From Terriglobia bacterium (GTDB lineage Bacteria > Acidobacteriota > Vicinamibacteria > Vicinamibacterales > CAVVIG01), in assembly GCA_020073005.1 (NCBI GenBank), contig JAIQFX010000015.1, positions 1 through 64,000 of the forward strand: a stretch of DNA of 64,000 nucleotides, given 5' to 3'. The translations under genes were made by a program, and so were the position numbers. Under the pieces are notes generated by a model. It had not been told where the DNA came from and did no database searches. It saw nothing but the letters and a program-made list of their open reading frames with translations. This document shows, piece by piece, positions 1 to 64,000 of this stretch. The number at the start of each line of letters is the position of its first letter. Position 1 is the stretch's first letter.

Positions 1-585
1 CTGCACGTTCGAGTGCGTGTTGAAGTTCAGTCCGGCGCCGACGAACAGGCCGGGTGTGATGTTGCGGTACGCGGTTTCGTACAGGCGGAAGAAGTCGAAT
101 TTCAGATTCTCCGCCGACGTCGCCAGCGCGCCGCCGCCCAGGTCGTACGTGTTCTGCGACGTCCACGACATGCGGTTGTCGCCCTGAATGAACCAACGGT
201 CATCGTCGGTGAACACGGCGAGCTTGACGCCGAGCATCGTCTGCTTCTTCTGGGAGAACTTGAGGCCGCCGTTGAGCGATGAGATGTGCGTGCTGTCGGG
301 ATCGCCGCTGAAGAACGCGGTGTTCCACGAGAAGCCGCCGTTCAAGCCCGTCGAGGGCTTCGATCCAATCGACGGCGCGAACACCAGGTAGCGCTTGTTC
401 GCACCGAGCGGATCATCGTTCGAGGTGAATTCCTGCCGGCGGACCTTGTGCCACAGGTCGCCGACGTCCATGGCTGCGGGCGGATCGGCGCTCGCGCCGG
501 CCTCCGGGCGGTCTTGCGCCGCCGCGCTGACGGCGAGCGCGGCGAGAACGGCGAGCGTGCAGAACGTGAATCGAAACCTTCGCAT
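1..585 (-). CDS. Outer-membrane protein, N-terminal part (runs off the left edge)
   Basis: An open frame of 195 codons starts at the ATG at 585 and continues past the left edge, so only the N-terminal part is visible. It begins with a clear Sec signal peptide (MRRFRFTFCTLAVLAALAVS, cleavage near AAAQ) and continues with aromatic, alternating stretches such as GGFSWNTAFFSGD and LYETAYRNITPGLFVGAGL, typical of beta-barrel outer-membrane proteins. The short periplasmic lead-in (DLWHKVRRQEF) before the barrel fits a surface-antigen/BamA-TamA C-terminal-type barrel, but a generic porin-like barrel is equally possible. It is divergent from the nos cluster. Barrel class is inference; export and outer-membrane location are well supported. 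Confidence 0.6.
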   Translation of the reverse strand, partial: MRRFRFTFCTLAVLAALAVSAAAQDRPEAGASADPPAAMDVGDLWHKVRRQEFTSNDDPLGANKRYLVFAPSIGSKPSTGLNGGFSWNTAFFSGDPDSTHISSLNGGLKFSQKKQTMLGVKLAVFTDDDRWFIQGDNRMSWTSQNTYDLGGGALATSAENLKFDFFRLYETAYRNITPGLFVGAGLNFNTHSNVQ

Positions 586-1042
586 CGTTTGACTTCGAAT
601 TCCAGACAGGCAGGCCTCTCAAGTATAACGGGCCCGCGCCGCCTGGCTGGGTTCGAGATTGCACAAACCAAGAGATTGGACGGCAGTCACCGTTTTGTCA
701 CAAAGCGGATTGCGATTTGCGCGCGACGCGAACCTGGTTCGTCCCGCGTGATCGTTCGCGATCGGTGACCTGAACGGCAACGGCCGAACCGCAGAAAGAA
801 GTGGCCGTATGACGAGGGTCATAGCGCCCCGGAATTCCTCCCGCTACGCTGGCTTCGATGGAATCAGAGACGTCGGCGACGCTCGGCGCATGGGGAATAG
901 TCCGCCGCGGCGCCGAGGATTACCCGGCTGACTTCACAAGAATGCCTGCAAAGGCCAGCAATCGGACTTTATGGGTCCTGGTACGCCGCTTGCCCCAGTG
1001 ACGGCCCATGGCGACGCGTCGGGGTTCACGGGAGAGGACGAA
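586..1042. other. Divergent intergenic region upstream of the nos cluster
   Basis: This is a 457-bp spacer between the outer-membrane protein gene (minus) and the nos cluster (plus). I see no credible gene in it. It carries the FNR/DNR-like palindrome at 808-823 (listed separately), a weaker GATCG-TTCG-CGATC stem at 750-763, and a purine-rich ribosome binding site (GGGAGAGG) just before the first nos gene. Base composition is lower in GC than the flanking genes, as expected for a promoter region. Confidence 0.6.
808..857 (+). promoter_or_regulatory. Putative FNR/DNR/NnrR-type operator and class II promoter of the nos cluster
   Basis: 808-823 reads TATGAC-GAGG-GTCATA, a perfect 6-bp inverted repeat with a 4-bp spacer. 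This is the dimensions and near-consensus of Crp/FNR-family sites (TTGAT-N4-ATCAA) and especially NnrR/DNR sites (TTGAC-N4-GTCAA). Its centre is at 815.5. A TAnnnT -10 element, TACGCT, lies at 845-850, which puts the start of transcription near 857, that is the site at about -41.5, the class II activator position. Known biology: nos genes are commonly controlled by FNR/DNR-type regulators. Which regulator binds here is inference; none is encoded in this window. Confidence 0.55.
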
Positions 1043-2203
1043 ATGACACGCTCTGCTTCGGCTCGCGGATGGTGGTTGGCGGCTCTGATGGGCGCGGTGC
1101 TCGCGGCCGGCTGCTCGTCGAAGCCCGCGGCCGACACCGCCTCGCTCACGCCGCCCTTCCTCGAGACGCCGGTGGCCGCGCATCCCGCGCCGTCCGCCGC
1201 CACGATTGCCAAAGGCCGGCAGCTCTACGAGGCCAACTGCATTCAGTGCCACGGACCCAACGGCCAGGGCGACGGCTACGGCGCGCCGTTCCTCGTGCCG
1301 CCGCCGCGCGACTTCACCGCGGCGCAGTACAAGTTCCGCACGACATCGTCGGGCCTGCTGCCGAGCGACGACGATCTGTTCCGCACGATCTCGCGCGGCG
1401 CGAACGGCACGGGCATGCCGCCGTGGAAGTACCTGCTGGCGGACGAGGATCGCTGGGCGCTGGTGGACTACGTGAAGAGTCTCTCGCCGCGATTCGAGTC
1501 GGCGCGGGACCTGAAGCCGATGCCGCTGCCGGACGCGCCCGGCAAGTCGCGCAGCGCCGAGCGCGGCCGCGCGGTCTACTCGAAGATGCAGTGCGACAAG
1601 TGCCACGGCGACGATGGCCGCGGCGCCGGACCGTCGGCGCCGACGATGGTCGACGGGAAGGGACGCCACGTCAACGCGCGCGACTTCACGCAGCCGGGCA
1701 CGTTCCGCACGGGCTGGAACGAGCGCGAGCTGATCCGCACCCTCGAGACCGGCATGAACGGCGTGCCGATGCCGTCCTACTCGGGCGTGATGACGAAGCA
1801 GGAAGAGTACGACCTGGTCGCCTACATCCTGAGCCTCGCCGGCCACGGCGCGGGCAACCAGAAGCGCCAGGTGGCGCACAGCATGGAAGGCCTGGGCGCT
1901 CCGAGCCGCGTGATCAAACTGCGCGAGCACGCCTGGAAGTACGAGCCGTCGGAGATCCACGTGAAAGCCGGCGAGGTGGTCCGCATTGATTTCTCGGCCA
2001 CCGACAACGGCCTCGGCGCGGGCCACGGCTTCGCGCTCGACGGCTTCGATCAGCAGGTGTTCATCAACGGCGCGATGGTCGGCGCGCCGCTGTCGGTGAC
2101 GTTCAAGGTCGACACGCCCGGCCGCTACGACTTCTACTGCGCCACTCAGTGCAGCACGACCGAACTGCATCCGCACATGCACGGCGTGCTGATCGTCGAA
2201 TAA
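1043..2203 (+). CDS. Dihaem cytochrome c fused to a CuA-like cupredoxin domain, first gene of the nos cluster
   Basis: The 386-residue exported protein starts at the ATG at 1043, preceded by GGGAGAGG. A lipoprotein-like signal (AALMGAVLAAGCSS) is followed by two cytochrome c domains: CIQCH at about residues 66-70 with a distal Met in TGMPPWK, and CDKCH at about 184-188 with a Met in GVPMPSY. The C-terminal 100 residues are a cupredoxin with an early His (GAGHGFAL) and a terminal cluster C366-x3-C370-x5-H376-x2-M379. Canonical CuA centres have C-x3-C-x3-H-x2-M, so this one carries two extra residues between the second Cys and the His. Position directly before nosZ suggests an electron donor to N2O reductase, or a copper-binding accessory. 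The fusion and the motif are seen; electron-donor function is inference. Confidence 0.85.
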   Translation: MTRSASARGWWLAALMGAVLAAGCSSKPAADTASLTPPFLETPVAAHPAPSAATIAKGRQLYEANCIQCHGPNGQGDGYGAPFLVPPPRDFTAAQYKFRTTSSGLLPSDDDLFRTISRGANGTGMPPWKYLLADEDRWALVDYVKSLSPRFESARDLKPMPLPDAPGKSRSAERGRAVYSKMQCDKCHGDDGRGAGPSAPTMVDGKGRHVNARDFTQPGTFRTGWNERELIRTLETGMNGVPMPSYSGVMTKQEEYDLVAYILSLAGHGAGNQKRQVAHSMEGLGAPSRVIKLREHAWKYEPSEIHVKAGEVVRIDFSATDNGLGAGHGFALDGFDQQVFINGAMVGAPLSVTFKVDTPGRYDFYCATQCSTTELHPHMHGVLIVE

Positions 2204-2214
2204 CGGAGTTCATC

Positions 2215-4047
2215 ATGAATCGTCATCCCTGGCTTCTGGTCGCCGCTTCGGTCCTCGTCACGCTCGGCCTCGTGCACACGATGGGCTGCGGTGCCACGCG
2301 GTCGGCGCGCTCGCTGGCGGCCGAAAAGGTCTACGTCGCGCCCGGCGAGCTGGACAAGTACTACGGGTTCCTCTCAGGCGGGCAGAGCGGCTCGGTTTTC
2401 GTGATCGGCGTGCCCTCGGGCCGGCTGATCCGCGAGATCCCGATCTTCGAGCCGCGCGCCGCGTACGGCTACGCCGTGCACGAGAACGATCCGCGGCGGC
2501 AGTTGCTGCTCGCGACGGGCGCGCTCTGGGGCGACACACACCATCCGATGCTGTCGGAAACCAAGGGCATCCCCGACGGCAAGTACCTCTTCATCAACGA
2601 TCTGGCCAACGCGCGGGTCGCCCGCGTGCGCCTCGACTACTTCGAGGCCGACCGCATCGTCAAGATTCCGAACCTGCAGGGCGCGCACGGCATCGCCGTC
2701 GTCTCGCCGGACACGCACCTCCTCGTCGTCAACGGCGAGTTCGAGCAGCCGACCGACGGCCTCGTCACCAATCCCGCGCCGTACACGTCGGTCGTCGCCT
2801 TCCTCGATCCGGAGAGCATGGAGGTGAAGTTCCAGGTCCGCGTCGACGGCAACCTCGACATCGCCGACACGTCGAAGGACGGACGCTATTCGTTCTCGAC
2901 GGTCTACAACCTCGAACAGGGCCGCGACATGGGCAGCATGATTCAGTACGACCGCGACGCCGTGGCCGCGATCGACATTCCCGCGGCCGAGAAGGCCGTC
3001 GCCGCCGGCAAGGGCCACGTGCGCAACGGCGTCCCGATTCTCGATCCGGCCGAGAACCCCGGCGTGCTGACGCTCATCCCGGTGCCGAAGAACCCGCACG
3101 GCGTCAACGTGACGCCCGACGGCCGCTACGTCATCGCGGCCGGCAAGCTGTCGCCGACCGTCACGATCATCGACGCGCACACGCTGAAAATCGTCGCGGA
3201 ACCCGAGGTCGGCCTCGGTCCGCTGCACACGACGTTCGACGATCGCGGCAACGCGTTCACGTCGCTCTTCCTCGACAGTCAGGTGGTGAAGTGGAACATC
3301 GACAAGGCCGTGAAGGGCGCGTCGGACTACATCGTCGATCGCATCAACGTCCACTACAACATCGGGCACCTGCAGGCGGTGGGCGGCGACACGATGCACC
3401 CCTACGGCGACTACCTGCTCGCGCTGAACAAGCTGTCGAAGGATCAGTACCTGCCGGTCGGGCCCGACATGCCGGAGAACCAGGAGCTCATCGACATCTC
3501 GGGCGAGAAGATGAAGATGCTCGCGTCGTTCCCGACGCCGCCCGAGCCGCACGACGCGACGTTCGTGCCGGCGGCGCTGCTGAAGACGATCACCAAGCAG
3601 ACCTACGCGCCCGCTGATGACGCGGTGAAGGCCGGACAGGAAAAGGTGGTGCGGACCGGTCCGCACGCGGTCACGGTGGACATGACGCTGATTCGCAGCG
3701 CTTACACGCCCGACAGCTTCCAGGTGAAGGAAGGCGATCAGGTGACGCTGCGCGTGACCAACGTCGAGACCATCCGCGACATGATTCACGGCTTCGCGCT
3801 GCCGGATCACAACCTCAACATCGCGCTGCCGCCGGGCTACACGAAGACGATCACGTTCGACGCGGGCAAGCCGGGCGTCTACTGGTACTACTGCACGAAC
3901 TTCTGCAGCGCGCTGCACCTCGAGATGCGCGGGCGCATGCTCGTGCAGCCGAAGGACTCGACCGTGGTCCTCACCGACTGGCACGCGGCGGAGAACGTGA
4001 AGGGCCAGACGGTTCCCGGCGTGCCGTCGACGGGAGCGAACAAGTGA
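2215..4047 (+). CDS. nosZ: Nitrous oxide reductase, clade II (Sec-exported) NosZ
   Basis: NosZ reduces N2O to N2 in the periplasm. The 610-residue product starts at the ATG at 2215, after GGAG. It has a hydrophobic Sec-type signal (residues 5-25) and lacks the twin-arginine signal of clade I enzymes. Copper-ligand signatures are present: the CuZ GDTHHP pair near residue 108, further conserved histidines in GAHGIAV, NPHGVNV, GHLQAVGGDTMHP and EPHDATF, and a canonical C-terminal CuA centre with His525, Cys560, Cys564, His568 and Met571 (CTNFCSALHLEM). Length and architecture match the seven-blade propeller plus cupredoxin fold. It lies 11 bp after the cytochrome-cupredoxin gene and overlaps the next gene at GTGA. 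Identification is very secure; clade II assignment rests on the signal type and gene order. Confidence 0.97.
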   Translation: MNRHPWLLVAASVLVTLGLVHTMGCGATRSARSLAAEKVYVAPGELDKYYGFLSGGQSGSVFVIGVPSGRLIREIPIFEPRAAYGYAVHENDPRRQLLLATGALWGDTHHPMLSETKGIPDGKYLFINDLANARVARVRLDYFEADRIVKIPNLQGAHGIAVVSPDTHLLVVNGEFEQPTDGLVTNPAPYTSVVAFLDPESMEVKFQVRVDGNLDIADTSKDGRYSFSTVYNLEQGRDMGSMIQYDRDAVAAIDIPAAEKAVAAGKGHVRNGVPILDPAENPGVLTLIPVPKNPHGVNVTPDGRYVIAAGKLSPTVTIIDAHTLKIVAEPEVGLGPLHTTFDDRGNAFTSLFLDSQVVKWNIDKAVKGASDYIVDRINVHYNIGHLQAVGGDTMHPYGDYLLALNKLSKDQYLPVGPDMPENQELIDISGEKMKMLASFPTPPEPHDATFVPAALLKTITKQTYAPADDAVKAGQEKVVRTGPHAVTVDMTLIRSAYTPDSFQVKEGDQVTLRVTNVETIRDMIHGFALPDHNLNIALPPGYTKTITFDAGKPGVYWYYCTNFCSALHLEMRGRMLVQPKDSTVVLTDWHAAENVKGQTVPGVPSTGANK

Positions 4048-4601
4048 CACGCGAGCGCGTCCTCTACCTCGCCGCCGCCGCGCTGACCGCGGCGGCGCTG
4101 ATGCTGCCCTTGTGGAGCTTCAGCATGTCGGCGCCGCAGTATCCCGACGAGACGCTGCACCTGCAGGTCGCGCGCGGCGGGATCGGCGGCGACGTCCAGG
4201 AGGTGGAGACGCTGCAACACTACATCGGCGTGCGCTTTCCGACGAACCTGCCCGAGTTGGCGTGGGCGACGCGCGGCATCGTCGCGCTGACGGCGCTCCT
4301 GCTCGCCGGGGCCGCCGTCGGACGCAGCGCCGCCGCGCGCTGGTTCCGCGTCGCGTGCGCGACGCTCTTCATCGTCTTTCTCGCCGGCTCCGCCGCCGTG
4401 GTGCAGGCGCGGCTCTACGAAGTGGGACACGTTCGCGATCCGCACGCCCCGATGCGCTCGGTGCGCGACTTCACGCCGCCGCTGGTCGGCCCCGTGAAGG
4501 TCGGCAACTTCACGGTGTGGTCGCTGCCGCATTTCGGCGGCCTCGCGCTGGTCGGCGCGGCGGCGCTCGCCGTCGCCGGCGCCCGGAGGCGCGCGGCGTG
4601 A
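4044..4601 (+). CDS. NosB-like four-helix membrane protein
   Basis: A 185-residue protein starting with GTG at 4044, inside the nosZ stop (GTGA overlap), and ending in a GTGA overlap with nosD. Hydrophobic segments lie at about residues 7-25, 78-95, 103-122 and 162-180, with a periplasmic loop between the first two that contains YPDETLHLQV and LQHYIGVRF. Clade II nos clusters of other bacteria carry a membrane protein (NosB) at this position between nosZ and nosD. I recognise the position and topology rather than a catalytic motif, so the NosB label is by synteny. It is likely to work in assembly of, or electron supply to, NosZ. Confidence 0.75.
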   Translation: MTRERVLYLAAAALTAAALMLPLWSFSMSAPQYPDETLHLQVARGGIGGDVQEVETLQHYIGVRFPTNLPELAWATRGIVALTALLLAGAAVGRSAAARWFRVACATLFIVFLAGSAAVVQARLYEVGHVRDPHAPMRSVRDFTPPLVGPVKVGNFTVWSLPHFGGLALVGAAALAVAGARRRAA

Positions 4602-5965
4602 CGCGCACGCTCGCCCTCATCGTCGGCGTGATCGCGATCGCCGGAAGCGCCGAGGCTCGCACGTGGACCGTCGGCGGCCCGCACGCGGATTTCCCGTTCA
4701 TCACGCCCGCGATCGCCGCGGCGTCCTCGGGCGACGTCATCGTCGTGCGCGGGGGCGTGTACCGCGAGGATCTCGTGCTCGACAAAGCGCTGACGATTGC
4801 CGGTGAAGGCAACCCGACCCTGTTCGGCACCGGCGCGGGGACGGTGGTCACGATCGTGGCGCCGCACTGCGAGCTGCGCGGCTTCACGATCGAGGGCAGC
4901 GGCACGGGCGAAACGAATCAGATGGACGCCGCCGTGCAGATCACGTCGAACGACAACCGCGTCGTCGGGAACCGCATGCGCCGCGTCTTCTACGGCGTCG
5001 TCATCGCCGATGCCACGCGCAACGAGATCGCCGACAACGAGATCGCCGGGCTGGCGCACCTGCCGTTCGGCAAACGCGGCGACGGCGTCTATCTGTATCG
5101 CGCGCCGAACACCTTCGTCGCGCGCAACCGCATCTCCGGCGAGCGCGACGCGATCTACTTCCAGTACGCACCGAAAGGGCGCGCGATCGACAACGTCGTC
5201 TCCGACGCGCGCTACGCGCTGCACGACATGTTCTCCGACGATGCGCGCATCGTGGGCAACACGTTCAGCGACGCCGCCGTCGGCGCCAACATCATGAACT
5301 CGCGGCGGATCACGATCGAGCGGAACCGCTTCGAGCGCAATCGCGGAATCCCCGGCATCGGGTTGGCGCTCAAGGACTGTGACGATTCCACCGTGCGCGG
5401 GAATCGCATCGGCGCCAATCCTCGCGGGCTCCTGCTGGACGGATCGTCGGCGAACCAGTTCATCGACAACGCGTTTCTCGCCAACGACACGGCCGTCGCG
5501 CTCTTCTCGAGCGCCGAGCGCAACGCCTTCAGCGGCAACCGATTCCAGGACAACTGGAGCGATCTCCTGCTGAACGGCCGCGACTCGTCCACGCGATGGG
5601 CGGTCGACGGCCGCGGCAACTACTGGAGCCGCTATCGCGGCTTCGACTTCGACGGCGACGGCATCGGCGACGCGCCGCACCCGCTCGTCGGCCCGTTCGA
5701 GCGGCTCGAAGCGTCGAATTCGGCGGTGCGCCTGTTTCTGCAGAGTCCGCTCGCCAGCGGCCTCGAGCTCGCCGGCCGGCTGTCCGGCGGCGCGCGGTCC
5801 GACGATGCGATCGACGCGCGGCCGCTCGCGCGCCCGCCGTCGATCGTCGACGAAAAGCGGCCGCCGCGGCACGCGGGCTTGGCGTTGACGCTCGCCGCCA
5901 TGCTCGGCGCGCTGATGACGGTGTTCATCGTGGAGGCCACGCCATGCTCGCGCTCGAAGGTCTGA
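4598..5965 (+). CDS. nosD: NosD, periplasmic beta-helix copper-delivery protein
   Basis: A 455-residue protein starting at GTG 4598 (GTGA overlap with the previous gene). It has a Sec signal (LIVGVIAIAGSAEA) and a long run of right-handed parallel beta-helix repeats of the CASH/NosD type, with recurrent N-x-hydrophobic-x-x-N rungs (for example DNRVVGNRMRRV, RNEIADNEIAG, RITIERNRFERN, ANQFIDNAFLAND). A late FDFDGDGIGDAPHP motif and a C-terminal hydrophobic anchor (LALTLAAMLGALMTVFIVEA) complete the usual NosD layout. NosD acts with the NosFY ABC transporter in maturation of the CuZ cluster. The nosF start codon lies inside its last codons. Confidence 0.93.
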   Translation: MTRTLALIVGVIAIAGSAEARTWTVGGPHADFPFITPAIAAASSGDVIVVRGGVYREDLVLDKALTIAGEGNPTLFGTGAGTVVTIVAPHCELRGFTIEGSGTGETNQMDAAVQITSNDNRVVGNRMRRVFYGVVIADATRNEIADNEIAGLAHLPFGKRGDGVYLYRAPNTFVARNRISGERDAIYFQYAPKGRAIDNVVSDARYALHDMFSDDARIVGNTFSDAAVGANIMNSRRITIERNRFERNRGIPGIGLALKDCDDSTVRGNRIGANPRGLLLDGSSANQFIDNAFLANDTAVALFSSAERNAFSGNRFQDNWSDLLLNGRDSSTRWAVDGRGNYWSRYRGFDFDGDGIGDAPHPLVGPFERLEASNSAVRLFLQSPLASGLELAGRLSGGARSDDAIDARPLARPPSIVDEKRPPRHAGLALTLAAMLGALMTVFIVEATPCSRSKV

Positions 5966-6741
5966 CGAAGTCGTACGGAAGCCGGCGCGTGCTCGACGGC
6001 CTCGATCTCCGCGTCGAGGCGGGCGAGAGCGTGGCACTGCTCGGCGCCAACGGCTCCGGAAAAACGACGACGCTGCGCTGCATCGTCGGTCTCGCGCGGC
6101 CGGACGCGGGCCGGATCGCCGTGAACGGCGTCGACGCGATTGCGGATCCGACGCGCGCGCGGCGCGGCCTGTGCTACCTGCCGCAGAAGCCCGCGTTCCC
6201 GTCGACGCTGACGGTCCGGGAAACGCTCGGTGTCGTCGCGCGGCTGCGTGCGTTGCGGCGTGATGACATCGACCGCGAGATCGACTCGTGCGGCCTGACC
6301 GATGTCGCCGACTGCCTCGTCGGAAATCTCTCGGGCGGCGAGCGGCAGCGGCTCGCGCTGGCCGTTGCACTGCTGCCGCCCGTGGACGTGTACCTGTTCG
6401 ACGAGCCCTCGTCCAACCTCGACCCGGCGGCGTCGCGCATTCTCTTCGCGCGGGTGCGGCAGCTGAAGCGCGAGGGCCGGACGCTGCTGTTCACGACGCA
6501 CGTGCCGGCCGACGTGCAGCGCCTGGCGACGCGGGTCGTGATGCTGCGCAACGGCCGCATCGAATCAGATGGGCGGAGCGAGTTCGAGCTGCGCCGGTAC
6601 GAACGCATGCTCGAGCAGTTTCTGTGGGGAGACGATCATGACGACGCGATGGGCGGCGTGCGCGGCGGTCGCGATGCTGGCGTGGACTGGCTGCGCGAAA
6701 CGATCGCTGACGCCGGAGTCCATTCCGCTCGACCGCGTTGA
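5944..6741 (+). CDS. nosF: NosF, ABC transporter ATP-binding protein of the nos maturation system
   Basis: The product is 265 residues from ATG 5944. It has a Walker A (GANGSGKTTT), a Q-loop (LPQKPAF), the ABC signature LSGGERQRLALA, Walker B (VYLFDEPSSNLD) and the switch His in FTTHV. It energises the NosDFY complex with NosY. The natural end of the domain is around RRYERMLEQFLW; the last 35 or so codons, past the nosL start, are unlike NosF. The frame stays open to 6741, so nosF overlaps nosL by 104 nt. That may be a real read-through tail or a small end-of-gene change. The start overlaps nosD by 22 nt, indicating translational coupling. Confidence 0.93.
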   Translation: MLALEGLTKSYGSRRVLDGLDLRVEAGESVALLGANGSGKTTTLRCIVGLARPDAGRIAVNGVDAIADPTRARRGLCYLPQKPAFPSTLTVRETLGVVARLRALRRDDIDREIDSCGLTDVADCLVGNLSGGERQRLALAVALLPPVDVYLFDEPSSNLDPAASRILFARVRQLKREGRTLLFTTHVPADVQRLATRVVMLRNGRIESDGRSEFELRRYERMLEQFLWGDDHDDAMGGVRGGRDAGVDWLRETIADAGVHSARPR

Positions 6742-7072
6742 GTGCGCGCGGTGCGGCATGGTCATCTCGAACGCCGCCAACGCCGGCGAGATCGTGTCGG
6801 CGGACGAGGACACGCGGTTCTACGACGATCTCGCGTGCCTGGCGCGCGACGCCAATGCGCATCGCGATCGCGCGCGCGCGTTCGTGCGCGTGGGCGGGAC
6901 CGACTGGATGGAGGCCGCCGCCGCGGCATTCGCGGAACCGGCCAACGTGCGAACGCCCATGGGTGGCGGGGTCGTGGCGTTCCGCACGTCCGCTGAGGCG
7001 CGGGCCGCCGATCGCCTCGGCCGCGCGCTTCCCTGGGACGACGTGATTCGGACGATTGGAGAACGGCCATGA
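6638..7072 (+). CDS. nosL: NosL, outer copper-chaperone lipoprotein
   Basis: The 144-residue lipoprotein starts at ATG 6638. The signal AACAAVAMLAWTGC ends in a lipobox cysteine, and the mature part carries the NosL copper-binding motif CARCGMVIS, followed by the NosL-type DD-containing segment (TRFYDDLACLARD). NosL delivers Cu(I) to apo-NosZ. The gene overlaps nosF by 104 nt and nosY by 4 nt (ATGA). An alternative upstream start exists in the frame but would destroy the signal peptide, so 6638 is preferred. Confidence 0.92.
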   Translation: MTTRWAACAAVAMLAWTGCAKRSLTPESIPLDRVECARCGMVISNAANAGEIVSADEDTRFYDDLACLARDANAHRDRARAFVRVGGTDWMEAAAAAFAEPANVRTPMGGGVVAFRTSAEARAADRLGRALPWDDVIRTIGERP

Positions 7073-7911
7073 CCGCGAGTCTTTCGGCAGCGGACCTGCT
7101 GACGATCGTGCGACTGGAATTCGTGAGCGCCGGACGGCTGCGCTGGGTCAGGCTGCTGTCGGCCGCGTTCGCGCTGCTGTCCGTCGCGGCCGCGTACGCG
7201 GCCGGGGCCACGAGCGAGCTGGCCGGTCCGGACGGGTTCGCGCGGACCACGATGACGCTGGTGCCGGTCGTGCTGGTGCTCGTGCCGTTGTCGGCGCTCG
7301 TCCTCGGCATCAGCGGGCAGGCGACCGAGCCGGGAAGCGAAGCGTTCCTCTTCACGCAGACCGTCAGCCGCTCGACCATCGTCCTCGGCCGCTGGCTCGG
7401 TGAAGTCGCCGCGCTGGGCGGCGCGATCGTGGCGGGCCTTGGCGCCGGCGCCATCGTCGTCACGTTCATGAACGGCGCCGATGGGCTGGCGCAGTACGCC
7501 TGCTTCGTCGCCGCATCCGTCGTCCTCGGCGTGATCTTTCTTTCGCTGGCCGCCGTGATCGCGGCGGCGACTGAGCGACGCACCGTGGCGCTCGGCGTCG
7601 GCGTCTTCACGTGGTTCTTCTTCGTGCTCCTGTATGATGGCGCGGTGCTGTCGCTCGCGGGATGGATGACCGGATCGGCGGGCGGACGCCTGCTGTTCGG
7701 ATCTGTGTTCGGCAATCCTGCGGATCTGGTGCGCGTCGTGACGCTCTCTGTGGCCGGCACGCCCAACGTGCTCGGCGCCGCCGGCGACGCGTGGATTCGA
7801 TTCCTCGGCGGGCCGGCGCTGGCATTCGCGGCCGCGACGACGGGGCTCGCGGCGTGGATCGTCGCGCCGCTGGCAGCCGCGACGCATCTGATCGCCCGGC
7901 GTGATCTCTAA
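7069..7911 (+). CDS. nosY: NosY, ABC-2 type permease of the nos maturation system
   Basis: A 280-residue integral membrane protein with six predicted helices (about residues 24-44, 62-84, 110-133, 141-165, 178-200 and 243-270). It begins with the cytoplasmic LLTIVRLEFVSAGRLRWVR helix common to ABC-2 permeases. It pairs with NosF and feeds NosD in sulfur/copper-cluster assembly of NosZ. ATGA overlap with nosL couples the two. The order D-F-L-Y differs from the more familiar D-F-Y-L. Confidence 0.9.
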   Translation: MTASLSAADLLTIVRLEFVSAGRLRWVRLLSAAFALLSVAAAYAAGATSELAGPDGFARTTMTLVPVVLVLVPLSALVLGISGQATEPGSEAFLFTQTVSRSTIVLGRWLGEVAALGGAIVAGLGAGAIVVTFMNGADGLAQYACFVAASVVLGVIFLSLAAVIAAATERRTVALGVGVFTWFFFVLLYDGAVLSLAGWMTGSAGGRLLFGSVFGNPADLVRVVTLSVAGTPNVLGAAGDAWIRFLGGPALAFAAATTGLAAWIVAPLAAATHLIARRDL

Positions 7912-7914
7912 TAG

Positions 7915-8217
7915 ATGACCGACTCCGACATCCGCGACGCGCTGCGCGACGTCATCGATCCCGAGCTCGGCGTGAACATCGTCGATCTCGGTCTCGTGTA
8001 CGGGATCGCGATCGACGGCACGCGCGTGCGCGTCGCGATGACGATGACCACGCCGGCGTGCCCGCTCGGCGAGTATCTGAAGGATCTCGTCCAGTCAGCC
8101 GTCAAGGCGCGGGTGCCCGACGTGACCGACGTTGCGATCGACATCGTGTGGGAGCCGCGCTGGGAGCCCGGCATGATGTCGGACGAGGCCAAGCGCCAAT
8201 TGGGCGAAAGCGTGTGA
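7915..8217 (+). CDS. DUF59/MIP18-type metal-sulfur cluster assembly protein
   Basis: A compact 100-residue cytoplasmic protein with the MIP18/PaaD-like signature: DVIDPELGVNIVDLGLVYGI near the N-terminus, the MTMTTPACPLGEYL loop carrying the conserved cysteine, and the DVAIDIVWEPRW strand. Family members assist iron-sulfur cluster maturation. It starts 3 bp after nosY and overlaps the next gene at GTGA, so it belongs to the nos transcription unit. A role in cofactor assembly for N2O respiration is inference from the location. Confidence 0.88.
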   Translation: MTDSDIRDALRDVIDPELGVNIVDLGLVYGIAIDGTRVRVAMTMTTPACPLGEYLKDLVQSAVKARVPDVTDVAIDIVWEPRWEPGMMSDEAKRQLGESV

Positions 8218-9281
8218 CCGCCGCCTGGCGGATTCCGCTGCTGGCGATCGCCATGTTGTCGATGGCCTGCGGCGTGTGGCTCGGCCTGATCCGCCTGGGT
8301 TGGAATCTGCCGCTGCCGTGGACCGATCAACTCATCGGCCATGGGCCGCTGATGGTCTGCGGATTCCTCGGCACGCTCATCGGCTTGGAGCGCGCGGTCG
8401 CGCTCGGCACGCGGTGGGGCTACGCGGCGCCCGTGCTCAGCGCCGCGGGCGCGATCGCGGTCGATTTCGGTCCCTCCACTTTCGCGGGCCCGCTCCTCAT
8501 CACGCTTGGCAGTCTGGTGATGGTCGCCATCTTCGTCGAGCTCATGCGGCGCCAGCCGTCGTTGTTCATGGGGACGATGATGCTCGGCGCCGTCGCGTGG
8601 GCCGCCGGCAACGCGCAGTGGCTCGCGGGCGCGGCGATCTTCCGCGTCGTCTTCTGGTGGCTGGTGTTTCTCGTCGCGACGATCGCCGGCGAGCGGCTCG
8701 AGCTCAATCGCGTGTTGCGGCCCGCGCGCTCGGTCTCGTGGACGTTCGCGAGCGCCATCGCGGTCGTTTTCGCCGGCGTGCTCGTCGCGGCGCAGCGGCC
8801 CGAGGCCGGCGTCATGGTGCTCGGCGCCGGACTCGTCGCGCTCGCCTGGTGGCTCGCGCGCTACGACGTGGCCCGCCGCACCGTGCGCCAGTCCGGTCTG
8901 ACGCGGTTCATGGCGATCTGTCTGCTCTCCGGCTACGGCTGGCTCGGCGTCGGCGGCGTCCTCGGCATCGTGCTGCGGCCGGTCATGCCGGGCGTGGCCT
9001 ACGACGCGATGCTGCACGCGGTCTTTCTCGGCTTCGTGATGTCGATGATCTTCGCCCACGCGCCGGTGATTCTTCCGGCCGTGCTGGGCGTCGCGCTGCG
9101 GTACCGATCCGCGTTCTACCTGCACCTCGGCGTGCTGCAGGTGTCGGTGCTCCTGCGGATCGTGGGCGATCTCGTCGACGATCTCGGCCGGTGGCGCGTC
9201 TGGGGCGGCCTGCTCAACGCCGCGGCCGTGCTCCTGTTCCTCTTCAATACCGGCCGGTCGCGTCTCGGTTCCGCCGCTTAG
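8214..9281 (+). CDS. NnrS-like multi-spanning membrane protein, last gene of the nos cluster
   Basis: A 355-residue protein from GTG 8214 (GTGA overlap) with about ten to eleven hydrophobic helices. Histidines sit at helix ends as in haem-copper NnrS proteins: LIGHGPLMVCGFLGTLIG near residue 40 and MLHAVFLGFVMSMIFAHAP near residue 270. NnrS proteins are haem/copper membrane proteins linked to nitric oxide tolerance in denitrifiers. The resemblance is in pattern and context, not a close match, so a generic membrane protein of N2O respiration is the fallback. It ends in a 4-bp overlap with the convergent DUF3300 gene. Confidence 0.65.
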   Translation: MTAAWRIPLLAIAMLSMACGVWLGLIRLGWNLPLPWTDQLIGHGPLMVCGFLGTLIGLERAVALGTRWGYAAPVLSAAGAIAVDFGPSTFAGPLLITLGSLVMVAIFVELMRRQPSLFMGTMMLGAVAWAAGNAQWLAGAAIFRVVFWWLVFLVATIAGERLELNRVLRPARSVSWTFASAIAVVFAGVLVAAQRPEAGVMVLGAGLVALAWWLARYDVARRTVRQSGLTRFMAICLLSGYGWLGVGGVLGIVLRPVMPGVAYDAMLHAVFLGFVMSMIFAHAPVILPAVLGVALRYRSAFYLHLGVLQVSVLLRIVGDLVDDLGRWRVWGGLLNAAAVLLFLFNTGRSRLGSAA

Positions 9282-10195
9282 AGCGAGCCCCGCCCGCGCG
9301 CGCGATCATCCGAGCCCCGCCCGCGCGGGTGTTCTTCTTTCGGCTTCTTCCCGGACTTCTCGGCGTCGCGTTCTTTCTGCGACCGCTCGACCTCGCGATG
9401 CGGTTCCGGCGGGCGCGGCGCGGCGTAGCGGTGCACCGCGTACGGATGGACATAGGTCGCGCGATTGCCCCACGTGCGGCCCCACCGCGCGTTGTTGACG
9501 ATGACGACGCGTTCGCGCCAGTCGAAGCGTGTCGCGCCCCAGCCCCACGGCGCGAAGCGCGGACCGATCGTCACGCCGAAGCCGAACACGATCGCGCTGC
9601 CGACGACGACGCGCGGCCGCGGCGGCGCGTAGACGATGACGGGGTCGTAGTACGGCACGACGATGAACGCCGGGTTGACGGGTGTGATCTCGACGATGGG
9701 CCCCGCGCTGACGAACACGCGCGAGTTGGATCGCAGGTAGCCGTAGTCGCGCGCGCGCTGCCGCATCCGCTGCACGGCGTCCATCACCTGATCCGGCTGC
9801 GCGAGATACGCGTCGCCGAGTTCCTGCGTCCACGGCATTGCGGACGCCATCATGTCGAGCACGGACGCGAACGGCAGCAGCGCCTGGACGCCCGGATCCC
9901 ACGGCAGCTGATCCGCTTCGATCGCGGCCGCGAGCGCATCGGGCTGCAGATAATGATGCCGGTCCGCCCAGCGCGCGGCTTCCGGGATGTCGGCCGGATA
10001 CGTTGCGGCTGTCAGCACCTGCGCGAGCAGCGGATCTGGATACAGGGCGATGGGCGAGACGATCCGCTCGAGCTCCGCCGGCGGAAACGACGGCGGCGGT
10101 CCGGGCGGCGGCAGCGGCGCTTGCGCGAACGCCGTCGAGGCGGGCGCCAGCGTGGCGGCGATCAGCATGGCGGCGATGCGAATTCTGAGATCCAT
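9278..10195 (-). CDS. DUF3300-family exported protein
   Basis: 305 residues from the ATG at 10195, giving a good signal peptide (IRIAAMLIAATLAPASTAFA). The mature part has the DUF3300 hallmarks: FPPAELERIVSPIALYPDPLLAQVL, ATYPADIPEAARW, WDPGVQALLPFASVLDMM and DAYLAQPDQVMDAVQRMR. A Trp/Arg-rich segment (WGWGATRFDWRER) and a highly basic tail (SQKERDAEKSGKKPKEE) follow. The function of the family is not established. It is convergent with the nos cluster and its stop codon overlaps the last nos gene by 4 bp. The tail carries a duplicated 16-nt GAGCCCCGCCCGCGCG block (9284-9299 and 9311-9326). Confidence 0.85.
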   Translation of the reverse strand: MDLRIRIAAMLIAATLAPASTAFAQAPLPPPGPPPSFPPAELERIVSPIALYPDPLLAQVLTAATYPADIPEAARWADRHHYLQPDALAAAIEADQLPWDPGVQALLPFASVLDMMASAMPWTQELGDAYLAQPDQVMDAVQRMRQRARDYGYLRSNSRVFVSAGPIVEITPVNPAFIVVPYYDPVIVYAPPRPRVVVGSAIVFGFGVTIGPRFAPWGWGATRFDWRERVVIVNNARWGRTWGNRATYVHPYAVHRYAAPRPPEPHREVERSQKERDAEKSGKKPKEEHPRGRGSDDRARGRGSL

Positions 10196-10237
10196 GCCTT
10201 CAACCATAGCGCGGAAATGTGGCAAAAGCTGCAACAG

Positions 10238-10269
10238 GGTCCGACCCCGGTCCGACCCCGGTCGGACCC
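10238..10269. repeat. REP-like hairpin element
   Basis: GGGTCCGACC at 10238-10247 is followed by a further GGTCCGACC and then GGTCGGACCC at 10260-10269. The outer arms are perfect 10-bp inverted copies. The unit resembles the GGGGTCGGACCCC-type palindromes scattered through many GC-rich genomes. It lies between two divergent genes, directly upstream of the -10 element of the aldolase gene, so it could also affect transcription. Confidence 0.55.
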
Positions 10270-10271
10270 GC

Positions 10272-10277
10272 TATAAT
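10272..10277 (+). promoter_or_regulatory. -10 promoter element TATAAT for the aldolase-family gene
   Basis: A perfect TATAAT lies 40 bp before the ATG at 10317 in an otherwise GC-rich stretch. The expected -35 position falls inside the REP-like hairpin and has no good TTGACA match, so this promoter may need an activator or rely on an extended -10. Confidence 0.5.
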
Positions 10278-10316
10278 CCCCAGCAAATTGGACTGCCTCT
10301 TTCAGAACGAGGTTAC

Positions 10317-11333
10317 ATGCGCTTCCGACTGATGCTGGTGCCGGCGGCTGTCGTCATGCTGGCGGGGACGGGGTTTGTTGAAACGATCGTCGCCGGCCAG
10401 GGCTCGAAACGGCAGCGGCTCAATCCGATGATCGATCTGCTCGAGCAGAAGCTTTCGGTGTTCGGTCTCTACGCGCCGGGCCCGCCGCGCGGCACCCGCG
10501 GCGGTCCGCCGCCGGCCGACGCGGCCGTCAAGTCTCAAGCCGAGTACGCGAAGGACGCGCTCGCGATGACATCGAGCGACTTCGTCTTCAACGGCAGCAT
10601 GGAAGGCGGCCTCGATCGCGCGTGGACGCCATTCGTCGAGTTCATGAAGGGCATGGGCGCGGCGAACGCGCTCACGAAGATGCCGTACCGCCGCTTCACG
10701 CATCCGATGATCGTGAAGACGCCGAAGATCGCCGACGATCCCGTCAAGGCGATCGAGAACATCAGCCGCGAGCTCAACGAAGGCGTCAGCGGCATCATGT
10801 TCGTCGAGACCGAAAGCGCCGACGAAGTGCGTCAGGGGATCGCGGCGATGCGCTTCACGTCCACAGGCGGCACGCGTCCAGATGCAGTCGGCAACGCGCC
10901 CGCGTACTGGGGCATGAGCGACGCGGAGTACAAGGCGAAGGCCGATCTCTGGCCGCTCAATCCGGACGGCGAGCTCGTCAACTGGACGATCGTCGAAAGC
11001 AAAGAGGGACTGAAGCACGTGCGCGAGATCGCGCAGGTGAAAGGCATCGGCGTGCTGTGGCCGGGCGCGGGCACGCTGCGCGGCGTCTTCACGACGACCA
11101 ACGCGGCGGGCGAGCGCATGTTCGACGCCGAAGGCTGGGAAGGCGCGATCCAGCAGGTGCTCGCGGCGTGCAAGGAATTCCACGTGCCGTGCGGCTATCC
11201 CGCGACGGCGACCGACATCGAGATGCGCATGAAGCAGGGCTTCAGCGTCTTCGTCATGACGTGGGGCGAGCCCGGCTTCAAAGCCGTCGAGACCGGACGC
11301 AGGACCGCCGGCCGGCCCGCGACGAATCCGTGA
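10317..11333 (+). CDS. Exported HpcH/HpaI aldolase/citrate lyase-family protein
   Basis: 338 residues from ATG 10317 with an N-terminal signal (RLMLVPAAVVMLAGTGFV). The mature region has the TIM-barrel aldolase pattern: PMIDLLEQKLSVFGLYAP, DFVFNGSMEGGLDRAWTPF, a GVSGIMFVETESADEVRQGI segment with the metal-site Glu region, and GVLWPGAGTLRG. Family enzymes cleave 2-keto-3-deoxy acids with a divalent metal. Export is unusual for the family but recurs in Acidobacteriota. The substrate cannot be told from the sequence. It has its own promoter (TATAAT at 10272). Confidence 0.8.
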   Translation: MRFRLMLVPAAVVMLAGTGFVETIVAGQGSKRQRLNPMIDLLEQKLSVFGLYAPGPPRGTRGGPPPADAAVKSQAEYAKDALAMTSSDFVFNGSMEGGLDRAWTPFVEFMKGMGAANALTKMPYRRFTHPMIVKTPKIADDPVKAIENISRELNEGVSGIMFVETESADEVRQGIAAMRFTSTGGTRPDAVGNAPAYWGMSDAEYKAKADLWPLNPDGELVNWTIVESKEGLKHVREIAQVKGIGVLWPGAGTLRGVFTTTNAAGERMFDAEGWEGAIQQVLAACKEFHVPCGYPATATDIEMRMKQGFSVFVMTWGEPGFKAVETGRRTAGRPATNP

Positions 11334-11409
11334 GCGGCCGGAGCGCCGCCGCCCTCATCCTGACGCGGCGCGGGACACACAACCTCCTTCCTCCGCTCTC
11401 GAAGATGTG

Positions 11410-11808
11410 TCAACCCCTGAATCGCTCTTCCGGCGGGTAGAGGAACTCACGCCCGATGTCGTCGCCCGGATAGAACCAGGCCTCGATCGCCTGCGGCGCG
11501 CCCGCTTCACGCTTCTCCAGCAGCACCGGCGCAGTCGGTGTCTCAGCCTCGCGCTCGGGAATCGTCAGGAACGTGCCGTAGCAGGTCGTGCCCTGCTCGT
11601 TCATCACTTTGACGACGCTGCGGTCGCCGCTCGGGTCGGCGAGCACGAACCGATACGTTCCTGCCGGCAGCGTCACGTGGGGCAGGCCCACAGGGTGGTT
11701 GAACGTGAGCAGTGTCAGTTGGTCGAATTCACTGGCGTGCGCCGTCGCCGGCAGCGCAACCAACGCCAGACTCGCGCACGCGAGCATGAGTAGAACCTTC
11801 CGGATCAT
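11410..11808 (-). CDS. Small exported hypothetical protein
   Basis: 132 residues from ATG 11808 after a strong GGAGGG. A signal peptide (VLLMLACASLALVALPATAHA) precedes a beta-rich domain of about 105 residues with FDQLTLLTFNHPVGLPHVTLPAGTYRFVLADPSGDRSVVKV. Proteins of this pattern are frequent in Acidobacteriota, without known function. One conserved-looking Cys (TTCYG). No operon partner is obvious; the next gene upstream on the same strand starts 303 bp away. Confidence 0.8.
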   Translation of the reverse strand: MIRKVLLMLACASLALVALPATAHASEFDQLTLLTFNHPVGLPHVTLPAGTYRFVLADPSGDRSVVKVMNEQGTTCYGTFLTIPEREAETPTAPVLLEKREAGAPQAIEAWFYPGDDIGREFLYPPEERFRG

Positions 11809-11856
11809 AAGAACCCTCCGTCGTCCACAATTTGCAACCGACATGCCACCCATCGA

Positions 11857-12111
11857 TCAGCCGCTGGTCGTGGCGGCCGGCGGAGCGCCGCGCACCCGGG
11901 CGCCGCGCGCGCGCAGTCGCTCCAGATACGTGCGCGCCGACTCGTCGATCGCCGTCACGCCCTCGAGATTCAGATCGAGCGGCACGAATTCGTGCGGGAG
12001 GGCATGACTGCACGCGCGCTCGAGGCGTTTCAGATCCTTCGCTTCGAGGCGTCCCGCGATCGTGACCCGATAGGTGCGATCGCCGGTCAGTTCCACGGAG
12101 ATCGTGGCCAT
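11857..12111 (-). CDS. Small STAS-like domain protein
   Basis: 84 residues from ATG 12111. The segment VTIAGRLEAKDLKRLERAC followed by VPLDLNLEGVTAIDESARTYLERLRARGARV has the beta-alpha pattern of STAS/anti-sigma-factor-antagonist domains, including the aspartate before the switch position (AIDESA). Such small proteins often act in partner-switching or as carriers of a regulatory phosphate. No anti-sigma kinase is adjacent, so the partner is unknown. Confidence 0.65.
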   Translation of the reverse strand: MATISVELTGDRTYRVTIAGRLEAKDLKRLERACSHALPHEFVPLDLNLEGVTAIDESARTYLERLRARGARVRGAPPAATTSG

Positions 12112-12276
12112 CACCGGGAATAACCGCAATCCTTACGCCAACGCCGTTCGCGTCATTTCCTGCGACGAAGGCGTCGCGTCCTCGTCTTGGACGCGGCTCG
12201 CGCTCGCGATGGAATGGAAGCGCCAGCGAAATATTGCCAGAGATGCGTCGAGCCGGAGGAAGCGGCTCGCTGCCCG

Positions 12277-13884
<1,608 letters not shown>

Positions 13885-13964
13885 TGCCCTTCTCCTTATT
13901 GTACTGACGGCGACGGAGGCGATCGCGGTCGGTCAATTTATCGTAAGGGTGCGTCAGCCGACGG

Positions 13965-14558
13965 TCACGCGCGGAGGAAGGACTCGGCCGCCGTCCACTG
14001 ACCGAGCTCGTACTGGAAGTGCTGACTCTTGTCGACGAGGATCTGGCCATCGTCTGCGAGACCGATCGCCGCGCGCTCGAGCGGGCGCGGCGCGGGTCCT
14101 TCGAAGTTGATTCCGGTGAGACGGAATCCGCTGCCGTGGCAGGGACACTTGAATTTGTTCTCGGCCGCCAGATAGTTCGGCGTGCAGCCGAGGTGCGTGC
14201 AGACGGCGATCAGCGCGTAGAAGCCGCTCTGATCGTGGGCGATGTCTTCGGCCGTACGCACGATCCACACGCCGAACTTGTCCTTCCATCGCTCGTCGAC
14301 GCCGATGCCGTACTCGGCGGGGAAGCCGGCCTTGAAATGCTGCGGTGGCTCGTTCAGCACATTGGGAAACATGAAGCGGCCGCTTGCCGCGAGCGCGATC
14401 GCCGACGCTGCGGTGAATGCCCCCCACGCGAGCACGATCCAGTGCCGCCGCGAGAGCAGCGGAGACGCATCGTCCAGATCGGTGGCCTGAACGACGGACG
14501 GAAGACGGCGGATCGCAGCCGTTGTCGTGCGTCCCGCGAGGTCAGCGCTCGTTGTCAT
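13965..14558 (-). CDS. Membrane-anchored Rieske 2Fe-2S protein
   Basis: 197 residues. A cytoplasmic N-terminus is followed by one transmembrane helix (WIVLAWGAFTAASAIALAASG, about residues 40-60) and a Rieske domain with both cluster boxes, CTHLGC and CPCHGSGF. The start is an ATG overlapping the stop of the small HTH gene (ATGA). This resembles the Rieske subunit of bc1/alternative complexes, but no cytochrome b or c1 gene is adjacent, so its redox partner is not encoded here. Expression from a sigma54 promoter would be unusual for a core bc1 subunit and suggests a conditional electron-transfer role. Confidence 0.92.
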   Translation of the reverse strand: MTTSADLAGRTTTAAIRRLPSVVQATDLDDASPLLSRRHWIVLAWGAFTAASAIALAASGRFMFPNVLNEPPQHFKAGFPAEYGIGVDERWKDKFGVWIVRTAEDIAHDQSGFYALIAVCTHLGCTPNYLAAENKFKCPCHGSGFRLTGINFEGPAPRPLERAAIGLADDGQILVDKSQHFQYELGQWTAAESFLRA

Positions 14559-14806
14559 CGGTCTTTATGCGTTGAAGATTGAAGACGGGGATCGATGTTC
14601 GAGACCATCACCGCGCGGCGGAAGTACATCCCTTTCGCTTCCACGAGAAAGCCTGCCGCCGTCAGACCGGACAGAATCGCTCGGCAGCTTGCCGAGTCGA
14701 TTTGCCACAATCGCTGGGCCTGGGCGGCGGTCAAGCGAAGCCCCGGCATCTCGAGGTACTCGGCGCGCACGCGCGTGCGGTATTCGTCGAGCGCCGCCGA
14801 CGTCAT
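14555..14806 (-). CDS. Small helix-turn-helix-like protein preceding the Rieske gene
   Basis: 83 residues from ATG 14806; an ATG at 14812 would add two residues. The core RVRAEYLEMPGLRLTAAQAQRLWQIDSASCRAILSGLTAAGFLVEAKG reads as a winged-helix/HTH unit (LTAAQAQRLW, then CRAILSGLTAAGFL). Similar small proteins are common in Acidobacteriota as single-domain DNA-binding proteins. The predicted sigma54 start near 14808 leaves almost no leader, so translation may be near-leaderless. Overlaps the Rieske gene by 4 bp, so the two are one operon. Confidence 0.65.
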   Translation of the reverse strand: MTSAALDEYRTRVRAEYLEMPGLRLTAAQAQRLWQIDSASCRAILSGLTAAGFLVEAKGMYFRRAVMVSNIDPRLQSSTHKDR

Positions 14807-14818
14807 GCCCATCTGAAG

Positions 14819-14834
14819 TGCAACTGAGGTGCCA
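14819..14834 (-). promoter_or_regulatory. Sigma54 (-24/-12) promoter of the HTH-Rieske operon
   Basis: On the minus strand the sequence is TGGCAC-CTCAG-TTGCA, a complete match to the sigma54 consensus TGGCAC-N5-TTGCA with GG and GC at the correct spacing. The GC dinucleotide is at 14821-14820, predicting a start at about 14808. A gene for a sigma54 activator with an intact GAFTGA loop lies about 930 bp downstream on the same strand, which supports the assignment. Confidence 0.75.
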
Positions 14835-14881
14835 GTCGTCTCGCGGGGGAGTCTCCCGCGAACGCTGTACGGTTCGACGAA

Positions 14882-14902
14882 ATATCGCGAGCGTCGCGAA
14901 AT
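14882..14902. promoter_or_regulatory. Candidate upstream activator site for the sigma54 promoter
   Basis: ATATCGCGA-GCG-TCGCGAAAT is an inverted repeat matching at 8 of 9 positions per arm, centred about 84 bp upstream of the predicted start, where bacterial enhancer-binding proteins usually bind. A second stem, TCGCGGG-7-CCCGCGA, lies at 14841-14861. The rest of 14835-15101 holds no gene that I can support. Confidence 0.4.
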
Positions 14903-15101
14903 CTTGCGTGCGTGTCCCTGGCTTCCCTTCAGCTGGAATCGGCCGTCGTCATTGCTCTTGGGCAGATCGTGGATGTTGTGGAGGATCGTCGTTGATGATA
15001 TCCAGCGGCTGGCCCGCACGCAGACAGGATCCGCGTTCATTAGGCGACGCGCGATCCGGAACGTGCTGGCGTAACGTCGGCGTGGCCGTCGCGGGATCCC
15101 G

Positions 15102-16223
15102 CTAGACGCGGATGCGGATGCCCCGCCGGTGCAGCACGGCCGCCGCGCCGACCCAGCACCCGACGTACACGAGGGCGAACAACAACGACGGCCACTCGCC
15201 ACGCGCGTGATCGCCGATCGGCGTGAACACGCGCCAGAACACCCAGTCCTTCGGCGCCAGCCCGCCGAAGACGTATGGCAGGAGCGGCCGCTCGATCAGG
15301 TGGCCCACGAGCTCCGCGCAGAAGTAGATCGCCAGGGGATTGACGCCGAGCCACAGGAAAGGACGCGCCCAGCGCGCAAACCCGCGGACGTCGATCGCGT
15401 AGAGGCAGGCGGCCAGCGTGACGGCGGCGAGTCCCGACGTCAGCAGCGCGTACGAGCCGGTCCAGAGCGGCTTATTGATCGGCCACACCGTCGACCAGGC
15501 GAGCCCGATCACGATCGCCGCGACGCCGCCGATGACGAGCCCCAGGATCTGCCGTCCGTGGTCCGCGTGCCGCCGCAGCCATTGTCCGGCCAGCGCGCCT
15601 GCGAGCGCCGTGGCCACAGTGGGCGCCGTGCCGAGAAGACCTTCGGGGTCGAACCCCGGCGTCAACGTGTGCGATCCGAAGATGCGCGTGTCGAGGAAGC
15701 CGGCGAGGTTGTGCGCCCGCGTCACCTCGCGAACGACGTCGCCGCCGAACGGCACGAGCGTCAGGAGCGCCCAGTGTCCAATCACGAGCGCGATCGCGAC
15801 GGCGCCCTGCGTGGCGGCGCCGGCGGACCGCACGATGAGAGCCGCAAAGAAGTACGCCAGCCCGAGCCGCTGCAGCACGCCGGGCACGCGCATCGACGCG
15901 GCAGCAGGCAGCGCTGCGGCGAGATTCAGCGCGAGCCCGAGCGCGATGAGCGTGACGGCCCGCAGCGTGATGCGCGGGCCCGGCCGCCATGGTCCGGCCG
16001 ACTGGGCATCGCGCCGCGCGAACGCGAACGGCATCGCGCATCCCATGATGAACACGAAGAACGGAAAGACGACATCGGCCACGGTGCAGCCGTTCCAGTC
16101 GGCGTGGGCCAACGGAGGGAAGACGGCGCCCCAGTCGCCGGGATTGTTGACGAGGATCATCGCGGCGATCGTCGCGCCGCGGAACGCGTCGAGCGACGCG
16201 AGGTGCCGGCGATCGGCCGTCAT
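15102..16223 (-). CDS. Heparan-alpha-glucosaminide N-acetyltransferase-like membrane protein (DUF5009/DUF1624 type)
   Basis: 373 residues from ATG 16223, with about ten membrane helices. It opens with the family signature RHLASLDAFRGATIAAMILVNNPG, followed by HADWNGCTVADVVFPFFVFIMG and the GVLQRLGLAYFFAAL helix. Members move acetyl groups across a membrane onto amino sugars, or are of unknown substrate. It overlaps the PIG-L gene by 4 bp (ATGA), so a deacetylase and an acetyltransferase of carbohydrate type are coupled in one operon. Confidence 0.87.
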   Translation of the reverse strand: MTADRRHLASLDAFRGATIAAMILVNNPGDWGAVFPPLAHADWNGCTVADVVFPFFVFIMGCAMPFAFARRDAQSAGPWRPGPRITLRAVTLIALGLALNLAAALPAAASMRVPGVLQRLGLAYFFAALIVRSAGAATQGAVAIALVIGHWALLTLVPFGGDVVREVTRAHNLAGFLDTRIFGSHTLTPGFDPEGLLGTAPTVATALAGALAGQWLRRHADHGRQILGLVIGGVAAIVIGLAWSTVWPINKPLWTGSYALLTSGLAAVTLAACLYAIDVRGFARWARPFLWLGVNPLAIYFCAELVGHLIERPLLPYVFGGLAPKDWVFWRVFTPIGDHARGEWPSLLFALVYVGCWVGAAAVLHRRGIRIRV

Positions 16224-17245
16224 CGTTTCCGCGGGCGCCGCCGGTATTTCTCGGGCGGCACCTCCGTCGCGACGTTGACGCCGTTCTGACACCAGCACTC
16301 CGGCGGCGACGCCGGCTCGCCTTCGAGGTAGAGCTCGTTGCTGCGAGCGAACGCCTGCATGAATCGGCCGATTACGAGCATCTGGCTGCGGTAGAGCAGC
16401 AGCGCCACTTTCTTCGCGCCGATCTCGTCAGGGGTGAGCGCGAGGCTCACCCATCGGCCTTCCGACGCCGGAAATCCCGCCGGGGGGCGCAGGTCGCTCC
16501 CCTGGCCCGCGTCCGGCGTCAGCGGCCAGCGTTCGTAATGTATTAAGTAACGTAGCGTCCGCGGGGGAGTGCGGCCTTGTGCGGCCAGCGCCTGCAAGGC
16601 TTCCTGTATGAAAACGTGCGTCGAACAGTGGTCGGGATGCTCGTCTTCGGGATGCACGTCCACCAGGACGGTCGGCGCGAAACCGGCGATGACGCGCTCG
16701 AGCTCGCGGCGCACGTCGACGCCGCGATAGCGGACGCCGCGAATGACCTGTTCGGTCAGCGGCGGGCTGAAGCGATCCGTGTACGGCGACTCGAAGGCCC
16801 GCGTCTTGGCCGACAGATACGCTGAAGCGAGCTCGCACAGCCCTTCGTCGGGAAACCCGAGGAACGTGAGCGATCGGCTGTCGAGACCGAGCGCGCCGGC
16901 GGCCGCGCGCGCCTCGCGTTCGCGGAGCTTGCCGTAGTCGCGGTAGTCCTGGGGACGGGGATGCGTGATGCCGTCCGCCGTCTCGACGCCTTCCGGAAAT
17001 CCATCGCCGCTCGTCATCCAGACGACGTGGACCTGGCCGCCGCGCGCGATCACGCGTCTCATCAGTCCGGCCGCACCGAGTGTCTCGTCGTCGGGATGCG
17101 GTGAAATGACGAGCAGGCGCATCGCGGAACTGACCGCGAGGTCGAGCGGCGGAACGCGTCCAGGATCCGCGGGTACCTGAGCGCGGAGCGTCACGAAAGC
17201 GGCCAGCGCGGCCGCGCCTGCCTTCGCGAAGGACGGCGCGCTCAC
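16220..17245 (-). CDS. Exported PIG-L/LmbE-family deacetylase
   Basis: 341 residues from GTG 17245, which overlaps the uspA stop (GTGA). A signal-like segment (AKAGAAALAAFVTLRAQVP) precedes the domain. Zn-site motifs are intact: SPHPDDETLGAAG near residue 50 and DVHPEDEHPDHCSTH with the HxxH pair around residue 170. PIG-L enzymes remove N-acetyl groups from GlcNAc-type sugars. The real substrate is unknown. Partner genes suggest modification of a periplasmic or envelope glycan. Confidence 0.88.
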   Translation of the reverse strand: MSAPSFAKAGAAALAAFVTLRAQVPADPGRVPPLDLAVSSAMRLLVISPHPDDETLGAAGLMRRVIARGGQVHVVWMTSGDGFPEGVETADGITHPRPQDYRDYGKLREREARAAAGALGLDSRSLTFLGFPDEGLCELASAYLSAKTRAFESPYTDRFSPPLTEQVIRGVRYRGVDVRRELERVIAGFAPTVLVDVHPEDEHPDHCSTHVFIQEALQALAAQGRTPPRTLRYLIHYERWPLTPDAGQGSDLRPPAGFPASEGRWVSLALTPDEIGAKKVALLLYRSQMLVIGRFMQAFARSNELYLEGEPASPPECWCQNGVNVATEVPPEKYRRRPRKR

Positions 17246-17739
17246 GCGTGGCGCCGGACGCCGGCCGGCGGGTCGGGCACGACGAATTCGTGTTCCGGCT
17301 GCCGCACGATGAGGACGGGACACGGCGCCAGCCCCACGATCCGCTCCGTCACGCTTCCCATCAGCAGGCGCGACAGACGGCCGTGGCCGTTGGTGCCCAT
17401 CACGATCAGATCGATCGTCGCGTCGCGGGCGTACCGCGCGATGGCCACAGCGGGCCTGTCGGAGCTGAGCAGAATGCCCTTCGCGCGGAGCCTCCGCCGA
17501 TCGTCGTCGGTGATGGCCCCGTCGAGCTGGCGCCGCGCCGCCTGCTCGATGTCCTGCGACACGCCCCCGGCGTCGCCGATGTAGCCCTCCAGGCCCGTCA
17601 CGGTGAAGAAGTTCTCGACGACGTTCACGACGTGCAGCGTTGAGCCGTACGCGCGGGCCAGCGCCCGGCCGTAATTGAGCGCGGTCATCGAGACGTCGCT
17701 GTGGTCGGTCGCGACCAGCAGGTTCTTGATCACGATCAT
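17242..17739 (-). CDS. Universal stress protein (UspA family)
   Basis: 165 residues from ATG 17739, preceded by GAGGAGGG. The UspA fold is clear: IKNLLVATDHSDVSMTALNYGRALA at the N-terminus, and the ATP-binding loop GTNGHGRLSRLLMGSVTERIV with the G-2x-G-9x-G-S/T pattern near the C-terminus. It is second in the marR-uspA-PIG-L-acyltransferase operon (ATGA overlap with marR, GTGA with PIG-L). Confidence 0.92.
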   Translation of the reverse strand: MIVIKNLLVATDHSDVSMTALNYGRALARAYGSTLHVVNVVENFFTVTGLEGYIGDAGGVSQDIEQAARRQLDGAITDDDRRRLRAKGILLSSDRPAVAIARYARDATIDLIVMGTNGHGRLSRLLMGSVTERIVGLAPCPVLIVRQPEHEFVVPDPPAGVRRHA

Positions 17740-18218
17740 GCGTCCCTCCTCGCCCCCGTGTTCAGCAGCGTCGCGGCCAGCTCCGTCAGCACGGACTCCG
17801 TGACGGCGAGCCGGCGCCGGCCGACGCGCGCGATCAACTGCTTGATGGCTTCCTCGACCGTGCCGGGGATCGGCCGCGTGAGCCGGCGGCCCGCGGCGGT
17901 CACGAACAGATGCGCGCGGCGCCCGTCGAGCGCGTGCGCCTCGCGCACGATCAGGCGGCGGCGCTCGAGGCGGGTGAGCACGCCCGTGATCGTGCTGGGG
18001 TGGAGCCGCAGCAGGCGGGCGAGCTCGCCCGGCGCGATCGCCGGGAACTGGCCGATGAGCCGGAGCGCCAGGCGCTGCGGCCCGGTCAGGCCGATGTGGC
18101 GCGCCATGTGTTTGGACGTTTTCTGCAGGCCGTGCTCGACGGCCCAGAGCAGCCGCATGAAGTCGAGCTCGGTGGCGAGCCGGACCGACGGCGCCGGTCC
18201 CGTGGGTCTGTTCGGCAT
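17736..18218 (-). CDS. MarR-family transcriptional regulator
   Basis: 160 residues from ATG 18218. A winged-helix core of MarR type is visible: LTGPQRLALRLIGQFPAIAPGELARLLRLHPSTITGVLTRLERRRLIVREAHALDGRRAHLFVTAAGRRL. The DGRRAH wing is typical. The gene heads a four-gene operon and is divergent from the pal-like gene. Two 12-bp TTTGA-CC-TCAAA sites in the shared promoter region (18239-18271) are the obvious candidates for autoregulation. Confidence 0.92.
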   Translation of the reverse strand: MPNRPTGPAPSVRLATELDFMRLLWAVEHGLQKTSKHMARHIGLTGPQRLALRLIGQFPAIAPGELARLLRLHPSTITGVLTRLERRRLIVREAHALDGRRAHLFVTAAGRRLTRPIPGTVEEAIKQLIARVGRRRLAVTESVLTELAATLLNTGARRDA

Positions 18219-18232
18219 GCCTCCAGCATACA

Positions 18233-18271
18233 TTGAATTTTGACCTCAAATTAGTATAGTTTGACCTCAAA
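18233..18271 (+). promoter_or_regulatory. Promoter of the pal-like gene overlapped by a pair of MarR-type operators
   Basis: TTGAAT (18233-18238), 16 bp, then TATAGT (18255-18260) make a good sigma70 promoter reading right. Two identical TTTGACCTCAAA boxes lie at 18239-18250, between the -35 and -10, and at 18260-18271, touching the -10. They are 21 bp apart, two helical turns, so two dimers would sit on the same DNA face. Binding there would block this promoter and lie close to the divergent marR start. Confidence 0.7.
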
Positions 18272-18277
18272 CAACTA

Positions 18278-18296
18278 AGCCGGGCTCCGCCCGGCT
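18278..18296. repeat. Palindromic hairpin in the leader of the pal-like gene
   Basis: AGCCGGGC-TCC-GCCCGGCT is a perfect 8-bp stem with a 3-nt loop, between the predicted promoter and the GGAGG ribosome binding site at about 18317. It resembles the REP-like palindromes elsewhere in the window. It could stabilise the mRNA or attenuate transcription. Confidence 0.5.
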
Positions 18297-18328
18297 GAGC
18301 CTGCCCTGACGCACAGGAGGACCTCGAC

Positions 18329-18904
18329 ATGCCGACACCCAGATTCGCGCTTCCCGCGCTCGGACTGCTGGTGCTGGCGCTCGCCGGCTGCCACACGAAA
18401 ACGCCGGTCGCCGCCAGCGCGAAACCGGCGGCGATGCCGGCCGCCGCCGTCACACCGCGGCCGCCGGCACCGCCCGCGCCGCCGCGAATGACGCCGCCGC
18501 CGGCGCCGCGCCCGCTGACCGAGGATGAAGTGTTCGCCCGCAAATCGCTCGACGCCCTGAACGCCGAGCATCCGCTGAGCGACGCGTTCTTCGATTACGA
18601 CCAGAGCACGCTGCGCGACGATGCCCGAGCCGCGCTGCAGCGCGATGCGGAATGGCTCAAGCGATGGGGCTCGACGACGGTGACGGTCCAGGGGCAGTGC
18701 GACGAACGCGGCTCGGCGGAATACAACCTCGCGCTCGGCGAGCGGCGCGCGCGGGCCGTCGAGAGCTATCTGTCCAGCCTCGGCGTGCCGGACGCGCGCA
18801 TCAGAGTCGTCAGTCTCGGAAAAGAGGCGCCGACGTGCAACGAAGACGCGGAGTCCTGCTGGTCCCGCAACCGGCGCGGGCACTTCGTCATCACATCCAA
18901 GTGA
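18329..18904 (+). CDS. pal: Peptidoglycan-associated lipoprotein (Pal/OmpA C-terminal domain)
   Basis: 191 residues. The lipoprotein signal LPALGLLVLALAGC ends in a lipobox Cys. A Pro/Ala-rich linker (about residues 30-65) is followed by an OmpA-like domain: FFDYDQSTLRDDARAALQRDAEWL, the peptidoglycan-binding GQCDERGSAEYNLALGERRARAVESYL (in which D and R contact diaminopimelate), and a C-terminal WSRNRRGHF. Preceded by CAGGAGG. No tol genes are nearby, and it seems to be controlled by the divergent MarR-type operators. Confidence 0.9.
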   Translation: MPTPRFALPALGLLVLALAGCHTKTPVAASAKPAAMPAAAVTPRPPAPPAPPRMTPPPAPRPLTEDEVFARKSLDALNAEHPLSDAFFDYDQSTLRDDARAALQRDAEWLKRWGSTTVTVQGQCDERGSAEYNLALGERRARAVESYLSSLGVPDARIRVVSLGKEAPTCNEDAESCWSRNRRGHFVITSK

Positions 18905-19048
18905 CTCACTCGGACGCCGTCCTGTCGCAGGTTGATCTCGGCGTCCTCCGGCGACGACTCACGCAACGACACCAGCACCTTGCGCGCATCGTCGTAGAGT
19001 TGCCGGCCGGCTCTCGCGCGACCGCCCCTGCGCTCGCGTCCGCTGGCG

Positions 19049-19483
19049 CTACTTCTTTTCGAGGCCGGCGAGATCGAGCGTCGCCGTCTCGACTTGCAGC
19101 GACTTGACCGCCGTGCCGGCCGGCACGCGGAACGGAATCGAGCAGGAGAATTCCGGGACGCTGCCGACGTCATAGAACTGGACCGCCGTATTGAACGACT
19201 TGCCGGCGGCGTCCATCAGCACGGGCCGCTTCATCGGCGCGGGCTTGAACGCGGCCGTGACCTTGAACTTGATCGTCACGACGGCGAACTCCTCGCCGGG
19301 GCGCGTCGTGGCGTTGACGGTGTTGCTGCCGGGCGGGCAGTCCTTGAGGCTCGCGGTCGCCGCGCGCTCGATGCTGACCGGCGTCATCTCGAGCCCGTTG
19401 AACGTCTGCATCTTGCCCTGGGCAGCAGCCTGCGACGCGACACCCAGCACGAGGCCACCTGCGAGAAAAAGTGCGCCTTTCAC
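19049..19483 (-). CDS. Exported hypothetical protein
   Basis: 144 residues from GTG 19483, chosen because GGAGGA lies just upstream and because it gives a clean signal peptide (GALFLAGGLVLGVASQAAA). The mature part is a beta-rich domain with MQTFNGLEMTPVSIERA, EEFAVVTIKFKVTAAFKPAPMKRPVLMDAAGKSF and PFRVPAGTAVKSLQVETATLDL, similar in style to DUF4352-like immunoglobulin folds. No function is known. It lies downstream of the HD-domain gene but is separated from it by a strong terminator. Confidence 0.75.
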   Translation of the reverse strand: MKGALFLAGGLVLGVASQAAAQGKMQTFNGLEMTPVSIERAATASLKDCPPGSNTVNATTRPGEEFAVVTIKFKVTAAFKPAPMKRPVLMDAAGKSFNTAVQFYDVGSVPEFSCSIPFRVPAGTAVKSLQVETATLDLAGLEKK

Positions 19484-19504
19484 GATGAAGTCCTCCGAAA
19501 AGAA

Positions 19505-19538
19505 AAAGAGACGACGAACCGGAGCTCGTCGTCTCTTT
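19505..19538 (-). terminator. Rho-independent terminator of the HD-domain gene
   Basis: AAAGAGACGACGA (19505-19517) and TCGTCGTCTCTTT (19526-19538) form a perfect 13-bp stem with an 8-nt loop. On the minus strand it is followed directly by TTTTTCTTTT. It lies 21 bp past the stop of the gene ending at 19559 and before the next minus-strand gene. Confidence 0.88.
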
Positions 19539-19558
19539 GGTGAATCGATCGGCAACGT

Positions 19559-20383
19559 CTAGAGCGGGTTGTCGGGCCGCGCCAGGGTCCGCCACATGTG
19601 CGACGAGGGCGTGTTGTCGTTGCCGAGCCCTTCCTTCGGCGTCTTGAAGTGGCGGCCGATGATGTCGATGAACGGCTCGATCGAGACCTTCGCGTTCGGA
19701 TCGAACGCGTAGAGGTCGTTCACCGTGACCATCCGCGGCTCCATGTACCACTTGTGGTTCTTCAGCATCTTGTACGTGTCCTCGATGTACTGAGGAGGCG
19801 TGTAGTCGACGCCGAAGATCCGGTAGTACTGGTCGGGATACTCGTAGCCGGCTTCCGGATCCGGATAGAAGCGCAGCGTCTGGTGATAGCGGACCGCGAA
19901 CGCCACCTTCTCGGAGACGTACGGCTCGATCAGCTGCGCGCCCCACCAGCCGTGATCCGGCTTGATGAGGTTCAGCACGACGTCGTGCATGAGGCACGCG
20001 AGGACGATTTCCTCGGACATGCCGGTCTTCAGCGCGCGCGTCGCGCTCTGCAGCACGTGGTTCGCCGGCTCGAAGCGGAGGCGGTAGAAGTCGAGCAGCG
20101 TCGCGTTCTTCGGCATCGGCTCGAGCTTCTTCACGTTGCCGCGCTGCGACGCGAAGAGGCTGCCGGCGCCGCGGCGCACGTTGCTCTTCTCGATCCGGTC
20201 CTCGATTTCCTTGACCGTGGGGAACTTCTCCGGCTGGCCCGCCTGCTGGTTCTGGGCGACCATTTCGTCGAGCCGCTCTTCCATGTAGTGCTCGAGCGCG
20301 TCGGCCTTGGCCTCGGAGCTCATCGCGGACACGGCCGCGGCCCCACCCAGACTGGCGATAAATGCCCTGCGATCGACTTCCAT
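19559..20383 (-). CDS. Tat-exported HD-domain protein
   Basis: 274 residues starting with a twin-arginine-like leader (DRRAFIASLGGAAAVSAM). An HD-type metal-binding core can be read: a His in EPANHVLQ, the HD pair in VLACLMHDVVLNLIKPDHG, and a later YHQTLRF. This pattern is shared with inositol-oxygenase-like and phosphohydrolase HD proteins. Substrate unknown. Aromatic-rich segments (YEYPDQYYRIFG, WWGAQLIEPYV) suggest a defined enzyme pocket. Followed by a strong terminator. An export signal on an HD protein is noteworthy. Confidence 0.8.
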   Translation of the reverse strand: MEVDRRAFIASLGGAAAVSAMSSEAKADALEHYMEERLDEMVAQNQQAGQPEKFPTVKEIEDRIEKSNVRRGAGSLFASQRGNVKKLEPMPKNATLLDFYRLRFEPANHVLQSATRALKTGMSEEIVLACLMHDVVLNLIKPDHGWWGAQLIEPYVSEKVAFAVRYHQTLRFYPDPEAGYEYPDQYYRIFGVDYTPPQYIEDTYKMLKNHKWYMEPRMVTVNDLYAFDPNAKVSIEPFIDIIGRHFKTPKEGLGNDNTPSSHMWRTLARPDNPL

Positions 20384-20468
20384 CGGGCGCCTCCTAATTA
20401 ATGTGGTGGAAGATACGCCCCTTGGTCCGGTCAGTCAAGGACAGTTTCGGCGGGGTAGAATCGCCGCC

Positions 20469-21143
20469 ATGGCGGACTATTCCTCGGACGCGGCAGCCTT
20501 TATCGACGCCATCAAAGCGGGCGAATTCGAGCGCGTGAAGGCGATGGTTTCGGCCGATCCGGGGCTGATCGCCGCGCGCAGCCGGTCGGGGGAAAGCGCT
20601 GTCCTGACCGCCGTCTACCACCGGCATAAGGACATCGTGAACCTGCTGGTCGCGCGCGGCGCGCCGCTGACGATTTTCGAGGCGTCCGCCGCCGGCGAAG
20701 TCGAACGCGTCGAGCGCCTGCTGGCGGAGGATGGCGCCGCCGTCCACAGCTACAGCCCCGACGGCTGGACGCCCCTTCACCTCGCGGCGTTTTTCGGGCA
20801 CGCGAAGATCGCCGAAGTGCTGCTGGCGCACGACGCGAGCGCCGCGGTGCGCTCGCGCAATCCGAACGGCAACACGCCGCTGCACGCCGCGCTCGCGGGC
20901 AATCACAAGTTCGTCGCGGGACTGCTCATCGGGGCGGGCGCCGACGTCAACGCGGGAGACGCCGGCGGCTGGCGGCCGCTGCATCTCGCGGCCGCGAACA
21001 ACAATCTGGACGCGATGAAAGCGCTGATCGCGCAGGGCGCGGACGTGAACGCCACGAACGGGGAAAGCAAGACGCCGCTCGCGCTCGCGATGGAGAAGAA
21101 TCAGCGCGAGGCCGCGGCGCTGCTGAAGAGACACGGCGCTTAA
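20469..21143 (+). CDS. Ankyrin-repeat protein
   Basis: 224 residues made almost entirely of ankyrin repeats of about 33 residues. Diagnostic segments are GWTPLHLAAFFGHAKIAEVLLAHDA, GNTPLHAALAGNHKFVAGLLIGAGADVNAGD and GWRPLHLAAANNNLDAMKALIAQGADVNATN. There is no signal peptide or membrane helix, so it is cytoplasmic. Such proteins mediate protein contacts; the partner is unknown. The gene ends at the heptamer hairpin array at 21144-21209. Confidence 0.93.
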   Translation: MADYSSDAAAFIDAIKAGEFERVKAMVSADPGLIAARSRSGESAVLTAVYHRHKDIVNLLVARGAPLTIFEASAAGEVERVERLLAEDGAAVHSYSPDGWTPLHLAAFFGHAKIAEVLLAHDASAAVRSRNPNGNTPLHAALAGNHKFVAGLLIGAGADVNAGDAGGWRPLHLAAANNNLDAMKALIAQGADVNATNGESKTPLALAMEKNQREAAALLKRHGA

Positions 21144-21209
21144 TAGTCGTTAGTCGTTAGTCGTTAGTCATTGGTCGACCAACGACCAACGACCAATGAC
21201 CAACGACTA
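21144..21209. repeat. Heptamer tandem array forming a 33-bp inverted repeat between convergent genes
   Basis: From 21144 the sequence is built of 7-nt units (GTCGTTA x3, GTCATTG, GTCGACC, AACGACC x2, AATGACC, AACGACT). The left half is the near-exact reverse complement of the right half. The dyad centre is at 21176/21177. The array fills the gap between the ankyrin gene and the convergent cyclophilin gene. The cyclophilin stop codon (21207-21209) is the last triplet of the array. Confidence 0.9.
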
Positions 21210-21719
21210 TTTCTTCTCGATCGTGACGCTTTGCACTGTTATCGGCGTCACCGGCCGGTCTCCTGGCTTACTGGTGGGCGTCACGCCAATCCGGCTCACC
21301 ACATCCATCCCTTCGACCACTTCTCCGAACACGCTGTGCTTGTCGTCGAGCCACGGCGTCGGCGCGAGCGTGATGAAGAACTGGCCGCCGTTGGTGTTGG
21401 GCCCGCGGTTGGCCATCGACAGGATGCCCGCCTTCGCGTGGCGCAGCTTCGGGTGGAACTCGTCGGCGAACGTGAACCCCGGCCCGCCCGTGCCCTGGCC
21501 GAGCGGATCGCCGCCCTGAATCATGAAGCCGTCGATCACGCGGTGAAAAATCGTCCCGTTGAAATACGGCTGCTTCACCTTCTTGCCCGTGCGCGGATCG
21601 GTCCATTCCTTCGACCCGTCCGCCAGCCCGGAGAAATTGGCCACGGTGTTCGGTGTTTCGGCGTCGAACAGCCGCGCGGTGAACTTGCCCTCGCTCGTCG
21701 TAAAATGCGCATACAACAT
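21207..21719 (-). CDS. Peptidyl-prolyl cis-trans isomerase, cyclophilin type (cytoplasmic)
   Basis: 170 residues, no signal peptide. Cyclophilin motifs are complete: FNGTIFHRVIDGFMIQGGDPLGQGTGGPGFTFADEF, GILSMANRGPNTNGGQFFIT and WLDDKHSVFGEVVEGMDVV, containing the catalytic Arg and the GQFFIT strand. It accelerates proline isomerisation in folding. Its ATG (21719-21717) overlaps the ATG of the divergent PhzF-like gene in a shared CATG, leaving no intergenic space. Confidence 0.96.
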   Translation of the reverse strand: MLYAHFTTSEGKFTARLFDAETPNTVANFSGLADGSKEWTDPRTGKKVKQPYFNGTIFHRVIDGFMIQGGDPLGQGTGGPGFTFADEFHPKLRHAKAGILSMANRGPNTNGGQFFITLAPTPWLDDKHSVFGEVVEGMDVVSRIGVTPTSKPGDRPVTPITVQSVTIEKK

Positions 21720-22632
21720 GGCGCGATCATACCGCTTCCTTCACTACGACGTCTTCACCGATCACCTCTTCGGCGGCAACCAGCTCGCTGTCTTTCTCGA
21801 CGGCCGCGGCCTCGAGACCGAGACGATGCAGGCGGTCGCGAAGGAAATGAACTTCTCCGAGACGACGTTCGTGCTGCCGCCCGAGACGGCGGGCACCGAC
21901 GTCCGCATGCGCATCTTCACGCCCGGCGAAGAACTGCCGGCGGCGGGCCACCCGACGATCGGCAGCACGTTCGCGCTCGCGCGCACCGGCGTCATCGCGC
22001 GCGGACGCGAGCGCTTCGTGTTCGGCCTGGGCGTCGGCCCGGTGCCGGTGTCGCTGACGTGGACCGGCGATGATTTGAGCTTCGCGTGGATGACGCAGCT
22101 GAACCCGGCGTTCGGCGATCCGATCGCCGATCCGTCGGGCGCGGCCGCGGCGCTGTCGCTGCCGCCCGCGGCGGTGGCGGGCACGGGGCTGCCGGTGCAG
22201 ATCGTCTCGTGCGGCGTGCCGTTTCTCTTCGTCCCGCTCACCACGCGCAGCGCCGTCGACGGCGCGTCGGTGAACCGCGACGCGCTCGATCAGCTCCTGC
22301 GATCGTCGGGCGCGAGCGCGCATGGCGTGTTCCTCTTTTCCAAGCAGCCCGGCGACGATCGGGCGACGGTCTACAGCCGAATGTTTGCGCCGGACATCGG
22401 CGTCGCCGAAGATCCGGCGACCGGCATCGCGAGCGGGCCGCTCGGCTGTTATCTCGTGCGGCACAAGGTCGTCACGCCCGAGAAGGCCGAATCGATGCTG
22501 AGCCTGCAAGGCGTGAAAATGGGCCGCCCCAGCCACGTCCACATCTCCATCGGACTCGACAAGGGCGAAATCGCCAGCGTCAGGGTCGGGGGAGAATCGG
22601 TGCTGGCGGGAGAAGGAACCTTGTATCTTTGA
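21718..22632 (+). CDS. PhzF-family isomerase/epimerase-like protein
   Basis: 304 residues from ATG 21718. It shows the PhzF two-domain pattern: DVFTDHLFGGNQLAVFLDG at the N-terminus, the catalytic glutamate region MNFSETTFVLPP, the FTPGEELPAAGHPTIGS loop and the C-terminal GVAEDPATGIASGPLGCYL. Family members catalyse isomerisations such as in phenazine synthesis, but most are of unknown substrate; no phenazine genes are here. Its start codon overlaps that of the divergent cyclophilin gene. Confidence 0.92.
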   Translation: MARSYRFLHYDVFTDHLFGGNQLAVFLDGRGLETETMQAVAKEMNFSETTFVLPPETAGTDVRMRIFTPGEELPAAGHPTIGSTFALARTGVIARGRERFVFGLGVGPVPVSLTWTGDDLSFAWMTQLNPAFGDPIADPSGAAAALSLPPAAVAGTGLPVQIVSCGVPFLFVPLTTRSAVDGASVNRDALDQLLRSSGASAHGVFLFSKQPGDDRATVYSRMFAPDIGVAEDPATGIASGPLGCYLVRHKVVTPEKAESMLSLQGVKMGRPSHVHISIGLDKGEIASVRVGGESVLAGEGTLYL

Positions 22633-22692
22633 ACTTGAAAGAGAAAACTGAAAAGAGAAAACTGACAGCCGAGAGCTGACAGCTGAGAGCTA
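22632..22692. repeat. Heptamer tandem array (AACTGAA/AGCTGAG type)
   Basis: Eight 7-nt units run in phase from 22632: AACTTGA, AAGAGAA, AACTGAA, AAGAGAA, AACTGAC, AGCCGAG, AGCTGAC, AGCTGAG. The first unit shares its first base with the PhzF stop codon. The array ends 20 bp before the ATG of the exported cyclophilin, leaving only the AAAGGAG ribosome site. Confidence 0.85.
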
Positions 22693-22711
22693 CACAACAA
22701 AGGAGACCCAG

Positions 22712-23308
22712 ATGATTCGCAAGTTCGTGGCAACCGCACTCGCGGTAGGAGCGCTGAGCATGACAGGATTTGCCGGTCAGGAAGAGGAGAAGGCTCCGGC
22801 CACCTTCAAGGTGAAGTTCGATTCGAGCGCCGGTCCTTTTGTGGTCGAGGTTCACCGCGCGTGGGCGCCCAACGGCGCGGACCACTTCTACCAGCTCGTG
22901 AAGGCCGGCTTCTACGACGAGGCGCGTTTCTTTCGCGTCGTGCCGAACTTCATGGTGCAGTTCGGCATCGCCGGCGATCCCGCCATGCAGAAGAAGATGG
23001 GCGCCAGCATCAAGGACGATCCGGTCAAGGAGAGCAACAAGCGCGGCTACGTGACGTTCGCGCAGACGTCGGCGCCGAACTCGCGGTCCACGCAGATCTT
23101 CATCAACTTCAAGGACAACAGCTTCCTCGACCCGCAGCGCTTTGCGCCGTTCGGCCAGGTGATCTCCGGCATGGACGCCGTGGACAAGATCAATTCGGAA
23201 TCCGGCGAGAAGCCGAACCAGGGCAGCATCCAGGCGCAGGGCAACGTGTACCTGAAGGCGCAGTTCCCGAAGCTGGATTACGTAAAGAAAGCCACGATAG
23301 AAAAGTGA
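22712..23308 (+). CDS. Exported peptidyl-prolyl isomerase, cyclophilin type
   Basis: 198 residues from ATG 22712, with AAAGGAGA upstream. Signal peptide VATALAVGALSMTGFAGQ. The cyclophilin domain has FDSSAGPFVVEVHRAWAPNGADHFYQLV, FFRVVPNFMVQFGIAGDP and FAQTSAPNSRSTQIFINF followed by FAPFGQVISGMDAVD. Together with the cytoplasmic cyclophilin at 21207-21719 it gives one enzyme on each side of the inner membrane. Its stop codon lies in the first unit of the downstream array. Confidence 0.95.
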   Translation: MIRKFVATALAVGALSMTGFAGQEEEKAPATFKVKFDSSAGPFVVEVHRAWAPNGADHFYQLVKAGFYDEARFFRVVPNFMVQFGIAGDPAMQKKMGASIKDDPVKESNKRGYVTFAQTSAPNSRSTQIFINFKDNSFLDPQRFAPFGQVISGMDAVDKINSESGEKPNQGSIQAQGNVYLKAQFPKLDYVKKATIEK

Positions 23309-23424
23309 AAAGTGAAAACTGAAAAGAGAAAAGTCAAAGGAGAAACTGAGAACTGAGAACTCGAGACCGTCGCAGTCTCAACTTTTCAGTTTTCAGTTTT
23401 CTCTTTTCAGTGTTCCACTTCAGT
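23301..23424. repeat. Heptamer arrays as an imperfect hairpin between convergent genes
   Basis: The left arm is AAAAGTG x2, AAAACTG, AAAAGAG, AAAAGTC, AAAGGAG, then AACTGAG-type units. The right arm (about 23376-23420) is the reverse complement in the same order (ACTTTTCAGTTTTCAG, TTTTCTCTTTTCAG). The stop codon of the exported cyclophilin (23306-23308) and that of the amidase (23420-23422) both lie in the array. The A-rich/T-rich arms may act as a bidirectional terminator. Confidence 0.85.
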
Positions 23425-25222
23425 CTGCGGTCTTCATTTTCCCCAGGTTTTCGTCCAGCGGCGGGTTCATCCCGTGCCACTTCGTCGCGCGCTCGTACGC
23501 GAGCGCGACGCGCAGCACGTCCGCTTCGCCGTACAGCTTGCCGGTGATCATCAGCGCCTGCGGCAATCCGTCGACGAAGCCTGCCTTCAGGCACGCCGCG
23601 GGATGTCCGGTGAGATTCGTGATGCTCAGGCTCGCGCTGCCGGTCGGCGACAGGAACACGTCGTAGTTCGACATCAGCGCGTCCATCTGACGGTTCAGCA
23701 GCGTCCGCGCGCGCTGCGCGCGGATGTACTCGACGGCGGGGATGAAGCGCGACGTGCGGAACGTGTTCGGCCACGCGCCTGCGCCCTGCTCGGTGAGCTG
23801 ATCGACGCCCTTGCTGCGCGTGAGATCGTCGAACGCCGCCGCGGCCTCCGCGCTCAGGATGAAGTTGATCGCGTTGGCCGGGAAGTCGGGCAGATCGATC
23901 GGCTCGAGCTTCGCGCCCGCCGCGCGCAGGACGTCGAGCGCGTCCTTCAACAACGTGTTGCGCGCTTCCGCGCGGCGCCGGAACTCTTCCGGATTGGCCC
24001 CGCCTCTTCCACCACCGCCGCCGCCGCCGACGTTCGGCGTCGCGTCAAATTCTTTCGCCGTGTAACCGATGCGGAGCTTCGAGAGCGGCACGTCCGGATT
24101 CCAGTCGAACGGCGCGTCGACGACGGTGTCGTCGCGGCCGTCGGCGCCGTAGATCGCGTTGAACACGAGCGCGCAATCCTCCACGCTCCTGCACATCGGC
24201 CCGATCTTGTCCATCGTCCAGCTCAGCGCCATCGCGCCGTAGCGGCTCACGCGCCCGTAGGTCGGCCGCAGTCCGACGACGCCGCAGGTCGACGAGGGCG
24301 AGATGATCGATCCGCGCGTTTCGGTCCCGATCGCGAATGCGACGAGGCCCGCGGCGGTCGCCGCGCCCGGACCCGCCGAGGATCCGCTGGAGCTGTTGTC
24401 CGGCGACCAGGGATTCCGCGTCGATCCGCCGAACCACACGCCGCCCTGCGCGAGCGCGCCCATCGAGAGCTTGGCGAGCAGCACGCCGCCTGCGTCCCGA
24501 AGTCGCTCGACGATCGTCGCGTCGACTTCCGCCACGCGGTTTTCGTACGGCGTCGCGCCCCACGTCGTCTTGATCCCCTTCGTGTCGAAGAGATCCTTCA
24601 CGCCGAACGGGACGCCGTGCAGCGGGCCGCGATAGCGGCCGGCCTTCAGTTCCCGGTCCGCGTTCGCGGCCTGCGCGAGCGCGAGATCCTCGGTCAGCGT
24701 GACGACGCAGTGGAGCCTGTCGCCGTAGCGCGTGAGCCGTCCGAGGTACATCTTCGTGAGATCGGTCGACGTGACCTTGCGGCTCTCGATGAGGGCCGCG
24801 AGAACCGTCACCGGCTCGAACGCCAGAGCTTCGAGATTGCCGGTCCGGCTGGAGCCGGACACCACGGAGCTTGGCGGTTTCGCGATCGCGAGCTTCGCGT
24901 TGCGCGTCGACTTGCCGGTCGGCTGCTTGCCCGGCAGCGACGGCCTGAACGTGATGGCCGGCTCGGTGTCGAGCGGCACGTTGAGTGTCCGCAGCTCTTC
25001 GTAGCTGTCGAGATTGCGGCTCGCCGGCCCGAGCGCCATGTCTTCTTCGGCGTCGGTGAAGTGCAGGCCGTCGATCTGTTCCGCGCACTTCAGCGCGTCC
25101 CTGCCGAACTTCGGCGGCGCGCCGCCCCCGCGCTGGGCGTCGAGGACACTGGGCAGCGCGACACCCGCCGCCACGGCGGCAGGAACAGAAGTCAAGAAAT
25201 GTCGGCGTGTCGTCCGGGGCAT
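23420..25222 (-). CDS. Tat-exported amidase-signature family protein
   Basis: 600 residues from the second ATG (25222), which has AGGAGG at 8-nt spacing; the first ATG at 25228 is only 2 nt from it. A twin-arginine leader (TTRRHFLTSV) precedes about 110 residues of linker and a full amidase-signature domain: catalytic Lys in GVPFGVKDLFDTKG, the Ser-rich SSSGSSAGPG loop with the cis-Ser, and the nucleophile in IGTETRGSIISP. It hydrolyses amide bonds; the substrate is unknown. A Gly-rich insertion (VGGGGGGGRGG) sits near residue 400. A REP-like palindrome has been read into the frame near residue 125 (VVSGSSRTG). Confidence 0.92.
   Translation of the reverse strand: MPRTTRRHFLTSVPAAVAAGVALPSVLDAQRGGGAPPKFGRDALKCAEQIDGLHFTDAEEDMALGPASRNLDSYEELRTLNVPLDTEPAITFRPSLPGKQPTGKSTRNAKLAIAKPPSSVVSGSSRTGNLEALAFEPVTVLAALIESRKVTSTDLTKMYLGRLTRYGDRLHCVVTLTEDLALAQAANADRELKAGRYRGPLHGVPFGVKDLFDTKGIKTTWGATPYENRVAEVDATIVERLRDAGGVLLAKLSMGALAQGGVWFGGSTRNPWSPDNSSSGSSAGPGAATAAGLVAFAIGTETRGSIISPSSTCGVVGLRPTYGRVSRYGAMALSWTMDKIGPMCRSVEDCALVFNAIYGADGRDDTVVDAPFDWNPDVPLSKLRIGYTAKEFDATPNVGGGGGGGRGGANPEEFRRRAEARNTLLKDALDVLRAAGAKLEPIDLPDFPANAINFILSAEAAAAFDDLTRSKGVDQLTEQGAGAWPNTFRTSRFIPAVEYIRAQRARTLLNRQMDALMSNYDVFLSPTGSASLSITNLTGHPAACLKAGFVDGLPQALMITGKLYGEADVLRVALAYERATKWHGMNPPLDENLGKMKTAD
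24843..24860. repeat. REP-like palindrome inside the amidase coding sequence
   Basis: GTCCGGCT-GG-AGCCGGAC is a perfect 8-bp inverted repeat. It encodes part of VVSGSSRTG in the linker before the amidase domain, a region that would tolerate an insertion. The same core recurs at 59476-59493, 59551-59568 and 59682-59699. Confidence 0.7.
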
Positions 25223-25244
25223 GCGCATCTCCTCCTGATTTGTT

Positions 25245-25336
25245 CATCGAGTCATCTTGTTATCTGGTCATGGATTGATCAATTGGCTCCAGTCCAAATG
25301 ACTCGATAACCAGATGACTCAATAACCAAATTACCC
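25245..25336. repeat. Inverted array of GAGTCAT/GGTTATC-type units between divergent genes
   Basis: TCATCGAGTCATCTTGTTAT at the left is mirrored by ATGACTCGATAACCAG and ATGACTCAATAACCAA (16-nt units, twice 8) on the right, around a centre near 25288. It lies between the start codons of the amidase (minus) and glgB (plus), so both promoters must lie in or beside it. Confidence 0.75.
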
Positions 25337-25360
25337 GCGTTTGTATCATAAGATTCGAAG

Positions 25361-27274
25361 GTGAACGATCCGCATCGCTTCGGGCCCGTGCTGACGGATT
25401 TCGATCTCCATCTGTTCGGCGAGGGCACGCAGCTGCGCGCGCAGGACAAGCTCGGCGCGCACGCGATGACGATCGACGGCACGGCGGGCGTCCATTTCGC
25501 GACATGGGCGCCGAACGCCGATCGCGTGAGCGTCATCGGCGACTTCAACGGCTGGGACGGCCGCGTCCACGTCATGCGGCCGCTCGCGTCCTCGGGGGTG
25601 TGGGAGCTCTTCGTTCCCGACGCGCGGGACGGCGAGAAGTACAAGTTCGAGATTCGCACGAAGAGGGGCGAGATCCTCAAGAAGAGCGATCCGTACGGCG
25701 TCGCGTTCGAAGTGCCGCCGCTCTCGGCGTCGATCATCTGCGATCTCGCCGGATACGAGTGGCGCGATCGCGAGTGGATGGCGTGGCGCGCCTCGCGCGG
25801 CGCCTGGCTCGATCGGCCGATGGCCGTCTACGAAGTCCATCTCGGATCGTGGGCGCGCGTGCCGGAGGAGGGCAACCGCTTCCTGACGTACCGCGAGCTG
25901 GCGCACCGCCTCGTGCCGTACGTGAAGGACCTCGGCTTCACGCACGTCGAGCTGCTGCCGGTGATGGAGCATCCGTTCTCCGGCTCGTGGGGCTACCAGG
26001 TGCTCGGCTTCTTCGCGCCGACGAGCCGGTTCGGTGCGCCGCACGATTTCAAGTTCTTCGTCGACGCCTGCCATCAGGCCGGGCTCGGCGTGATCCTCGA
26101 TTGGGTGCCGGGACACTTTCCGAAGGACGAGCACGGCCTCGCGCGCTTCGACGGGACCGAGCTGTACGAGCACGCCGACCCGCGTCAGGGCGAGCATCCG
26201 GACTGGGGCACGCTCGTCTTCAATTACGGCCGCCACGAGGTCAGAAATTTTCTGCTGTCGAACGCGCTCTTCTGGCTGTCCGAGTACCACGTCGACGGCC
26301 TGCGCGTGGACGCCGTCGCGTCGATGCTGTATCTCGACTACTCGCGCAAGGACGGCGAGTGGATTCCGAATCGCTTCGGCGGACGCGAGAACCTCGAGGC
26401 GATCGCGTTCCTGCAGCAGCTGAACAGCCTCACGCACGGCGAGCATCCGGGGACGATCACGGCGGCCGAGGAATCCACCGCGTGGCCCGGCGTGAGCCGG
26501 CCCGTGCATCTGGGCGGCCTCGGCTTCACCTACAAGTGGAACATGGGATGGATGCACGACATCCTGCAGTACGTGCACGAGGATCCGGTCCATCGCCGCT
26601 GGCACCACCAGCTCGTCACGTTCTCCGCGCTGTACATGCACACGGAGAATTTCATCCTGCCGTTCTCGCACGACGAGATCGTGCACGGCAAAGGATCGCT
26701 GCTCGACAAGATCCCCGGCGACGTCTGGCAGAAGTACGCGACGCTGCGGACGCTCTTCGGCTACATGTACGGCCATCCCGGCAAGAAGCTGCTGTTCATG
26801 GGCAGCGAGCTCGGGCCGTGGCGCGAGTGGGATCACGATCGCAGCCTGGACTGGCATCTGCTGGACGATCCCGCGCACGCGGCGCTGCGGCGCTACCTGC
26901 AGGATCTCAACCGGCTGTACCAGAACGAGCCCGCGCTGCATCAGGTGGACTTCGAGGGCGCGGGATTCCAGTGGATCGACTGCAACGATTCCGAGAACAG
27001 CGTCGTGTCGATTGCCCGCTTCGCCCGCGATCGCCGCGACGCCGTCGTGATGGTGTTCAACTTCACGCCCGTGGCGCGCGCCGAATACCGGATCGGCGTG
27101 CCGGAGACCGGGTTCTACGCCGAGCTCCTCAACAGCGACAGCGCGGACTACGGCGGCGGCAACGTCGGCAACCTCGGCGGCGTGGACACGGCGCCGATTG
27201 CCGCGCACGGTTTCGAACAGTCGCTGCGCCTCACCGTTCCGCCGCTGGGGTGTCTGTTCTTGAAGCGGCGTTGA
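25361..27274 (+). CDS. glgB: 1,4-alpha-glucan branching enzyme
   Basis: 637 residues from GTG 25361. GlgB creates alpha-1,6 branches in glycogen. An N-terminal CBM48 domain ([25 protein letters not shown]) leads into a GH13 barrel with [15 protein letters not shown], the nucleophile Asp in [14 protein letters not shown], the acid Glu in [13 protein letters not shown], and [17 protein letters not shown] with the third catalytic Asp. A C-terminal beta domain ends at [11 protein letters not shown]. No other glycogen genes are in the window. A heptamer-type hairpin follows. Confidence 0.96.
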
Positions 27275-27296
27275 TGCTGAGTTCGACCGCTGGTGG

Positions 27297-27337
27297 CCAC
27301 GAAGAAATTCTTCTTCGTGGTTTCGTGTCTTCGTGGC
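27297..27337. repeat. CCACGAAGAA-type hairpin repeat
   Basis: CCACGAAGAA-ATTC-TTCTTCGTGG is a perfect 10-bp stem, followed by two more degenerate copies (TTTCGTG, TCTTCGTGGC). It lies between glgB and the MFS gene on the same strand and ends about 20 bp before the MFS start codon. Confidence 0.8.
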
Positions 27338-27357
27338 AACCGTCGCCGGTATAAGCA

Positions 27358-28599
27358 ATGTCGCTTCGACAATCGAAGATCGTCGCCGTCGCGCTCGTCA
27401 CGTTCGCGACCTTCACCGACATCATCACGTATTCGGTCGGCTTCCCCGTGCTGCCGGATCTCGGGCGGCGGCTCGGGGCGTCGCCGACGACGATCGGGTT
27501 GCTGTTCGCGGCATTCGGCGTGACGCTGCTCGCGGTGTCGATCCCGATGGGCGCGGTGTCGGATCGTGTCGGACGCCAGGGACCGCTCGCCGGCGGCATG
27601 CTCGCGCTCGCGCTCTCGACGGCGCTCTTCGCGTACGCCACGAGCCTGCCGTGGCTTTTCGCCGCGCGCCTCGTGCAGGGCGCGGCCGACGCCGTGACCT
27701 GGGTCGTCGGCTTCGCGTTGATCGCCGATCTGTACGGCCCCGCCGAGCGGGGCCGCATGACCGGCATCGTCATGTCCGGCACGAGCGTCGCGTTCATGAT
27801 CGGGCCGTCGATCGGCGGCTGGCTCTACGAAGCCGGCGGCATCCGCCTGCCGTTCCTCGTCGTCGCGGCGGTCGCCGCGGTCGGCGCCGTCGCGTTCGTG
27901 TGGTTCGATCCGCCGAGCGAGCGAGTCAAGCGCGATCCCGTCCCGATCAGCGCCGTGCTGACGGTGCCCGCGGTCGCGCGCTGCGCCGGGCTCGTCGTCG
28001 CGATCGCGACGACGCTGTCGATGGTCGAGCCGATCTTCTCGATGCACCTGCAGACGGATCTCGGGCTCGGGCCGTCGCGCGTCGGCCTCGCGTTCGCCGC
28101 CGCGGCGCTGGGCAACACGGTCTTCCATCCGTTCTTCGGCCGGCTCTCGGATCGATTCGGCGCGCGCCGCATGGTCTTTGCGGGACTCGTCACGTCCGCG
28201 TGCACGCTGCCGCTGCTCGGAACCGCGTGGAATCTCCCGTCGGCGATCGGGCTCGGCGTGCTGCAGTCGGGCGCGTTCGCGGTCGGCATCACGCCGTCGC
28301 TCGCGTACATGGCCGAGGCCACGTCGAGCACCGGCATCGAATCGTTCGGCGTGTCCTACGGGATCTACAACGTGGCCTGGGCCGTCGGGCTGCTGAGCGG
28401 ACCGTCGCTGGGCGGATTTCTGTTCGAGCGGATGGGTTTCGCCAGGCTCACGCTGGCCTGGGCGCCTGTCCTGCTGGCCGTGACGTGGCTTCTCTGGAAG
28501 GTAAAATCTCCCCATGCTGAAACATATCTGCGTGCTGACGTTGACGCTGGTCGCCGCGAACCTGCAGGCGCAGGCACCGAAATCGCCCGCGCCGACTGA
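27358..28599 (+). CDS. Major facilitator superfamily transporter
   Basis: 413 residues with twelve membrane helices. The MFS loop motif is present between helices 2 and 3 (GAVSDRVGRQGPLAGG) and repeated in the second half (GRLSDRFGARRMVFAG). It resembles drug:proton antiporter and multidrug members of the family. The substrate is unknown. The last helix ends near TWLLWKVKS; the 28 residues after that overlap the dipeptidase gene by 86 nt and look like an unconstrained tail. Confidence 0.92.
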   Translation: MSLRQSKIVAVALVTFATFTDIITYSVGFPVLPDLGRRLGASPTTIGLLFAAFGVTLLAVSIPMGAVSDRVGRQGPLAGGMLALALSTALFAYATSLPWLFAARLVQGAADAVTWVVGFALIADLYGPAERGRMTGIVMSGTSVAFMIGPSIGGWLYEAGGIRLPFLVVAAVAAVGAVAFVWFDPPSERVKRDPVPISAVLTVPAVARCAGLVVAIATTLSMVEPIFSMHLQTDLGLGPSRVGLAFAAAALGNTVFHPFFGRLSDRFGARRMVFAGLVTSACTLPLLGTAWNLPSAIGLGVLQSGAFAVGITPSLAYMAEATSSTGIESFGVSYGIYNVAWAVGLLSGPSLGGFLFERMGFARLTLAWAPVLLAVTWLLWKVKSPHAETYLRADVDAGRREPAGAGTEIARAD

Positions 28600-29722
28600 A
28601 ACTCCCGACGCGCGCGCCGCGCGCGTGCACAAGGCCGCAATCGTCGTCGACACGCACATCGACACGACGCAGATGCTCGGCCGCGAGGGCTGGGACTTCA
28701 CGGCGCGCCACGGCAACGAGCGCGGCCGGGGCGGCGAGGGCAGCCACGTCGATCTCCCGCGCATGCGCGAAGGCGGACTCGACGCGGCGTTCTTCTCGAT
28801 CTTCATGCCGGGCACCGTCACCGGTCCCGAAGCGGTGAAGCGATCGCTCCTCATGATCGACAACGTCCGGCGGCTGGCGGAGCAGCATCCCAACGACATC
28901 GTGCTCGCAACGACCGCCGCCGAGGTGCGCGCCGCGCACAAAGCCGGAAAGATCGCGGCGCTGATGGGCATGGAAGGCGGGCACATGATCGACGACAGCC
29001 TGTCGGTCCTGCGCGACTACCAGCGGCTCGGCGTGCGCTATCTGACGCTGACGCACAGCGTGAACACGAACTGGGCCGACTCGTCGGGCGACAAGCCGGT
29101 CCACAACGGCTTGACGGATTTCGGCAAGGACGTCGTGCGCGAGCTGAACCGCCTCGGCATGCTGGTCGACATCTCGCACGTCGCGGACAAGACGTTCTGG
29201 GACGCGCTCGAGGTCAGCAAGGCGCCGCTCATCGCGTCGCACTCCTCGTCTCGAGTCATCTCCGGTCATCCGCGCAACATGACCGACGACATGGTGAAGG
29301 CGCTCGCCGCCACGGGCGGCGTGGTGCAGATCAACTACGAGGTCACGTTCCTCGACAACGATCGCAACGAGGCGTCGAACACGCGGCAGGGATTGTCCGC
29401 GGACGATCGCGCGAAGCTGCCGCCGCTGCCGGAAGTGCGGTGGGAAAAAATCATCGAGCACATCGATCACATGGTGAAGCTCGTCGGTCCGACGCACGTC
29501 GGCCTCGGCTCGGACTTCGACGGCGCGACGATGCCGTCCGGCATGGATGATTGTTCGATGCTGCCGAAGATTACGGCGGCGCTGCTCGCGAAGGGATACG
29601 CGGAGAAGGACGTGACGAACATTCTCGGAGGGAATCTCCTGCGCGTCATGGAGAATGTGGAAAGAGTCGGTCGAGAGATCCGGTCTGGTAAGGCAGGTGG
29701 GCCGGGTAGGTCGGGTAGGTGA
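28514..29722 (+). CDS. Exported membrane dipeptidase (peptidase family M19)
   Basis: 402 residues with a signal peptide (MLKHICVLTLTLVAANLQAQ). The dizinc M19 site is recognisable: VVDTHIDTT near residue 48, the metal-bridging Glu in GMEGGHMID, LTLTHSVNTNWADSS, His in VDISHVADKTF and IASHSSSR, and the terminal GLGSDFDG followed by GGNLLRVME. Renal-dipeptidase-like enzymes cleave dipeptides, including those with D-residues. The last dozen residues (SGKAGGPGRSGR) come from a 9-nt tandem repeat. Confidence 0.95.
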   Translation: MLKHICVLTLTLVAANLQAQAPKSPAPTETPDARAARVHKAAIVVDTHIDTTQMLGREGWDFTARHGNERGRGGEGSHVDLPRMREGGLDAAFFSIFMPGTVTGPEAVKRSLLMIDNVRRLAEQHPNDIVLATTAAEVRAAHKAGKIAALMGMEGGHMIDDSLSVLRDYQRLGVRYLTLTHSVNTNWADSSGDKPVHNGLTDFGKDVVRELNRLGMLVDISHVADKTFWDALEVSKAPLIASHSSSRVISGHPRNMTDDMVKALAATGGVVQINYEVTFLDNDRNEASNTRQGLSADDRAKLPPLPEVRWEKIIEHIDHMVKLVGPTHVGLGSDFDGATMPSGMDDCSMLPKITAALLAKGYAEKDVTNILGGNLLRVMENVERVGREIRSGKAGGPGRSGR

Positions 29723-29723
29723 A
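29688..29723. repeat. 9-nt tandem repeat at the dipeptidase/lipoprotein border
   Basis: Four units in phase: GTAAGGCAG, GTGGGCCGG, GTAGGTCGG, GTAGGTGAA. As 9 is a multiple of 3, it is read as a regular Gly/Arg tail of the dipeptidase. The last unit provides the dipeptidase stop and lies at the ribosome-binding position of the lipoprotein gene. Confidence 0.8.
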
Positions 29724-30182
29724 ATGCGGAAGAGTCTGATTCTCCTGTCGCTGCTCGTTCTGGCCGCGTGCGTGTCGAGGCCGGTCATTCCGATTCTCGA
29801 TCGGTCGCTGATCGCATCGGGCACGCTCGAGCATCACGTGCTGACGGACGATCTCTTCCGCATCAACGATTTCTGGATGCGCGTCACGCCCGACACCGAG
29901 TTCCATCGCTGGCTGTCGCAGGGCGTCGACCACCACGTGTCGATCACATTGACGACACAGCCCGAACGATACGGCGATTCACGGAACATCCGCATTCTGA
30001 CGGGGACGCTCGTCCACAACACGTCGATTGAGGCGATGGTCGTGACGCACATCCTTTATGTGCAGGATCCGGCGACACGCGCGTTCAGCCCGATCACGTT
30101 CGAGACCGTGGATCCGCATACCGCCGCGAAGTGGGACAACTATGACAACGCTGAAGTGAGCGTGGTGATCAAGATCGGGTAG
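29724..30182 (+). CDS. Small lipoprotein, unknown function
   Basis: 152 residues from ATG 29724. Signal MRKSLILLSLLVLAAC with a clear lipobox Cys. The mature domain contains DDLFRINDFWMRVTPDTEFHRWLSQGVDHHVSITLTTQPERYGD and a beta-rich C-terminus (TAAKWDNYDNAEVSVVIKIG). I do not recognise the family. It starts 2 bp after the dipeptidase stop and is probably co-transcribed. Confidence 0.8.
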   Translation: MRKSLILLSLLVLAACVSRPVIPILDRSLIASGTLEHHVLTDDLFRINDFWMRVTPDTEFHRWLSQGVDHHVSITLTTQPERYGDSRNIRILTGTLVHNTSIEAMVVTHILYVQDPATRAFSPITFETVDPHTAAKWDNYDNAEVSVVIKIG

Positions 30183-30379
30183 GGCAGAAGGAAACCAAGA
30201 ACTGGGAACTAAGAAGTAAGAACTATCAAGGGCCAGCGAATCGCCAACATCAGCCGTGTGCGGGTGGCCGCGAACGGGCGCCCGCGCATGGGCGCAGGCG
30301 AGGCCATCGCAGCATCCATTCGCCGAGCACATGCGGGGGCTGTTCGCGGACAGGACCCGAGCTCGGCTGATTCGCCCGG
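30183..30379. other. Intergenic region with a short heptamer array and palindromes
   Basis: No gene seen. 30197-30224 is a heptamer array (listed separately). Further right, GCCGAGC near 30330 and GCTCGGC near 30362 could pair across about 26 nt, and GGGCGCCC is a short palindrome near 30290. These lie between convergent genes and may help end transcription; no U-tract is evident. Confidence 0.45.
30197..30224. repeat. Heptamer tandem array (AAGAACT type)
   Basis: Four in-phase 7-nt units: AAGAACT, GGGAACT, AAGAAGT, AAGAACT. It lies 15 bp past the lipoprotein stop codon. Confidence 0.75.
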
Positions 30380-31204
30380 CTACTTCAGAATCACCGCAGT
30401 TTCACCGTTCTTCTTGACGAGCTGCTCCACCGTCTTCTTCATCGCGTCGCGCCGCTGCAGCATCGCGCGAATCTCGCCGCGCTCGACGAGACCCGTGAGC
30501 GCGCCCGACAGCGTCGCTTCGTCGAGCGCCAGGAATTTCGCCCAGAGCGTCGCGTCGACGTGTTCGATCGTGTGCGGCACTTTCTGCTCGCCGACGAACG
30601 CGCGCGAGTGATCGATCAGGATGATGTTCCAGTTGGGATCGAAGAGCCAGTTGCCGAGATTGGGATCGATGTTCCCGATCAGGTTGTCGAACATCTTCGT
30701 CCGCATCACCTGGATCTGCCACCGCGCCTGCTGAATCGGCGGCGGCGTCGGCATGCCGCCCGCTTCCTTGAAGTTCTTCGTCTGCGGCACCCACATGATC
30801 ATGGCGCCCTTCTTCCCGTCGACGTCACGCTCGACGGTCGGCGGCACCATCCCGAGGCCGAGGAACTTGTCGAGCTCGTAGCCGGCGATCTCGGACAGAT
30901 AGCTTTCGTGGAAGCCTCCATACGTCCCGGGCGTGATGGCTTTCCACGAGGCGCTCTCGACGAGCCCGCCGGGCGCGAAGAACGCGTGAACGGGATGCGT
31001 CACGCCGACGCTGGTCCCGTCGGTCCTGACGATCGGCGCGACCTTCAGGTACGCCTCGATCTCGGCGCGCTTCTCAATCCAGGCTCTCGTGTTGGCGGGC
31101 GCGGGCGCGGCGGCCTGGGCGCCGGCGTGAGCGATGACCGGCGCGAGCGGAAGCGCCAGCGCGAGCACGCCGGACAGGCAGACGGCAGCGAGGAGTCTTC
31201 GCAT
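30380..31204 (-). CDS. Exported protein with a kinase-like metal/nucleotide motif
   Basis: 274 residues from ATG 31204 with a signal peptide (RLLAAVCLSGVLALALPLAPVIAHA). The middle has KAITPGTYGGFHESYLSEIAGYELDKFLGLGMVPPTVER and KKGAMIMWVPQ. These are followed by FDNLIGNIDPNLGNWL and ILIDHSRAF. The D-N-x-x-G-N then I-D-H series resembles the catalytic/metal-binding part of atypical kinases (FAM20/HipA/PI4-kinase-like). Kinase activity is only inference. Being exported, it would act in the periplasm, where ATP is scarce, so another phosphoryl donor or an inactive fold is possible. Confidence 0.6.
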   Translation of the reverse strand: MRRLLAAVCLSGVLALALPLAPVIAHAGAQAAAPAPANTRAWIEKRAEIEAYLKVAPIVRTDGTSVGVTHPVHAFFAPGGLVESASWKAITPGTYGGFHESYLSEIAGYELDKFLGLGMVPPTVERDVDGKKGAMIMWVPQTKNFKEAGGMPTPPPIQQARWQIQVMRTKMFDNLIGNIDPNLGNWLFDPNWNIILIDHSRAFVGEQKVPHTIEHVDATLWAKFLALDEATLSGALTGLVERGEIRAMLQRRDAMKKTVEQLVKKNGETAVILK

Positions 31205-31215
31205 AGTGGGGCGGA

Positions 31216-31620
31216 TTATACCGCCGACATCTTTTCTATCCGCGCCCATTCCTTGTCCGAGACAGGCATGACCGAGAGACGCGAAATCCTCACCAACGCG
31301 AAATCCTCGAACGACGCGTCCGCTTTGATCGCCTTCAGCGTGACGGGCCGCGCGAGTTTCTTCACGGGCGCGATGTCGACGACGAACGCCTTCCCGGTTG
31401 TGTCCTTCGGATCCGGATACGCGTCGCACGTCGCCTTCGCGATCCCGACGACGGCCTTCTCGTCGCCGGTGTGGTAGTAGAAGACGCGGTCGCCCTTGTT
31501 CACCGACCGCAGATTCTTCTGCGCGACCGGATTCTTGACGCCGCTCCAGACGGTCGACCCGTCCGCCAGAAATGCGTCGAAGCCGTAGTGATTCGGTTCC
31601 TCTTTGAACAGCCAGTTCAT
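31216..31620 (-). CDS. EVE-domain protein
   Basis: 134 residues from ATG 31620. The EVE fold of the PUA-like group is complete: NWLFKEEPNHYGFDAFLADGSTVWSGVKNPVAQKNLRSV, GDRVFYYHTGDEKAVVGIAKA and DFALVRISRLSVMPVSDKEW. EVE domains bind modified bases in DNA or RNA. It lies 11 bp upstream of the kinase-like gene on the same strand, so the two may be co-transcribed. Confidence 0.92.
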   Translation of the reverse strand: MNWLFKEEPNHYGFDAFLADGSTVWSGVKNPVAQKNLRSVNKGDRVFYYHTGDEKAVVGIAKATCDAYPDPKDTTGKAFVVDIAPVKKLARPVTLKAIKADASFEDFALVRISRLSVMPVSDKEWARIEKMSAV

Positions 31621-31742
31621 GCACGCCATTCTACAAGCGCCTCCCGGTTTCTCCTTGACTTGCCTCGAAGAACCGCTAGGGTATGCCGGAGCAGACGATC
31701 CGGATCCCTTTCAGCGTCTTGTTGTTTTTCTGGAGGAGGCCG

Positions 31743-34691
31743 ATGGTGAGGAACAGAGTCGTGCACGTGGCGCTCGTCGCGGTTGCGGTCTTGATCTGGC
31801 TCCCCGCGCTCGCGATCGCGCAGACCGGCAGCATCGCCGGCGTCGTCAAGGACACATCGGGCGCGGTCATGCCCGGCGTGACGGTCGAAGCCAGCAGCCC
31901 CGCGCTGATCGAGAAGGTCCGCGGCGTCACCACCGACGAGAAAGGCCAGTACAAGATCGTCGACCTCCGGCCGGGCGTGTACACCGTCACGTTCTCGCTG
32001 CCGGGCTTCAACACCGTCAAGCGCGAAGGCATCGAGCTGACGACGCAGTTCACGGCGCCGGTCAACGCGGAGCTGCGCGTCGGCGCGATCGAAGAGACCG
32101 TCACGGTGGCGGCGGAGTCGCCGGTCGTCGACACGCAGCGCGTCACCCAGATCAAAGTCATGACGCGCGACGTGATCGACGCCGTGCCGACCGGCAAGAC
32201 GTTCCAGAACATCGGCGTGCTCGTGCCCGGCGTGACGATTGCGGCCGGCGGCACGGGCGCGACGCCGTACGACGTCGGCGGATCATCCGGCGAACAGCAG
32301 GTGCAGATGGCGATCCACGGCGGCGCGACGGCCGACATGGTCGTGCAGATCGACGGGATGCGTTTCAACAATTTGTGCGGCAGCGGCTCGTACACCGGCG
32401 TGTCCGGCAACGACGGCGGCATCCAGGAAGTCAGCTTCGAGACCGGCGCCATCTCGGCCGAGATGGGCACGGGCGGCATCCGCGTCAACATGATCCCGAA
32501 GGAAGGCGGCAACACGTTCCGCGGCTCGTTCTTCCTCAACGGCGCCAACGATTCCTTCCAGAGCGACAACCTGACGGCGAGCCTGCAGAGCCAGGGCCTG
32601 GCGGCGGCCAACAAGGTGAAGCGCGTGTGGGACGTGAACGGATCGATCGGCGGTCCGATTGTGAAGAACAAGCTGTGGTTCTACTTCGCGAGCCGCTACT
32701 GGGGCCTGGACAAGTTTCCCGCCGACTCGTATTACGACAGCGACCCGCGGTACTTCGCCTACGCGAAAGATCTGGCGCGTCCGGGCGTGGACGACAGCTG
32801 GAACCTGAGCGACGCGACGCGTCTCACCTGGCAGGCCACGCCGCGCAACAAGTTCACCGCGTACATCGACCTGCAGGATCGGCTCACCGGCCACTGGTTC
32901 GTGGGGCAGGGCGGCATCTTCGGCCTCACGACGCCGGAAGCCTCGTGGATCCAGACGACGCCGATCAACCATCTCGTGCAGACGAAATGGACGTCGACGG
33001 TCAGCAGCCGCATGCTCCTCGAAGCGGGCATGAGCCTCTACGATCAGGAGTACACGCGGCTCCCGCAGCCCGGCATTCAGCCGACCGATCTCTCGGTCCG
33101 CGACAACGCGACCGGCCGCCGCCTCAACGCCGCGCCCTACTACTCGCAGCATTTCTCGATCCTGCGCACGTACACGGCGTCGATGTCGTACGTGACGGGC
33201 TCGCACGCGGCGAAGATCGGGATGAACCTCAGCGAAGGGCCGCGTCACGAAATCGCGACGGTCAACGGCGACATGACGCTCGTCTACAACGGCACGGCGC
33301 CCATCCAGGCCATCCTGACGGCATCGCCGCGCGACGCGCACGAGCGGCTGAACGCGGACATGGGGATCTACGCGCAGGATCAGTGGACCGTGAACAAGAT
33401 GACGCTGAACCTCGGCATCCGCTACGACTACCTCAACGCGAAGCTCGAGGCGCAGTCGTTTCCCGCCGGCACGTTCGTCCCGGCGCGCAATCTCGGCGAG
33501 CTGACCGATCTGCCGAGCTGGAAGGATCTCGGGCCGCGCCTGGGCGTCTCCTACGATCTGTTCGGCAACGGCAAGACCGCGCTGAAGACGAGCCTGAGCC
33601 GGTACGTCGCGAGCCAGACGGTCGGCTTCGCGAGCCAGTTCAATCCGCTCGGCGGCACGGTGACGGGCGCCGGCTTCTCGGGCACGGGCGCCGACACGCG
33701 CGTGTGGACCGATCCGAACGGCGATCGCGTCGTCCAGCTCAACGAGCTCGGGCCGACGTCCAATCCGCTGTTCGGCACGACGTTCCTCGCGACCAATCCA
33801 TCGGCCGACGTGCAGAAGGGCTGGTTCAAGCGCGGCTACAACTGGGAGTACTCGGCCAGCGTGCAGCACGAGCTGCTGCCGCGCGTCTCGGTCAGCGCCG
33901 CGTTCTTCCGCCGCTGGTACGGCAACTTCACGCACACCGACGCGCTGAGCGTCGGGCCGAGCGACTACTCGCCGTACTGCATCACGGCGCCGACCGATCC
34001 GCGCATCGGCGCGCTCAGCGGTCAGCCGGTGTGCGGGCTGTTCGACGTCACGCCGGCCGCGCGCCCGAACCTCGCCGTCAACCGCATCGTCGACTTCGCG
34101 GACTCGTCGCAGCGGTCGCAGGTGTTCAACGGGTTCGACTTCACGATCAGCGCGCGCAAGAACAAGCTGCTCCTGGCGGGCGGCACCAGCACGGGCCGGA
34201 CCGCGACGGTCAACTGCGAAGTCTTCGACAGCCCCGACGTGCGTTTCTGCGACAACACGCCGCCGTTCCTCACGCAGGTGAAGATTCTCGGGTCGTACAC
34301 GCTGCCCTACGACGTCCAGATCAGCGGCACGTTCCAGAGCGTTCCCGGTCCGCCGCTGCAGGCGAACTGGGCGATCACCAGCGCGGTCGCCAACGCCGGA
34401 CCGAAGCCGCTCGGCCGCAACCTCGCAGCCGGCACGGCGACCGTCTCGCTGATGGAGCCCAACACCGTTTTCGGCGATCGCCTGAACCAGTTCGACATGC
34501 GCTTCGCGCGCATGTTCCGCATGAACAAGTACCGGTTCCAGGGGATGGTCGACATCTACAACGTGTTCAACAAGGCGGCCGTGCTGGCCTACAACACGAC
34601 GTTCTCCACCGCCGCGACCAGTGAATGGCTGCATCCGACGGACGTGTTGCAGGGAAGGCTCGTGAAGATCGGCGGTCAGTTCACGTTCTGA
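31743..34691 (+). CDS. TonB-dependent receptor with N-terminal carboxypeptidase-regulatory-like domain
   Basis: 982 residues from ATG 31743, preceded by GGAGGAGG. Signal peptide VALVAVAVLIWLPALAIAQ. A carboxypeptidase-regulatory-like domain (GSIAGVVKDTSGAVMPGVTVEASS, then YKIVDLRPGVYTVTFSLPGF) precedes a plug domain (about 120-280) and a long barrel ending in GRLVKIGGQFTF, with the terminal Phe typical of outer-membrane barrels. This SusC-like/OAR-like architecture is a hallmark of Acidobacteriota. The substrate is unknown, and no SusD-like partner is adjacent. Confidence 0.94.
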   Translation: MVRNRVVHVALVAVAVLIWLPALAIAQTGSIAGVVKDTSGAVMPGVTVEASSPALIEKVRGVTTDEKGQYKIVDLRPGVYTVTFSLPGFNTVKREGIELTTQFTAPVNAELRVGAIEETVTVAAESPVVDTQRVTQIKVMTRDVIDAVPTGKTFQNIGVLVPGVTIAAGGTGATPYDVGGSSGEQQVQMAIHGGATADMVVQIDGMRFNNLCGSGSYTGVSGNDGGIQEVSFETGAISAEMGTGGIRVNMIPKEGGNTFRGSFFLNGANDSFQSDNLTASLQSQGLAAANKVKRVWDVNGSIGGPIVKNKLWFYFASRYWGLDKFPADSYYDSDPRYFAYAKDLARPGVDDSWNLSDATRLTWQATPRNKFTAYIDLQDRLTGHWFVGQGGIFGLTTPEASWIQTTPINHLVQTKWTSTVSSRMLLEAGMSLYDQEYTRLPQPGIQPTDLSVRDNATGRRLNAAPYYSQHFSILRTYTASMSYVTGSHAAKIGMNLSEGPRHEIATVNGDMTLVYNGTAPIQAILTASPRDAHERLNADMGIYAQDQWTVNKMTLNLGIRYDYLNAKLEAQSFPAGTFVPARNLGELTDLPSWKDLGPRLGVSYDLFGNGKTALKTSLSRYVASQTVGFASQFNPLGGTVTGAGFSGTGADTRVWTDPNGDRVVQLNELGPTSNPLFGTTFLATNPSADVQKGWFKRGYNWEYSASVQHELLPRVSVSAAFFRRWYGNFTHTDALSVGPSDYSPYCITAPTDPRIGALSGQPVCGLFDVTPAARPNLAVNRIVDFADSSQRSQVFNGFDFTISARKNKLLLAGGTSTGRTATVNCEVFDSPDVRFCDNTPPFLTQVKILGSYTLPYDVQISGTFQSVPGPPLQANWAITSAVANAGPKPLGRNLAAGTATVSLMEPNTVFGDRLNQFDMRFARMFRMNKYRFQGMVDIYNVFNKAAVLAYNTTFSTAATSEWLHPTDVLQGRLVKIGGQFTF

Positions 34692-34698
34692 GGAACCG

Positions 34699-34740
34699 GG
34701 CAGCTCTACGGCGTGCGTCTCTTCAACACGTAGAGCTGCC
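34699..34740. terminator. Inverted repeat between convergent genes, possible bidirectional terminator
   Basis: GGCAGCTCTACG (34699-34710) and CGTAGAGCTGCC (34729-34740) are perfect 12-bp inverted copies around an 18-nt loop. The stop codon of the minus-strand glycosyltransferase (34706-34708) is part of the left arm. No U-tract follows on either strand, so termination activity is uncertain. Confidence 0.5.
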
Positions 34741-36319
34741 TCGTCGCCTGCCACGTCGCGTCCGTCAACGGTACGACTGCGACGACCTCGTATCCGGGCT
34801 GGGGCGAATTCGCGATCGCGTACGGCGACGGCGCGTCCGAGGTGACGAACGGGACGTCGGATTGCGGGTCGCCGCCCGGCGCGAGATTCTCCGGATGCGC
34901 GTACAGGCGCCATCCGTTCCACGCGTAGCCCGCGTCGATCTCCCACGGCTTCACGCCTGACGCTTCGAGCCGCCGCGCGATGCCGCCGGCCGTGTCGTTG
35001 ACGCCGAGCATGTCTCGCGCGCCCGTCACCGCGACGCAGGCCCAGAGCGCGAGCAGCGGACCCGCGATCCAGAGTCGCATCGGGCCGAGCCGCGTGGCCA
35101 GATACGCGACGAGCGGCGCAAAGACGATGTAGTAGCGGTCGTTGTAGAGCCACAGCGTATTAACAAGGATGAGGTGGAGCGCGGCCAGGGCGACGAGCAG
35201 GCCGGCGCCGCGGCGATCCTCAGGCGCGGCATTCCGCACACCGGCGAGCCCGACGATGGCGGCGGCGATCACGAGGAGCGAGACGCCGCGCAGCCACGGC
35301 GTCACGCGCGCCGACCACGCCGACGTCGCGGCGACGCCGGTCAGCATCGCGCGCGCGCCGATGTCCTGCAGGCTCCACGTCTGCCAGTTCGGCAGCGGCG
35401 ACGGAATCTCGCGCAGCGTGACGCTCAGCACGATCGCGATCGCCACCGCGATGATCCCGCTCGCGATGACGGCCGAGCGACGCGAGAAGAGCGCGGCCAG
35501 CAGCACGGGCGCGAGCGGGAACATGGTCTCGCACAGAATGCGGACGTTCCACCCCGCGTACTGCGTGAGCGGGATGCTCGTCCACCACCGCAGGTTCTCC
35601 ATCCGTATCGTCTGCCAGTCGGCCTGACCCATCGTCCGCGTCGTCACGATCCAGAGCGCCGCCATCGCGGCGATCGCGCAGACCGGCGGGGCGATCCACT
35701 CGGCGGCCGTCGTCTGCCACAGGCGCCACGGGCGTCCGGACGCGCGCCACGGCAGCGCGACGAGCGCCGCGATCGGGATCGCGACGCCGAGCGGGCGGAT
35801 CAGAAACGCGGCGACGGCGATCGCACAGCCGATCCAGAGACGGCCCGGGCGATCGCGCCGCGCGGCGGACACGAGACAGTACACGGCGACGTTCGACGCG
35901 CTGACGAACGGCGCGTCGGTCATGAAGGAGAACGACAGCGCGAAGAAGACCGGGTTGAAGACGAGCGCGAGCGTCGCCAGCAGGCTCGCGCGCGCGTCGA
36001 CGTCCAGCTCGCGCAGCGTGAGGTACCAGGCCCAGCAGCCGATCGCCGAGAGCGTCACGGTCGCGAGGTGAAGCGTCGCGAACGAAAAGCCGAGCAGCTT
36101 GCCGAAGAGCGCGGCCCACAGCACCTGCGCCACCGGATACGTGCCGCTGTACTCGAGGACGCGCAGTTCGCCGGTCCGCAGGAAGTGCTCGACGCTCCAC
36201 GAATACACCCAGTCGTCGATGACGGGCGTGTTGCGGCCCGCGCCGACCAGAAACCAGCCGGCGCCGAAGATGACGGCGAGTAAGAAGAACGTAAGCCGAT
36301 CGGTGGCGCGGGAGTCCAA
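34706..36319 (-). CDS. GT39/ArnT-like membrane glycosyltransferase
   Basis: 537 residues, about twelve membrane helices. The N-terminal periplasmic loop carries the catalytic acidic pair in NTPVIDDWVYSWSVEHFL, as in PMT/ArnT-type GT-C enzymes that use polyprenyl-phosphate sugars. LFGKLLGFSF and FALSFSFMTDAPFVS are further family-like loops. A periplasmic C-terminal domain (from about 440) lacks a recognised fold. It is divergent from the GT11-like gene, suggesting a small surface-glycan locus. Confidence 0.85.
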   Translation of the reverse strand: MDSRATDRLTFFLLAVIFGAGWFLVGAGRNTPVIDDWVYSWSVEHFLRTGELRVLEYSGTYPVAQVLWAALFGKLLGFSFATLHLATVTLSAIGCWAWYLTLRELDVDARASLLATLALVFNPVFFALSFSFMTDAPFVSASNVAVYCLVSAARRDRPGRLWIGCAIAVAAFLIRPLGVAIPIAALVALPWRASGRPWRLWQTTAAEWIAPPVCAIAAMAALWIVTTRTMGQADWQTIRMENLRWWTSIPLTQYAGWNVRILCETMFPLAPVLLAALFSRRSAVIASGIIAVAIAIVLSVTLREIPSPLPNWQTWSLQDIGARAMLTGVAATSAWSARVTPWLRGVSLLVIAAAIVGLAGVRNAAPEDRRGAGLLVALAALHLILVNTLWLYNDRYYIVFAPLVAYLATRLGPMRLWIAGPLLALWACVAVTGARDMLGVNDTAGGIARRLEASGVKPWEIDAGYAWNGWRLYAHPENLAPGGDPQSDVPFVTSDAPSPYAIANSPQPGYEVVAVVPLTDATWQATRQLYVLKRRTP

Positions 36320-36426
36320 TGCGGAGCCGCGCAGATTCTACCCTCCGTTGGCCTGCACGGTTTTCTCGCCGGTTTCACCGCCGTGTCACACACCGTCACT
36401 ACAGTGGGTCATTCCCGTGCGGAGTG

Positions 36427-37323
36427 ATGCCCGAGCGGGAGAGGAGCGCGCCTGCCAGAGTAGTTGACGGGTTGATCGAGGTCATCCTCCACGGACGACT
36501 GGGCAACTGGCTCTTCCAGTACTCGGTGGGGCGGCGCCTCGCCTTGACGCACGGAACCGAACTCCGTCTGAACCTTTTCGATCGCTTCAAGGTGTACGAG
36601 GGCGGCGTGAGCTGGGTCTCGCGCGTCCTGCGGCGGCTGCCGTTGCGCGCGCGGATGACGGTGTACCCGCCGCTCGGCGCGCTGTACGGCCGGCGGCTCG
36701 GGATTGCAAACGGACGCACGTATTACGAGGAGCCGCGGTACGGATACAACGCCGAAGTGCTCGCGCTCCCGGACGGCGCGTGCCTGCGCGGGTATTTTCA
36801 GAGCGAACGGTACTTTCGCGACATCGCCCCGGTGATCCGCGAGGAGATCATCCTGCCCGACTGCCAGGACGACAGCGCGCGCGCCGTCGAGGATCGCATT
36901 CGAAACGCGAACGCGGTCGCGGTTCACGTCCGGCGCACCGATTACGTCGCGGCGCGATGGGACATCCTGAGCCCCGCGTACTACGCGAGAGCGATGGATC
37001 ACGTCAGGCAACGCGTGACCGGCGCGAGGTTCTTCATCTTCTCGGACGATGTGATGTGGTGCCGGCATCACTTCAGGGAGACGGACTGCGAGGTCGTGGA
37101 CCTTCCGGGGGCGGACGCCGATCCTTTCGTCGATCTGCGCTTGATGGCGCTGTGCCGCCATCACATCATCGCCAACAGCTCCTATTCGTGGTGGGGCGCC
37201 TGGCTGAGTGCGTCGCCCGACAAGATCGTCATGGCGCCGTCGGTCTGGCTGCCGAATCTGCCGGACAACCCGACCCTCGCCGACGACGTGCTCTGCCCGG
37301 AGTGGATCCGCTGGCCAGTTTGA
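36427..37323 (+). CDS. Alpha-1,2-fucosyltransferase-like glycosyltransferase (GT11)
   Basis: 298 residues if started at ATG 36427. A TTG at 36472 would begin just before the conserved strand and cannot be excluded. Motifs of GT11: EVILHGRLGNWLFQYSVGRRLA at the N-terminus, the donor-binding VAVHVRRTDYVA, FFIFSDDVMWCR, and HHIIANSSYSWWGAWLS. These enzymes add L-fucose in alpha-1,2 linkage to surface glycans; the true acceptor is unknown. Divergent from the GT39-like gene. Confidence 0.9.
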   Translation: MPERERSAPARVVDGLIEVILHGRLGNWLFQYSVGRRLALTHGTELRLNLFDRFKVYEGGVSWVSRVLRRLPLRARMTVYPPLGALYGRRLGIANGRTYYEEPRYGYNAEVLALPDGACLRGYFQSERYFRDIAPVIREEIILPDCQDDSARAVEDRIRNANAVAVHVRRTDYVAARWDILSPAYYARAMDHVRQRVTGARFFIFSDDVMWCRHHFRETDCEVVDLPGADADPFVDLRLMALCRHHIIANSSYSWWGAWLSASPDKIVMAPSVWLPNLPDNPTLADDVLCPEWIRWPV

Positions 37324-37375
37324 CGTTGAGCGACTCGCCGCGCGCTTGGTAAGCTAGGGGTTCCACTCACCGGCT

Positions 37376-37437
37376 TGCCATGAGCGAACGCGACGGGTCG
37401 AACGGCCTGCCGTGAGCGAGCGCAGCGAGTCGAACGG
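37376..37437. repeat. 32-nt tandem duplication upstream of tRNA-Ser
   Basis: Two imperfect copies with a 32-nt period (about 37376-37405 and 37408-37437), both containing TGAGCGA-x-CGC and ending in GTCGAACGG. The second copy overlaps the first two bases of the tRNA. The unit resembles a scattered GAGCGAGCGCAGCGAGTCG element. It may have arisen by duplication at the tRNA border, a frequent insertion site. Confidence 0.65.
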
Positions 37438-37525
37438 AGAGATGTCCGAGTGGTTGAAGGAGCACGCTTGGAAAGCGTGTGTAGGGGAAACTCTACCGAG
37501 GGTTCGAATCCCTCTCTCTCCGCCA
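37436..37525 (+). tRNA. tRNA-Ser (anticodon GGA)
   Basis: 90 nt. The acceptor stem GGAGAGA pairs with TCTCTCC, followed by G and an encoded CCA. The anticodon stem-loop ACGCTTGGAAAGCGT gives anticodon GGA (codons UCC/UCU). A long class II variable arm (GTAGGGGAAACTCTAC) and a T-arm GGGTTCGAATCCC confirm tRNA-Ser. Confidence 0.97.
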
Positions 37526-37539
37526 CCTCACGTCCGCGA

Positions 37540-38127
37540 ATGCCTGACCCTTCCGACTTCTCCGCGTTCCTTCTCGACCTGGACGCTGTCACGCGAACGC
37601 CGTCCGGACGTCCGATGGACGGCGAATTCGCGGACTACGCGAAACTGGACATCGATCGCGTCGTCGGCGACGACGCCGTCAAGGTGCTGGCGGTGCAGGG
37701 CGCGGATACGCTCGCGCTTCTCGAATCGCTGACGGACGCGGCCGTCAGCGGCGCGCGGTACGCGCCGGGCAAGTGGACGGTCAAGGAGGTCATCGGCCAC
37801 CTGGCCGACGACGAGCGCATCTTCGCCTACCGGGCGCTGTGCATCGCGCGCAACGATGCACGCCCGCTCGCGGGCTTCGACGAAAAACAGTACGTGGAAT
37901 CCGCCGGCTTCGAATCGCGGCCGGTCGCGCAGTTGACGGCGGAGTACGTCAGCGTCCGTCGCGCGACGCTCACGTTATTCGACGGCCTGTCGACGGCGGC
38001 CTGGCTGCGCCGAGGCGTCGTCAACGGATACGCCGCGTCCGCGCGCGGTCTCGCGTTTCACATCGCGGGCCACGAACTCCGCCACGTGCGGGCGCTTCGC
38101 GAGACCTACGGTGTGGGGCGAGTCTGA
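37540..38127 (+). CDS. DinB/YfiT-family putative metal-dependent hydrolase or transferase
   Basis: 195 residues from ATG 37540, 14 bp after the tRNA. Four-helix-bundle DinB motifs carry the three metal-ligand histidines region: KWTVKEVIGHLADDERIFAYRAL and LAFHIAGHELRHVRALRETYG. Members include thiol-dependent enzymes (bacillithiol/mycothiol transferases) and many of unknown role. Cytoplasmic; no signal. Confidence 0.88.
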   Translation: MPDPSDFSAFLLDLDAVTRTPSGRPMDGEFADYAKLDIDRVVGDDAVKVLAVQGADTLALLESLTDAAVSGARYAPGKWTVKEVIGHLADDERIFAYRALCIARNDARPLAGFDEKQYVESAGFESRPVAQLTAEYVSVRRATLTLFDGLSTAAWLRRGVVNGYAASARGLAFHIAGHELRHVRALRETYGVGRV

Positions 38128-38212
38128 CCGCGATGGTCCGTCGTCGGTGGAGCAGTAGAGGTTGAGGCCGCGCACCGGCCGGTGTAGCATCCTGCGGACA
38201 AGGAGAGTCCTT

Positions 38213-38629
38213 ATGCGCAGCGTGTTGATACTCGCCGCGACCGGGTTGGTGGTCGTGGCCATGACGAAGCCGATCATGGGGCAGGACGCGAAGATCGAGC
38301 GAGGCAAGTACCTGGTCGAGGAAGTCGCGCGGTGCCAGGAGTGCCACACGCCGAAAACCGAGACCGGCGAGTTCGACAAGACGCAGTGGATGAAGGGCGC
38401 GACGCTGGTCGGCGTGCCCGCGACGCCGGTGAAGGGCTGGCACCAGAAGTCGCCCGACATCACATCGACCAGCGCGCTGTGGACGCGCTGGCAGGTGGAA
38501 GGGTTCTCGAAGTTCCTGCAGACGGCGAAGAACCCGCGCGGCGGTGCCGCTGGTCCGCCGATGCCCGCCTACATGATGAAGGCCGAGGACGCCGACGCGA
38601 TCGCCGCGTACCTGAAGTCGCTTCCGTAA
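38213..38629 (+). CDS. Exported monohaem cytochrome c
   Basis: 138 residues from ATG 38213 with AAGGAGAG upstream. The signal peptide (VLILAATGLVVVAMTKPIMGQ) is followed by one class I-like haem site (RCQECHTP) and a Met ligand candidate in GPPMPAYMM near the C-terminus. Of about 115 mature residues. It could carry electrons in the periplasm or be a subunit of an alcohol/aldehyde dehydrogenase; no such partner is adjacent. Confidence 0.88.
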   Translation: MRSVLILAATGLVVVAMTKPIMGQDAKIERGKYLVEEVARCQECHTPKTETGEFDKTQWMKGATLVGVPATPVKGWHQKSPDITSTSALWTRWQVEGFSKFLQTAKNPRGGAAGPPMPAYMMKAEDADAIAAYLKSLP

Positions 38630-38645
38630 GCGCGCCGAAAGACGA

Positions 38646-39620
38646 TCAGCGCGCGCGCTGAAAGTGGCGCCGGAACTGTCCCGGCGTCGTGCCCAGGGCT
38701 GCCAGGAACGCTCGACGCATCGAGTCCTGGCAGCCGAATCCCGACGCGCTCGCGATCTGCGCGAGCCCTTTCTCCGATTGCTCCAGCAGCCGGCGCGCGG
38801 CTTCCACGCGCAGCTGCTGGAGGTACCGCGACGGCGTCGTCCCCAGCTCGCGCTTGAACGCGCGCAGGAAATTCCGCGGGCTCATCGCTGCGCGATCGGC
38901 GAGCGTCTCCATCGACAGCCGCTCGTCGAGGTGCTCCATCATCCAGATCTGCAGCTCGTGGATCGCGCGCGTGTGCGCCGCCTGCGCCGCGAGCGTCGCG
39001 CTGAACTGATCCTGGCCGCCGGGCCGGCGGATGAACAGCACGAGCTCGCGCGCCACTTTCAGCGCCGCGGCCGCGCCGAAGTCCTCTTCCACCCACGCGA
39101 GGGCGAGATCGATCCCCGCGGAGAATCCCGCGGACGTGTAGATGCTGCCGTCGCGCACCCAGATCGGATTCGGATCGACGTGCACGCGCGGGAAGCGGGC
39201 CGCCAGCTCCTGCGCGTACTTCCAGTGGACCGTCGCGCGGCGGCGATCGAGCAGTCCGGCTTCGGCAAGCAGGAACGCGCCGACGCAGACGGCGCCGACC
39301 CGGCGCACGCGCCCCGTCTCCCGCGCGAGCCAGCGGAGCAGCGCGGGCTCGCGCGTGTGGCGGGCGTCGACGCCGCAGACGACGACCAGCGAGTCGATCC
39401 GCGCGGACAGATCCGAGTAGTGATGATGCGCGCGCAGCGGCAGGCCGCTGGCGCCCTCGATCCCGCGATCGCGCGCGTTCGTCGCCAGCTCGACGCGATA
39501 CGCATCGCGCGCGATCAGCCGGTTGGCGGTCGCGAAGACTTCGAGCGGTCCGATCAGGTCCAGCTCTTCGACCGGCGGCACGGCGAGCACCGCGACGCGG
39601 CGCCGCGAGGTGCGCTTCAT
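38646..39620 (-). CDS. GlxA-type transcriptional regulator (DJ-1/PfpI plus AraC HTH)
   Basis: 324 residues from ATG 39620. The N-terminal half is a DJ-1/PfpI-like domain (VAVLAVPPVEELDLIGPLEVF, then VGAVCVGAFLLAEAGLL with the nucleophile-elbow Cys), and the C-terminus has two AraC helix-turn-helix units (LADRAAMSPRNFLRAFKRELGTTPSRYLQQLRVEAARRLL and IASASGFGCQDSMRRAFLAALGTTPGQF). The inducer is unknown. It is divergent from the SDR gene, a likely target. Confidence 0.93.
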   Translation of the reverse strand: MKRTSRRRVAVLAVPPVEELDLIGPLEVFATANRLIARDAYRVELATNARDRGIEGASGLPLRAHHHYSDLSARIDSLVVVCGVDARHTREPALLRWLARETGRVRRVGAVCVGAFLLAEAGLLDRRRATVHWKYAQELAARFPRVHVDPNPIWVRDGSIYTSAGFSAGIDLALAWVEEDFGAAAALKVARELVLFIRRPGGQDQFSATLAAQAAHTRAIHELQIWMMEHLDERLSMETLADRAAMSPRNFLRAFKRELGTTPSRYLQQLRVEAARRLLEQSEKGLAQIASASGFGCQDSMRRAFLAALGTTPGQFRRHFQRAR

Positions 39621-39744
39621 CGTGACTAAGGATTCTTCAGACGCGGCCGCCGCGCAAGGCCGCGCGCCCGGTGTGGCGGGAAATGCGGAGTACTTGTCGG
39701 CAAACGCCGCCGCCAGCCGCGCAACCTTATATAGAGGGGGCTGA

Positions 39745-40614
39745 ATGGACAGGCTGCGAACGGCCGTCGTCACAGGAGGAGGGCGCGGGATCGGCCGCGC
39801 GATTGCCCAGGCGCTGGCGCGAACCGGCGCGGCCGTGGCCGTCGTCGCGCGCACGTCGAGCGAACTGGACGAGACCGTCCGGCTGGTTGCGGCCGCGGGC
39901 GGATCGGCGCGCGCCTGGGTCGCCGACGTCACCGACGACACGTACGTGCGGCAGATCGTGCGCGAGATCGAGCAGCAGATCGGACCGATCGACGTGCTCG
40001 TGAACAATGCCGGCGTGCTCGGCCCCATCGGGCCCTTCGCGAGCGGCGCACTCGACGACTGGATGAGCGCGCTCGACGTGAACCTGCGCGGCGCGGTCAT
40101 CTGCACGCACGCCGTCGCCTCGCGGATGATCGATCGGCGCCGGGGCCACATCATCAATGTCGCGAGCGGCGGAGGCACCGTTCCCATCACGTACTTCTCC
40201 AGCTACGTGACGGGCAAGACGGCGGTGATCCGGTTCACCGAGTGCGTGGCGAACGAGCTCGCGCCGCATCGCGTGTTCGCGTTCTCCATGGGACCGGGCA
40301 CCGTCCGCACGGCGATGAGCGAGCATTCGCTGACGTCACCCGAAGGGCAGAAGTGGCTGCCCTGGTTCCGCCGCATCTTCGACGAAGGGCTGGACCTGCC
40401 GCCCGAACGCGCGGCGGGGCTGGTCGCGCAGCTCGCGTCCGGTGGATACGATGCGCTGTCCGGGTGCTTCATGACGCCGGCCGACGATCTCGACGCGATG
40501 CTGCGCGACGCCGCGCGCATCGAGCGCGAGCATCTGCATTCCCTGCGGCTGCAGACCCTCAGCGCGCCGCCGGCCAACGTCGAGGCGATCAGACGCGTCG
40601 CCGAGGGCCGCTGA
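39745..40614 (+). CDS. Short-chain dehydrogenase/reductase
   Basis: 289 residues from ATG 39745, with AGAGGGGG upstream. Classical SDR motifs: TGGGRGIGRAIA for dinucleotide binding, DVLVNNAGVLG, the catalytic Ser region NVASGGG, and YVTGK (Tyr-x3-Lys). The C-terminal substrate loop (MSEHSLTSPEGQKWLPWF) is not diagnostic. The substrate is unknown. Probably controlled by the divergent GlxA-type regulator. Confidence 0.92.
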   Translation: MDRLRTAVVTGGGRGIGRAIAQALARTGAAVAVVARTSSELDETVRLVAAAGGSARAWVADVTDDTYVRQIVREIEQQIGPIDVLVNNAGVLGPIGPFASGALDDWMSALDVNLRGAVICTHAVASRMIDRRRGHIINVASGGGTVPITYFSSYVTGKTAVIRFTECVANELAPHRVFAFSMGPGTVRTAMSEHSLTSPEGQKWLPWFRRIFDEGLDLPPERAAGLVAQLASGGYDALSGCFMTPADDLDAMLRDAARIEREHLHSLRLQTLSAPPANVEAIRRVAEGR

Positions 40615-40692
40615 TCCTCGCCAGCCGCCCGACATCTCTTTCTCCTCCCGGATCGTCTACGCCCGCGTGGCACGAGTGTGCCTGGAGGCGTC

Positions 40693-41048
40693 ATGTTGGG
40701 AAGAGAAGTCCGGTATGCGGTCCGCGCGCTGCTCAAGCGCCCGGGATTCACCGGCGTCGCCGTCGCGACGCTGGCGCTCGGCATCGGCGCCAACACCGCC
40801 GTCTTCACGGTCGTGAACGCCGTCCTCCTGCGGCCGCTGCCGTACGACCAGGCCGATCGCCTCGTGCGGCTGCGGGGGAGCAGCACGCGCACGCGGCAGC
40901 TCGGCAACCTCTCGGCGTGTCGGCCGTGGATCTGCCCGTGTTTGCCGCCGCCGCCGTCACGCTCACGCTCGCGGCGCTGGTCGCCACGTACCTGCCGGCG
41001 CGCCGCGCCACGGGCATCGATCCGATGGTCGCACTGCGCGCCGATTAG
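40693..41048 (+). pseudogene. Remnant of an ADOP/MacB-type FtsX-like permease gene with a large internal deletion
   Basis: Starting at ATG 40693, about 75 residues match the N-terminus of Acidobacteria-type permeases ([20 protein letters not shown], then [23 protein letters not shown]). Near 40905-40915 the match breaks, and in another frame the last 40 residues of the same family follow ([36 protein letters not shown], stop at 41048). Around 700 codons are missing. CTCGGC occurs on both sides of the join, which suggests a deletion between short repeats. Not expected to make a working permease. Confidence 0.88.
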
Positions 41049-41082
41049 GCTAAGCTACCTCCCGCGTGCGGTGCGGTCCCCT

Positions 41083-41113
41083 AATCCGCATTCCGCATTC
41101 CTCAATCCGCATT
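41083..41113. repeat. Heptamer tandem array (ATTCCGC type)
   Basis: Units AATCCGC, ATTCCGC, ATTCCTC, AATCCGC and a partial ATT follow in exact 7-nt phase, ending 11 bp before the start codon of the beta-lactamase-like gene, next to its GGGAGGGG ribosome site. Confidence 0.82.
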
Positions 41114-41124
41114 GGGAGGGGCCA

Positions 41125-42387
41125 ATGATCCGTCGACTGGCCGTCGCACTCCTCGCCGTCTCGCTCACCGCCGGCGTCGTCGCCAACGGCAAGCCCGAAG
41201 ACGTCGGGATGTCGTCCGATCGCCTGCAGCGCATCAACGACGTCGTCCAGCAGTACATCGCGTCGAATCAGATTTCCGGCGCCGTCACCGTCGTCGCGCG
41301 CAAGGGCCGCATCGCGCACTTCGAGGCGCAGGGCCTGATGGACATCGAGACGAAGACGCCGATGCGCAAGGACGCGATCTTCCGGATGGCGTCGATGTCC
41401 AAGCCCGTGACCGGCGTCGCGATTCTCATGCTGATGGAGGAAGGGAAGCTGCGGCTCACCGATCCGGTGTCGCGCTTCATCCCCGAGTTCAAGAACACCA
41501 AAGTCGCGATGCTGAAGAACCCGGGCGCGGCTCCCGCGCCGGGCGGACGCGGACAGCAGCCGCCGCCGGAGATCTACACGGTGCCCGCCGAGCGCGAGCT
41601 CACGATTCGCGATCTGATGACGCACACCAACGGCCTGGAGACCGGCGGCGCCGGTTCGCGTGAGGGCAGCCGCATCGCGCCGAGGAGCACGACGAGTACC
41701 CTCGCGGCCTACGTGCCGACGCTCGGCGCCGTGCCGCTCGACTTCCAGCCCGGCACGCAGTGGCGCTACAGCGCGCTCGCCGGCATCGAGACGCTCGGCC
41801 GCATCGTCGAGATCACGTCGGGGATGACGTTCGATCAGTTCCTGAAGCAGCGCATCTTCGAGCCGCTCGGGATGAAGGACACGTCGTTCTATCCGAGCGA
41901 CGATCGCGTCGCGCGCGTGGTGACGCTGTACGAGCGTCGCGACGGCAAGCTCAACCGCATCGACACGCCGGCGTGGCTCGCGACGAAGACGCTGTTCTCG
42001 GGCGGCGGCGGGTTGTGGTCGACGGCAGACGACTACATCGCGTTCGCGCAGATGCTCGCCAACGGCGGCACGCTGAACGGCAAGCGGCTGCTCAGTCCGC
42101 GGACGATCGACCTGATGGCGTCGAATCACGTCGCCGACCTCTATCACGGCACCGGCAGCCAGAATCTGCGCGGATTCGGCTTCGGCCTCACGGTCGAAGT
42201 CGTCCTGGACAACATTGCCGCGAACCGGCGCGAATCGGCGGGCAGCTTCGGCTGGGACGGCGCGTTCGGCACGCACTTCTGGGTGGACCGCAAGGAGCAG
42301 CTGACCGGCCTGCTGATGGTGCAGCAGCCGGTCGAGCCGCTGAAGCGCGACTTCGAGAACGCCGTGATGCAGGCGATCGTCGAATGA
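41125..42387 (+). CDS. Exported serine beta-lactamase-family (class C-like) hydrolase
   Basis: 420 residues from ATG 41125. Signal peptide [18 protein letters not shown]. The serine nucleophile motif SxxK is in [12 protein letters not shown], the Tyr motif is in [17 protein letters not shown], and the third box region is in [12 protein letters not shown]. The family includes penicillin-binding-like esterases and peptidases; a true beta-lactamase role is not implied. First gene of a coupled operon (ATGA overlap with the next). Confidence 0.93.
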
Positions 42388-44258
42388 CGGACCGCGACCT
42401 CGGGATGGATCGGCGGATTCCGCGCCGGGACTTTCTCAACGGCGTCGCGTTGTCCGTCGCGGCGCTTGGCCTGCGCGGCGCCCCAATCGATCTGTTCGCG
42501 CAGGGCGCGGCTGAATATCCGCCCTCGCTGACCGGGCTTCGCGGAAATTATCCGGACGCGGTCGGCGCGTTCGGGCCGATGGGGCAGGGCGCGTATCGGC
42601 AGTTCCCCGCGCTCGATGCGGACACGAACGAAACCCACGACCTCGTGATCGTCGGCGCCGGCATTTCCGGTCTCGCCGCCGCGCATTTCTGGCGGCGCGC
42701 GCTCGGCGCGAGCCAGAAGATTCTGATCCTCGACAACCACGACGACTTCGGCGGCCACGCCAAGCGCAACGAGTTCACGTATCGGGGCCGCACCTTCATC
42801 GGCTACGGCGGCACCCAGAGCATCGCGACGCCGTTCCCGTACAGCTACACCGCGAAGCGGCTCATCGAAGAGCTGACGATTCAGGTCGAGCGCAACGGCG
42901 AATTCCAGAATCGCGGGCCGCTCGGGAATCTCGGCCCGGCGATGTTCTTCGACAAGGAACATTTCGGCGAAGACCGCCTCGTCGCCGGCAACGGACGGCT
43001 GCCGTGGCCGGAGTTCTTCGCGAAGGCGCCGCTGTCCGATGCCGCGCGCAAGGATCTGATTCGGATCTACGGCACGAATCCGGACTACATGGCCGGAATG
43101 ACCGCCGAGCAGAAGATCGCGAAGCTCGCGTCGATCAGCTGGCAGGACTTTCTGCTGCGCTACGCGAAGATGACGCCGGAGGCGCTGCCGTTCTTCCTCG
43201 GCCAGGGCGGCCGCAACAACAAGCGCGTCGACACGACGCCCGCGCTCGAGGCGGCGAAGCGCGGATCGGCCGGCTTCAACGGCCTCGGCCTGACGTTCGA
43301 GGAAGAATTCCGCGAGTCGTCTTACACATTTCACTTCCCGGACGGCAACGCGTCGATCGCGCGCCTGCTCGTCAGCCGTCTAATTCCGGCCGCGCTGCCC
43401 CCTGGGAAGACGTTGCAGACGATGGAGACCATCGTTCAGGCGCCGATGATGTACGAGCGCCTCGACGAGGCGACGTCAGACGTGCGGATCCGGCTGAAGA
43501 GCACGGTGGTGCGCGTCGAGCATTCCGGATCGCCCGCGCGCGCCGACGTCGTGCGCGTCGCCTACCGGCGCGACGGGAAGATCCACGGCGTCCGCGGCCG
43601 GCACGTGATCCTCGCGTGCTACAACTCGCTGATTCCGTCGCTCGTGCCCGAGCTGTCCGCGAAGCAGAAAGACGCGCTCGCGTACTCGATCAAAGTGCCG
43701 ATGATGTACAACAACGTCCTCATCCGGCGCTGGACGGCGTTTCAGAAGCTCGGCGTGTCGAACATCTCGGCGCCCGGCATGTATCACACGAGCTGCGGCC
43801 TCGATCCCGGCACCTCGATCGGCGGCTATCGCGGCGTGACGACCGCAGACGAGCCGATCGTCGTGCGGCTGGTGCGCAATCCGAACACGCCGGGCCTGCC
43901 GCGACGCGAGCAGCACCGCGCCGGACAGCAGGAACTGCTCTCGATGTCCTTCGAGCAGTTCGAGCTCGAGATCCGCCGTCAGCTCGCGCGCATGCTCGCC
44001 GGCGGCGGCTTCGATCCCGCGGCGGACATCGTCGGGATCACCGTGAACCGGTGGCCGCACGGCTACTCGTACACGTACGACACGCTCGCCGATCCCGAGG
44101 TCGCGCCGGAAGAGCGACCGCACGTCATCGGCCGCCGACGATTCGGCCGGATTGCGATCGCGAATTCAGATGCGGGCGCGGCGGCGTTCACCAATCAGGC
44201 GATCGACGAAGCGAACCGCGCGGTCGAAGAGCTGTTCGTCGCGGAGGGACTGGCATGA
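42384..44258 (+). CDS. Tat-exported FAD-dependent oxidoreductase, spermidine-dehydrogenase-like
   Basis: 624 residues from ATG 42384. A twin-arginine leader ([20 protein letters not shown]) precedes a Rossmann FAD-binding motif ([19 protein letters not shown]) and the typical [18 protein letters not shown] that follows it in SpdH-type proteins. The C-terminal FAD contact region is [27 protein letters not shown]. It would oxidise an amine or related donor in the periplasm. Substrate inferred from overall resemblance only. ATGA overlaps on both sides. Confidence 0.88.
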
Positions 44259-45229
44259 AGGGGCTGAGGGCTGAGGGCAGAGGGCGAAGGGCGAGATTCC
44301 TGGCGGTGCTGCTTGCTTCGCTCGCGGCCGGTGTTGTGTCGGCGCGCGCGCCACGCGCGCTCGTCGAAGACGCCGCGCCGTACCGCCTGGTGCCGAACTG
44401 GGGACAGCTCAGCGCGCCGCTCGCGTGGGGCGAGACGCCGGCGATCACGCTCGCGCCCAACGGGCGCGTGTTCGCATTCACGCGCGCTGAGACGCCCGTC
44501 ATCGAAATGGACACGTCGGGCACGGTGCTGAAGACGTGGGGCGAGAAGATGTTCGTCTGGCCGCACGGCATGCGCGTCGATCGCAACGGATTCCTCTGGA
44601 TCACCGACGGCCGCGCGCGCAACGGCATGGGCCAGCAGGTCTTCAAGTACACGCTCGACGGCCGGCTCGTGATGACGCTGGGGACGAAGGGCGTCGCCGG
44701 CAACGGCCCCGATCAGTTCAACGGCGTGACCGACGTCGCGGTCGCGGCCAACGGCGATGTCTTCGTCTCCGACGGCCACGTCAATGCGCGGATCCTGAAG
44801 TTCTCGAAGGACGGGACGTTCATCAAGACGTGGGGGAAGAAGGGCACGGGCCCAGGCGAGTTCGACGTGCCGCACACGATTTTCTTCGACTCGCGCGGCC
44901 GGCTGTTCGTCGGCGATCGCTCGAACAAGCGGATTCAGATCTTCGATCAGGACGGGAACTTCATCGATCAGTGGACGCAGTTCGGATCGCCGAGCGGCAT
45001 CTTCATCGCGCCGGACGACACGCTCTACGTCGTCGACTACAACGACAAGATGGGGCTCTTCATCGGGAGCGCGAAGGACGGATCGATCAAGTACAAGAGC
45101 GAGCTCACGCTCGCCGAAGGCGTCACTGTCGGACCGGACGGATCGATCTACGTCGGCGAGACCGTACCGGGAAAGATTGGCGACCTCGTCACCGGCCACA
45201 CCGTCCGCAAGCTTGTGAAGCGCGACTAA
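44255..45229 (+). CDS. Exported NHL-type beta-propeller (peptidylglycine alpha-amidating lyase-like)
   Basis: 324 residues from ATG 44255. The n-region of the signal peptide (LRAEGRGRRAR) is encoded by a heptamer array. After the hydrophobic core LAVLLASLAAGVVSA comes a six-bladed propeller with NHL-like rungs (DRNGFLWITDGRARNGMGQQVFKYTLDGRL, ANGDVFVSDGHVNARILKFSKDG, RGRLFVGDRSNKRIQIFDQDG). This group resembles PAL lyase domains but catalytic activity is unproven. The stop codon is in the downstream CGACTAA array. Confidence 0.88.
   Translation: MKGLRAEGRGRRARFLAVLLASLAAGVVSARAPRALVEDAAPYRLVPNWGQLSAPLAWGETPAITLAPNGRVFAFTRAETPVIEMDTSGTVLKTWGEKMFVWPHGMRVDRNGFLWITDGRARNGMGQQVFKYTLDGRLVMTLGTKGVAGNGPDQFNGVTDVAVAANGDVFVSDGHVNARILKFSKDGTFIKTWGKKGTGPGEFDVPHTIFFDSRGRLFVGDRSNKRIQIFDQDGNFIDQWTQFGSPSGIFIAPDDTLYVVDYNDKMGLFIGSAKDGSIKYKSELTLAEGVTVGPDGSIYVGETVPGKIGDLVTGHTVRKLVKRD
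44261..44295. repeat. Heptamer array inside the signal-peptide coding region
   Basis: Five in-phase units: GGGCTGA, GGGCTGA, GGGCAGA, GGGCGAA, GGGCGAG. It starts at codon 3 of the NHL protein. Since 7 is not a multiple of 3 the reading frame rotates through the unit, giving the basic sequence GLRAEGRGRRAR, which suits a signal-peptide n-region. Confidence 0.88.
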
Positions 45230-45264
45230 CGACTAACGACTAACGACCAACGACCAACGACTAC
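45223..45264. repeat. CGACTAA/CGACCAA heptamer array between convergent genes
   Basis: Six in-phase units: CGACTAA x3, CGACCAA x2, CGACTAC. The first unit contains the TAA stop of the NHL gene, and the last contains the TAG stop (minus strand, 45261-45263) of the cupin gene. The family is the same as at 21144 and 47989. Confidence 0.9.
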
Positions 45265-45713
45265 TTCTCTTCCCATCGCACTTCGAGGTACGTGATCGAG
45301 GCGCCGTCGAGATTCTTGTACCAGTGCGGCATGCCGGACGGCACGAGAATCACGTCGCCCTTCGCGACGTGACGGCTGACGCCGTTCTGAATCGTCGCGC
45401 CGCCGGCACCGCGTCCGCCGCCCGTCGGTCGCACGATCGTGCCGCCGGTCACGAGCGTTCCTGATCCCTCGATGATGTGGTGCAGCTCGGCGAAGCCCTC
45501 GTGCGCGACCGCGCCCGCGGCTTTCGTCCGCTTGACGATGTTGATGCGGTGGCGGTCGCTGTTCTGGACCTCCGACGTCAGCATGTCGGGCGTCGCGGCC
45601 CCTGCCTTGAGGGCCGTGAACAGCTGCGTTTCGGTCTTGGAGACCGCGGCGGGCGGGTCGGCGGCGGCGGCCAGGGAGGCCATGGCAATGAACATGTAAA
45701 GAATGGTTCGCAT
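45261..45713 (-). CDS. Exported cupin-domain protein
   Basis: 150 residues with a short signal peptide (TILYMFIAMASLAAA). Cupin motifs: GFAELHHIIEGSGTLVTGG (metal-ligand His pair and Glu) and VAKGDVILVPSGMPHWYKNL with the second-motif His. A Gly/Arg-rich loop (TGGGRGAGG) links them. Small single cupins of this type may be isomerases or sugar-binding proteins; the role is unknown. Confidence 0.88.
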   Translation of the reverse strand: MRTILYMFIAMASLAAAADPPAAVSKTETQLFTALKAGAATPDMLTSEVQNSDRHRINIVKRTKAAGAVAHEGFAELHHIIEGSGTLVTGGTIVRPTGGGRGAGGATIQNGVSRHVAKGDVILVPSGMPHWYKNLDGASITYLEVRWEEK

Positions 45714-45749
45714 GGCGGGGGAGTATACGCTCGGCCGGGAGAAATGTCG

Positions 45750-45772
45750 TAGCGCGAGGCTTCAGCCGAGCG
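45750..45772. repeat. REP-like palindrome, TAGCGC-GAGGCTTCAGCC type
   Basis: TAGCGCGAGGCTTCAGCCGA followed by GCG contains the stem GGCT-TC-AGCC. It is nearly identical (one change) to 61609-61631 and related, in opposite orientation, to the palindrome at 45819-45840. It lies in the 81-bp gap between the cupin and the cytochrome/monooxygenase gene. Confidence 0.72.
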
Positions 45773-45794
45773 ATAATTCCCCGCGGAGGGTGGT

Positions 45795-47099
45795 ATGGAC
45801 GCTCTGCATGTTGCGCGGGCAGGCCTGAAGGCCTGCGCTACCAGTCTTGGCGTGGTGCTCGTCGTGGGGACGGCGCCCGCGGCGCAATCGCCCGGTCAGC
45901 CGGGGGTGACGTTCACCAAGGACGTCGCGCCCATCTTCCAGAAATCCTGTCAGAACTGCCATCGGCCCGGCTCGATCGCGCCGATGTCGCTCATCAACTA
46001 CGAAGACGCGCGGCCCTGGGCGCGCTCGATCAAAACGCGCGTCGAGATGCGGCAGATGCCGCCGTGGCACGTCGATCGCACGGTCGGCATTCGCCGGTTC
46101 AAAGACGATCCGTCGCTGAGCGACAAGGAGATCGCCACGCTCAGCGCGTGGGTGGACGCCGGCGCGCCGCGCGGCAATCCCGCCGACATGCCGCCGCCGC
46201 GCGTGTTCGAGGACGCCGATCGCTGGCACATCGGCAAGCCCGATCTGATCGTCGCGATGCCGAAAGAGTTCGTCGTCAAGCCGGAAGCCGCCGACTGGTG
46301 GGGCATCTTCACCGCGGATTCAGGATTGAAGGAAGACCGCTACATCAAAGCTGTCGAAGCGAAGCCGTCCCCCGGCGCGCGTCGTGTCGTGCACCATTCG
46401 GTCGAGTCGCTCGTCTACGACGATGGCACGAGCGGCGGCGGGACGCTGGTGGAATACGCGGTCGGCAAGAACGGCGACATCTTTCCCGAAGGCTCGGGCA
46501 AGCTGATGAAGGCCGGCGCCAAGGTCCGCTTCAACATGCACTATCACGCGGTCGGCGAGCCGATCACGGATCGCACGGAGGTCGGCATCGTCTTTTATCC
46601 GAAGGGCGTCGTGCCGAAGCACGTCATCACGACGATCCTCTCGCCGAATCAGGACGATCTCGACATTCCCGCCGGCGCGGACAACGTGCGGAGCGACGCC
46701 TACTTCAAGATGGACAAGCCGTCGCACCTCGTCGGTTTCATGCCGCACATGCACAACCGCGGCAAGCGTCAGTGCCTCGAGGCGATCTATCCCGACATGC
46801 ACGTCGAGCAGCTGAACTGCGTGAACTACGACTTCAACTGGCAGATCGTCTACAACTACGCGGACGACGTCGCGCCGCTGCTGCCGGCGGGGACGATCAT
46901 GCACGTCATCAGCTGGCACGACAATTCGGCCGCCAACAAGTACAATCCGGACCCGCGCAACTGGGTCGGCTTCGGCAACCGCACGACCGACGACATGTCG
47001 CGGCACTGGCTCACGTTCTATCCGATGACCGACGAGGAGTTCAAAGCCGAGGTCGCGGAGCGCAAGGCCAGGAGCAAGACCAGTACCGCGGCGCAGTGA
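45795..47099 (+). CDS. Exported cytochrome c fused to a copper type II monooxygenase-like domain
   Basis: 434 residues from ATG 45795, with GGAGGG upstream. N-terminal haem-binding segment KSCQNCHRPGSIAPM at about residues 52-66, followed by a large domain with His clusters resembling ascorbate-dependent copper type II monooxygenases (RRVVHHSVESLVYDD, VRFNMHYHAVGEP, GFMPHMHNRGKRQ, TIMHVISWHDNS). This fused layout recurs in Acidobacteriota and Planctomycetes, with unknown substrates. The signal-peptide start (ARAGLKACATS) is encoded by a REP-like palindrome. Confidence 0.85.
   Translation: MDALHVARAGLKACATSLGVVLVVGTAPAAQSPGQPGVTFTKDVAPIFQKSCQNCHRPGSIAPMSLINYEDARPWARSIKTRVEMRQMPPWHVDRTVGIRRFKDDPSLSDKEIATLSAWVDAGAPRGNPADMPPPRVFEDADRWHIGKPDLIVAMPKEFVVKPEAADWWGIFTADSGLKEDRYIKAVEAKPSPGARRVVHHSVESLVYDDGTSGGGTLVEYAVGKNGDIFPEGSGKLMKAGAKVRFNMHYHAVGEPITDRTEVGIVFYPKGVVPKHVITTILSPNQDDLDIPAGADNVRSDAYFKMDKPSHLVGFMPHMHNRGKRQCLEAIYPDMHVEQLNCVNYDFNWQIVYNYADDVAPLLPAGTIMHVISWHDNSAANKYNPDPRNWVGFGNRTTDDMSRHWLTFYPMTDEEFKAEVAERKARSKTSTAAQ
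45819..45840. repeat. REP-like palindrome recruited into an N-terminus
   Basis: GCAGGCCT-GA-AGGCCTGC followed by GCTA: a perfect 8-bp palindrome. On the minus strand it reads TAGCGCAGGCCTTCAGGCCT, the same architecture as 45750-45772. It encodes AGLKACAT at residues 9-16 of the cytochrome/monooxygenase protein. Confidence 0.72.
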
Positions 47100-47107
47100 C
47101 GAAGAAG

Positions 47108-47977
47108 ATGAACCACGGAGGACACAGAGGACACGGAGGAAGAAACAGTTTGGTTTCTGTCCTCCTTTCCTCCGTGTCCTCCGTGGTACTACTCTTCGTC
47201 GCGGCCCCTGCGTTCTCTCAGATTCGCTACGCCACGGGTCAGGACGTCGTCCCCGTCTTTGAAGGCTGGGAGCGCAACGCCGACGGCAGCTTCACCTTTG
47301 TCTTCGGCTACATGAACCGCAACTACGAGGAGGAAGTCGACATTCCGGTCGGTCCGGACAACTTCCTCGAACCGGGCGGCGTCGATCAGCGTCAGCCCGC
47401 GCATTTCTACACGCGGCGCCAGCAGTACGTTTTCAAAGTGCGCGTGCCGAAGGACTGGGGCAAGAAGGATCTGGTCTGGACGCTGACATCCCACGGCAAG
47501 ACGGAACACGCCTACGCCACGCTGCTGCCGACGTGGGAAATCGACGTCGGCACGTACCAGCAGAACCGCGGCGGACCAGGTGAGCTCGGCGAAGACGACG
47601 ACGCGCCGTCGATCCGGGTCGAAGGCGCGGCGCAGCGGACGATCTCCGCGGGATCATCGCTGACGCTCGACGCGTTCGTGATCGACGACGGCAAGCCGTC
47701 CAATCGTCCGAGCCAGAGCGGATCGAGCGCGCGCGTCGAAGGGCCGCTGACGCAGGCCGTCGTGCGGCTCGATCGCGGCGTCCGCCTCGGCGTGATCTGG
47801 GTGGTCTATCGCGGCGACGCGAAAGCCGTCACGTTCGAGCCGCGCAAGATCCCGGTGACCGACGGCAAGGCGTCGACCACGGTAAAGTTCAGCGCGCCCG
47901 GCACGTACGTCCTCCGCGCGTACGCCGACGATGGGATTCTGGTGTCGGCCGCGGACGTGACGGTGACCGTGAAGTAA
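47108..47977 (+). CDS. Exported hypothetical protein whose signal peptide is built from tandem repeats
   Basis: 289 residues from ATG 47108; a GTG at 47096 overlapping the upstream stop (GTGA) would add four residues. The first 30 residues (NHGGHRGHGGR, then SVLLSSVSSVVLLF) come from both arms of an inverted repeat array and form a workable signal peptide, cleavage near AAPAFS. The mature part has an FEGWERNADGSFTFVFGYMNRNYEEEVDIPVGPDN beta domain, then GPGELGEDDDAPSI and an Ig-like C-terminus (APGTYVLRAYADDGILVSAADVTVTV). Function unknown; probably partner of the upstream protein. Confidence 0.85.
   Translation: MNHGGHRGHGGRNSLVSVLLSSVSSVVLLFVAAPAFSQIRYATGQDVVPVFEGWERNADGSFTFVFGYMNRNYEEEVDIPVGPDNFLEPGGVDQRQPAHFYTRRQQYVFKVRVPKDWGKKDLVWTLTSHGKTEHAYATLLPTWEIDVGTYQQNRGGPGELGEDDDAPSIRVEGAAQRTISAGSSLTLDAFVIDDGKPSNRPSQSGSSARVEGPLTQAVVRLDRGVRLGVIWVVYRGDAKAVTFEPRKIPVTDGKASTTVKFSAPGTYVLRAYADDGILVSAADVTVTVK
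47112..47188. repeat. CCACGGAGGACAC-type inverted repeat array within coding sequence
   Basis: ACCACGGAGGACACAGAGGA, CACGGAGGA and AGAAACAG on the left are mirrored by CTGTCCTCCTTTCCTCC and GTGTCCTCCGTGGT on the right, around 47149-47156. The left arm encodes the n-region and the right arm the hydrophobic core of the signal peptide. Confidence 0.88.
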
Positions 47978-47988
47978 GAATAATCCAA

Positions 47989-48037
47989 CGACCAACGACC
48001 AACGACCAACGACCAACGACTACCGACTACCGACTAC
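47989..48037. repeat. CGACCAA/CGACTAC heptamer array
   Basis: Seven in-phase units: CGACCAA x4 (47989-48016) and CGACTAC x3 (48017-48037). The array ends one base before the GTG start of the methyltransferase gene, so no Shine-Dalgarno sequence is present. Same family as 21144 and 45223. Confidence 0.9.
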
Positions 48038-48038
48038 T

Positions 48039-48890
48039 GTGGAACCCCTGATTCGCGACATCTCCGACACCGCCCGCTGGGTTGCCGTCTACCGCGCGCG
48101 GGAGACCGATCGCCCTGACGCCGCGTTCCGCGATCCGTTTGCGCGGAAGCTCGCCGGCGAGCGCGGCGAACGGATCGCCGCGGCGCTGCCGTTTCTCGAG
48201 GAGAACGCGTGGTCGTGGACCGCGCGCACGTATCTGGTCGACAAGTACATCACCAGCGGCGTGGCCAGCGGCGGCGTCGATCAGGTCGTCAATCTCGCGG
48301 CCGGCCTCGACGCGCGGCCGTACCGCATGGATCTGCCGTCCACGCTGCGCTGGGTCGAAGTCGATCTGCCGGACATCCTCGACTACAAGGAAGCGATCCT
48401 TGCGGATGCGACGCCACGGTGCGCGCTCGAGCGCGTGCGGCTGGACCTGTCGAACGAGGACGCGCGCCGCGGACTGTTCCAGCGGCTCGGCGCGCGCTCG
48501 ACTCACACGCTCGTGATCGCCGAAGGCCTGCTGATGTACCTGATGCGGGACGATGTCCGGCAGCTTGCGCGCGATCTCGCGGCGGTGCCGAGCTTCCGCC
48601 ACTGGGTCGTCGACATCTGTTCGCCCGGCCTGCTGGCCATGATGATGGAAAAGATGGGCGACCTGGTGCGCGAGGCGGGCGCGCCCTACCTCTTCGCGCC
48701 GCCGGAAGGTCCCGCGTTCTTCGAGCAGGGCGGCTGGAAGCCGATCGACGTGCGGTCGCTGCTCAAAACGGCGCGACGGCTGGACCGGCTGCCGCTGTTC
48801 CTGAAGATGATCGCGATGCTGCCGGAGTCCAACGGCTCGCAAGGATCCCGTCCGTGGGCCGCCGTGTGTTTGCTCGAGCGACAGGCGTAG
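48039..48890 (+). CDS. Class I SAM-dependent methyltransferase (leucine carboxyl methyltransferase/TIGR00027 type)
   Basis: 283 residues from GTG 48039. Family features: DTARWVAVYRARETDRPDAAFRDPFARKLAG, WTARTYLVDKYI, the SAM-binding VVNLAAGLDARPYRMDLP and the VEVDLPDILDYK acidic strand, VIAEGLLMYL. Related enzymes methylate carboxyl groups or polyketide intermediates; the target here is unknown. The 3' end overlaps the convergent gene by 128 nt. Confidence 0.9.
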   Translation: MEPLIRDISDTARWVAVYRARETDRPDAAFRDPFARKLAGERGERIAAALPFLEENAWSWTARTYLVDKYITSGVASGGVDQVVNLAAGLDARPYRMDLPSTLRWVEVDLPDILDYKEAILADATPRCALERVRLDLSNEDARRGLFQRLGARSTHTLVIAEGLLMYLMRDDVRQLARDLAAVPSFRHWVVDICSPGLLAMMMEKMGDLVREAGAPYLFAPPEGPAFFEQGGWKPIDVRSLLKTARRLDRLPLFLKMIAMLPESNGSQGSRPWAAVCLLERQA

Positions 48891-50298
48891 CGCGCTCGAG
48901 CCTGGCATAGAGCGCGAGCGTCGGGTGGTGCGAGTCCTCGAGCGCGGCGAGGATCTCGCGGCGGTCGGATCCGTGGGCCATCTCCAGCAGGCGAGTCAGC
49001 ATCGCGAACCACAGCGTGCGCCGGTCGCGGTCGACGTTGGCGCGGCGCAGGAACTCCACGAACGTTCGCACCGCCTGCATGCGAAGCGGCCCGGGCGGGT
49101 CGAGATCGATCAGTCCGGTGAACAGCACCGCCTTCTGGTAGAAGAAGTCGCGTTCCGGTTCGCGCGCCCCGCTCCAGTGGTCGATGTCCAGCAGCAGTTG
49201 TTCCGCGTCGTGCTTCCACTCGGAGGTCTGCCGCTCCTTCAGCGGGCGCGGGAGCTTCCCCGATCCGCGCAGCGCGAACTCCTGCGCGTAGAGTCGCGCG
49301 GCTTCCGGCGTCTGCCAGTAGAGATCCAGCGGCGCCGCGCCGAGCAGGATCGGCGCGCGGAGGTTCGCGTCCGCGATCGCCGACACGTCCCTGTCCGCGC
49401 CGATCCGCTTGAGCGTCGCGTTGAACGCGGAGGGAATCGTCGGCTCGCTCGCGCTGTCGGCGCAGCGCGGCTTCTGGAGCTGCGCGAGCAGGTAGTCGCG
49501 CGCCGCGTCCATGAGGTACCAGTTGGGCACGCCGAGCCCGCGGTCGGCGACCTGGAGATCGGCTATCCGCGACAGGATGTCGAGGCTCGCCGAGGAGAAG
49601 CCGCGGGCGTCCGCGCTGCTGCCTTCGAGGATCAGCCGGAGCTCGCCTTCGAGGTACGCGGCCTCGTCCCTGCCCGCGCGGAACCGATGCACGGCCCGCA
49701 CGACGGACGGCATCTCACTCGGCAAGTGCGCCCGCCAGAGGTACAGCTCGAGGAAGTTCAGCGCGTTGGCCCGGTTGCCGCCGAACGTCGTGCGCGCGAG
49801 CTGGCTCAGCGTGCTGTAGTACTCCTCGACCGCGGGCACGAGCGGGTTCGCGCACGTGCCGGGCGCGAGCCCCAGCTCGATCCACTCGAAGAGCTCGCGC
49901 GCGTGACTCGCGTCGACGTACAGCATCAGCTGGACGACCCGGATCTGGAGCGACACGCGCGTCAGCGCCGTGTCCGACGCCTGGCGATCGGCGCCCTGAC
50001 GGCTGTCCGCCGGAATCGACTGCGTCGTCGTGCGGCGGTACTGCTCCTGCGCGCCGTACGCGCGCATGAACGCCTCGTCCAGCAGGTAGCGCTGCCACTC
50101 CTTGTCCGTGACGCGGCCGGAGCCGGCGATGCGCAACAAGGCGTCGGCGGAGAACTCGGGAGGGACGCCGTTCGCGTCCATGGCCAGCAGGCGGAGGTCG
50201 GCGTCGCGGTCGGGGCGGCCCTGGGCGGCGACATGAAGCCCGGCGGCCAGGACACCGGCCGCGCACGCGAAGGCGAGAGGCAGTCGCGCTCGTCGCAT
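48763..50298 (-). CDS. Large exported hypothetical protein
   Basis: 511 residues with a signal peptide (LPLAFACAAGVLAAGLHVAAQ). The rest is mostly alpha-helical, with LRLLAMDANGVPPEFSADALLRIA, RVVQLMLYVDASHARELFEWIELGLAPG and AVRTFVEFLRRANVDRDRRTLWFAMLTRLLEMAHG suggesting helical hairpins of TPR-like type. No family recognised. The last 43 residues lie antisense to the methyltransferase gene and are probably a poorly constrained tail. Confidence 0.75.
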   Translation of the reverse strand: MRRARLPLAFACAAGVLAAGLHVAAQGRPDRDADLRLLAMDANGVPPEFSADALLRIAGSGRVTDKEWQRYLLDEAFMRAYGAQEQYRRTTTQSIPADSRQGADRQASDTALTRVSLQIRVVQLMLYVDASHARELFEWIELGLAPGTCANPLVPAVEEYYSTLSQLARTTFGGNRANALNFLELYLWRAHLPSEMPSVVRAVHRFRAGRDEAAYLEGELRLILEGSSADARGFSSASLDILSRIADLQVADRGLGVPNWYLMDAARDYLLAQLQKPRCADSASEPTIPSAFNATLKRIGADRDVSAIADANLRAPILLGAAPLDLYWQTPEAARLYAQEFALRGSGKLPRPLKERQTSEWKHDAEQLLLDIDHWSGAREPERDFFYQKAVLFTGLIDLDPPGPLRMQAVRTFVEFLRRANVDRDRRTLWFAMLTRLLEMAHGSDRREILAALEDSHHPTLALYARLERATPVARANTRRPTDGILASRWTPAASRSSSGTAAAGPAVAPF

Positions 50299-50340
50299 CA
50301 GGACCTTACGACGCTGAAGAAGAGTGGTTGGCTGGGGTGA

Positions 50341-50691
50341 TTATACGCGAGGGCCGGTCTCGAGGTCGGTGATGCGGCGTTCGTGATTGTCCACGATGTA
50401 CAGGAGATCCCGGCGTAATTCGCGTATTTGATCCACCGTTTCGTGATGCAGCGCCAGCATCATGCGGCGAAGGCCGTTGAGCTCGTCCTTCGTGGCGAGC
50501 GCCTTCAGGTCGTCCTTTGTGGCGAAGCGCTTCAGGTCGTCCTTCGTGGCGAAGCGCTTCAGGTCGTCCTTCGTCGCGAAACGCTGAAGCTCGCGCTTCA
50601 GCTCGCGCCGGAATCCGCGCTTCGTCAGGAAGCGCCGGTCCATGTATCGCTTGAGGCCGTCGACGGTCATGGGTTCGGGGAAGCGCATCAT
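50341..50691 (-). CDS. Coiled-coil protein with 9-residue ATKDDL repeats
   Basis: 116 residues. Three and a half perfect copies of RFATKDDLK (period 9 residues) are preceded by a basic segment (RRFLTKRGFRRELKREL) and followed by LRRMMLALHHETVDQIRELRRDLLYIVDNHERRI, a heptad-like amphipathic helix. No signal peptide. Such KDDL-repeat proteins occur sporadically in many bacteria without known role. The 27-nt DNA repeat keeps the frame and can change in number by slippage. Confidence 0.7.
   Translation of the reverse strand: MMRFPEPMTVDGLKRYMDRRFLTKRGFRRELKRELQRFATKDDLKRFATKDDLKRFATKDDLKALATKDELNGLRRMMLALHHETVDQIRELRRDLLYIVDNHERRITDLETGPRV
50482..50585. repeat. 27-nt tandem repeat within coding sequence
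   Basis: About three and a half copies of a unit containing GCGAAGCGCTTCAGGTCGTC, nearly identical at DNA level. Encodes the RFATKDDLK repeats of the coiled-coil protein. High DNA identity implies recent expansion or ongoing gene conversion. Confidence 0.85.
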
Positions 50692-50754
50692 AGCATCGTC
50701 CGCATTGCGAAGACGATGCCGTACACGCGGATCGAGAAATCAGGCGGGATTCGC

Positions 50755-50810
50755 GTTGATCCCTCGATCAACTGCGGTCGAAGGGCGCAGAATCTGACGT
50801 CTGCGCCTTC
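50755..50810. other. Two stem-loops between the RND gene end and the coiled-coil gene start
   Basis: GTTGATC-CCTC-GATCAAC (50755-50772) is a perfect 7-bp inverted repeat. GAAGGGCGCAGA (50780-50791) and TCTGCGCCTTC (50800-50810) pair with one bulge. They are past the stop of the RND pump gene on the minus strand and upstream of the coiled-coil gene. They may end the efflux transcript or act as an operator; no U-tract is seen. Confidence 0.45.
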
Positions 50811-50822
50811 CGAGAGTTGGCG

Positions 50823-53800
50823 TTATTTGCCGACGGTCACCGGCTCGAGCGGTGCCTTCTGGCGCGAGCGCATCCACGTCTGCACCTGCGCCATGTAGGT
50901 GTACACCACCGGCGTGAGGTAGAGCGTGACGAGCTGCGAGAAGAGCAACCCGCCGACGACGACGAGACCGAGCGGCTGCCGGGCTTCGCCGCCCGCGCCG
51001 TAGCCGACCGCGATCGGCACCGCGCCGAGCAGCGCCGCCATCGTCGTCATCATGATCGGGCGGAAGCGGATGAGGCAGCCTTCGTAAATCGCTTCCTGCG
51101 GCGTCTTGCCGCTGCGCTCGGCTTCGAGCGCGAAATCGATCTGCATGATCGCGTTCTTCTCGACGATGCCGATCAGCATGATCATGCCGACGAACGCGTA
51201 GATGTTGAGATCCATCCGGAAGACGAGCAGCGTCACGAGCGCGCCGAAACCGGCCGACGGCAGGCCCGAGAGAATCGTCAGCGGATGGATGTAGCTCTCG
51301 TAGAGAATGCCGAGCACGATGTAGACGACCATGATCGCGATCACGAGCAGGATCGCGAGGTTGCCGAGCGAGCTCTGGAACGCTTTCGCGGCGCCTTCGA
51401 ACTGACCGCTGACGCCTTCGGGCAGCGTCGCCTCGGCCACTTCGCGCACTTGCGTCAGCACGCCGCCGAGCGACGCGCCCGGCTTGAGGCCGAACGACAC
51501 CGTGACCGCCGGCAACTGGCCCTTGTGATTCACCGTCTGCGGGCCGACGACCTGCGTCGCGTGCGCGAGCGTGTCGAGCGGAACGACCGTGCCGGCCGAG
51601 GCGTTCGGGTTCGGCGCGAGTCCGCCGAGGTTGCCTCCTCCGGCTCCTCCTGCCGCCCCTCCCGCCCCTGGTGTTCCCGTGGCTTTGAAGTAGAGCAATG
51701 ACAGCGACGTCGGATCGGCCTGGAACTGCGGCGCGAGCTCGAGCAGGACCTTGTATTCGTTGACCGGCGCGTAAATCGTCGAGACCCAGCGCGGTCCGTA
51801 CGCGTCGTAGAACGCGTTTTCGATCTGGTTCGCGGTCACGCCGAGCGCCGCGGCCTTGTCGCGATCGATCTGGACGTCCACCTGCGGGCTCGTCACTTCG
51901 AGGTCGCTCGTCAGATCGACGATCCCGTTCACGTTGGCGCCGATGGCCTTGACCATGTTCCGCGCCGCGTCGTACAGCGCTTCGCGATCGGGCGACTGCA
52001 TCGAGTACTGATACAGGCTCTTGCTCACCTGACCGCCGATGCGGACGGTCGGCGGGTTCTGCATGTAGACTTCCATGCCCGGCACTTCCGCGATCTGCGG
52101 GCGCAGCTTCTCGATGATGTCGTTGGCGAGCTCCGTGCGATCGCCGCGCGGTTTCAGGTGGACGACGATCTGCCCGAGGTTCGGTCCGCCGAGCGTGTTG
52201 GCGGCCTGGCCGCCGATGGTCGAGACGAGCCCCTCGACGTTCGGATCCCGGCTGATGAGCTCGGCGATCTTTCCCTGGTACTCCACGAGCTTGTCGTACG
52301 CCGTGCCCTGCGCGGCTTCGGTCGTGACGGCGATCTGGTCGGTGTCCTGCTCGGGGATGAAGCCTTTCGGCACCATCACGAACAGCAGCCCGGTGAGCGC
52401 GAGCACGACGACGAACAGGCCCATCGTCGCGGGCCGGTGCCGGAGGACGATCTGCAGCGTGCGATCGTAGCCGCGCAGGAGGCCCTCGAACGCGCGCTCG
52501 GTGACGGCGCCGAACCCCGACAGTTTGCCGTGTCCTTCGCCGTGCTTGTGCGGGCGCTTGAGGAAGCGGCTGCAGAGCATCGGCGTCAGCGTGACCGACA
52601 CGACGCCTGAGATCAGAATCGCGACGCAGATCGTGACCGAGAACTCGCGGAACAATCGCCCGAGCACGCCGCCCATGAACAGCACGGGAATGAAGACGGC
52701 CGCGAGCGACAGCGTCATCGACACGATCGTGAAGCCGATTTCACGCGAGCCGACGAGCGACGCGGTGAACGGATCCTCGCCCATCTCGACGTGCCGGTAG
52801 ATGTTCTCGAGCATGACGATGGCGTCGTCGACGACGAAGCCGACCGAGAGGATGAGCGCCATCATCGACAGGTTGTCGAGGCTGTAGCCCAGCATGTACA
52901 TCAGCGCGAACGTGCCGATGATCGAGAAGGGCAGCGCGAGGCTGGGAATCACGGTCGCCCACACGTTCCGCAGGAACACGTAGATGACCATGATGACGAG
53001 CGCGAGCGTCAGCAGCATCGTGAACTGGACATCCCTGTAGGACTCGCGAATCGTGTCCGACCGGTCGTAGAGGACGTCCATGTGGACGCTCGACGGCAGC
53101 TCGAGGCGGAACTGCGGCATCAGCGCTTTGACGGCGTCGGCGACGGCGATCGTGTTCGTGCCGGGCTGCCGCTGGATGCCGAGCGTGATCGCGCGCTGGC
53201 TGCCCTCGGGCGTGTAGAACCACGACGCGGTCCGCTGATCCTCGACGCCGTCGACGATCTCTCCCAGCTCGGACAGCCGCACGGGGGCGCCGTTGCGGTA
53301 GGAGACGATCATGTTCTTGTATTCGTCGGCGTTCATCAGCTGGCCGGTCGCCTGCAGGGTGAACGCCTTGTGCGCGCCGATGATGCTGCCGGTCGGCGTG
53401 TTCACGTTCCACGCGCGCAGCGACGCCTCGACCTCGTTGATCCCGATCTGCCGCGCGGCCAGCTTGTGCGGATCCAGCTGCGCGTGGACGGCGTACTTCT
53501 GGCTGCCGAGCACCTGCACCTGCGCGACGCCGCTCACCATCGAGATGCGCTGCGCGATGCGCGTCTCGGCGTACTCGTCCAGCGTCCACGGCGGCACCGT
53601 CGTCGACGTGATCACGAGATAGAGAATCGGCTGGTCCGCCGGGTTGACCTTCGTGAACGTCGGCGGCGTCGGCATGCCCTGCGGCAGCAGGCGCGCGGCC
53701 TGCGTGATCGCGGCCTGCACGTCGACCGCGGCGCCGTCGAGGCTGCGGTTCAGGTCGAACTCGAGCGTCACCTGCGTCGACCCGAGCGAGTTCACCGACG

Positions 53801-54041
53801 TCATCGACTCGAGGCCGGCGATCATCGAGAACTGGTTCTCGAGCGGCGTCGCGACCGACGCGCCCATCGTCTCGGGGCTCGCGCCGGGCAACTGGGCCGT
53901 GACGAGGAGCGTGGGGAAGTCGACGTTCGGCAGGTCGCTCACCGGCAGGGAGCGATACGCCACGAGACCGAACAGCGCGATCGCCGCCATGAGGAGGCTG
54001 GTCGCGATGGGACGCTTGATGAAGCCTTCAGAGATATTCAC
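50823..54041 (-). CDS. RND multidrug efflux permease (MdtB/MdtC-like), first of two
   Basis: 1072 residues from GTG 54041. HAE-1 type architecture with twelve membrane helices: NISEGFIKRPIATSLLMAAIALFGLVAY at the N-terminus, GLESMTSVNSLGSTQVTLEFDL in the porter domain, the proton-relay pair in SVGFVVDDAIVMLENI, and GCLIRFRPIMMTTMAALLGA at the end. A Gly/Ala-rich insert (TGTPGAGGAAGGAGGGNLGG) lies near residue 790. Drives proton-coupled export with the adaptor at 57254-58561. No TolC-type gene is adjacent. Confidence 0.95.
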   Translation of the reverse strand: MNISEGFIKRPIATSLLMAAIALFGLVAYRSLPVSDLPNVDFPTLLVTAQLPGASPETMGASVATPLENQFSMIAGLESMTSVNSLGSTQVTLEFDLNRSLDGAAVDVQAAITQAARLLPQGMPTPPTFTKVNPADQPILYLVITSTTVPPWTLDEYAETRIAQRISMVSGVAQVQVLGSQKYAVHAQLDPHKLAARQIGINEVEASLRAWNVNTPTGSIIGAHKAFTLQATGQLMNADEYKNMIVSYRNGAPVRLSELGEIVDGVEDQRTASWFYTPEGSQRAITLGIQRQPGTNTIAVADAVKALMPQFRLELPSSVHMDVLYDRSDTIRESYRDVQFTMLLTLALVIMVIYVFLRNVWATVIPSLALPFSIIGTFALMYMLGYSLDNLSMMALILSVGFVVDDAIVMLENIYRHVEMGEDPFTASLVGSREIGFTIVSMTLSLAAVFIPVLFMGGVLGRLFREFSVTICVAILISGVVSVTLTPMLCSRFLKRPHKHGEGHGKLSGFGAVTERAFEGLLRGYDRTLQIVLRHRPATMGLFVVVLALTGLLFVMVPKGFIPEQDTDQIAVTTEAAQGTAYDKLVEYQGKIAELISRDPNVEGLVSTIGGQAANTLGGPNLGQIVVHLKPRGDRTELANDIIEKLRPQIAEVPGMEVYMQNPPTVRIGGQVSKSLYQYSMQSPDREALYDAARNMVKAIGANVNGIVDLTSDLEVTSPQVDVQIDRDKAAALGVTANQIENAFYDAYGPRWVSTIYAPVNEYKVLLELAPQFQADPTSLSLLYFKATGTPGAGGAAGGAGGGNLGGLAPNPNASAGTVVPLDTLAHATQVVGPQTVNHKGQLPAVTVSFGLKPGASLGGVLTQVREVAEATLPEGVSGQFEGAAKAFQSSLGNLAILLVIAIMVVYIVLGILYESYIHPLTILSGLPSAGFGALVTLLVFRMDLNIYAFVGMIMLIGIVEKNAIMQIDFALEAERSGKTPQEAIYEGCLIRFRPIMMTTMAALLGAVPIAVGYGAGGEARQPLGLVVVGGLLFSQLVTLYLTPVVYTYMAQVQTWMRSRQKAPLEPVTVGK

Positions 54042-54048
54042 TGATCAC

Positions 54049-54143
54049 CAATTGGGTAATTGAGGAGTTGGGTAATTGGGTAATGGGTTCGGCGGTCCGA
54101 CGTTTCGATTACCCACTTCCCCGCTTCCCCACTTCCCCGATTA
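54049..54143. repeat. GGGTAATT/CACTTCCC tandem arrays between the two RND genes
   Basis: The left part has AATTGGGTAATT, GAGGAGTTGGGTAATTGGG and TAATGGG units; the right part has CCACTTCC/CCGCTTCC octamers (four copies). GGGTAAT at the left can pair with ATTACCC at 54109. The stop codon of the second RND gene (54141-54143) is the last triplet of the array. Confidence 0.82.
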
Positions 54144-57100
54144 AGCCGGAACTGTCTGCGGAATCTTCCTCGTCTTGAACATCGACGCCATGTACGTGTA
54201 CACGACCGGCGTCAGGTAGAGCGTAATCAGCTGCGACACGACCAGCCCGCCGACGACGGCGAGGCCCAGCGGCCGGCGCGACTCGCCGCCCGATCCGTAG
54301 CCGAGCGCAATCGGCACCGCGCCGAGCAGCGCCGCCATCGTGGTCATCATGATCGGCCGGAAGCGGACGATGGCGCCTTCGTAGATCGCTTCCGTCGGCG
54401 TCTTGTTGTGCTGGCGCTCGGCGTCGAGCGCGAAGTCGATCTGCATGATCGCGTTCTTCTTCACGATCCCGATCAGCATCACCAGGCCGACGAACGAGTA
54501 GATGTTCAGCTCGTTGCCGAACAGGTACAGCGTCACCAGCGCCCCGAGGCCCGCCGACGGCAGGCCCGAGAGAATCGTGATCGGGTGGATGTAGCTCTCG
54601 TACAGCGCGCCGAGCACGATGTAGACGACGCCGATGGCGATGAAGAGCAGCAGCGCCAGGTTGTTCATCGACTGCTGGAACACCTTGGCCTGACCCTCGA
54701 AGCTCGTGCTGATGATCGGCGGCAGGATGCGGTCCGCGACCTGCTTGACGTGCGCCGTCGCCGTGCCGAGCGAGACGCCCGGCCTCAGCCCGAACGAGAC
54801 GGAGACCGACGGCAGCTGACCCGAGTGATTGATCGACTGCGGGCCGACCGTCTCCTTGAATTTCACCACCGACTCGAGCGGGATCAGCATGCCCTGCGGG
54901 TTGCGGAACGCCACCTTCTCCAGCGAGTCGGCGGCGCCCTGATACTTCGGATCGAGCTCGACGAGGACGCGGTACTGCGCCGTATCGCCGTAGATCGTCG
55001 ACGACCATTTCGGGCCCAGCGCGTCGTACAGCGAATTCTGGATGAGCGTCGCATTCAGCCCGACCGCCGCCGCCTTGTCGCGATCGATGACGAGGTTGAT
55101 GCGCGGGCTCTTCATCTCCATGTCGGTGGAGGTGTCCTGGATTTCCCCGACCTCGGCCGCGATCGCCGCCTCGAGCTTCGGCGCCCACTCGTACAGGTCG
55201 TCGGTGTTCATGGACTGCATCATGATGCTGTAGTTCTGATTGCCCATGCGTCCGCCGATCTGCAGCGACGGCGGAAGGCCGACGAATCCGCGGAAGCCCG
55301 GGTACCGCAGGAGCAGCGGCCGGATCTGCTGCGCGATCTGCTGCGCCGTCACCGGCCGATCCGCGCGCGGCACGAGTTGCACCATGAGGCGGCCGTTGCT
55401 GGCGCCGCCGCCCGAGCCGCCGCCGGGTCCGCCGCCGACGCTCGCCATGAACGAGTCGACGTACGGATTGCGAATGACGACGTCGGCCACCTGCTGCGTC
55501 CACTTCGACATGTCGTAGAACGACGTGCCCTGCGCGGCCTGGAGATTGACGAACATCGAGTCCTTGTCCTCGTCGGGAATGAACCCGGTCGGGACCAGCT
55601 GATACATGCGCGCGGTCGCCGCGAGGACGCCGAAGAACACGACCAGCATCGCCAGCCGGTGGCGCAGGACCAGCCGGAGGCTCCAGTCGTAGCCCGCGAG
55701 CAATCCGTCGAAGGCGCGATCCATCAGGCCCGCGAAGCCTTTCTTGCTGTGCACGACGCGCAGGAAGCGGCTGCAGAGCATCGGCGTCAGCGTGATGGAC
55801 ACGACGCCGGAGATCAGAATCGCCGTCGTGATCGTGACCGCGAACTCGCGGAACAGACGGCCCAGAATGCCGCTCATAAAGAGAATCGGGATGAACACGG
55901 CGGCGAGCGACGTGGTCATGGTCAGAATCGTGAAGCCGATCTCCTTCGAGCCTTTCAGCGAGGCTTCGAGCGGCGATTCGCCCCTTTCCATGTGCCGCAC
56001 GATGTTCTCGAGCATCACGATCGCGTCGTCGACGACGAAGCCGATCGAGAGGATGAGCGCCATCATCGACAGGTTGTTCAGGCTGAAATTGAGCACCTGC
56101 ATGACCGCGAACGTGCCGAGAATCGAGAAGGGCAGCGCCAGCGCCGGAATGAGCGTGGCCGACCCGTTGTGCAGGAACAGGTAGATCACGCCGACGACCA
56201 GGACCAGCGTGACCAGCATCGTCAGCTGAATGTCGGAGAAGGCCTTGCGAATCGTTTTCGACCGATCCTGCCGCGGGTTCAGGTGCGCCGACGGCGGGAT
56301 CTGTTCCCGGAAGGTCGGGAGCAGCTCGCGCACGGCGTCGGCGACCGCGATCGTGTTCGTGCCCGGCTGCCGCATCACCTGCAGCATGATCGAGCGCTGG
56401 ATGCGCGGCGAGCCGTCGGCGTTCTTCGAGTAGAACCAGTTGCCGTTGAAGACGTTCTCGACGCTGTCGATGACGTTGGCGACCTGGTCCAGACGCACCG
56501 GCGCGCCCTTCCGGTACGTCACGACGATCGGCTTGAACGCGTCGGCGTTCATCAGCTGGCCGCCGGCCTTGATGTTGTACGTCGAGCCGGCGCCGAAGAG
56601 CTGGCCGGTCGGCAGGTTGACGTTCCAGTTCGTCAGGGCCGTGTCGACCTCGTTGATGCCGATCTTCTCGGCGTGGAGCTTTTCCGGGTTGAGCTGCACG
56701 CGGACGGCGTACTTCGCCGCGCCCTGCACCTGCACCTGCGACACGCCGGTCACCATCGACAGGCGCGGCGCGATGATCGTCTCGGCGTAGTCGTCCAGCA
56801 CCGGCAGCGGCAGCGTGTTCGACGTCAGGTTGATCGTGATGATCGGGTCGTTGTTCGGATTGTTCTTGCGGAACGACGGCGCCGACGGCATCCCGGCTGG
56901 CAGCAGCGGCATCGCCGCCGCGATCGCGGTCTGCACGTCCACCGTCGCGCTGTCGATGTCGCGGTCGAGATCGAACTGCAGCGTGATGTTGCTGCTGCCC
57001 GATCCGCTGCGCGAGACCATCGAGTCCAGCCCGGCGATCGTCGTGAACTGCCGCTCGAGCGGGCTCGCCACCGACGAAGCCATCGTGCCGGGATCGGCGC

Positions 57101-57257
57101 CCGGCAGGCCGCCGCTCACGTTGAGCGTGGGGTACTCGACCTGCGGGAGATCGCTGACCGGGAGCGCGCGATACGCGATCACGCCGAACATCGCGATCGC
57201 CAGCATCAGAAGGCTGGTCGCGATGGGACGCCGGATGAAGATCTCTGAGAGATTCAC
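54141..57257 (-). CDS. RND multidrug efflux permease (MdtC/MdtB-like), second of two
   Basis: 1038 residues from GTG 57257, overlapping the adaptor gene stop (GTGA). The sequence parallels its neighbour: NLSEIFIRRPIATSLLMLAIAMFGVIAY, SIGFVVDDAIVMLENIVRHME with the Asp pair, VGGGPGGGSGGGASNGRL insert near residue 610 and GAIVRFRPIMMTTMAALLGAVPIAL. Two non-identical RND pumps beside one adaptor is the MdtABC layout, in which the pump works as a heterotrimer. Whether these two form one is inference. Confidence 0.95.
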   Translation of the reverse strand: MNLSEIFIRRPIATSLLMLAIAMFGVIAYRALPVSDLPQVEYPTLNVSGGLPGADPGTMASSVASPLERQFTTIAGLDSMVSRSGSGSSNITLQFDLDRDIDSATVDVQTAIAAAMPLLPAGMPSAPSFRKNNPNNDPIITINLTSNTLPLPVLDDYAETIIAPRLSMVTGVSQVQVQGAAKYAVRVQLNPEKLHAEKIGINEVDTALTNWNVNLPTGQLFGAGSTYNIKAGGQLMNADAFKPIVVTYRKGAPVRLDQVANVIDSVENVFNGNWFYSKNADGSPRIQRSIMLQVMRQPGTNTIAVADAVRELLPTFREQIPPSAHLNPRQDRSKTIRKAFSDIQLTMLVTLVLVVGVIYLFLHNGSATLIPALALPFSILGTFAVMQVLNFSLNNLSMMALILSIGFVVDDAIVMLENIVRHMERGESPLEASLKGSKEIGFTILTMTTSLAAVFIPILFMSGILGRLFREFAVTITTAILISGVVSITLTPMLCSRFLRVVHSKKGFAGLMDRAFDGLLAGYDWSLRLVLRHRLAMLVVFFGVLAATARMYQLVPTGFIPDEDKDSMFVNLQAAQGTSFYDMSKWTQQVADVVIRNPYVDSFMASVGGGPGGGSGGGASNGRLMVQLVPRADRPVTAQQIAQQIRPLLLRYPGFRGFVGLPPSLQIGGRMGNQNYSIMMQSMNTDDLYEWAPKLEAAIAAEVGEIQDTSTDMEMKSPRINLVIDRDKAAAVGLNATLIQNSLYDALGPKWSSTIYGDTAQYRVLVELDPKYQGAADSLEKVAFRNPQGMLIPLESVVKFKETVGPQSINHSGQLPSVSVSFGLRPGVSLGTATAHVKQVADRILPPIISTSFEGQAKVFQQSMNNLALLLFIAIGVVYIVLGALYESYIHPITILSGLPSAGLGALVTLYLFGNELNIYSFVGLVMLIGIVKKNAIMQIDFALDAERQHNKTPTEAIYEGAIVRFRPIMMTTMAALLGAVPIALGYGSGGESRRPLGLAVVGGLVVSQLITLYLTPVVYTYMASMFKTRKIPQTVPA

Positions 57258-58561
57258 TGCCGTCCACCGCGGCCCTGGCCGCCGCCCTGACCACGACCGC
57301 GTCCGCCACGGCCGCCCGCGCCGCCCGTCCGTCCGGAAAGATCCGTCGTGATGCGCGAGCCCGGCTCGAGCCGCAGCTGGCCTTCGGTGACGACCGTCTC
57401 GCCCGGCTTCAGCCCCTTCTCGATCACGAGCGTGTCTTCGACGCGCTGCCCCGGCGTCACCGTGCGCTGCTCGACGGTCTGATCGTCCTTGACGACGAAC
57501 ACGTACTGGCCGTCCTGGCCGGTCTGCACCGCCTGCGACGGGACGACGATCGCCTTCGGGATCACGGCGAGGCGCAGCGTCACGCGCGAGAACTGTCCGG
57601 GCCACAGCCGGCGATCGGGATTGTCGAACGTCGCCTTCAGCTTGATCGTGTCCGTCGTCATGTCGACCGCGTTGTCGACGAAGGTCAGCTTGCCGACCGC
57701 GGCCTGCGCGTCCGCGTCCTGCGGGATGGCGGTCACCTGCAGCGTGCCGTCCGCCATGTGTTTCTTCACGGTCGGGAGATGCGTGGCGGGAATGGTGAAC
57801 GTGACGTACACCGGCTGCACTTGAGCGATCGTCATCAGCTCGGTGTTGTTCGCCGTCGCGAGATTGCCGACCTTCACGGCCAGGTTGCCCGTGCGGCCGT
57901 CGACCGGCGATGCGATGTTCGTGTAGCTCAGCTGGACGCGAGCCGTTTCCACGGCCGACTGACCCGCCACGATCTGCGCCCGCGCACTCTGGACATTGGC
58001 CTTGTCGGCGTTCACGAGCGCGGCGGTCGCGTCGGCCGACGCTCGCGACTGTTCCGCGGCGTCCTTCGAAATGATGCCGCGCTGATTGAGTTGCGCCTGG
58101 CGTTCCGCCGTCAGCTGCTGATATTCGGCGTTCGCCGCGTCGCGCGCCAGCTGAGCTTCAGCCTGCGCGAGCAGCGCCTTGTCGCGCGTGTCGTTCGCTT
58201 CGGCCTGGGCCAGCGCCGCTTCGAACGGCCGGCGGTCGATCGTGAACAGTCTGTCGCCTTTCTTCACGAAGTCGCCTTCGTGGAAGAAGGCTTCCTGCAC
58301 CTGGCCGGTGACCTGGGATCGAACCGAGATGGTCGTGTAGGCCTCGACGTTGCCGATGGCTGCGATGTCCACCGGGACGTCCTTTTCCACCGCCTTCGCC
58401 ACCATGACCGGGGCCGCCCCGCCGTCGCCGCCGCGGCCTCGACCGCCCCGGCCGCCGCCCCCGCCTCCGGCCCCAGGTCCTGCGGCGGAAGTGTTGTTGT
58501 TACAAGCTGATGCGGCGATTCCTGCCGCGAGAAACAGAGCAAACGTCGCGCGTCTAGGCAC
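57254..58561 (-). CDS. RND efflux periplasmic adaptor (membrane fusion protein)
   Basis: 435 residues from GTG 58561, which gives a lipoprotein signal (ATFALFLAAGIAASAC). Gly/Arg-rich stretches flank the protein at both ends (GGGGGGRGGRGRGG after the lipid Cys; GGRGGRGRGQGGG at the C-terminus). Between them is the AcrA/MdtA fold: IAAIGNVEAYTTISVRSQVTGQVQEAFFHEGDFVKKGDRLFTID (lipoyl half), a helical hairpin (about 120-215), LSYTNIASPVDGRTGNLAVKVGNLA, and the beta-barrel. Connects the two RND pumps to an outer channel. Confidence 0.95.
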   Translation of the reverse strand: MPRRATFALFLAAGIAASACNNNTSAAGPGAGGGGGGRGGRGRGGDGGAAPVMVAKAVEKDVPVDIAAIGNVEAYTTISVRSQVTGQVQEAFFHEGDFVKKGDRLFTIDRRPFEAALAQAEANDTRDKALLAQAEAQLARDAANAEYQQLTAERQAQLNQRGIISKDAAEQSRASADATAALVNADKANVQSARAQIVAGQSAVETARVQLSYTNIASPVDGRTGNLAVKVGNLATANNTELMTIAQVQPVYVTFTIPATHLPTVKKHMADGTLQVTAIPQDADAQAAVGKLTFVDNAVDMTTDTIKLKATFDNPDRRLWPGQFSRVTLRLAVIPKAIVVPSQAVQTGQDGQYVFVVKDDQTVEQRTVTPGQRVEDTLVIEKGLKPGETVVTEGQLRLEPGSRITTDLSGRTGGAGGRGGRGRGQGGGQGRGGRQ

Positions 58562-58702
58562 CTTAGGCTCCCAACAGACTCCCCACAGACAGACCTTGCC
58601 CGTGCAGTACAACAGGATACGGGCTCGCTGGGCGGCCTATTTACGTTTTAGGACGTCATTTGATGTCTCTTTGCAGATTCCTTAGATGCCCAATTGATCC
58701 GC

Positions 58703-59290
58703 CTACTTCAGCACCGTGGCCTTGACCTCCACGGTCACCTGTCGATCGCCGATCGGGTCGGCCGACTGCGCGGCAATCATCGACTTGCCGCTCTCGAGGA
58801 TCAGCGCAACTGCGTCGTTCATCGCGGTTTTCAGGACTGTGCCCCGCGGTGTCCGCTCGCCGGCGTCAACGGGCGCGGGCCAGTCGTACTGCAGGGTGAA
58901 CCTCAATCGGATCTTGCCATCGGCGAGAAGTTCGGGATCGGTATCGATGTTCAGCGGCACGCCGCCGAGAATCCCCAGCACGTCGGACTGCGAGCGCACC
59001 CGACCGGCCATGCCGTCAGCGACGACTACGCTGACCGTGCGCTTCGTGGCGGGACTCGCGCCATGCTGATCGGTCAACGTGAATTCCACTCTGATGTTCA
59101 CCGGCTGCCCGGCCTTGCGGGGGGCCGCGGGCTGCGGCGCCGCGGGCGGCGCCGTGGCGGCGCGCGGCGCGGCCGGTGCTTGTGGCGCAGCCGGCGGTTG
59201 CGGCGAGCGCGGCGCGGCGGGCGGCTGCGCGTGCGCGAAACCGGCGGCCGCCAGCAGACAGGACGTCAGCACGAGAGTACGGGTCGTCAT
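58703..59290 (-). CDS. Exported Pro/Ala-rich protein of the ECF operon
   Basis: 195 residues with a signal peptide (VLTSCLLAAAGFAHAQP), a 40-residue Pro/Ala-rich linker (PPAAPRSPQPPAAPQAPAAP) and a beta-rich domain: VNIRVEFTLTDQHGASPATKRTVSVVVADGMAGRVRSQ and IRLRFTLQYD, ending VTVEVKATVLK. Function unknown. Its ATG overlaps the stop of the anti-sigma-like gene (ATGA), so it is the third gene of the sigma-factor operon and a likely envelope effector or signal input. Confidence 0.8.
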   Translation of the reverse strand: MTTRTLVLTSCLLAAAGFAHAQPPAAPRSPQPPAAPQAPAAPRAATAPPAAPQPAAPRKAGQPVNIRVEFTLTDQHGASPATKRTVSVVVADGMAGRVRSQSDVLGILGGVPLNIDTDPELLADGKIRLRFTLQYDWPAPVDAGERTPRGTVLKTAMNDAVALILESGKSMIAAQSADPIGDRQVTVEVKATVLK

Positions 59291-59847
59291 TCGAATCTCC
59301 TTTGCGTGTCGTCGCCGCTCTCGAGCGGCGTCACTATGATTGGTGCGATGGTGAGCGGATCGGACTGCAGCGAGTCGAGCTGCGGAAGCGGCGTCTCGGC
59401 GATCGAGTCGACCGCGATCGACGGCACCGTCAACGCGTCGATGCCGGACGGGATCGGTGCGACGAACTTCGTGGCGTCCGGCCTCAGCCGGACTTTCGGC
59501 GCCGGTGCGATTTGCCGCGTGGCGTCCGGCTCGCGATCCGCAGGCGTGGCGTCCGGCGTGAGCTGGACGTTGGATGCAGTGGCGCCAGGCTCCGGCCGCA
59601 TCGTCGGACCTGCGGGCCCGGCGGCCGGACTGTTACTGCGATAGACCGCGGCTGCGACGACGAGCACGGCGGCGGCCGCGAGTCCGGCTAAAGCCGGACG
59701 CCACGATCGAACCGGACGCCACACCGGGCGACGCTCGTCGAGCCGCGCGAGGACGCTCGACGTGAACGCCGCACCGGGATCGCCGGCGGTCATCCGCCGC
59801 GCGACGTCGTCGATGAGCGTGTCCAGTTCGTCGTCTTTGAATGCCAT
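59287..59847 (-). CDS. Anti-sigma-factor-like single-span membrane protein
   Basis: 186 residues from ATG 59847. A short acidic cytoplasmic domain (FKDDELDTLIDDVARRMTAGDPGAAFTSSVLARL) precedes one membrane helix (ALAGLAAAAVLVVAAAVY, about 53-72) and a periplasmic tail. No zinc-binding ZAS motif (HxxxCxxC) is visible, so the label is based on topology and on position behind the ECF sigma gene. The periplasmic tail contains several TPDAT/RLRPDAT units encoded by REP-like palindromes. Confidence 0.7.
   Translation of the reverse strand: MAFKDDELDTLIDDVARRMTAGDPGAAFTSSVLARLDERRPVWRPVRSWRPALAGLAAAAVLVVAAAVYRSNSPAAGPAGPTMRPEPGATASNVQLTPDATPADREPDATRQIAPAPKVRLRPDATKFVAPIPSGIDALTVPSIAVDSIAETPLPQLDSLQSDPLTIAPIIVTPLESGDDTQRRFE
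59476..59699. repeat. Cluster of GTCCGGCT-NN-AGCCGGAC palindromes inside the anti-sigma-like gene
   Basis: Copies at 59476-59493 (one mismatch), 59551-59568 (degenerate) and 59682-59699 (perfect), with partial copies near 59523 and 59585. Most are preceded by GTGGC. They are read as LTPDAT, EPDAT and RLRPDAT in the periplasmic tail and around the membrane helix. Same core as 24843-24860. Confidence 0.72.
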
Positions 59848-59848
59848 T

Positions 59849-59880
59849 ACCCAATCACCCAAGTACCCAATTCCTCAATC
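59849..59880. repeat. ACCCAAT-type short tandem array between sigma and anti-sigma-like genes
   Basis: ACCCAATC, ACCCAAGT, ACCCAATT, CCTCAATC follow with an 8-nt period. The TGA stop of the sigma gene (59875-59877 on the minus strand) lies in the last unit, and the array ends 1 bp from the ATG of the anti-sigma-like gene. Confidence 0.78.
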
Positions 59881-60471
59881 GACGATGTTGTTGAACCCGT
59901 CCTTGCGCAACGTCTGCTTCACGATCTTCCGCGCCTCGGACACGCGCCACTTGATCGTGCCCGTCGGCACGCCGAGCATCGCGCCGATCTCGTCGTAGGT
60001 GTGCTCGCCCGACTGCGCCAGCAGCAGCACGTCGCGCAGCTTCGGCGAGAGCGCCTCGATCGCGCGACGGATCCCGCGCCGCAGATCTTCGTGCGAGGCG
60101 GCCTGCTCCGGCGTCGGCCCATCCGCCTCAACGTTCGCCATCAGATCCGGACCTTCATCATCTGATTGGTGGCCGACCTGCCGCCGCCAGATCCGCGTAA
60201 GGCTCCGGCGCCGGTTGATGGCTTCGTTCCACGCGATGGTGAGCAGCCAGGTCTTGAAGCTCGCCGCGCCGCGAAAGCTGTCGAGCCGCCGGTAGGCGGC
60301 GAGAAAGGCTTCCTGCGCCGCGTCTTCCGCGTCGGCGTGCGAGTTGAGCACCGCCCGCGCCGCCCGATAGACGGCCATCCGATGCCGATCCACGAGCATT
60401 CCGAACGCCGCCGCATCGCCCTCGCGGGCGCGAGCCACCAGGTCGGCATCGCTCACACGGTCTATAGACAC
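59875..60471 (-). CDS. ECF-subfamily RNA polymerase sigma factor
   Basis: 198 residues. Region 2: DLVARAREGDAAAFGMLVDRHRMAVYRAARAVLNSHADAEDAAQEAFLAAYRRLDSFRGAASFKTWLLTIAWNEAINRRR with the typical DAEDAAQE helix. Region 4: LSPKLRDVLLLAQSGEHTYDEIGAMLGVPTGTIKWRVSEARKIV. Heads a three-gene operon with an anti-sigma-like membrane protein and an exported protein, so it probably answers an envelope signal. Confidence 0.96.
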   Translation of the reverse strand: MSIDRVSDADLVARAREGDAAAFGMLVDRHRMAVYRAARAVLNSHADAEDAAQEAFLAAYRRLDSFRGAASFKTWLLTIAWNEAINRRRSLTRIWRRQVGHQSDDEGPDLMANVEADGPTPEQAASHEDLRRGIRRAIEALSPKLRDVLLLAQSGEHTYDEIGAMLGVPTGTIKWRVSEARKIVKQTLRKDGFNNIVD

Positions 60472-60491
60472 GGACGGGGACTGGGCGGTTG

Positions 60492-60564
60492 GGTGCAGGG
60501 TGCCTGGTGCGGGGTGCTGGGTGCCGTGCCTGGTGCTGGGTGTCGTGCCTGGTGCTGGGTGCGG
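60492..60564. repeat. GGTGCTG heptamer array
   Basis: Units GGTGCAG, GGTGCCT, GGTGCGG, GGTGCTG, a 12-nt variant GGTGCCGTGCCT, GGTGCTG, GGTGTCGTGCCT, GGTGCTG, GGTGCGG. Fills the gap between the winged-helix gene end (60565) and the sigma-factor start (60471), i.e. the promoter region of the sigma operon. Confidence 0.85.
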
Positions 60565-60957
60565 CTACGACTTCGCCGCTTTAATGATCGCTTCCATATG
60601 CGCGAGGTATTTCTCGAGCGCCTTGCGGCCGGCGGCCGTCAGACGGTACTCGGTGCGCGGCATGCGATCTTCGAACGACTTCGTGCACGCGATGTACTCG
60701 GCGTCCTCGAGTTTTCGCGCGTGCACGCTGAGATTGCCGTCCGTCGTCTGCAGCAGACGCTTCAGGTCGTTGAACGTCAGATGGTCGTTCACCGCGAGCG
60801 CGCTCACGATGCCGAGTCTGAGCCGCTCGTGGATGAGGCGGTCGAGGGCCAGCGTCGGACGATGGCTGGTGGCTGGTACCTGGTGGCTGGTGGCTGATGT
60901 CCTGCCTTCTGCCTTTTGCCTTCCGACTTCCAACTTCCGCGCAGCGGCTTTACCCAC
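60565..60957 (-). CDS. Winged-helix transcriptional regulator with a repeat-derived N-terminus
   Basis: 130 residues. A winged helix of the MarR/ArsR-like single-domain group ([78 protein letters not shown]) occupies residues 37-130. The first 36 residues ([20 protein letters not shown]) are encoded by a heptamer array and unlikely to be structured; the native start may be later, but no ATG is available before the domain. It overlaps the upstream membrane-protein gene by 8 bp; the pair is a typical HTH plus sensor-like membrane protein unit. Confidence 0.88.
60864..60940. repeat. GGCTGGT / CTTCYGC heptamer arrays within the regulator's coding sequence
   Basis: In-phase units GGCTGGT x2, ACCTGGT, GGCTGGT, GGCTGAT, GTCCTGC, CTTCTGC, CTTTTGC, CTTCCGA, CTTCCAA, CTTCCGC: eleven 7-nt units without a break. 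They encode residues about 7-32 of the winged-helix protein. Confidence 0.9.
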
Positions 60958-61540
60958 CGTATCTCCTCGCGATGATGAATCCGAATCCCATGTGCAGGCC
61001 GCCGAAGCCGGCGGCCATCAACCAGTGTCCCCACGCCGCGGGCGCCGCGAACGCGACGATGCCGAGCGCCATGAAGCACAGGCCCATCACCGGCACGACG
61101 CGCACCGAAAACGCGCCGCCGGTGGCGACGGCCGTGCCGTAGAGCAGCAGCCAGCAGCCCGGCAGCCGCGCCATCAGCCCCATCGTCGTGAACACGGGCG
61201 TGAGCACCATGCCCGCGACGAGCGGGGGCGCGAACGCCAGCGCGAAGCGCCGCGCGGGCGCGCCCGACCAGAGTGATGTGTCAGATCGCCGCGCCTTGAT
61301 CGTCATCGCGACGAACGCGATGGCGGTGGCGATCACCGCGTCGGCGAACCAGACGGTCACCCAGCGCAGCGACTCGTCCGGCGGTCCGGAGACGACGGCG
61401 GCGGCGATGGCCGTCGCGCCCATCGCGACGCCGCCCCAGCCCGGCACGGCCGTGAACTCGCCCGCGCGCGCCATCGCGTCGCGGATGTAACTCAGGTGGT
61501 CGAGCGCGTGCGCGTGGAGCGGCTCGGGGGCGGGGGACAC
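60950..61540 (-). CDS. Six-helix membrane protein of unknown function
   Basis: 196 residues from GTG 61540. An N-terminal cytoplasmic segment ([30 protein letters not shown]) is followed by about five to six hydrophobic helices ([86 protein letters not shown]). It pairs with the winged-helix gene (8-bp overlap). Such HTH/membrane pairs are frequent in Acidobacteriota; role unknown. Confidence 0.8.
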
Positions 61541-61563
61541 GACAAGAGCTTTATAGCATAGAG

Positions 61564-61608
61564 GGCGGGTGGGGGCCGGTGGGGCGGGTGGGGAAGCTGG
61601 GGAAGCTG
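61564..61608. repeat. G-rich tandem repeat (GGGCGGGTG / GGGGAAGCT)
   Basis: GGGCGGGTG, GGGGCCGGT, GGGGCGGGT, GGGGAAGCT, GGGGAAGCT follow one another with a 9-nt period, immediately before the REP-like element at 61609. Runs of four or five G at regular spacing could form a G-quadruplex on the plus strand. Confidence 0.7.
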
Positions 61609-61631
61609 TAGCGCGAGGCTTTAGCCGAGCG
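61609..61631. repeat. REP-like palindrome providing a uspA stop codon
   Basis: TAGCGCGAGGCTTTAGCCGA followed by GCG, one change from 45750-45772. The TAA stop of the uspA gene (61621-61623 on the minus strand) lies in the centre of the palindrome. Confidence 0.75.
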
Positions 61632-62055
61632 TTGTTTGCGCTCTCAGCAACAGCACCGGCACTTTCACGAGATGCCGGACGCGGTCGGCGGTGGCGCCGT
61701 GCAGCACGTCGCCCAGGAAACGGTGGCCGTGGGTCGACATGGCGACCAGATCGATGCCGGGATCTTCGGCGGCCTTGATGAGCTCTGTGGCGGGATCGCC
61801 CATCGCGAGCCGCACCTGCACGGTAAATCCCTGCGCGGCGAGGTCGGCCTTCAGCTGCTCGAGGTACGCGCGGTCCGACTTCATCTCCTCGGACTCGCGC
61901 AGCTTGAGCTGATCGAAATTGCGCGCGGCCCAGCCGTCCGCGACGTGCACGAGCAGCAGCTCGGCGCCGGTCAACCTCGCGAGCTTCGCCACGTGCGTCA
62001 GGATGGTCTGATCGGCCGCGGAGTTTTCGATCGCGACGAGGATGCGGCGGTACAT
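61621..62055 (-). CDS. Universal stress protein (UspA family)
   Basis: 144 residues from ATG 62055. UspA fold: RRILVAIENSAADQTILTHVAKLARLTGAELLLVHVADG, and the C-terminal loop STHGHRFLGDVLHGATADRVRHLVKVPVLLL with the ATP-binding GHRFLGDVLHGAT pattern. Start overlaps the stop of the small membrane protein gene by one base. Third gene after mntH; may protect during metal or oxidative stress. Confidence 0.93.
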   Translation of the reverse strand: MYRRILVAIENSAADQTILTHVAKLARLTGAELLLVHVADGWAARNFDQLKLRESEEMKSDRAYLEQLKADLAAQGFTVQVRLAMGDPATELIKAAEDPGIDLVAMSTHGHRFLGDVLHGATADRVRHLVKVPVLLLRAQTTLG

Positions 62056-62243
62056 CAGAGTTTCCAGCCGCGCAGCGCGTAGTACTTGTCTTTGGGCTCG
62101 CCCGTGAACGGATGAATGAACATGGAGAACTTCAGGACGCGCCGCCATTTCGGCGTGCGCTCCTCGAAGTGGCCGAAGAGAATGTTGCCCACGACGTACA
62201 TGCTCGACATGACGGCGACGTCAATCCACAGATTCATCTGCAT
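62055..62243 (-). CDS. Small membrane protein between mntH and uspA
   Basis: 62 residues. One hydrophobic segment (IDVAVMSSMYVVGNILFGHF) followed by a basic, aromatic C-terminus (TPKWRRVLKFSMFIHPFTGEPKDKYYALRGWKL). No family recognised. It lies 10 bp after the mntH stop and one base into uspA, and the protein has a plausible codon pattern, so I consider it real. Confidence 0.65.
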   Translation of the reverse strand: MQMNLWIDVAVMSSMYVVGNILFGHFEERTPKWRRVLKFSMFIHPFTGEPKDKYYALRGWKL

Positions 62244-62253
62244 TCCACCATGT

Positions 62254-63603
62254 CTACACCGCGCCTGTGAACGTGTAGTAGAGCAGGTACACGTTCAGCG
62301 CGGCGATGATAACCGCAACGGCGTACGCGAGGATCTTCATCCAGAGCCGGTTCGCGAACGCGCCCATTTTCTTCGGATCGCTCGTGAACATGACGAGCGG
62401 GAAGACCGCGAACGGCAGCTGCAGGCTCAGCACGACCTGGCTGAAGATGATCAGCGGGCCCGTACCCCGTTCGCCGTAGAGCGCGACGACGACGATCGCC
62501 GGGACGATCGCGATGAGCCGGGTGACCAGCCGCCGCAGCCACGGGCGGATGCGGAGATTGATGAAGCCTTCCATCACGATCTGTCCGGCGAGCGTGCCCG
62601 TCAGCGTCGCGTTCTGGCCGGAGCAGAGCAGCGCGACGGCGAACAGCACGCTGGCCAGCGTCGTGCCGAGCAGCGGCGAGAGCAGCTGGTACGCGTCGCC
62701 GATGTCCGCCACGTCCTGGTGGCCGGTGCCATGAAAGACGGCGGACGCCATCACCAGAATCGCGCCATTGATGAACAGCGCGGACATCAGGGCGACCGCG
62801 GAGTCGATCGACGCGAAGCGGATCGCTTCGGCGCGGTTCTCCTGCGAGTCGCCGTACTTGCGCGTCTGGACGATCGATGAATGCAAGTACAGGTTGTGCG
62901 GCATCACGGTCGCGCCGAGGATGCCGATCGCGATGTAGAGCATCTGCGGGTTGCGCAGAATCTCCGTCCGCGGGATGAATCCGATCGCGATCGCCGCGAC
63001 GTCTGGCCGCGACAGGTAGAGCTCGATCGCGAACGACCCCGCGATCGCGAGGATCAGCCCGACGACGAGGGCTTCGACGTAGCGGAAGCCGTGGTTCTGC
63101 AGGAAGAGCACGATCAGCACGTCCAGCGACGTGAGGATCACGCCCCAGAGCAGCGGCAGGTGGAAGAGCAGGTTGAGCGCGATCGCCGCGCCGATCACTT
63201 CGGCGAGATCGCACGCCGCGATCGCAATCTCGCAGAGCAGCCACAGAACGATCGTCACCGGACGCGAGTAGCTGTCGCGGCACGCCTGCGCGAGATCGCG
63301 GCCGCTGGCGATGCCGAGCCGCGCGGCGAGCGCCTGCAGCAGGATCGCCATCAGGTTGGACAGCATGATCACGCTGAGCAGCGTGTAGCCGTAGCGCGCG
63401 CCGCCGGCGAGGTCGGTCGCCCAGTTGCCGGGGTCCATGTAGCCGACGGCGACGAGATATCCCGGTCCCGCGAACGCGAACATCTTGCGCCAGAAGCCCG
63501 CGCCCTCGGGGATCGCGATGGTTCCGTGGACTTCGGGAAGGCTCAGCGTGCTGGTCGGAAGTCGCCAGCCGCCTGTCGACGGAGAGGGGATTTCTGACGC
63601 CAT
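62254..63603 (-). CDS. mntH: Nramp-family Mn2+/Fe2+ transporter
   Basis: 449 residues, eleven to twelve helices. The metal-site motifs of Nramp are intact: MDPGNWATD in helix 1 and [14 protein letters not shown] in helix 6, plus the [19 protein letters not shown] loop. Imports Mn2+ (or Fe2+) with protons. The ATG at 63603 has no Shine-Dalgarno; a 24-bp palindrome begins 6 bp upstream, so translation may be leaderless and regulation by a metal-dependent repressor likely. Confidence 0.96.
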
Positions 63604-63608
63604 GCCGC

Positions 63609-63632
63609 TATATTTTGACTAATCAAAATATA
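63609..63632 (-). promoter_or_regulatory. 24-bp perfect palindrome at the mntH start, candidate metal-regulator operator
   Basis: TATATTTTGA-CTAA-TCAAAATATA: both 10-bp arms match perfectly. It is AT-rich in a GC-rich genome, and lies at -6 to -29 from the mntH ATG. On the minus strand TATA-rich sequence 6-12 bp upstream of the ATG fits a -10 for a leaderless transcript. Size and position suit an MntR/DtxR-type or Fur-type repressor. The identity of the regulator is inference. Confidence 0.72.
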
Positions 63633-63708
63633 ACACGTCCTCCAGAATTCCACCACGTTAAAGGGCATCGGGCGTTCGCCCAACGCGCCGATTAATCGAG
63701 CCGCAGCG

Positions 63709-64000
63709 GTGAACAACACGTCCGCGTCGCCGGTGCTGACGCGTGACGTCGATCGAGTGGGACAGGAGCCGGTTGACGTCGGGTTCGATATCGTGTCCCC
63801 GCAGATTGCGACGTACAACGTTCCCGCCGGCCAACGGCTGACGATCCGATCGGCCTCCGGGTTCTGCAACACGCTCTCAGTGAACCCATCAGCCTTCGTC
63901 ATCATGACCAGCGTCGGCGGAAACTTTGTCACTCATTTCCTGCCGAACCAGCAAAGCGACAGCAGCCCGATCATGGCTGCCCAAACCCTGGCGTTTGCCG
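63709..64000 (+). CDS. Hypothetical protein, N-terminal part (runs off the right edge)
   Basis: Open frame from GTG 63709 to the window end (97 codons), with an in-frame stop at 63631. High GC at third positions supports the plus strand rather than the antisense frame. The product begins VNNTSASPVLTRDVDRVGQE and contains NVPAGQRLTIRSASGFCNTLSVNPSAFVIMTSVGGNFVTHFLPN, a beta-rich style seen in exported or phage-like structural proteins. No signal peptide is visible, so the true start may differ. Function unknown. Confidence 0.45.
   Translation, partial: MNNTSASPVLTRDVDRVGQEPVDVGFDIVSPQIATYNVPAGQRLTIRSASGFCNTLSVNPSAFVIMTSVGGNFVTHFLPNQQSDSSPIMAAQTLAFA

Follow-up and report, generated by a model that had tools for sequence, protein, structure and literature searches.

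Palindromic repeat arrays within the predicted signal peptides of unrelated exported proteins in an acidobacterial genome

In the 64,000-nucleotide stretch of acidobacterial DNA analysed here (the window), a palindromic array made of 9-bp units lies in frame at the 5' end of a gene for a predicted exported protein. This array belongs to a dispersed family, members of which occupy the same position in eight further, unrelated genes of the genome, and orthologues of these genes often carry arrays of different families at the same place. From these sequence comparisons, the explanation that we consider probable is that a dispersed palindromic array, located in frame behind the start codon, is translated as part of a signal peptide which existed before it, i.e. 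that the array is tolerated and partially co-opted.

Under this model, the element is a dispersed palindromic tandem repeat which occupies junctions between co-directional genes. The downstream gene would already have coded for an exported protein, its start codon overlapping the upstream stop codon. An element placed just behind this start codon, and in frame, would be translated as the N-terminal part of a Sec-type signal peptide: the left arm would give a long polar n-region (with VTKK coming from outside the array), the right arm would give the initial half of the hydrophobic core, and older gene sequence would complete the core and provide the cleavage site. Over time, array families would replace one another at the same junction.

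The array and the signal peptide of the window gene

Inverted-repeat and tandem-repeat analyses resolve the palindromic array located at 47112-47187 into two inverted arms made of 9-bp units (Table 1). Both arms are 35 nt long, they are 80% complementary and they are separated by a 6-nt loop. The period of 9 is found on each of them, as CACGGAGGA is repeated 3.0 times at 47114-47140 and TGTCCTCCG 3.2 times at 47158-47185. The RNA of the array has a predicted folding energy of -54.2 kcal/mol, compared with a mean of -28.2 for shuffled sequences (z = -7.9; 0 of 200 shuffles as good). These features bear out the inverted tandem-repeat array described in an earlier sequence-only reading of this DNA, although the repeat unit given there has to be corrected to 9 bp, CCACGGAGGACAC representing one unit plus an overlap. 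When searched against Rfam, the array only yielded sub-threshold matches to plant and animal miRNA hairpins, none of them above the gathering score; as any long hairpin gives such matches, we regard them as spurious.

The frame starting at ATG 47108 does read MNHGGHRGHGGRNSLVSVLLSSVSSVVLLFVAAPAFSQ and is open to 47977, as reported in the sequence-only reading. However, comparison with related loci indicates that the start of the window gene is most likely GTG 47096 rather than this ATG. The stop codon of the upstream gene (TGA, 47097-47099) overlaps this probable start (caGTGAcg), and an overlap between upstream stop and start is also present, with the same gene order, in two orthologous loci (GTGA in L083 and ATGA in L085). 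As the overlap is conserved and GTG 47096 is in frame, the likely N-terminus is VTKKMNHGGHRGHGGRNSLVSVLLSSVSSVVLLFVAAPAFS↓Q (the arrow marking the predicted cleavage site). The C-terminal part of the product shows a PKD-like match, which is below cut-off.

Judged by composition only, this N-terminus has the characteristics of a Sec-type signal, with an n-region charge of +4, a best hydrophobic 10-mer with a KD value of 2.74 and A-F-S↓Q at the cleavage site. Predicted signal peptides are also found at the same place in the orthologues L083, L084 and L085, as well as in paralogues. The best 10-mer of the window gene, VSSVVLLFVA, is half array and half outside sequence, and the array's own core, SSVSSVSSVV, is weakly hydrophobic (KD 1.2). 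The suggestion that the signal peptide is made entirely from the array is thus incorrect: VTKK (if GTG 47096 is the start) and LLFVAAPAFS↓Q are both non-array sequence.

Translation might instead begin at TTG 47150, using the GGAGGA motif of the left arm as Shine-Dalgarno sequence, in which case only the right arm would be translated and the left arm would be a leader. The spacing between motif and codon is near-ideal, and the signal starting at this TTG, MVSVLLSSVSSVVLLFVAAPAFS, is still hydrophobic, but it has no positive charge before the core. Moreover, the predicted RNA fold pairs GGAGGA with the right arm, the stop-start overlap is kept in L083 and L085, and the left arm supplies PRRTRGTRRK before the core in three sister cases described below (L068, L044, and L072). 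We consider a start at TTG 47150 unlikely.

Table 1. Positions of the features of the window gene and its surroundings, and loci of the other genes with an array in the predicted signal peptide
Feature	Position or locus	Strand	Remarks
Upstream gene, 434 aa	45795..47099	+	Weak cytochrome c and Cu2_monoox_C-like matches, below Pfam cut-offs
Window gene, predicted exported protein, GTG 47096, 293 codons + stop	47096..47977	+	Stop-start overlap in orthologues
Predicted signal peptide VTKKMNHGGHRGHGGRNSLVSVLLSSVSSVVLLFVAAPAFS↓Q, 41 residues	47096..47218	+	Inferred from sequence and hydropathy
Alternative start ATG (sequence-only reading)	47108..47110	+	Within the element's A-rich flank, which is poorly conserved
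Left arm, purine-rich, 9-bp units	47112..47146	+	Encodes HGGHRGHGGRN
Alternative start TTG, hairpin loop	47150..47152	+	9 nt after Shine-Dalgarno-like GGAGGA (47135-47140) of the left arm
Right arm, pyrimidine-rich, inverted	47153..47187	+	Encodes VSVLLSSVSSVV
Non-array end of h-region and cleavage region LLFVAAPAFS↓Q	47189..47221	+	
Array in predicted signal peptide	L012		Amidase
Array in predicted signal peptide	L029		M20 peptidase
Array in predicted signal peptide	L035		LptE lipoprotein
Array in predicted signal peptide	L037		HEAT/cyclophilin protein
Array in predicted signal peptide	L044		DsbD-like, named from sequence only
Array in predicted signal peptide	L062		M16 peptidase
Array in predicted signal peptide	L068		SCO1/SenC
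Array in predicted signal peptide	L072		HupE/UreJ

A dispersed family recurring in signal-peptide regions

The 13-mer CCACGGAGGACAC is present in 85 exact copies in the 5.86-Mb genome, compared with 0 for the reversed control, so that the array is not a product of chance; counts in 296 other genomes of the phylum range from 0 to 12. The array noticed in the sequence-only reading is therefore real, but it is not a one-off, being one of about 50 copies of a dispersed element. By taking 4-kb loci around all CCACGGAGGACAC sites, a census restricted to elements with the exact 13-mer, we identified 51 repeat clusters in the genome, 27 of which are well-formed and two-armed. The arrays are about 75-100 bp long, and the consensus of 84 arms exhibits a conserved boundary, AACCAC, preceded by a loose A-rich flank. 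Many copies, inverted arms and a common consensus together characterize a dispersed palindromic family.

About 36 of the 51 clusters are located between co-directional genes and 5 between convergent genes, and 9 appeared to overlap coding sequence, for the most part at gene ends, gene calls around the arrays being based on a simple codon-usage scheme. No array was found between divergent gene pairs among the 51 clusters (L009-L077 and the window). One copy is located in frame inside a penicillin-amidase gene (L066:1971-2028; PF01804, E = 9e-205), at a position which is not N-terminal.

With respect to the hallmarks of MITEs, inverted arms are present, no transposase was matched, and empty sites in relatives are too diverged for a target duplication to be recognized. 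The genome contains four Y1_Tnp (RAYT) genes and the array is absent within 1.5 kb of each of them; as none of the four is flanked by the array, RAYT was rejected as its mover. The Y1_Tnp (RAYT-like) gene at L078 is flanked by palindromes of the GGTCCGACCC type (1284-1344 and 2083-2128), which are unlike the array, and GGTCCGACCCC, similar to the GGTCCGACCC-type repeat, is present in the window at 10238-10269. The same array family is also carried by megaplasmids of Gemmatirosa kalamazoonensis (Gemmatimonadota; L336 and L337; NZ_CP007129.1 and NZ_CP007130.1), at 25 places and with 84% identity over the whole element (35 pattern hits). No convincing signal-peptide fusion was seen for the arrays of these megaplasmids, which indicates that co-option is not automatic where the family occurs.

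Besides the window gene, there are eight further unrelated genes of the genome whose start lies before or within an array, with a predicted signal peptide running through the array (Table 1). Unrelated mature proteins behind such arrays, proposed in the sequence-only reading as a check, are thus found in nine genes. A start upstream of or inside the array is observed for 9 of the 12 exported downstream genes and for 0 of the 24 others (Fisher's test, 2e-6 to 1e-4), the two groups having been formed by hand (2/24 if both unclear cases are counted against). Among the nine genes, the left arm is read in each of the three possible frames (HGG, PRRT/RTRR, and TTED), and the right arm is used in the SSV and LRV frames and never in the Pro/Cys frame. 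The latter choice is not significant within one genome (Pro/Cys frame in 0/9 versus 5/28, p = 0.31). A scan of 84,980 species with a pattern combining the right arm and an AxA-Q cleavage motif returned mostly chance hits and one clear fusion, L230 (JACPZW010000020.1). It was rejected as an independent fusion, as it belongs to the same-genus genome G022 and has the same N-terminus as L150.

As the 9-bp array is free of stops, a frame can cross it by chance, and 78% of element frames are open. The fusions might thus be artefacts or dead genes, i.e. open frames passing through a stop-free repeat with no real N-terminal extension. We find this very improbable: in seven of the nine genes, no start codon follows the array before the mature protein begins, mature parts remain intact, with 80-96% conservation in congeners, and array-bearing N-termini are retained between species. 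Translated arrays compared between congeners keep the frame and are stop-free in 8/8 pairs, with compensating indels in some; this test is to some extent circular, because the start was looked for in the mature protein's frame. Among untranslated arrays of the same genomes, length differs in 3/7 pairs (by +1, -2, and +7).

What the arrays bring to these signals is above all a polarity. The hydropathy of the second half minus that of the first half averages +2.23 over the 27 two-armed elements, versus -0.01 for random segments and -2.25 with halves swapped. This polarity arises because, in the genetic code, purine-rich codons mostly specify polar residues, and since purines come first in this palindrome, the element reads polar first and hydrophobic second in either orientation. 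Together with units whose length is a multiple of three and which lack stops, this polarity would therefore make the element tolerated in a signal peptide and hardly elsewhere in coding sequence. The polar-then-hydrophobic succession of arms put forward in the sequence-only reading is thus upheld, whereas the derivation of a whole signal from the array is not, as five of the nine genes (L012, L037, L062, L068, and L072) have little or none of their strongest 10-mer in the array. In L035 and L044, the hydrophobic core is contained wholly or mostly in the array, as it is in L029 by virtue of its spacer. Usually, the array precedes an older core and cleavage site or extends into them.

The idea that arrays are ready-made signal peptides was rejected. 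According to a crude test based on a simple hydropathy criterion, the signal-like share of array frames is 0.117 versus 0.069 for random DNA at KD 1.4, and 0.025 versus 0.028 at KD 2.0: there is a slight excess at the low threshold and none at the high one, and only the polarity is strong. Array-bearing signals are also longer, with a median of 46 residues versus 26.5 in array-free orthologues (p = 8e-5, hand-collected sequences).

Array exchange between orthologues and at other junctions

The L083 orthologue of the window gene, which is 85% identical and belongs to another genus, exhibits a different palindrome at the same place and in frame. This palindrome consists of CGC-type units (-47.8 kcal/mol, z = -6.5) and has a MTTIQKKPRRPQRTLSKIFLCFAISAISAV-like reading behind a GTG start, and the CGC-type family is itself dispersed in the genome of L083 (18 pattern hits versus 0 in the control). 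Similarly, within the genus, the SCO1 gene carries a CGC-type array in G023 and arrays of the CAC type in G000 and G022, and the HupE/UreJ gene carries heptamer arrays (GGCTGA-type) in G022 and G023. Considering all nine genes, which were chosen for array presence in this genome and whose same-genus orthologues share arrays by descent, inverted repeats scoring at least 9.5 are found in 24 of 52 orthologous signal regions and in none of 52 coding stretches taken from these genes; with a score of at least 14, the figures are 15/52 and 0/52 (p = 2e-5).

Other orthologues are free of arrays. Both L084 and L085 (66-69% identical) have ordinary signal peptides, and array-free orthologues of the other array-bearing genes likewise have ordinary, shorter ones, which suggests that arrays remodel and lengthen existing signals. 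The sequence-only reading had envisaged a route by which new secretion signals arise, the array creating an export signal for a formerly non-exported protein. Such a de novo origin would agree with the fact that both arms together give polar and then hydrophobic residues, but the array-free orthologues already have signals, and no gained export was found in the cases examined. We hardly find this origin credible.

Array exchange is not restricted to signal peptides. When orthologous junctions with untranslated arrays are compared, the congener also has a palindromic array in 14/14 comparisons, which is from the same family in 8 cases and from another family in 6. At the hisF junction (L325), one palindromic array is nested inside another. 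At the malate dehydrogenase junction (L321), which is one of the eight same-family cases, the array has collapsed to a remnant, AACCACCTCCGTGGTT. The signal-peptide cases are such junctions in which the downstream start codon is located upstream of or within the array.

As position is conserved at these 14 junctions and sequence is not, the array might act as an intercistronic RNA or DNA hairpin (in transcript stability, translation coupling or supercoiling), signal coding being a by-product of the overlap between junction and signal. The distribution of copies, with its excess of co-directional over convergent junctions and its lack of divergent ones, and the folding z values of -6.5 to -7.9 also point to such a role. 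However, a mere insertion hot spot would look alike. We regard a hairpin role as possible rather than probable; it would in any case be compatible with the tolerance and partial co-option of arrays in pre-existing signal peptides, the explanation that we favour. Arrays may replace each other at fixed places, perhaps when one array inserts into the loop of an older one and decay sets in afterwards.

Known palindromic elements and other repeats of the window

Palindromic elements forming part of a signal peptide have already been published as single cases (Delihas 2007). In Yersinia, the palindromic element YPAL/RU-2 is located in the predicted signal peptide of YPO1552, relatives of which have signal peptides unrelated to the repeat (Delihas 2007, PMC2759123; reviewed in PMC2229807). 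The situation is the same here, as an in-frame element at the 5' end contributes to the predicted signal, and relatives have unrelated signals. YPAL/RU-2, however, provides one principal predicted case and is a 168-bp element without 9-bp units, whereas the present genome has nine such genes, several interchangeable array families share the same positions, and composition follows a simple rule (the purine arm precedes the pyrimidine arm). Rickettsia palindromic elements (RPEs), as far as they are summarized in the review, measure about 100 bp and are located in frame inside many unrelated protein genes (Ogata 2000, via PMC2229807). According to that summary, RPEs lie inside mature proteins, while the translated copies described here, except for the internal one in L066, belong to the N-terminal signal. 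REP/REPIN elements, associated with RAYT (Y1_Tnp), are likewise short dispersed palindromes located at gene junctions, but the array is longer (about 75-100 bp), consists of tandem 9-mers and does not flank Y1_Tnp genes. Finally, cyanobacterial STRR are dispersed intergenic arrays of a short heptamer unit. The likeness to STRR is a resemblance only, as units here are 9 bp long and arranged as inverted pairs, although heptamer arrays occur in the same genome.

In the open-access literature on this repeat, on repeats in signal peptides and on signal-peptide turnover, we only found precedents of the Delihas type. As far as this literature shows, recurrence in many unrelated genes and swapping of array families at the same position in orthologues seem to be new. 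That interchangeable arrays at fixed junctions, probably through nesting and decay, repeatedly rewrite the signals of unrelated, already exported proteins throughout this acidobacterial family is a generalization for which we see roughly even chances.

Signal peptides diverge fast, mostly via point changes. In the present case, entire n-regions and portions of the core appear to have been replaced by dispersed repeats, in many genes and several genomes, which offers a natural test of the minimal sequence requirements of signal peptides. The composition rule is directly testable, since the purine-rich arm is expected to be polar and the pyrimidine-rich arm hydrophobic, always in that order in such a palindrome. 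Fixed junctions, where the position of the hairpin is conserved and its sequence is swapped between families, call for a mechanism. As N-termini with NHGGHGG, PRRTRRTRR, TTEDTEDTE or SSVSSVSSV are repeat-derived, similarity in these segments is not protein homology.

Other repeats are present close to the window gene. The upstream gene contains a different palindromic repeat, CAGGCCTGAAGGCCTGC (45820-45836), in its signal-peptide region (MDALHVARAGLKACATSLGVVLVVGTAPAAQ); with at most 1 mismatch, there are 13 copies in the genome and 23 in G022, versus 0 in the reversed control. Another predicted exported protein owes its n-region to GGGCTGA heptamer repeats at 44255-44300. Including the 9-bp array, the N-termini of three neighbouring exported genes are thus touched by three repeat families. 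Heptamer arrays are also found in the window at 21144-21207, 23299-23420, 45223-45263, and 47985-48037. Their units (TAGTCGT/CGACCAA, GAAAAGT/TTTTCAG, CGACTAA, and CCAACGA/CGACTAC) form inverted pairs in some cases and represent a second array size class.
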